Assembly (NCBI GenBank): GCA_036939975.1
Contig: JALLPB010000915.1
Span: 1-12,208, forward strand
Length of the DNA: 12,208 bases
Reading direction: 5' to 3'
Source: Cyclostephanos tholiformis
Lineage: Eukaryota; Bacillariophyta; Thalassiosirophyceae; Thalassiosirales; Thalassiosiraceae
The notes beneath the pieces were generated by a model. It did not search any database. It saw nothing but the letters and a program-made list of their open reading frames with translations, and was not told the DNA's origin. The position numbers and the translations under genes are program-made. Shown here in pieces: positions 1-12,208 of the stretch (position 1 is the first letter of the stretch; each line of letters begins with the position of its first letter).

Positions 1-54
1 CCATTGCCATTGCCATTGCCATTGCCATTGCCATTGCCATTGCCATTGCCATTG
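1..54. repeat. Hexanucleotide microsatellite (CCATTG)9
   Basis: Nine uninterrupted copies of CCATTG fill bases 1-54 and probably continue off the left edge. The tract has no CpG. On paper it could encode a dipeptide repeat, but nothing around it supports a gene, so I treat it as a microsatellite. Confidence 0.97.
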
Positions 55-101
55 CTGTAGCCATAATCATCACTGTAGCCATAATCATCACTGTAGCCAT
101 A
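55..101. repeat. 18-bp tandem repeat, about 2.6 copies
   Basis: The unit CTGTAGCCATAATCATCA occurs at 55-72 and 73-90, followed by a partial copy from 91 that diverges at about 101. It begins exactly where the hexamer array ends and contains the CCAT core of the hexamer, so the two tracts may have arisen by slippage from a common source. Confidence 0.93.
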
Positions 102-129
102 GCAATTGCCAACCATTAGCTGAGGGTCT

Positions 130-1209
130 ATCAAATGTCCATTCACAGCATATCAAGGTGCTAAAACACATTGCATATAGATAATATGGATGTGGGATGC
201 AGTCTATGGACTCAACCATACCCCCAATTTCCCAAAATCCATCCCCATCTTCAGAGGCGTATCTATGTAAGGGTGTTCAACATGCCCATCCACAGTACAT
301 CAAGGTACTAAAACACTTTGTATATAGATATTATGGATGTGGGATGCAGTCTATTGACTCAACCATACCCCCAAATTCCCAAAAATCCACACCCACCTTC
401 GGAGTAGTTTCTGTGTAAGGGTGTTCCCACATGCCCATCCACAGCTTATCAAGGTGCTAAACCACTTTGTATATATATACTATTGATATGGGATGCAGTC
501 TACGGGGCTTTGCTGCCTCAACCATGACTTTACAACATCACTTGGAGTTAGCCATACCCCTAATTTCCCAAAAATTCACTACCACCATCAGAAGCATATC
601 TATGTAAGTTTGTTCCCACATGTCCATCCACAGCTTATCAAGGTGCTAAACCAATTTGTATATATATATACTATTGATGTGGGATACAGTCTACAGGGAT
701 TTGCAGCCTCAACCATGACTTTACAACATCACTTGGACTCAGCAAAACCCCCAATTTTCCCCAAAATCCGTACCCACCTTCAGAGGCGTATCTGTGTAAG
801 GATGCACCCACATGCCCATCCACAGTATATCAAGGTGCTAAAACACCCAGCTTCAGGTTATAGAGTTCACAGCTACATTCATAAAAAAATAAATAGATAG
901 GAATTAGTATATGTGTAAGGGTGTTCCCACATGTCCATCCACAGCATAGCAAGGTGCTAAACCACTTTGTATATATATAATATGGATGTGGGATATAGTC
1001 TACGGGGCTTTGCAGCCTCAACCGTGACTTTACAACATCACTCCGACTCAACCATACCCCCAATTTCCCAAAATCCGCACCCACCTTCAGAGGCATATCT
1101 ATGTAAGAGGGTTCCCACATGCCCATCCACAGCTTATCAAGGTGCTAAAACACCCATCTTTAGATTATAGAGTTCACAGCTACATTCATAAAAAAATAAA
1201 TAGATAGGA
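130..1209. repeat. Modular tandem (satellite-like) array
   Basis: Seven copies of the anchor ATG(C/T)CCATCCACAG...CAAGGTGCTAAA start near 135, 282, 431, 620, 812, 931 and 1119. The spacings are 147, 149, 189, 192, 119 and 188. The ~190-bp units carry an extra ~41-bp module (GGGCTTTGCAGCCTC...ACAACATCACTT; about 504-545, 694-737 and 1003-1045) that the ~148-bp units lack. Copies 5 and 7 end in a different module (TATAGAGTTCACAGC...AAATAGATAGGA; about 845-902 and 1151-1209), which explains the 119-bp spacing. Each unit has a variable TA-rich stretch. Open frames inside the array follow the repeat period and are not convincing genes. Confidence 0.92.
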
Positions 1210-2354
1210 AGAGAGCATCTGCAAAAAGGAATGGAAATGATCTTCCACCATTTCACGTTGGTTGCAGCACATCAGCATTGTAGACCAAATGCATATCCCC
1301 CCCCCCAGTTCTTCAAACACTTAGAATGAAAATCAAATGCAGCAAACACTATACAATGTGCATTCCATCGTGCACAAAGACACTTCAGTCTGAGCATACA
1401 AATGCTGAACCCAAAACAAACAAACCAAGTACCTACCACTACCAACATAATTGTCACAAATCCATCATCACTCACAAACTTTCCAATTGGATGTCATGTT
1501 GTCATTGCACAGTCCCACCCAAAACATGCCAACACCACTGGCACAGTGACACAACACAACACAAAATTTGTCATGTTTGTCCCTGATGCTCCTCCCCACC
1601 ACTGCACCCAAAGCCCACAAAAAAGGCATACCAAAATTGCATTCCCCAATGCCAATGACAATGACAACCAAGCACAAATGCAAGGACAACAAGAAAGAGA
1701 CAATGCCACATATGACAAACTAGACAAGACAGCAAACATCCCAGTTGCCGATGGATTCGTCAGCTTTACTTGCACATTCCAATACCTTGGCTCCCTCATC
1801 AACTATGACAACCAATTACATCAGCCATTGCAGCAATGGGGGCACTATAAGAAATATGGCGAAACCCCCACCTCAATATTTACAACAAATATCTGCTCTT
1901 TTGAGCTATCCCAATGAATCTATTTCTCTGGGGTGCTGAAACATGGCCGCTCAGGAAAACAAAACTTGACCAACTCAATGTCTTCCTCCAGGAGGATTTG
2001 ATGACCCTTGTCAAAAGCCTCAAGAATGAGAAAGTACGTAACATGTTCTACTTGATCCCATGTATACAACACATGAGTGTGGCCAGGCAAGCAGACTTCA
2101 TTAGAAAGATGATTCGAGGTCCACCCGATTGCTCATCTTGCAATATGATCACCCCCTGCTGCAACAACAAGCAACATGTTGGTCAACTACAAATATCTGG
2201 TAAAAACTTCATTGTCAAGAACTTATACCTGTTATTCAAGGATATTGAAATGGTCTACATTGATCAATTTGGCTTGTTGCAAGACTGGATCTGTTGCAGC
2301 TAATCTTGAAGTTACGGCATATTCGAAACTAGCTCCCGCTAAAATATCAAATTT

Positions 2355-2414
2355 ATGTATATTTGAATATACATATGTATATTTGAATATACATATGTAT
2401 ATTTGAATATACAT
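2355..2414. repeat. Three perfect 20-bp tandem palindromic units
   Basis: The unit ATGTATATTTGAATATACAT occurs exactly at 2355-2374, 2375-2394 and 2395-2414. Each unit is a 9-bp-arm palindrome apart from its central TG, so the tract can fold as separate hairpins or as one larger structure. It lies near the left end of the 710-bp element. Confidence 0.96.
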
Positions 2415-2462
2415 GGTCATTTTGTGGCCAAATATCAAATATAGACCCCTTTCATCAGAAAA

Positions 2463-2946
2463 CCCATAAATTTGAAATTATGGGTGTCACAGCAAACCCG
2501 TAAATTTGAATTTACAGGCCATCTACATTCAAATTTATGGGCTGTGTCAACCATCTAATATCAAATATAGAGATATTTTTGCAATTTATCGCTGACATAT
2601 CGCCATATTCAATATTAGGGCTTATCTGTGTTTTCAAATATAGCGATATGTTGGCTATTTATGTCATATTTTATCGCCATATTTGATATTAGGGCTTATC
2701 TGTGTTTTCGAATATAGCAAAATGTCGGCTATTTACGTCATATTTTATCGCCATATTCAATATTATGGGCTGTTTTGCCATCTAATAACAAATGTGGAAA
2801 TGCTGGAACTTCGATATTAGATGCATTGAATTCAAAGTTACGGGCTGATCTAACTATGTCATATCGAATTTGAGCCATACAAAATGACCAAATTTCCCGT
2901 AAATTCAAATTTACGTTCGTGAATGAACCCGTATATTCAAATATAC
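2463..2946. repeat. Dispersed palindromes with TTTGAA or TTCAAA centres
   Basis: Short near-perfect palindromes recur, for example around 2463-2484 (ATAAATTTGAAATTAT), 2500-2515 (GTAAATTTGAATTTAC), 2898-2915 (CGTAAATTCAAATTTACG) and 2931-2946 (GTATATTCAAATATAC), with a half-similar copy at 2527-2541. Several are bounded by CCC or CCCG on the left and GG or GGG on the right. The arms pair fully in the last three, and only the central CA or TG breaks symmetry, as expected if the ancestral centre was TTCGAA. Confidence 0.85.
2602..2770. repeat. 74-bp direct tandem repeat, two full copies plus a partial
   Basis: The copies are 2602-2675 and 2676-2749, each starting GCCATATT and ending CATATTTTATC. 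A third start at 2750 diverges by about 2770, and a more diverged partial copy seems to lie upstream from about 2560. The two full copies differ at seven positions. Six of these fall in dinucleotides that are CG in one copy and TG or CA in the other, or CA in one and TG in the other. Confidence 0.93.
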
Positions 2947-3275
2947 AGAAGCGGTCTGGCCATAACTTCAAATATAAGGATATTCAATATTATCTTGTAC
3001 AGATCCACTAAGCCTTGGATGAAGTATACTGGAACCAACTTGTAAAACAACTCCTCCATCCAGAGACTCCCCCAACAGACCATCTGGAAGCATGGGGGCC
3101 ACTCCCATCCTGGCAAGATTGACAAGCTGCCAGTGGGCAACATCATGCTGATCACAAACAAGAGGAAGATGGAAGCGGTAACAAGGATGATGAGAACAAT
3201 GAAATGCCATGAAGGCAATGTCACCACACCCCCCCACCTCCATCGATTTTCTGCAGGTTTGTTTGTTCTGACTAA

Positions 3276-3599
3276 GGACAGAATCAAGACATCAATTATG
3301 TACCATCTTCTACAAAAAAATGGCACACTTTTGCATGATTTCCCTTTATGAATTTTTTCTACTGCCAGAATACTCAAAAAGCTTAATGCAAATTCTCCCC
3401 CCCCCCCCCACACACACACATAATCCACATATCTTCAAAAACTCTATCATCAAAACCAAACATCATCATCAATCATCATCACCCTGCAAGATCATAAACT
3501 TCATCCATGACAGCGGCAATGACTGGGAGAACTTTTGCACCAACACCACCCACCCATCAACCACCAAGAAAGCAGTAAAACCCCCATCACCACATTCGA
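3276..3599. other. Non-coding gap with poly-C and CA tracts
   Basis: I recognise no gene here. The gap holds a short A-run (about 3314-3320), a run of 13 C at 3397-3409, then an AC dinucleotide tract (3410-3420), and from about 3440 a CATCATCA-rich stretch. A weakly constrained open frame runs through it into the R2 relic, but its composition (His, Ser, Thr, Pro) follows the simple-sequence content. It may include the decayed N-terminal leader of the R2 copy; I cannot place that boundary. Confidence 0.6.
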
Positions 3600-4388
3600 T
3601 GATCTCGGAACACAAGACCACCAAGATCAATGACCAACTTGCTCCCAAACCCCTCCCCCCCCAAATCCCCATCACTTTGTCCTTTCTCCCATCCATCCAA
3701 CACAATGACATCTGGCAGATGCATAAAAAGGCTGAAGCATCCTTCTGGATGGCTGAAGAAATTGACCTCTTCACCAATGTGACAGATTGGGCTGGTTTAT
3801 CACTGACAGAACAGCACTTTATCTGTCACATCCTCTCCTTCTTTGCAGCATCCAATGGTATCATCAACAAAAACCTCTGCAACAACTTCACCACGGAGGT
3901 CACATTGGCAGAAGCTTGATGCTTCTATGGCTTCCAAATTGCCATCAAAAATATCCACAGTGAGATGTACTCGCTCCTCATCAACATGTACTTCAAGGAC
4001 CCGGCAAAGAAGATGCACCTCCTTTGTGCCATTGAGACCATCCCATACATCCAGAAAAAGCACAGTGGGCGCTCAAATGGTGTGACACCACTGCCACAAG
4101 CTTCGCTGAATGCATGATTGCATTCACCGCTGTTGAAGGGATATTCTTTTCTGGCTCTTTTTGCACTATCTTCTGGCTCAAAAATGTGACCAAATGCCAG
4201 GATTATGCTTCAGCAATGAATTGATAAGCCACAATGAACTACATCAAATTCTGTGAGGACCAAATCCTCCTCACTCTTGGATGTGATCGCTTTTCAAAGT
4301 CTTTGAAAAACATGTTGGTGAATACTCAATGTCAGGTGTTGGTGTTGATTGTGCCAACTAAACCTTTGCTATTGAGACTAGCTTTTGA
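3600..4388 (+). pseudogene. Ribonucleotide reductase small subunit (R2) pseudogene, intronless
   Basis: Functional R2 is the cytosolic diiron-tyrosyl-radical subunit of class Ia ribonucleotide reductase, which makes deoxynucleotides. Recognisable blocks in order are: NPHHFVLSPI (frame 1, 3664), QHNDIWQMHKKAEASFW...AEEIDL (frame 2, 3698), the FFAASNGIINKNL helix, [27 protein letters not shown] (frame 1), [23 protein letters not shown] (frame 3, 4194), NYIKFCEDQILLTLG (frame 1), FEKHVGEYSMSGV and the C-terminal TFAIETSF ending at TGA 4386-4388 (frame 3). Damage includes a 4-bp ATCC duplication near 3691-3698, a TGA at 3917, frameshifts near 4060, 4186 and 4292, a TAA at 4359, and two large deletions. 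One of these removes the RDEGLH iron-ligand segment. The Glu of the ENIHSEMY motif is Lys (3947-3949), while His and the radical Tyr (3968-3970) remain. The lack of introns suggests a retrocopy, but the parent gene is not visible. The 5' boundary is approximate. Confidence 0.92.
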
Positions 4389-5028
4389 TGAAGCACAAAA
4401 TGCATACAACAAAACTGTACAGATCAAAAGTCAAAAATTATATGTCTTGTTAAAAACACTAACCATCCCCCCCCTCCTCCTCACATGTGTTTTGATTTCA
4501 AGGCCTTACAAAAACAAAACAAAAACATGTGAAACTGAGCATGTACAAATATGCTAGGTTGGAAATGTCAGTGCCATGTTGGGGATACCTCCCCCCCAAG
4601 CTGACAGACATGGTGACATATCGGGCCATTATGTCGGCTATGTCATGAACCATGTCAATGATATGGACCTGTGTCGGCCACTCAAATGTTGTGTCGGTGT
4701 CATCCGACAGGTGACATGTTGGCACCATGTTGCCACCATATCTGCACCATGATGTAGTTTATCACACCCAAATATTGCTACTACAAGTCCATCAACAGGT
4801 GTCCCGAGTTGTTGTTAGCAGGTCCCTTGCAAGCTAACAACAACTCTGGACAGCTGTTACTGGATTCATAGTAGGCAACACATAGTAAATAAATCTAAAA
4901 CTGTACTGGTACACTTATGTATTGGTATGCCATAAATAATAATAGAGTTAACCAACTCATTACTATTTTGGGAAAAAGGCTAGTACCCCCTGAAAAACCC
5001 AAATCAAGAACAATTCCCCCTACAGCAA
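4389..5028. other. Non-coding interval with poly-C runs and CATGTT-rich patch
   Basis: I find no coding region. The interval contains C8 at 4467-4474 and C7 at 4591-4597. Between about 4560 and 4745 the words CATGTT, GTGTCGG and CACCATG recur, and a small TGTCGG/CCGACA hairpin sits at 4692-4709. The foldback described separately lies at 4775-4879. Bases 4880-5028 are AT-rich, then C-rich, and adjoin the 3' end of the hAT-like relic, so a transposon terminus could be hidden here. I could not identify a terminal inverted repeat. Confidence 0.6.
4775..4879. repeat. Long imperfect inverted repeat (foldback)
   Basis: The arm 4775-4819 pairs with 4833-4879 around a 13-base loop (4820-4832). The innermost 14 bp are perfect (GAGTTGTTGTTAGC with its complement), and the innermost 26 bp have two mismatches. 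Over 46 aligned columns I count 38 matches, seven mismatches and one gap. The structure resembles a small foldback element or a pre-miRNA-like hairpin. Nothing in the sequence shows that it is transcribed. Confidence 0.93.
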
Positions 5029-7443
5029 TCATCCCTCCCATATCACAATAATCCCATCACTTTGGGGAGTATCCCCTATCACTTCGCAAGCAACTTCTAG
5101 CAAGAATGCCTCATATTCATCATTGTTATCATCTGTGCCCTGTTCCAAAGAAACAGCAAGCACAAACCATCCATTACCCCTACCCCAACAAAACTCCATT
5201 TTCTTGTGACACACAGAAAATGTCTTCCCAGTATCTGCTCTACAAAAACAAGACCTCTATATTTTGTAAGCAGCCATGCCTCTGCAAACACAATCATTCT
5301 TCTTTCGAGCCTCTTGTTCCCAATCTTCTACATCTGCTTGAAAGATATGCTGGACAACTGGTTGCCTTAATGCAGCTGTATCTACCCCAAACTTTTCTAG
5401 TTCATCTCCAAATATTGCATCTCGTCCGGCTGCATCTATCTTCTCCATCTTTTGCATTGAATTCTTGCCTGCTTTATCTTTGATGAAATATATATAATAC
5501 TCCTTTTCTACAGTGAGTTGCCACTCAGATGTGACCTCTGCCCTGTCTTTATCTGCTTAACTCCACCCCAGCTTCTCTCTGCAGGCCCTATACCGCAAAG
5601 CTTTGATGTCACATGGCACGCCACAAATCCCAACACCGATGTGTAAGGAAGTGAATATTTTTCATGCCAGAGGTACAATCTCTCCTGAGCAACGACCTGA
5701 GTAGCCCAGTGACTGGGCTCATGATAAGGCCGGTCACAATTCTGAAATGCCTTGAACTCATTCTAGAACTGGTCAATAATCTCAACTGGAGTCATAGAAA
5801 AAACATCAGGGTTAGTGTTAGCACAAGGCATGACATGTAGGTAGTGAACTACATGCTCAATTGCATCTCTATACTCCCCCTTCATCCGTATAAGGACATC
5901 ATTCCAAACTTCATCAACTACTGACAATGCCCACCCTGCAATTGCATACTCATGTTCAATCCTTTTCCCCCTTCTATTCCAATACCAGAGTACCTGTTGG
6001 CCAAATGACATAATCGAATTATAGGGTGTGGTATCAGCAGTATTTCATCATAAGTGTCATTGTCATCGTCGGAATCAGGGTTGTCCTCTAAAACAACTTG
6101 CTCTTCCTCATTGCTATCATTGTCTACACCTAAAATATTATTCCTATCCTCCATTAAGTTATGATCACCTGATAGGTTGTCAAAAAGCTCATCATCATTC
6201 AATGATTCCATTGAATTTTCAATTGCGACTGTTGTCCTGTAAGAGAGAAAATATATTTTGTCCATTGATGGCTTGTTTGCGCCAAAGTAGCAAAGAGCTT
6301 TGAGTGCAGAAAAGACAGAACAAAGAAGAATGTATAAGCACTTCCAGAACTTAGCCTCCTTAATGTCATGTACTGCCATCCATGCACTCTTATTCAGTGG
6401 CAAAGATAGAAATTTTTGTTCGTGTATCGTTGCCTTCATTGGCTGCTCAAGACGAAGAAGACAAATCATGGTGTAGAACCATACTGCCATTCAAGTTCCT
6501 GCACCCCAGAGAAAACCAACCTTTTACCCCCATTTTCAAGAGAAAACTGAGCCATGAATTGTGCATAGATTGCATGATTTGCACCTGATCCAAACATGTT
6601 ATAAATTCTGAACATTTTGAGGATTAACAGCTGCTAGAAGACAAACAAAGGTGAGTTGTTTGTTTCATGCCAAATAGCAACAACTACAACACATACCTTA
6701 ATCGGTTTGATCTTTGCAATTGACAAGAAAAACAGAGACCCCACATGCTCCCCTCCATGGAAGCAAAATGAACAAGGATATTTGGCCATCAATAGCTCCC
6801 CTGCCTTTTGAATGTTTAAAGCCCCATCAAAGAAAAAAACATCAGTGAACTGGTTCTTGGGGTCAAACTCTGCCACCTTCTCCTCAAACAATGATGCCAC
6901 ATATACAGCATCCTTCTTCCTCCCTTCCTCCATATGTGAGGTACAATCTTGAATCGCAACAGTCACAGGAGGAACTATTATTGTTGTGCCATTGCCAAGG
7001 AAAGACAAACCAAAAGCACTTGCTTCCTTTAAGAGCTTTTCTTTGTTCTTCTTATAAATAGTTTCATAATTAAGGTCAAGTAATTCCCCCCCTATCTTCC
7101 TGTGACCAGGCAGAACAAAATCATCACCAACAAGGCAACACTAACACACAAGCCGGGCAAACCTTGGCGACTCAACAACAGCATCTGCAATATTCTCACT
7201 GGTGTTAGTCACAGCACAGGGGACCTGAAGTTGCCTACATTTTAGGGGTTTGCATATCTGGCACTTTCGGCACCTGACATCGCCAAAAGGGCAAGTGCAC
7301 CAGGAATGAGCAAAGTGAAAGATCTTTTCTCCTCTCACTTTGCATTTAACCCCAAGCATAGCCAACCCATTTAAGAGACCAGTAGCATCCCCCCCAATGT
7401 TCACTGGATGTAGTAAATTAATGCACCATGGGCCACCCCCCAC
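5029..7443 (-). pseudogene. hAT-like transposase pseudogene
   Basis: A DNA-transposon transposase would act in the nucleus on its own terminal repeats. Reading from 7443 downward, the N-terminal part has a Cys-rich, BED-like cluster (CTCPFGDVRCRKCQICK) ending in a stop at 7141-7143. The same frame then continues with GDDFVLPGHRKIGGELLD, SFLGNGTTIIV, QDCTSHMEEGRKKDA and FFFDGALNIQKAGELL, which I read as the RNase H-like core. A 63-bp intron interrupts at 6696-6634. Further blocks are KSAWMAVHDI...FWKCLYILL, PSMDKIYFLSYRTTVAIENS, an acidic linker, RIEHEYAIAGWALSVV, and the C-terminal dimerisation-like CGIGPAERSWGGVKQIKTG (about 5550-5605). The tail ends near VACEVIGDTPQ with a stop at about 5029. 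Stops occur at 6491-6493 and 5763-5765, with frameshifts near 6480, 6010, 5450 and 5215-5260. Family placement is from motif memory; a related lineage-specific transposase is possible. Confidence 0.72.
6634..6696 (-). other. Spliceosomal-type intron within the hAT-like gene
   Basis: On the minus strand the exon ends ...AAG, followed by GTATGT (6696-6691). The segment closes with a pyrimidine-rich TTTGTCTTCTAG whose last base is 6634. The length is 63 bp. It sits in phase 0: family-like sequence (AKIKPIK) stops at the donor and resumes after the acceptor as QLLILKMFRIYNMFGSG in the continuing frame. Read through, the intron gives nonspecific sequence and the in-frame TAG of its acceptor. Confidence 0.8.
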
Positions 7444-7529
7444 GCATGCCGTGAAGTGACTACAGGAGGTCGGCCCAATGCTTTGCTCTTAGGCCACTAA
7501 TCAATCCCCTTGGATGAGTTGTGCCACCA
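7444..7529. other. Junction between hAT-like and retroelement relics
   Basis: This short segment separates the divergent 5' ends of the minus-strand transposase relic and the plus-strand Gag-like relic. It is less CpG-poor than its flanks (GCATGCCGTG, GGTCGG). I see no terminal inverted repeat, LTR or target duplication in it, so both elements may have lost their 5' ends here. Confidence 0.5.
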
Positions 7530-9500
7530 GAAGGCCGCTTCAGCCTTTGAATCTTCATCTGGTTGCTAGCAGCCCTTGGAATTCCATTCCAAGTTGCTTA
7601 CCCAGAGGAAGTTGAGTCATACAACAATGCCAATGCCTGTCCAACTGACCAACCTTATACAACTCAAGCCATTCAGTTGGATGGGGGGGTGGAGATCCAC
7701 GTATTCCTTGCGGGTTACGTCAACATTGGTGAGTGGGAAGATTCCATTGGGTCTGACCCTGATGCTGATGGACAATACCACCCCAAGAACGGATCGCTCG
7801 CTGATGAGTCAACCGACCCACCAGCAGATGATCAGGTGGATGACAACAGTGTCCCACAAGGTGCCCTCGGGTACGTGTCCAAAGATTCACCCCATGATCT
7901 GGTCTGGGTGAACACAAGTGGAATAAGCAACAGCTATCAAGCCACTGACAGTGAGGACACCCACACATTGTGAAGATGGCCATCTTACCCACCAAGTTTG
8001 CCAATTTGTTTGCCAATGCTATGTGTAACCAGTTCCTTGTTGGAGGAAGCTACAATGTGCTCTTGGCCCCGTTCAACATAGCCCCAGGGGATGGAAATAT
8101 GACCCCCCTTGCAGTTAGAAAATTGCTCGCAGCATCATCCAACCAGCGTCTCCCCCTTGCTCTTCTTGTAATGATTGGGGGGCGACTTATCACACTGTTC
8201 CTGCCTTTTAATTGTGAGCGTGCAATGGGGGTGCCAGAACATGCCACCACGGACGGAAAAATGTTTGCCTTCAAAGGCAAGCTCATGGGGACCCAGGGCT
8301 ACCTGGTTGAAGTCTGCAATGACATCTTCAACCTCATGCCTTGCATCACAGTGCAGGACGTGGGGCTAGCCAGGGGCTTGTTGACCACAGATCCCAATGC
8401 TAAAATGCTAATGCCTTGGGACCATTCACCAAGGGGAGTGCCAAAATGAGTACATCATGCACATGGAACATTGTCCCACTTCTGAACAAGAATGCCTGCA
8501 ATATACAAGCAGTTTGTCCCATCTCTTTTCCTTCTCACCCAAGTCACCTCCCTGAAATGAAGGATGCCAAACCCCGATGCCCTCTAGACCGGCTCCCTTG
8601 GCAATGCTTTCCTTTTTACTGACTCCAATGTTGAGATTGCCCAGGGGATCAACAGACAAATCGACTTCATCCAGGAGGGGAATGCAACACCCTCATATGC
8701 CAATGCCCAATTGCTCCTCAAGGCCAAAATCAACTTACCTGGCCTGGACAATTTGTTGCACTGCATCCTTTGCATGATTGCAGTTTTCCGTGCAGTACTG
8801 CCACAGGGGCACCCACTGGTTTCCTTTCTCACGGAGCACTATGGATACATGAAAGCCTACAACCCAGGGTGGACCACCTACCCCACCCATGTCACTGCAC
8901 TTTGGGGACTCAAAGGGGTTTACCATCTCCAGTGGCTGTCATTGAAAATAATGAAGTATTTCACTCAGGTTGACCGCAATGTGAGAGACATATGCCACCT
9001 TGACCCACACGAAATCATTGACTTCATCCAGGAGCAGCACCAGTGGGAACCTAATCTGACCAAAACATTCACAAACCGCTACAACCTACATGCATTCTTA
9101 GGCCTCTATGCACTCACACCCTCCCTCCAAGGAACCACAGTGAGCACTCCCCAATCAGTAGTGGGCACCACGCAGGTTCATCGGTCAGTGACCTCACGTC
9201 TCCAACCTCAACCACGGCTGCAGGAAAAATGAAAGGAGTTGATTCATGAGTGGAAAATGCCCATTTCAATGAGCCTCTATTTGGCTTGTACAAAACAAGT
9301 GCAATGAAGGCAAAGGCCATAAGGGACAAGATCAAAAACAGATTACTCCCCCCTCTTGGTGTACGTGCCTGGCTTGGCACACCAAAGGAGTCTGTAATGC
9401 CAATTGCCCATGCTTGCCCAACCATGTAACATATTTGGTCGAGGAGTATGCACCGTAGGTTGCCTGGTGCCGTGACCAGGGCTATAAAACTATCTGACGG
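7530..9500 (+). pseudogene. Gag-like ORF of the retroelement, multiply frameshifted
   Basis: The likely product is the element's nucleocapsid or structural protein. The frame moves through LQPLNLHL (about 7540), LLAALGIPFQVAYPEEVESY...DQPYTTQ (frame 3, to about 7965), MAILPTKFANLFANAMCNQF...PLAVRKLLAASS...FKGKLMGTQGYLVEVC (frame 2, 7970-8449), MSTSCTWNIVPLLNKNAC (frame 1), FTDSNVEIAQGINRQIDFI...INLPGLDNLLH...HYGYMKAYNPGW (frame 2), then NAHFNEPLFGLYKTSAMKAK (frame 1, 9256). The final zinc-cluster-like part, CTCLAWHTKGVCNANCPC, is in frame 3 at 9360-9413, with a stop at 9456. There are at least five frame changes. An acidic Asp/Ser-rich linker lies at about 7735-7960. The role is inferred from position and the terminal Cys/His cluster; the body belongs to no domain family I can name. 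Confidence 0.7.
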
Positions 9501-9675
9501 TGCGGTGGGAGCAACGATGGTACACTAGGTAGACCTCTTAACCTAATGCATTTCCTACCACCATCTGCTCTGACACCACCACATCGCCATCACATACCAC
9601 CACCTTCTCCCCCCACAACACCCCCTATCCCCCCCCTGCATCCGCAAAATGATTTGCACCATCCCCTCCCCTGGC

Positions 9676-11590
9676 ATCATGCCTGGCAAGGAAACGGGGC
9701 CTGGCAGCCAATGCGTGATGGACCAACGAGATCCCCCAAGAACTAGGTGAGTACATCGACCATGATGTGATTTTGCTGAGACACCTTGGATGGCATGGGC
9801 TCATTGCCCATTGCTGTCCGCACAACAACTTCTCCCATTTGGACTGTGTGCACCACCTGGCCCATCGCCTCCTGCACTTTTACAAGCACCAGGGTGCCCC
9901 CATCATGTTCTCAACATTGCCATTGACAGAAGATCAAGTCACCCGTGCCCTGGTCCGGGGCCCCCACACGTCATCACATGATTACATCGACTACCTCCAC
10001 AAGGAATTCGTCAACATGATAAACAAAGGCCAATGGTTAGTCCTTCCATACTTGGCCATTTGAACCCTTCCAGGTCTACATATTTCACTGCCAGGACTAG
10101 TAGTCCCCCAATGGGATTGCCATCGACATTGGATAGTGGACTACAGCTGGTGGAATGTGAATCAAGAAACTCTGCCACTGGTGGCACTCGATGCAATACA
10201 ATTTGGCCATGCCCTTGATTGCATTCTCAGGAAAATCCTCCTCACCAACCCATGCCTCAGGTTGGTCGCCCTCATGATGCTAGACATCAGTGATGGGTTC
10301 TACTGCATTGCCCTGAATGTTGACAACATCACCAAACTCGGTGTTGCCTTCCCTACACCAAAGGGCCACAAGCCACTCATCACTTTCCCCCTGGTGTTAC
10401 CCAATGGGGGGAAAAACAGTCCTCCAATTTTCTCCACCACAATAGAAACAATCATGGACCTCACCAACATTCACACCTACACAAATGTCCAACCTCAGCC
10501 TCATCCTCTCAATGATGCTGCAGAATCCATCACTTCACCAAACCCGACCCCCAGGCAAAACCTCCACCCAACCACCATACCATGAGACCCGGCCCTACCA
10601 TTCCCACCCACACCTCACATACATGGATGTGAATGTCGGCAACTTTGTTGCTGCTGCTCAGGGAGATGCTACTCAACATCGGGTCCGATGGCTCCTCCTA
10701 CATGCTGTCAATTATATGTTCCGGCCACTCTCTACCCTTGATGCACTGACATGATGCAAATGCAAACCAGTGTCCCTTAAGAAACTTGCATCTGGTGACT
10801 GCTCATGGGGAACCATGAAACAGGGCTTTGGGTGGATCATTGACACCGTTGACATGACAATTTGCCTACCCCAACACCACATTGACCAACTACAGGATAT
10901 ACTGGATGCCTTCCCCCCATCACAACGATGCACTAGTGCCAAATGGTGGCACAAAATGCTTGGCGAATTACAGTCTATGTCACTGGCCCTGCCAGAAGTG
11001 TGCAAAGTCTTCAGCACCATGCAAACCACCCTCTCCACCCAGTCCAAAAACAGGATTGCTCTCACCAAAGGCGTCCACGATGCCCTGGATGATTTCCGGT
11101 GGATGCACAATAACATCACAAAGAGACCCACCCTCATTGTGGAAATCATCCCACTACCACTGATTGCTGAAGGTCACCACAATGCCTCTGGAGTGGGCGC
11201 CAGTGGCATTTGGTTCCTGGGTCCCAATGTCACTCCCAGAGGAGACCTCTCGCCATCACATCCTATTGTATGGTGCTTGCTGTGGCCAGAGTGCATCACA
11301 CCCCACCTCATCACTGATTCCAACCCTCATGGCACCATCACCAATTCAGACCTTGAACTTGCCAGTGGGCTCATTCACCTCGATGCCATCGCCACATGCT
11401 TTGACTTTCGGGAACGCACAGTCCTTTCCAAGGGGGACAACCTTGGAATGACCTTTTGGGAATGCAAAGGAAGCACATCGTCATCAGCACCACCTACATA
11501 TCTCCTTTGCCTGTTTGGAATTCACTAACAAGTCCACCAATATATCTCGCAATTTGACTATATTCCGGTGCCTCGAATCATGTTGCCAAT
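9676..11590 (+). pseudogene. Reverse transcriptase - RNase H relic of the retroelement
   Basis: An intact protein would copy the element's RNA to DNA and remove the template. Frame 2 (about 9676-10585) gives NEIPQELGEYIDHDVILLRH, MINKGQWLVLPYLAI, WIVDYSWWNVNQETLPL, the palm motif MLDISDGFYCIAL, and LPLVLPNGG-type substrate-site sequence followed by SPPIFST. Stops are at 9716 and 10061. Frame 3 then carries the YMDVNVGNFVAAAQGD segment, where the family's second-Asp motif (VDD) has become VGN (10635-10643), a TGA at 10752, and a 252-residue open stretch with RNase H-like features. In the latter the expected Asp of the first motif is Asn (HNASG, codon 11181-11183), NSDLELA and GDN are kept, and after a TAA at 11526 and a frameshift the last motif reads VANALPR instead of VADALSR (11588-11590). 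It is therefore catalytically dead despite long open frames. Confidence 0.82.
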
Positions 11591-12105
11591 GCCTTGCCTC
11601 GACAATTTGACATGACCTGGCCTCACCGTCTCTCCTCCCTCACCCCATATATCCCACAGCCGGATGGTTGCCAAATCTGGACCCCATCAAAGCACATCGT
11701 TTCAGCCATGACTTCAGCATTGCTCAGGAAACCATCCTCGCGGCAGTCGGGAGTCTCTCCTGACCACGCTGCTAGCAGAGCCTCAACCTGGAGCAAATGA
11801 ATCAACTTCACCAGTGATTTGGGCATCAACCCCTTTCTCCAAGCCTTCAACGACAAAATACCATTCTTACAAATCTTTGCACTGCGAGTACAGAGTGGCA
11901 AACTTGCGATCCATGGCAATCCCCTTTGGTCTCGATTGGCTGAAGATTACGTAAACTCCTTATTGCACCCGCCGAAGAAATTTGACAGGCACGGTTTGCT
12001 TCCCTCACCTTCACCAGTCAGAAGAATGGGGTATGGGGGGAAGTCATTGGGCTTGCCTGTTCTGGCAACCCCTACTTATGTCCTGTTAACAGCTTAACAG
12101 CTTAA
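11591..12105 (+). pseudogene. Tyrosine recombinase relic, partial
   Basis: Downstream of RNase H, frame 2 reads PRQFDMTWPHRLSSLTPYIP and ends at TGA about 11798. Frame 3 then gives WASTPFSKPSTTKYHSYKS and WLKIT, resembling the N-terminal SAM-like core-binding domain of recombinases. After a TAA (about 11951), frame 1 gives APAEEI, a TGA at 11983, then FASLTFTSQKNGVWGEVIGL and SGNPYLCPV. That matches the beta-hairpin (Lys) region of the catalytic domain. The first catalytic Arg box should lie between these two parts and is missing, so a deletion is inferred near 11950. The C-terminal H-x-x-R and Tyr boxes are absent, and similarity ends near 12105. The tandem ACAGCTTA at the end may mark a rearrangement. 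Confidence 0.66.
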
Positions 12106-12208
12106 CCCCTATTTGGGTTGGGGCGGGAACCAAAAACTATCCCTCCGTAGATATTCTACGTAGGAATAGTATAATTTTTCTCGTTTTGGCACACAACCAC
12201 AACCCACA
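12106..12208. other. CpG-retaining right edge with small palindromes
   Basis: Similarity to the retroelement stops here. Within about 60 bases there are four CpG dinucleotides (in GGCGGG, TCCGTAG, TACGTAG and CTCGTT). Palindromes CGTAGATATTCTACG (12146-12160) and CTACGTAG (12156-12163) overlap. An AT-rich TATAATTTTT follows at about 12170-12179. This could be the start of unmethylated host sequence or a younger element. No gene is visible in the ~100 bases available. Confidence 0.45.

Follow-up and report, generated by a model that had tools for sequence, protein, structure and literature searches.

The window analysed here, a 12,208-nucleotide stretch of Cyclostephanos tholiformis DNA, is located on contig C891 of a genome searched as 25 Mb in 1566 contigs. 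On its plus strand lies a 710-bp non-autonomous element (2292–3001), whose ends match those of other genomic copies and which is missing from a paralog on contig C778. GATC stands directly on either side as the left (2288–2291) and right (3002–3005) copies of a target site duplication, with a single GATC at the equivalent place on C778. The 5′ terminal inverted repeat (TIR), TGTTGCAGCTAATCTTGAA at 2292–2310 on the plus strand, carries the family motif TGTNNCAGCTAANNTYRAA, and the first 19 bases of the element agree at 14 of 19 positions with the reverse complement of the last 19. The 3′ TIR (2983–3001, minus strand) reads inward as TGTACAAGATAATATTGAA, unlike the commoner family form TGTNNNAGCTAATATYRAA. 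Judged against the pattern TGTNR, the 5′ end of the window copy (TGTTG) fits and its 3′ end (TGTAC) does not; other copies end in TGTAG or TGTAA. Sequence comparison of its two members defines a 13-bp subterminal inverted pair at 2306–2318 (plus strand) and 2959–2971 (minus strand), the right member having TpG for CpG.

The interior consists largely of repeats. A palindromic run of TATATTTGAATATACA units occupies 2355–2414 (opposite-strand self-match, 90%), and an internal direct repeat on the plus strand (2561–2771) comprises two overlapping copies, 2561–2696 and 2634–2771, that are 85% identical. Palindromes with arms of at least 8 bases number 13, compared with a mean of 0.36 and a maximum of 3 over 100 dinucleotide shuffles, and four have arms of at least 10 (none in the shuffles). 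Of the frames contained entirely within the block, the longest has 81 residues (2738–2983, minus strand), and the block therefore lacks a transposase. An earlier note on this DNA had described each of these traits, namely GATC on both sides, imperfect inverted ends, a 13-bp pair differing at one CpG, dense palindromes, tandem repeats and no transposase, and all of them hold on measurement. Elsewhere in the window, a CCATTG tandem run covers 1–60, diverged copies of a repeat of ~250–300 bp are visible by eye at 120–1200, and 3272–4117 holds what is left of a small-subunit gene of ribonucleotide reductase, matched by PF00268 in two frames (E 5e-19 and 4e-13).

Comparison with C778 provided an empty site. 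The left flank (1690–2291, plus strand) is 79% identical to C778:5101–5752 and the right flank, second GATC included (3002–3244, plus strand), is 81% identical to C778:5749–5980, such that the two matches overlap by exactly 4 bases, 5749–5752. When the flanks are joined and aligned to C778, the junction is gapless with a single GATC, and a 10-base gap occurs further along. A junction-spanning pattern found C778 at 1 mismatch and three other places at 2, with 6 matches in the reversed control. The earlier note had reasoned that intact host copies carrying the block as a normal part would speak against an insertion; this paralog has one GATC and no block. A frame similar to the ribonucleotide reductase remnant is also present on C778 (L049), which is thus a wider paralog of the window, and the block therefore entered after the duplication that separated the two or, less likely, was cleanly lost from C778. 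For such a precise deletion, with no insertion at all, it can be said that C778 alone among the paralog matches spans the junction, as five other longer ones stop short. Nonetheless, dispersed copies of the block at other sites have the same ends, and a loss that left exactly one GATC must mimic an empty site, so that we regard deletion as highly improbable. The earlier view that the block is mobile, rich in palindromes and devoid of genes, and that it duplicated a 4-bp GATC target on insertion, is thus upheld, while its naming of the host as a LINE is not proven: no Pfam family matched the two left-flank frames searched at E 0.1. The C778 counterpart of the left flank contains stops.

A DNA search with the block returned at least 104 matches (40 scored of 87 candidates), and 39 loci were fetched for comparison. 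The proposed boundaries would be in doubt if other copies ended elsewhere, but other genomic copies share these end positions. We then counted 15 both-ended copies including that of the window, excluding one-ended loci, counting once the inverted duplication L017/L018 on one contig, and leaving out L060, L062, L066, L077 and L082–L085, which had been picked by their GATC end. Identical 4-bp flanks, which the earlier note had proposed to look for, are present in 12 of the 15 (11 GATC and 1 GAAC), and the flanks of the remaining three differ by one base. Among the copies left out, the flanks of L066 are GATC/GTTC and those of L077 (C625) are GTGC/GATC, a match at 2 of 4 positions. Four further copies (C182, C302, C354 and C939), picked for listed ends without GATC and reported separately from the 15, include two with identical flanks, AATC/AATC and GACC/GACC; C354 has GTAC/GTTC (3 of 4 alike) and C939 has GTGG/GCTC, the last being no duplication. 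Across copies, therefore, the duplications seen are GATC, GAAC, AATC and GACC. The C939 copy (2129–2861) is of the same general type with CpGs intact at its termini, and its unlike flanks may mark a recombinant.

The preference for GATC is also evident from the termini alone. The motif TGTNNCAGCTAANNTYRAA has 125 exact matches in the genome versus 1 in the reversed control, and GATC directly precedes 61 of the 125, where ~0.5 would be expected from a background of 0.0039 per position in the fetched loci. Allowing up to one mismatch gave 217 matches versus 18 in the reversed control. Paired termini among the matches listed lie 151–932 bp apart, and no autonomous copy was found by this route among them. 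When 17 ends were examined for a partner, one clean pair emerged, L066, and further pairs were found at L060, L062 and L077. L082–L084 (151–174 bp), L085 (537 bp) and others have a common terminus and different interiors. In the contigs fetched, 12 or more of the 61 termini preceded by GATC fall within ~210 bp of a contig end, a crowding that may reflect the effect of young, near-identical copies on assembly. Two family 5′ ends stand in tandem, 155 bp apart, at L032 (1001–1497), preceded by GATC and GATT, and L062 has a tandem array at 7063–7499 with ~68-bp spacing and 80–86% identity. Scanned with a pattern, viral contigs gave 0 matches and prokaryote genomes gave 9, about the 7–8 estimated by chance for 257 Gb.

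Miniature inverted-repeat elements (MITEs) are short, gene-less and multi-copy, with inverted ends, a target duplication of fixed length and several interiors per pair of ends. The window element has all of these traits, with matching DNA on at least 38 contigs in addition to the TIRs, empty site and identical flanks described above, and is set apart as long and unusually palindrome-rich. In a 13-copy alignment, the 48 columns with CpG in two or more copies contain 154 CG, 176 TG and 170 CA, or 154 CG versus 346 TG or CA; the 36 columns of a GpC control contain 245 GC, 37 AC and 26 GT, or 245 GC versus 63 equivalent changes. This pattern is consistent with the decay of methylated CpG. For the whole window the observed/expected ratio of CpG is 0.30; the block has 1.11 and the L061 terminal array 2.4. 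With strands pooled, the commonest 8-mer of L061 is ATATTCGA, which occurs 20 times in 530 bp.

Which transposase moves such an element was considered first from the genes beside its termini. Among eight frames scanned, two matched DDE_Tnp_4 (PF13359, E 4.6e-10 and 8.2e-16), one near a terminus in L058 and one in L063, as would be the case if a PIF/Harbinger family mobilised the element. That reading appears very improbable, as the L058 gene sits between inverted repeats of its own (1456–1558 and 6097–6198, 92%). The Harbinger genes of both loci, at first considered candidates, were dropped. The whole interval 1456–6198 of L058 forms an element of its own, whose inverted ends enclose a DDE_Tnp_4 gene together with a frame on the other strand; a broken member of the GATC family lies next to it. 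The DDE_Tnp_4 gene of L063 (1460–2290) differs from that of L058; it too lies close to a terminus of the family, and no partner end was found there. The proteins of L073 and L076 were also set aside, as no useful family could be assigned to them.

Another locus gave a different clue. In L061 (contig C18), a family 3′ end and ~0.5 kb of palindromes are followed by a 330-residue frame that points toward the terminus. Its match to Pfam Peptidase_C48 is weak (18.9 bits against a cut-off of 20.7, E 0.0015), and 47 relatives were recovered from a public protein set (1155 candidates). One relative, P0001 (562 residues), ends in a Cys-rich tail. In a nine-row alignment (A1), D216, Q280 and C286 are invariant and a preceding position is H in 8 of 9 rows; we take these residues to be an Ulp1-type active site. 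A structure model of P0001 computed from 25 sequences (mean pLDDT 72.6) matches SENP2, SENP1, Ulp1 and NEDP1 with target-normalised TM-scores of ~0.4–0.66 (rows with E <= 0.001). On the basis of the modelled fold, the second gene of the larger relatives is predicted to encode an Ulp1/SENP-fold protease with a Cys-rich tail. Sequence searches were less telling: no protease emerged when PDB sequences were searched by profile, Peptidase_C48 matched 0 of the 25 members of alignment A3 at E 0.01, and viral contigs scanned at the protein level with A1 gave 49 pattern matches, none of which was confirmed. In the genome itself, the protease query matches 31 contigs (E 0.001). Diverged protease matches also lie within open frames of 1814 residues on C677 and 938 residues on C1518, with no integrase there among the matches listed.

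An integrase gene accompanies the protease gene. A genome search with the integrase core profile (rve) gave 17 matches, 7 of them above cut-off. Five lie on protease contigs, upstream and on the same strand, of which that on C1563 exceeds the Pfam cut-off and those on C23, C1039, C1420 and C1169 fall below it. The C1039 match (28.8 bits, E 1.6e-6) has a core that reads as D-D(37)E; its best solved relative is foamy-virus integrase, and the public protein set yielded 357 relatives among 457 candidates. Among the 16 members of the integrase alignment A2, rve is found in 11 and H2C2 in 6. With the relative P0063 as query, integrase matches occur on 33 contigs (E 0.001). Integrase and protease occur together on 13 contigs, where 0.65 would be expected (p ~2e-15), and in all 13 they are on the same strand with integrase first. 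Furthermore, a single open frame of 1174 residues covers both integrase and Ulp1-like protease on C1039.

These genes are tied to the family termini by contig overlap and by order. Family DNA or termini occur on at least 140 contigs and integrase or protease matches on 51; among the matches listed, 14 contigs have both, against 4.6 expected (p ~8e-5), a count that does not include C1563. Ten of the 14 agree with a single arrangement of order and strand, some of them incompletely. The 5′ end lies 1.1–1.5 kb before the first integrase match on C509, C1002 and C299, and on C509 and C1002 the integrase is on the same strand as that end. The 3′ end lies ~0.7–0.9 kb after the protease tail on C1169, C18, C1472 and C8. 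C1335 shows the 3′ array without a terminus, the gene on C1225 is truncated and lies close to the terminus, and C1060 has a 5′ end before the protease with integrase absent. The remaining four do not fit, with C581 on the opposite strand and the listed termini of C1491, C95 and C687 only elsewhere on the contig; L076, whose integrase is on the strand opposite its terminus, is a counter-example. In all, six loci join a family terminus to integrase, protease or both.

The spacing on these contigs led us to predict a 3′ terminus ~0.7–0.9 kb after the protease tail of C1563. An exact terminus is present at position 590, 815 bp past the tail match and followed by GAAC, such that integrase (3603–4262), protease with tail (1405–2306) and family 3′ end occur in order. 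Among the 6 contigs checked out of the 13 with both genes, the family terminus is in place only on C1169 and C1563. On C1039, the 281 bases available of the expected 3′ range have neither terminus nor family DNA, and this contig may either represent an element of another family or have its end elsewhere. No 5′ end was found on C1563 in the 151 bases where it might lie, and no single contig shows both termini and both genes.

The window element itself aligns with both sides of this arrangement. Its 5′ half (2288–2697, plus strand) is homologous to the 5′ ends upstream of integrase on C509 and C1002 (blastn query 1–410, 73–74%). Its 3′ part (2782–3005, plus strand) is homologous to the 3′ ends after the Ulp1-like gene on C1169 (L040; 73% over query 495–718) and C1563 (72% over query 542–716, E 3e-20), and is 80% identical to C1335. 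Given these matches of the 5′ half (C509, C1002) and the 3′ part (C1169, C1335), the halves look, at the level of sequence, like the two ends of a larger element whose coding middle is missing. The same alignments bear on whether the block could instead be the solo LTR of a Gypsy-like retrotransposon, an idea to which the TGT...ACA ends, the 4-bp duplication and the resemblance of the nearby integrase to retroviral integrase lend some appeal. A solo LTR is nonetheless improbable here: the 5′ half precedes integrase and the 3′ part follows protease, so the two sides hold different parts and not one repeated unit. In addition, inverted repeats stand at both ends, copies of 151 to 932 bp have quite different interiors under common ends, and the C1039 integrase is fused to an Ulp1-like protease.

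A rival that deserves somewhat more weight, though still an unlikely one, is that a different superfamily that makes 4-bp duplications, for instance Sola2, mobilises the block as a MITE, in which case the integrase and Ulp1-like genes near some termini would be nested or chance neighbours. The target consensus of Sola2 is GRHC, and GATC, GAAC and GACC fit it. Sola2 is also reported with a 4-bp duplication (PMC3627910), Sola and Ginger are both recorded in the diatom Cyclotella cryptica (PMC7466962), and the 4 of 14 shared contigs that break the expected order favour nesting or chance. Against this, the overlap of coding and terminal contigs among the matches listed exceeds chance, one order and strand prevail on the other ten, and the C1563 terminus is at its predicted place.

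Overall, the shared termini, the integrase–protease order and the C1563 terminus make it probable that a Ginger-like cut-and-paste DNA transposon gave rise to the block by internal deletion, leaving a MITE-like derivative; the full element as reconstructed is a mosaic drawn from several loci. The earlier note did not recognise the combination as a described family, but a placement can be suggested, since larger elements with integrase and Ulp1-like protease, a Ginger-like arrangement, have these termini in common. The full element would begin with the 5′ terminus TGTNNCAGCTAA and a 5′ region, with the first integrase match 1.1–1.5 kb in, would continue through an H2C2 and DDE integrase, an Ulp1-like protease and the Cys-rich tail, and would close with a 3′ palindromic region of ~0.7–0.9 kb and the 3′ terminus. 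The window copy would have kept only the two terminal regions, and the transposase of a larger copy may act in trans on the ends they share. As a multimer, that transposase would recognise the terminal repeats and probably also the repeated ATATTCGAATAT-like palindromes, with the protease having some putative role. Strand transfer of the ends into GATC would occur across a stagger of 4 bases, which gap repair by the host would then turn into the duplicated GATC.

A bolder proposal, which we hold only tentatively and consider doubtful, is that these elements form a separate Ginger-related diatom superfamily defined by a D-D(37)E integrase, an Ulp1-like protease, a Cys-rich tail and GATC insertion, in which the end arrays of CpG-centred palindromes (ATATTCGAATAT) are methylation-sensitive transposase sites. 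If so, host cytosine methylation would both silence and erode the copies.

Among known systems, Ginger1 is the closest in plan, with TGTNR ends, TIRs of 40–270 bp, an integrase with a C-terminal Ulp1 or OTU domain, a full length of 2.6–7 kb and 4-bp duplications of CCGG (75%) or CCGT/ACGG (24%) (Bao, Kapitonov and Jurka 2010, PMC2836005). The diatom family has in common with it a strongly sequence-specific 4-bp duplication, a TGTNR-type 5′ end and an H2C2/rve integrase followed by a C-terminal Ulp1-fold protease, tied to the block through neighbouring loci and C1563; a length of ~5 kb, as the mosaic suggests, would lie within the published range. In contrast, its target is GATC and not CCGG or CCGT/ACGG, and the TIR as measured on the window copy is ~19 bp and imperfect. 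Because target and TIR length differ in this way, we name the element Ginger-like rather than Ginger1. Further differences from Ginger1, as far as the available text of the source describes it, are the Cys-rich tail and the long palindrome arrays of the diatom family. The 3′ end of the window copy reads TGTAC, and no GPY/F motif was seen by eye in two relatives, P0046 and P0098. The Ginger1 families in the published table are animal (PMC2836005), whereas the host here is a diatom. In keeping with this, a silicon transporter search of the genome scored 687.6 bits over 430 profile positions and exceeded the cut-off in 0 of 14 control genomes. Ginger2/TDD elements also have an integrase with an H2C2 finger, TGTNR ends and 4–5 bp duplications, but Ginger2 prefers RTATAY, and the available portion of that source mentions no Ulp1 domain for it (PMC2836005). 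IS481EU and IS3EU/GingerRoot are alike in their integrase-like DDE transposase, and some IS481EU families have TGT...ACA ends and 4-bp duplications; IS481EU differs in coming from parabasalids, in its single protein and in duplications that can also be ~15 or 25 bp (PMC10045372).

Ginger is listed among the DNA transposon superfamilies of the Cyclotella cryptica genome (PMC7466962), so the mere presence of Ginger in a diatom has precedent. Among the titles and abstract openings listed in literature searches, none described a Ginger-like family that targets GATC, which does not establish absence from print. The family could help to class diatom repeats and offers a clear case of CpG decay within a transposon, and GATC, GAAC, GACC and AATC form a natural series for studying how an integrase chooses a palindromic 4-bp target. 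The larger relatives, with their integrase and protease genes and the same ends, point to a little-described branch of Ginger transposons, and a diatom lineage with the domain plan of Ginger1 but a GATC target and a family of mini-elements would show that target choice is evolvable within the group.
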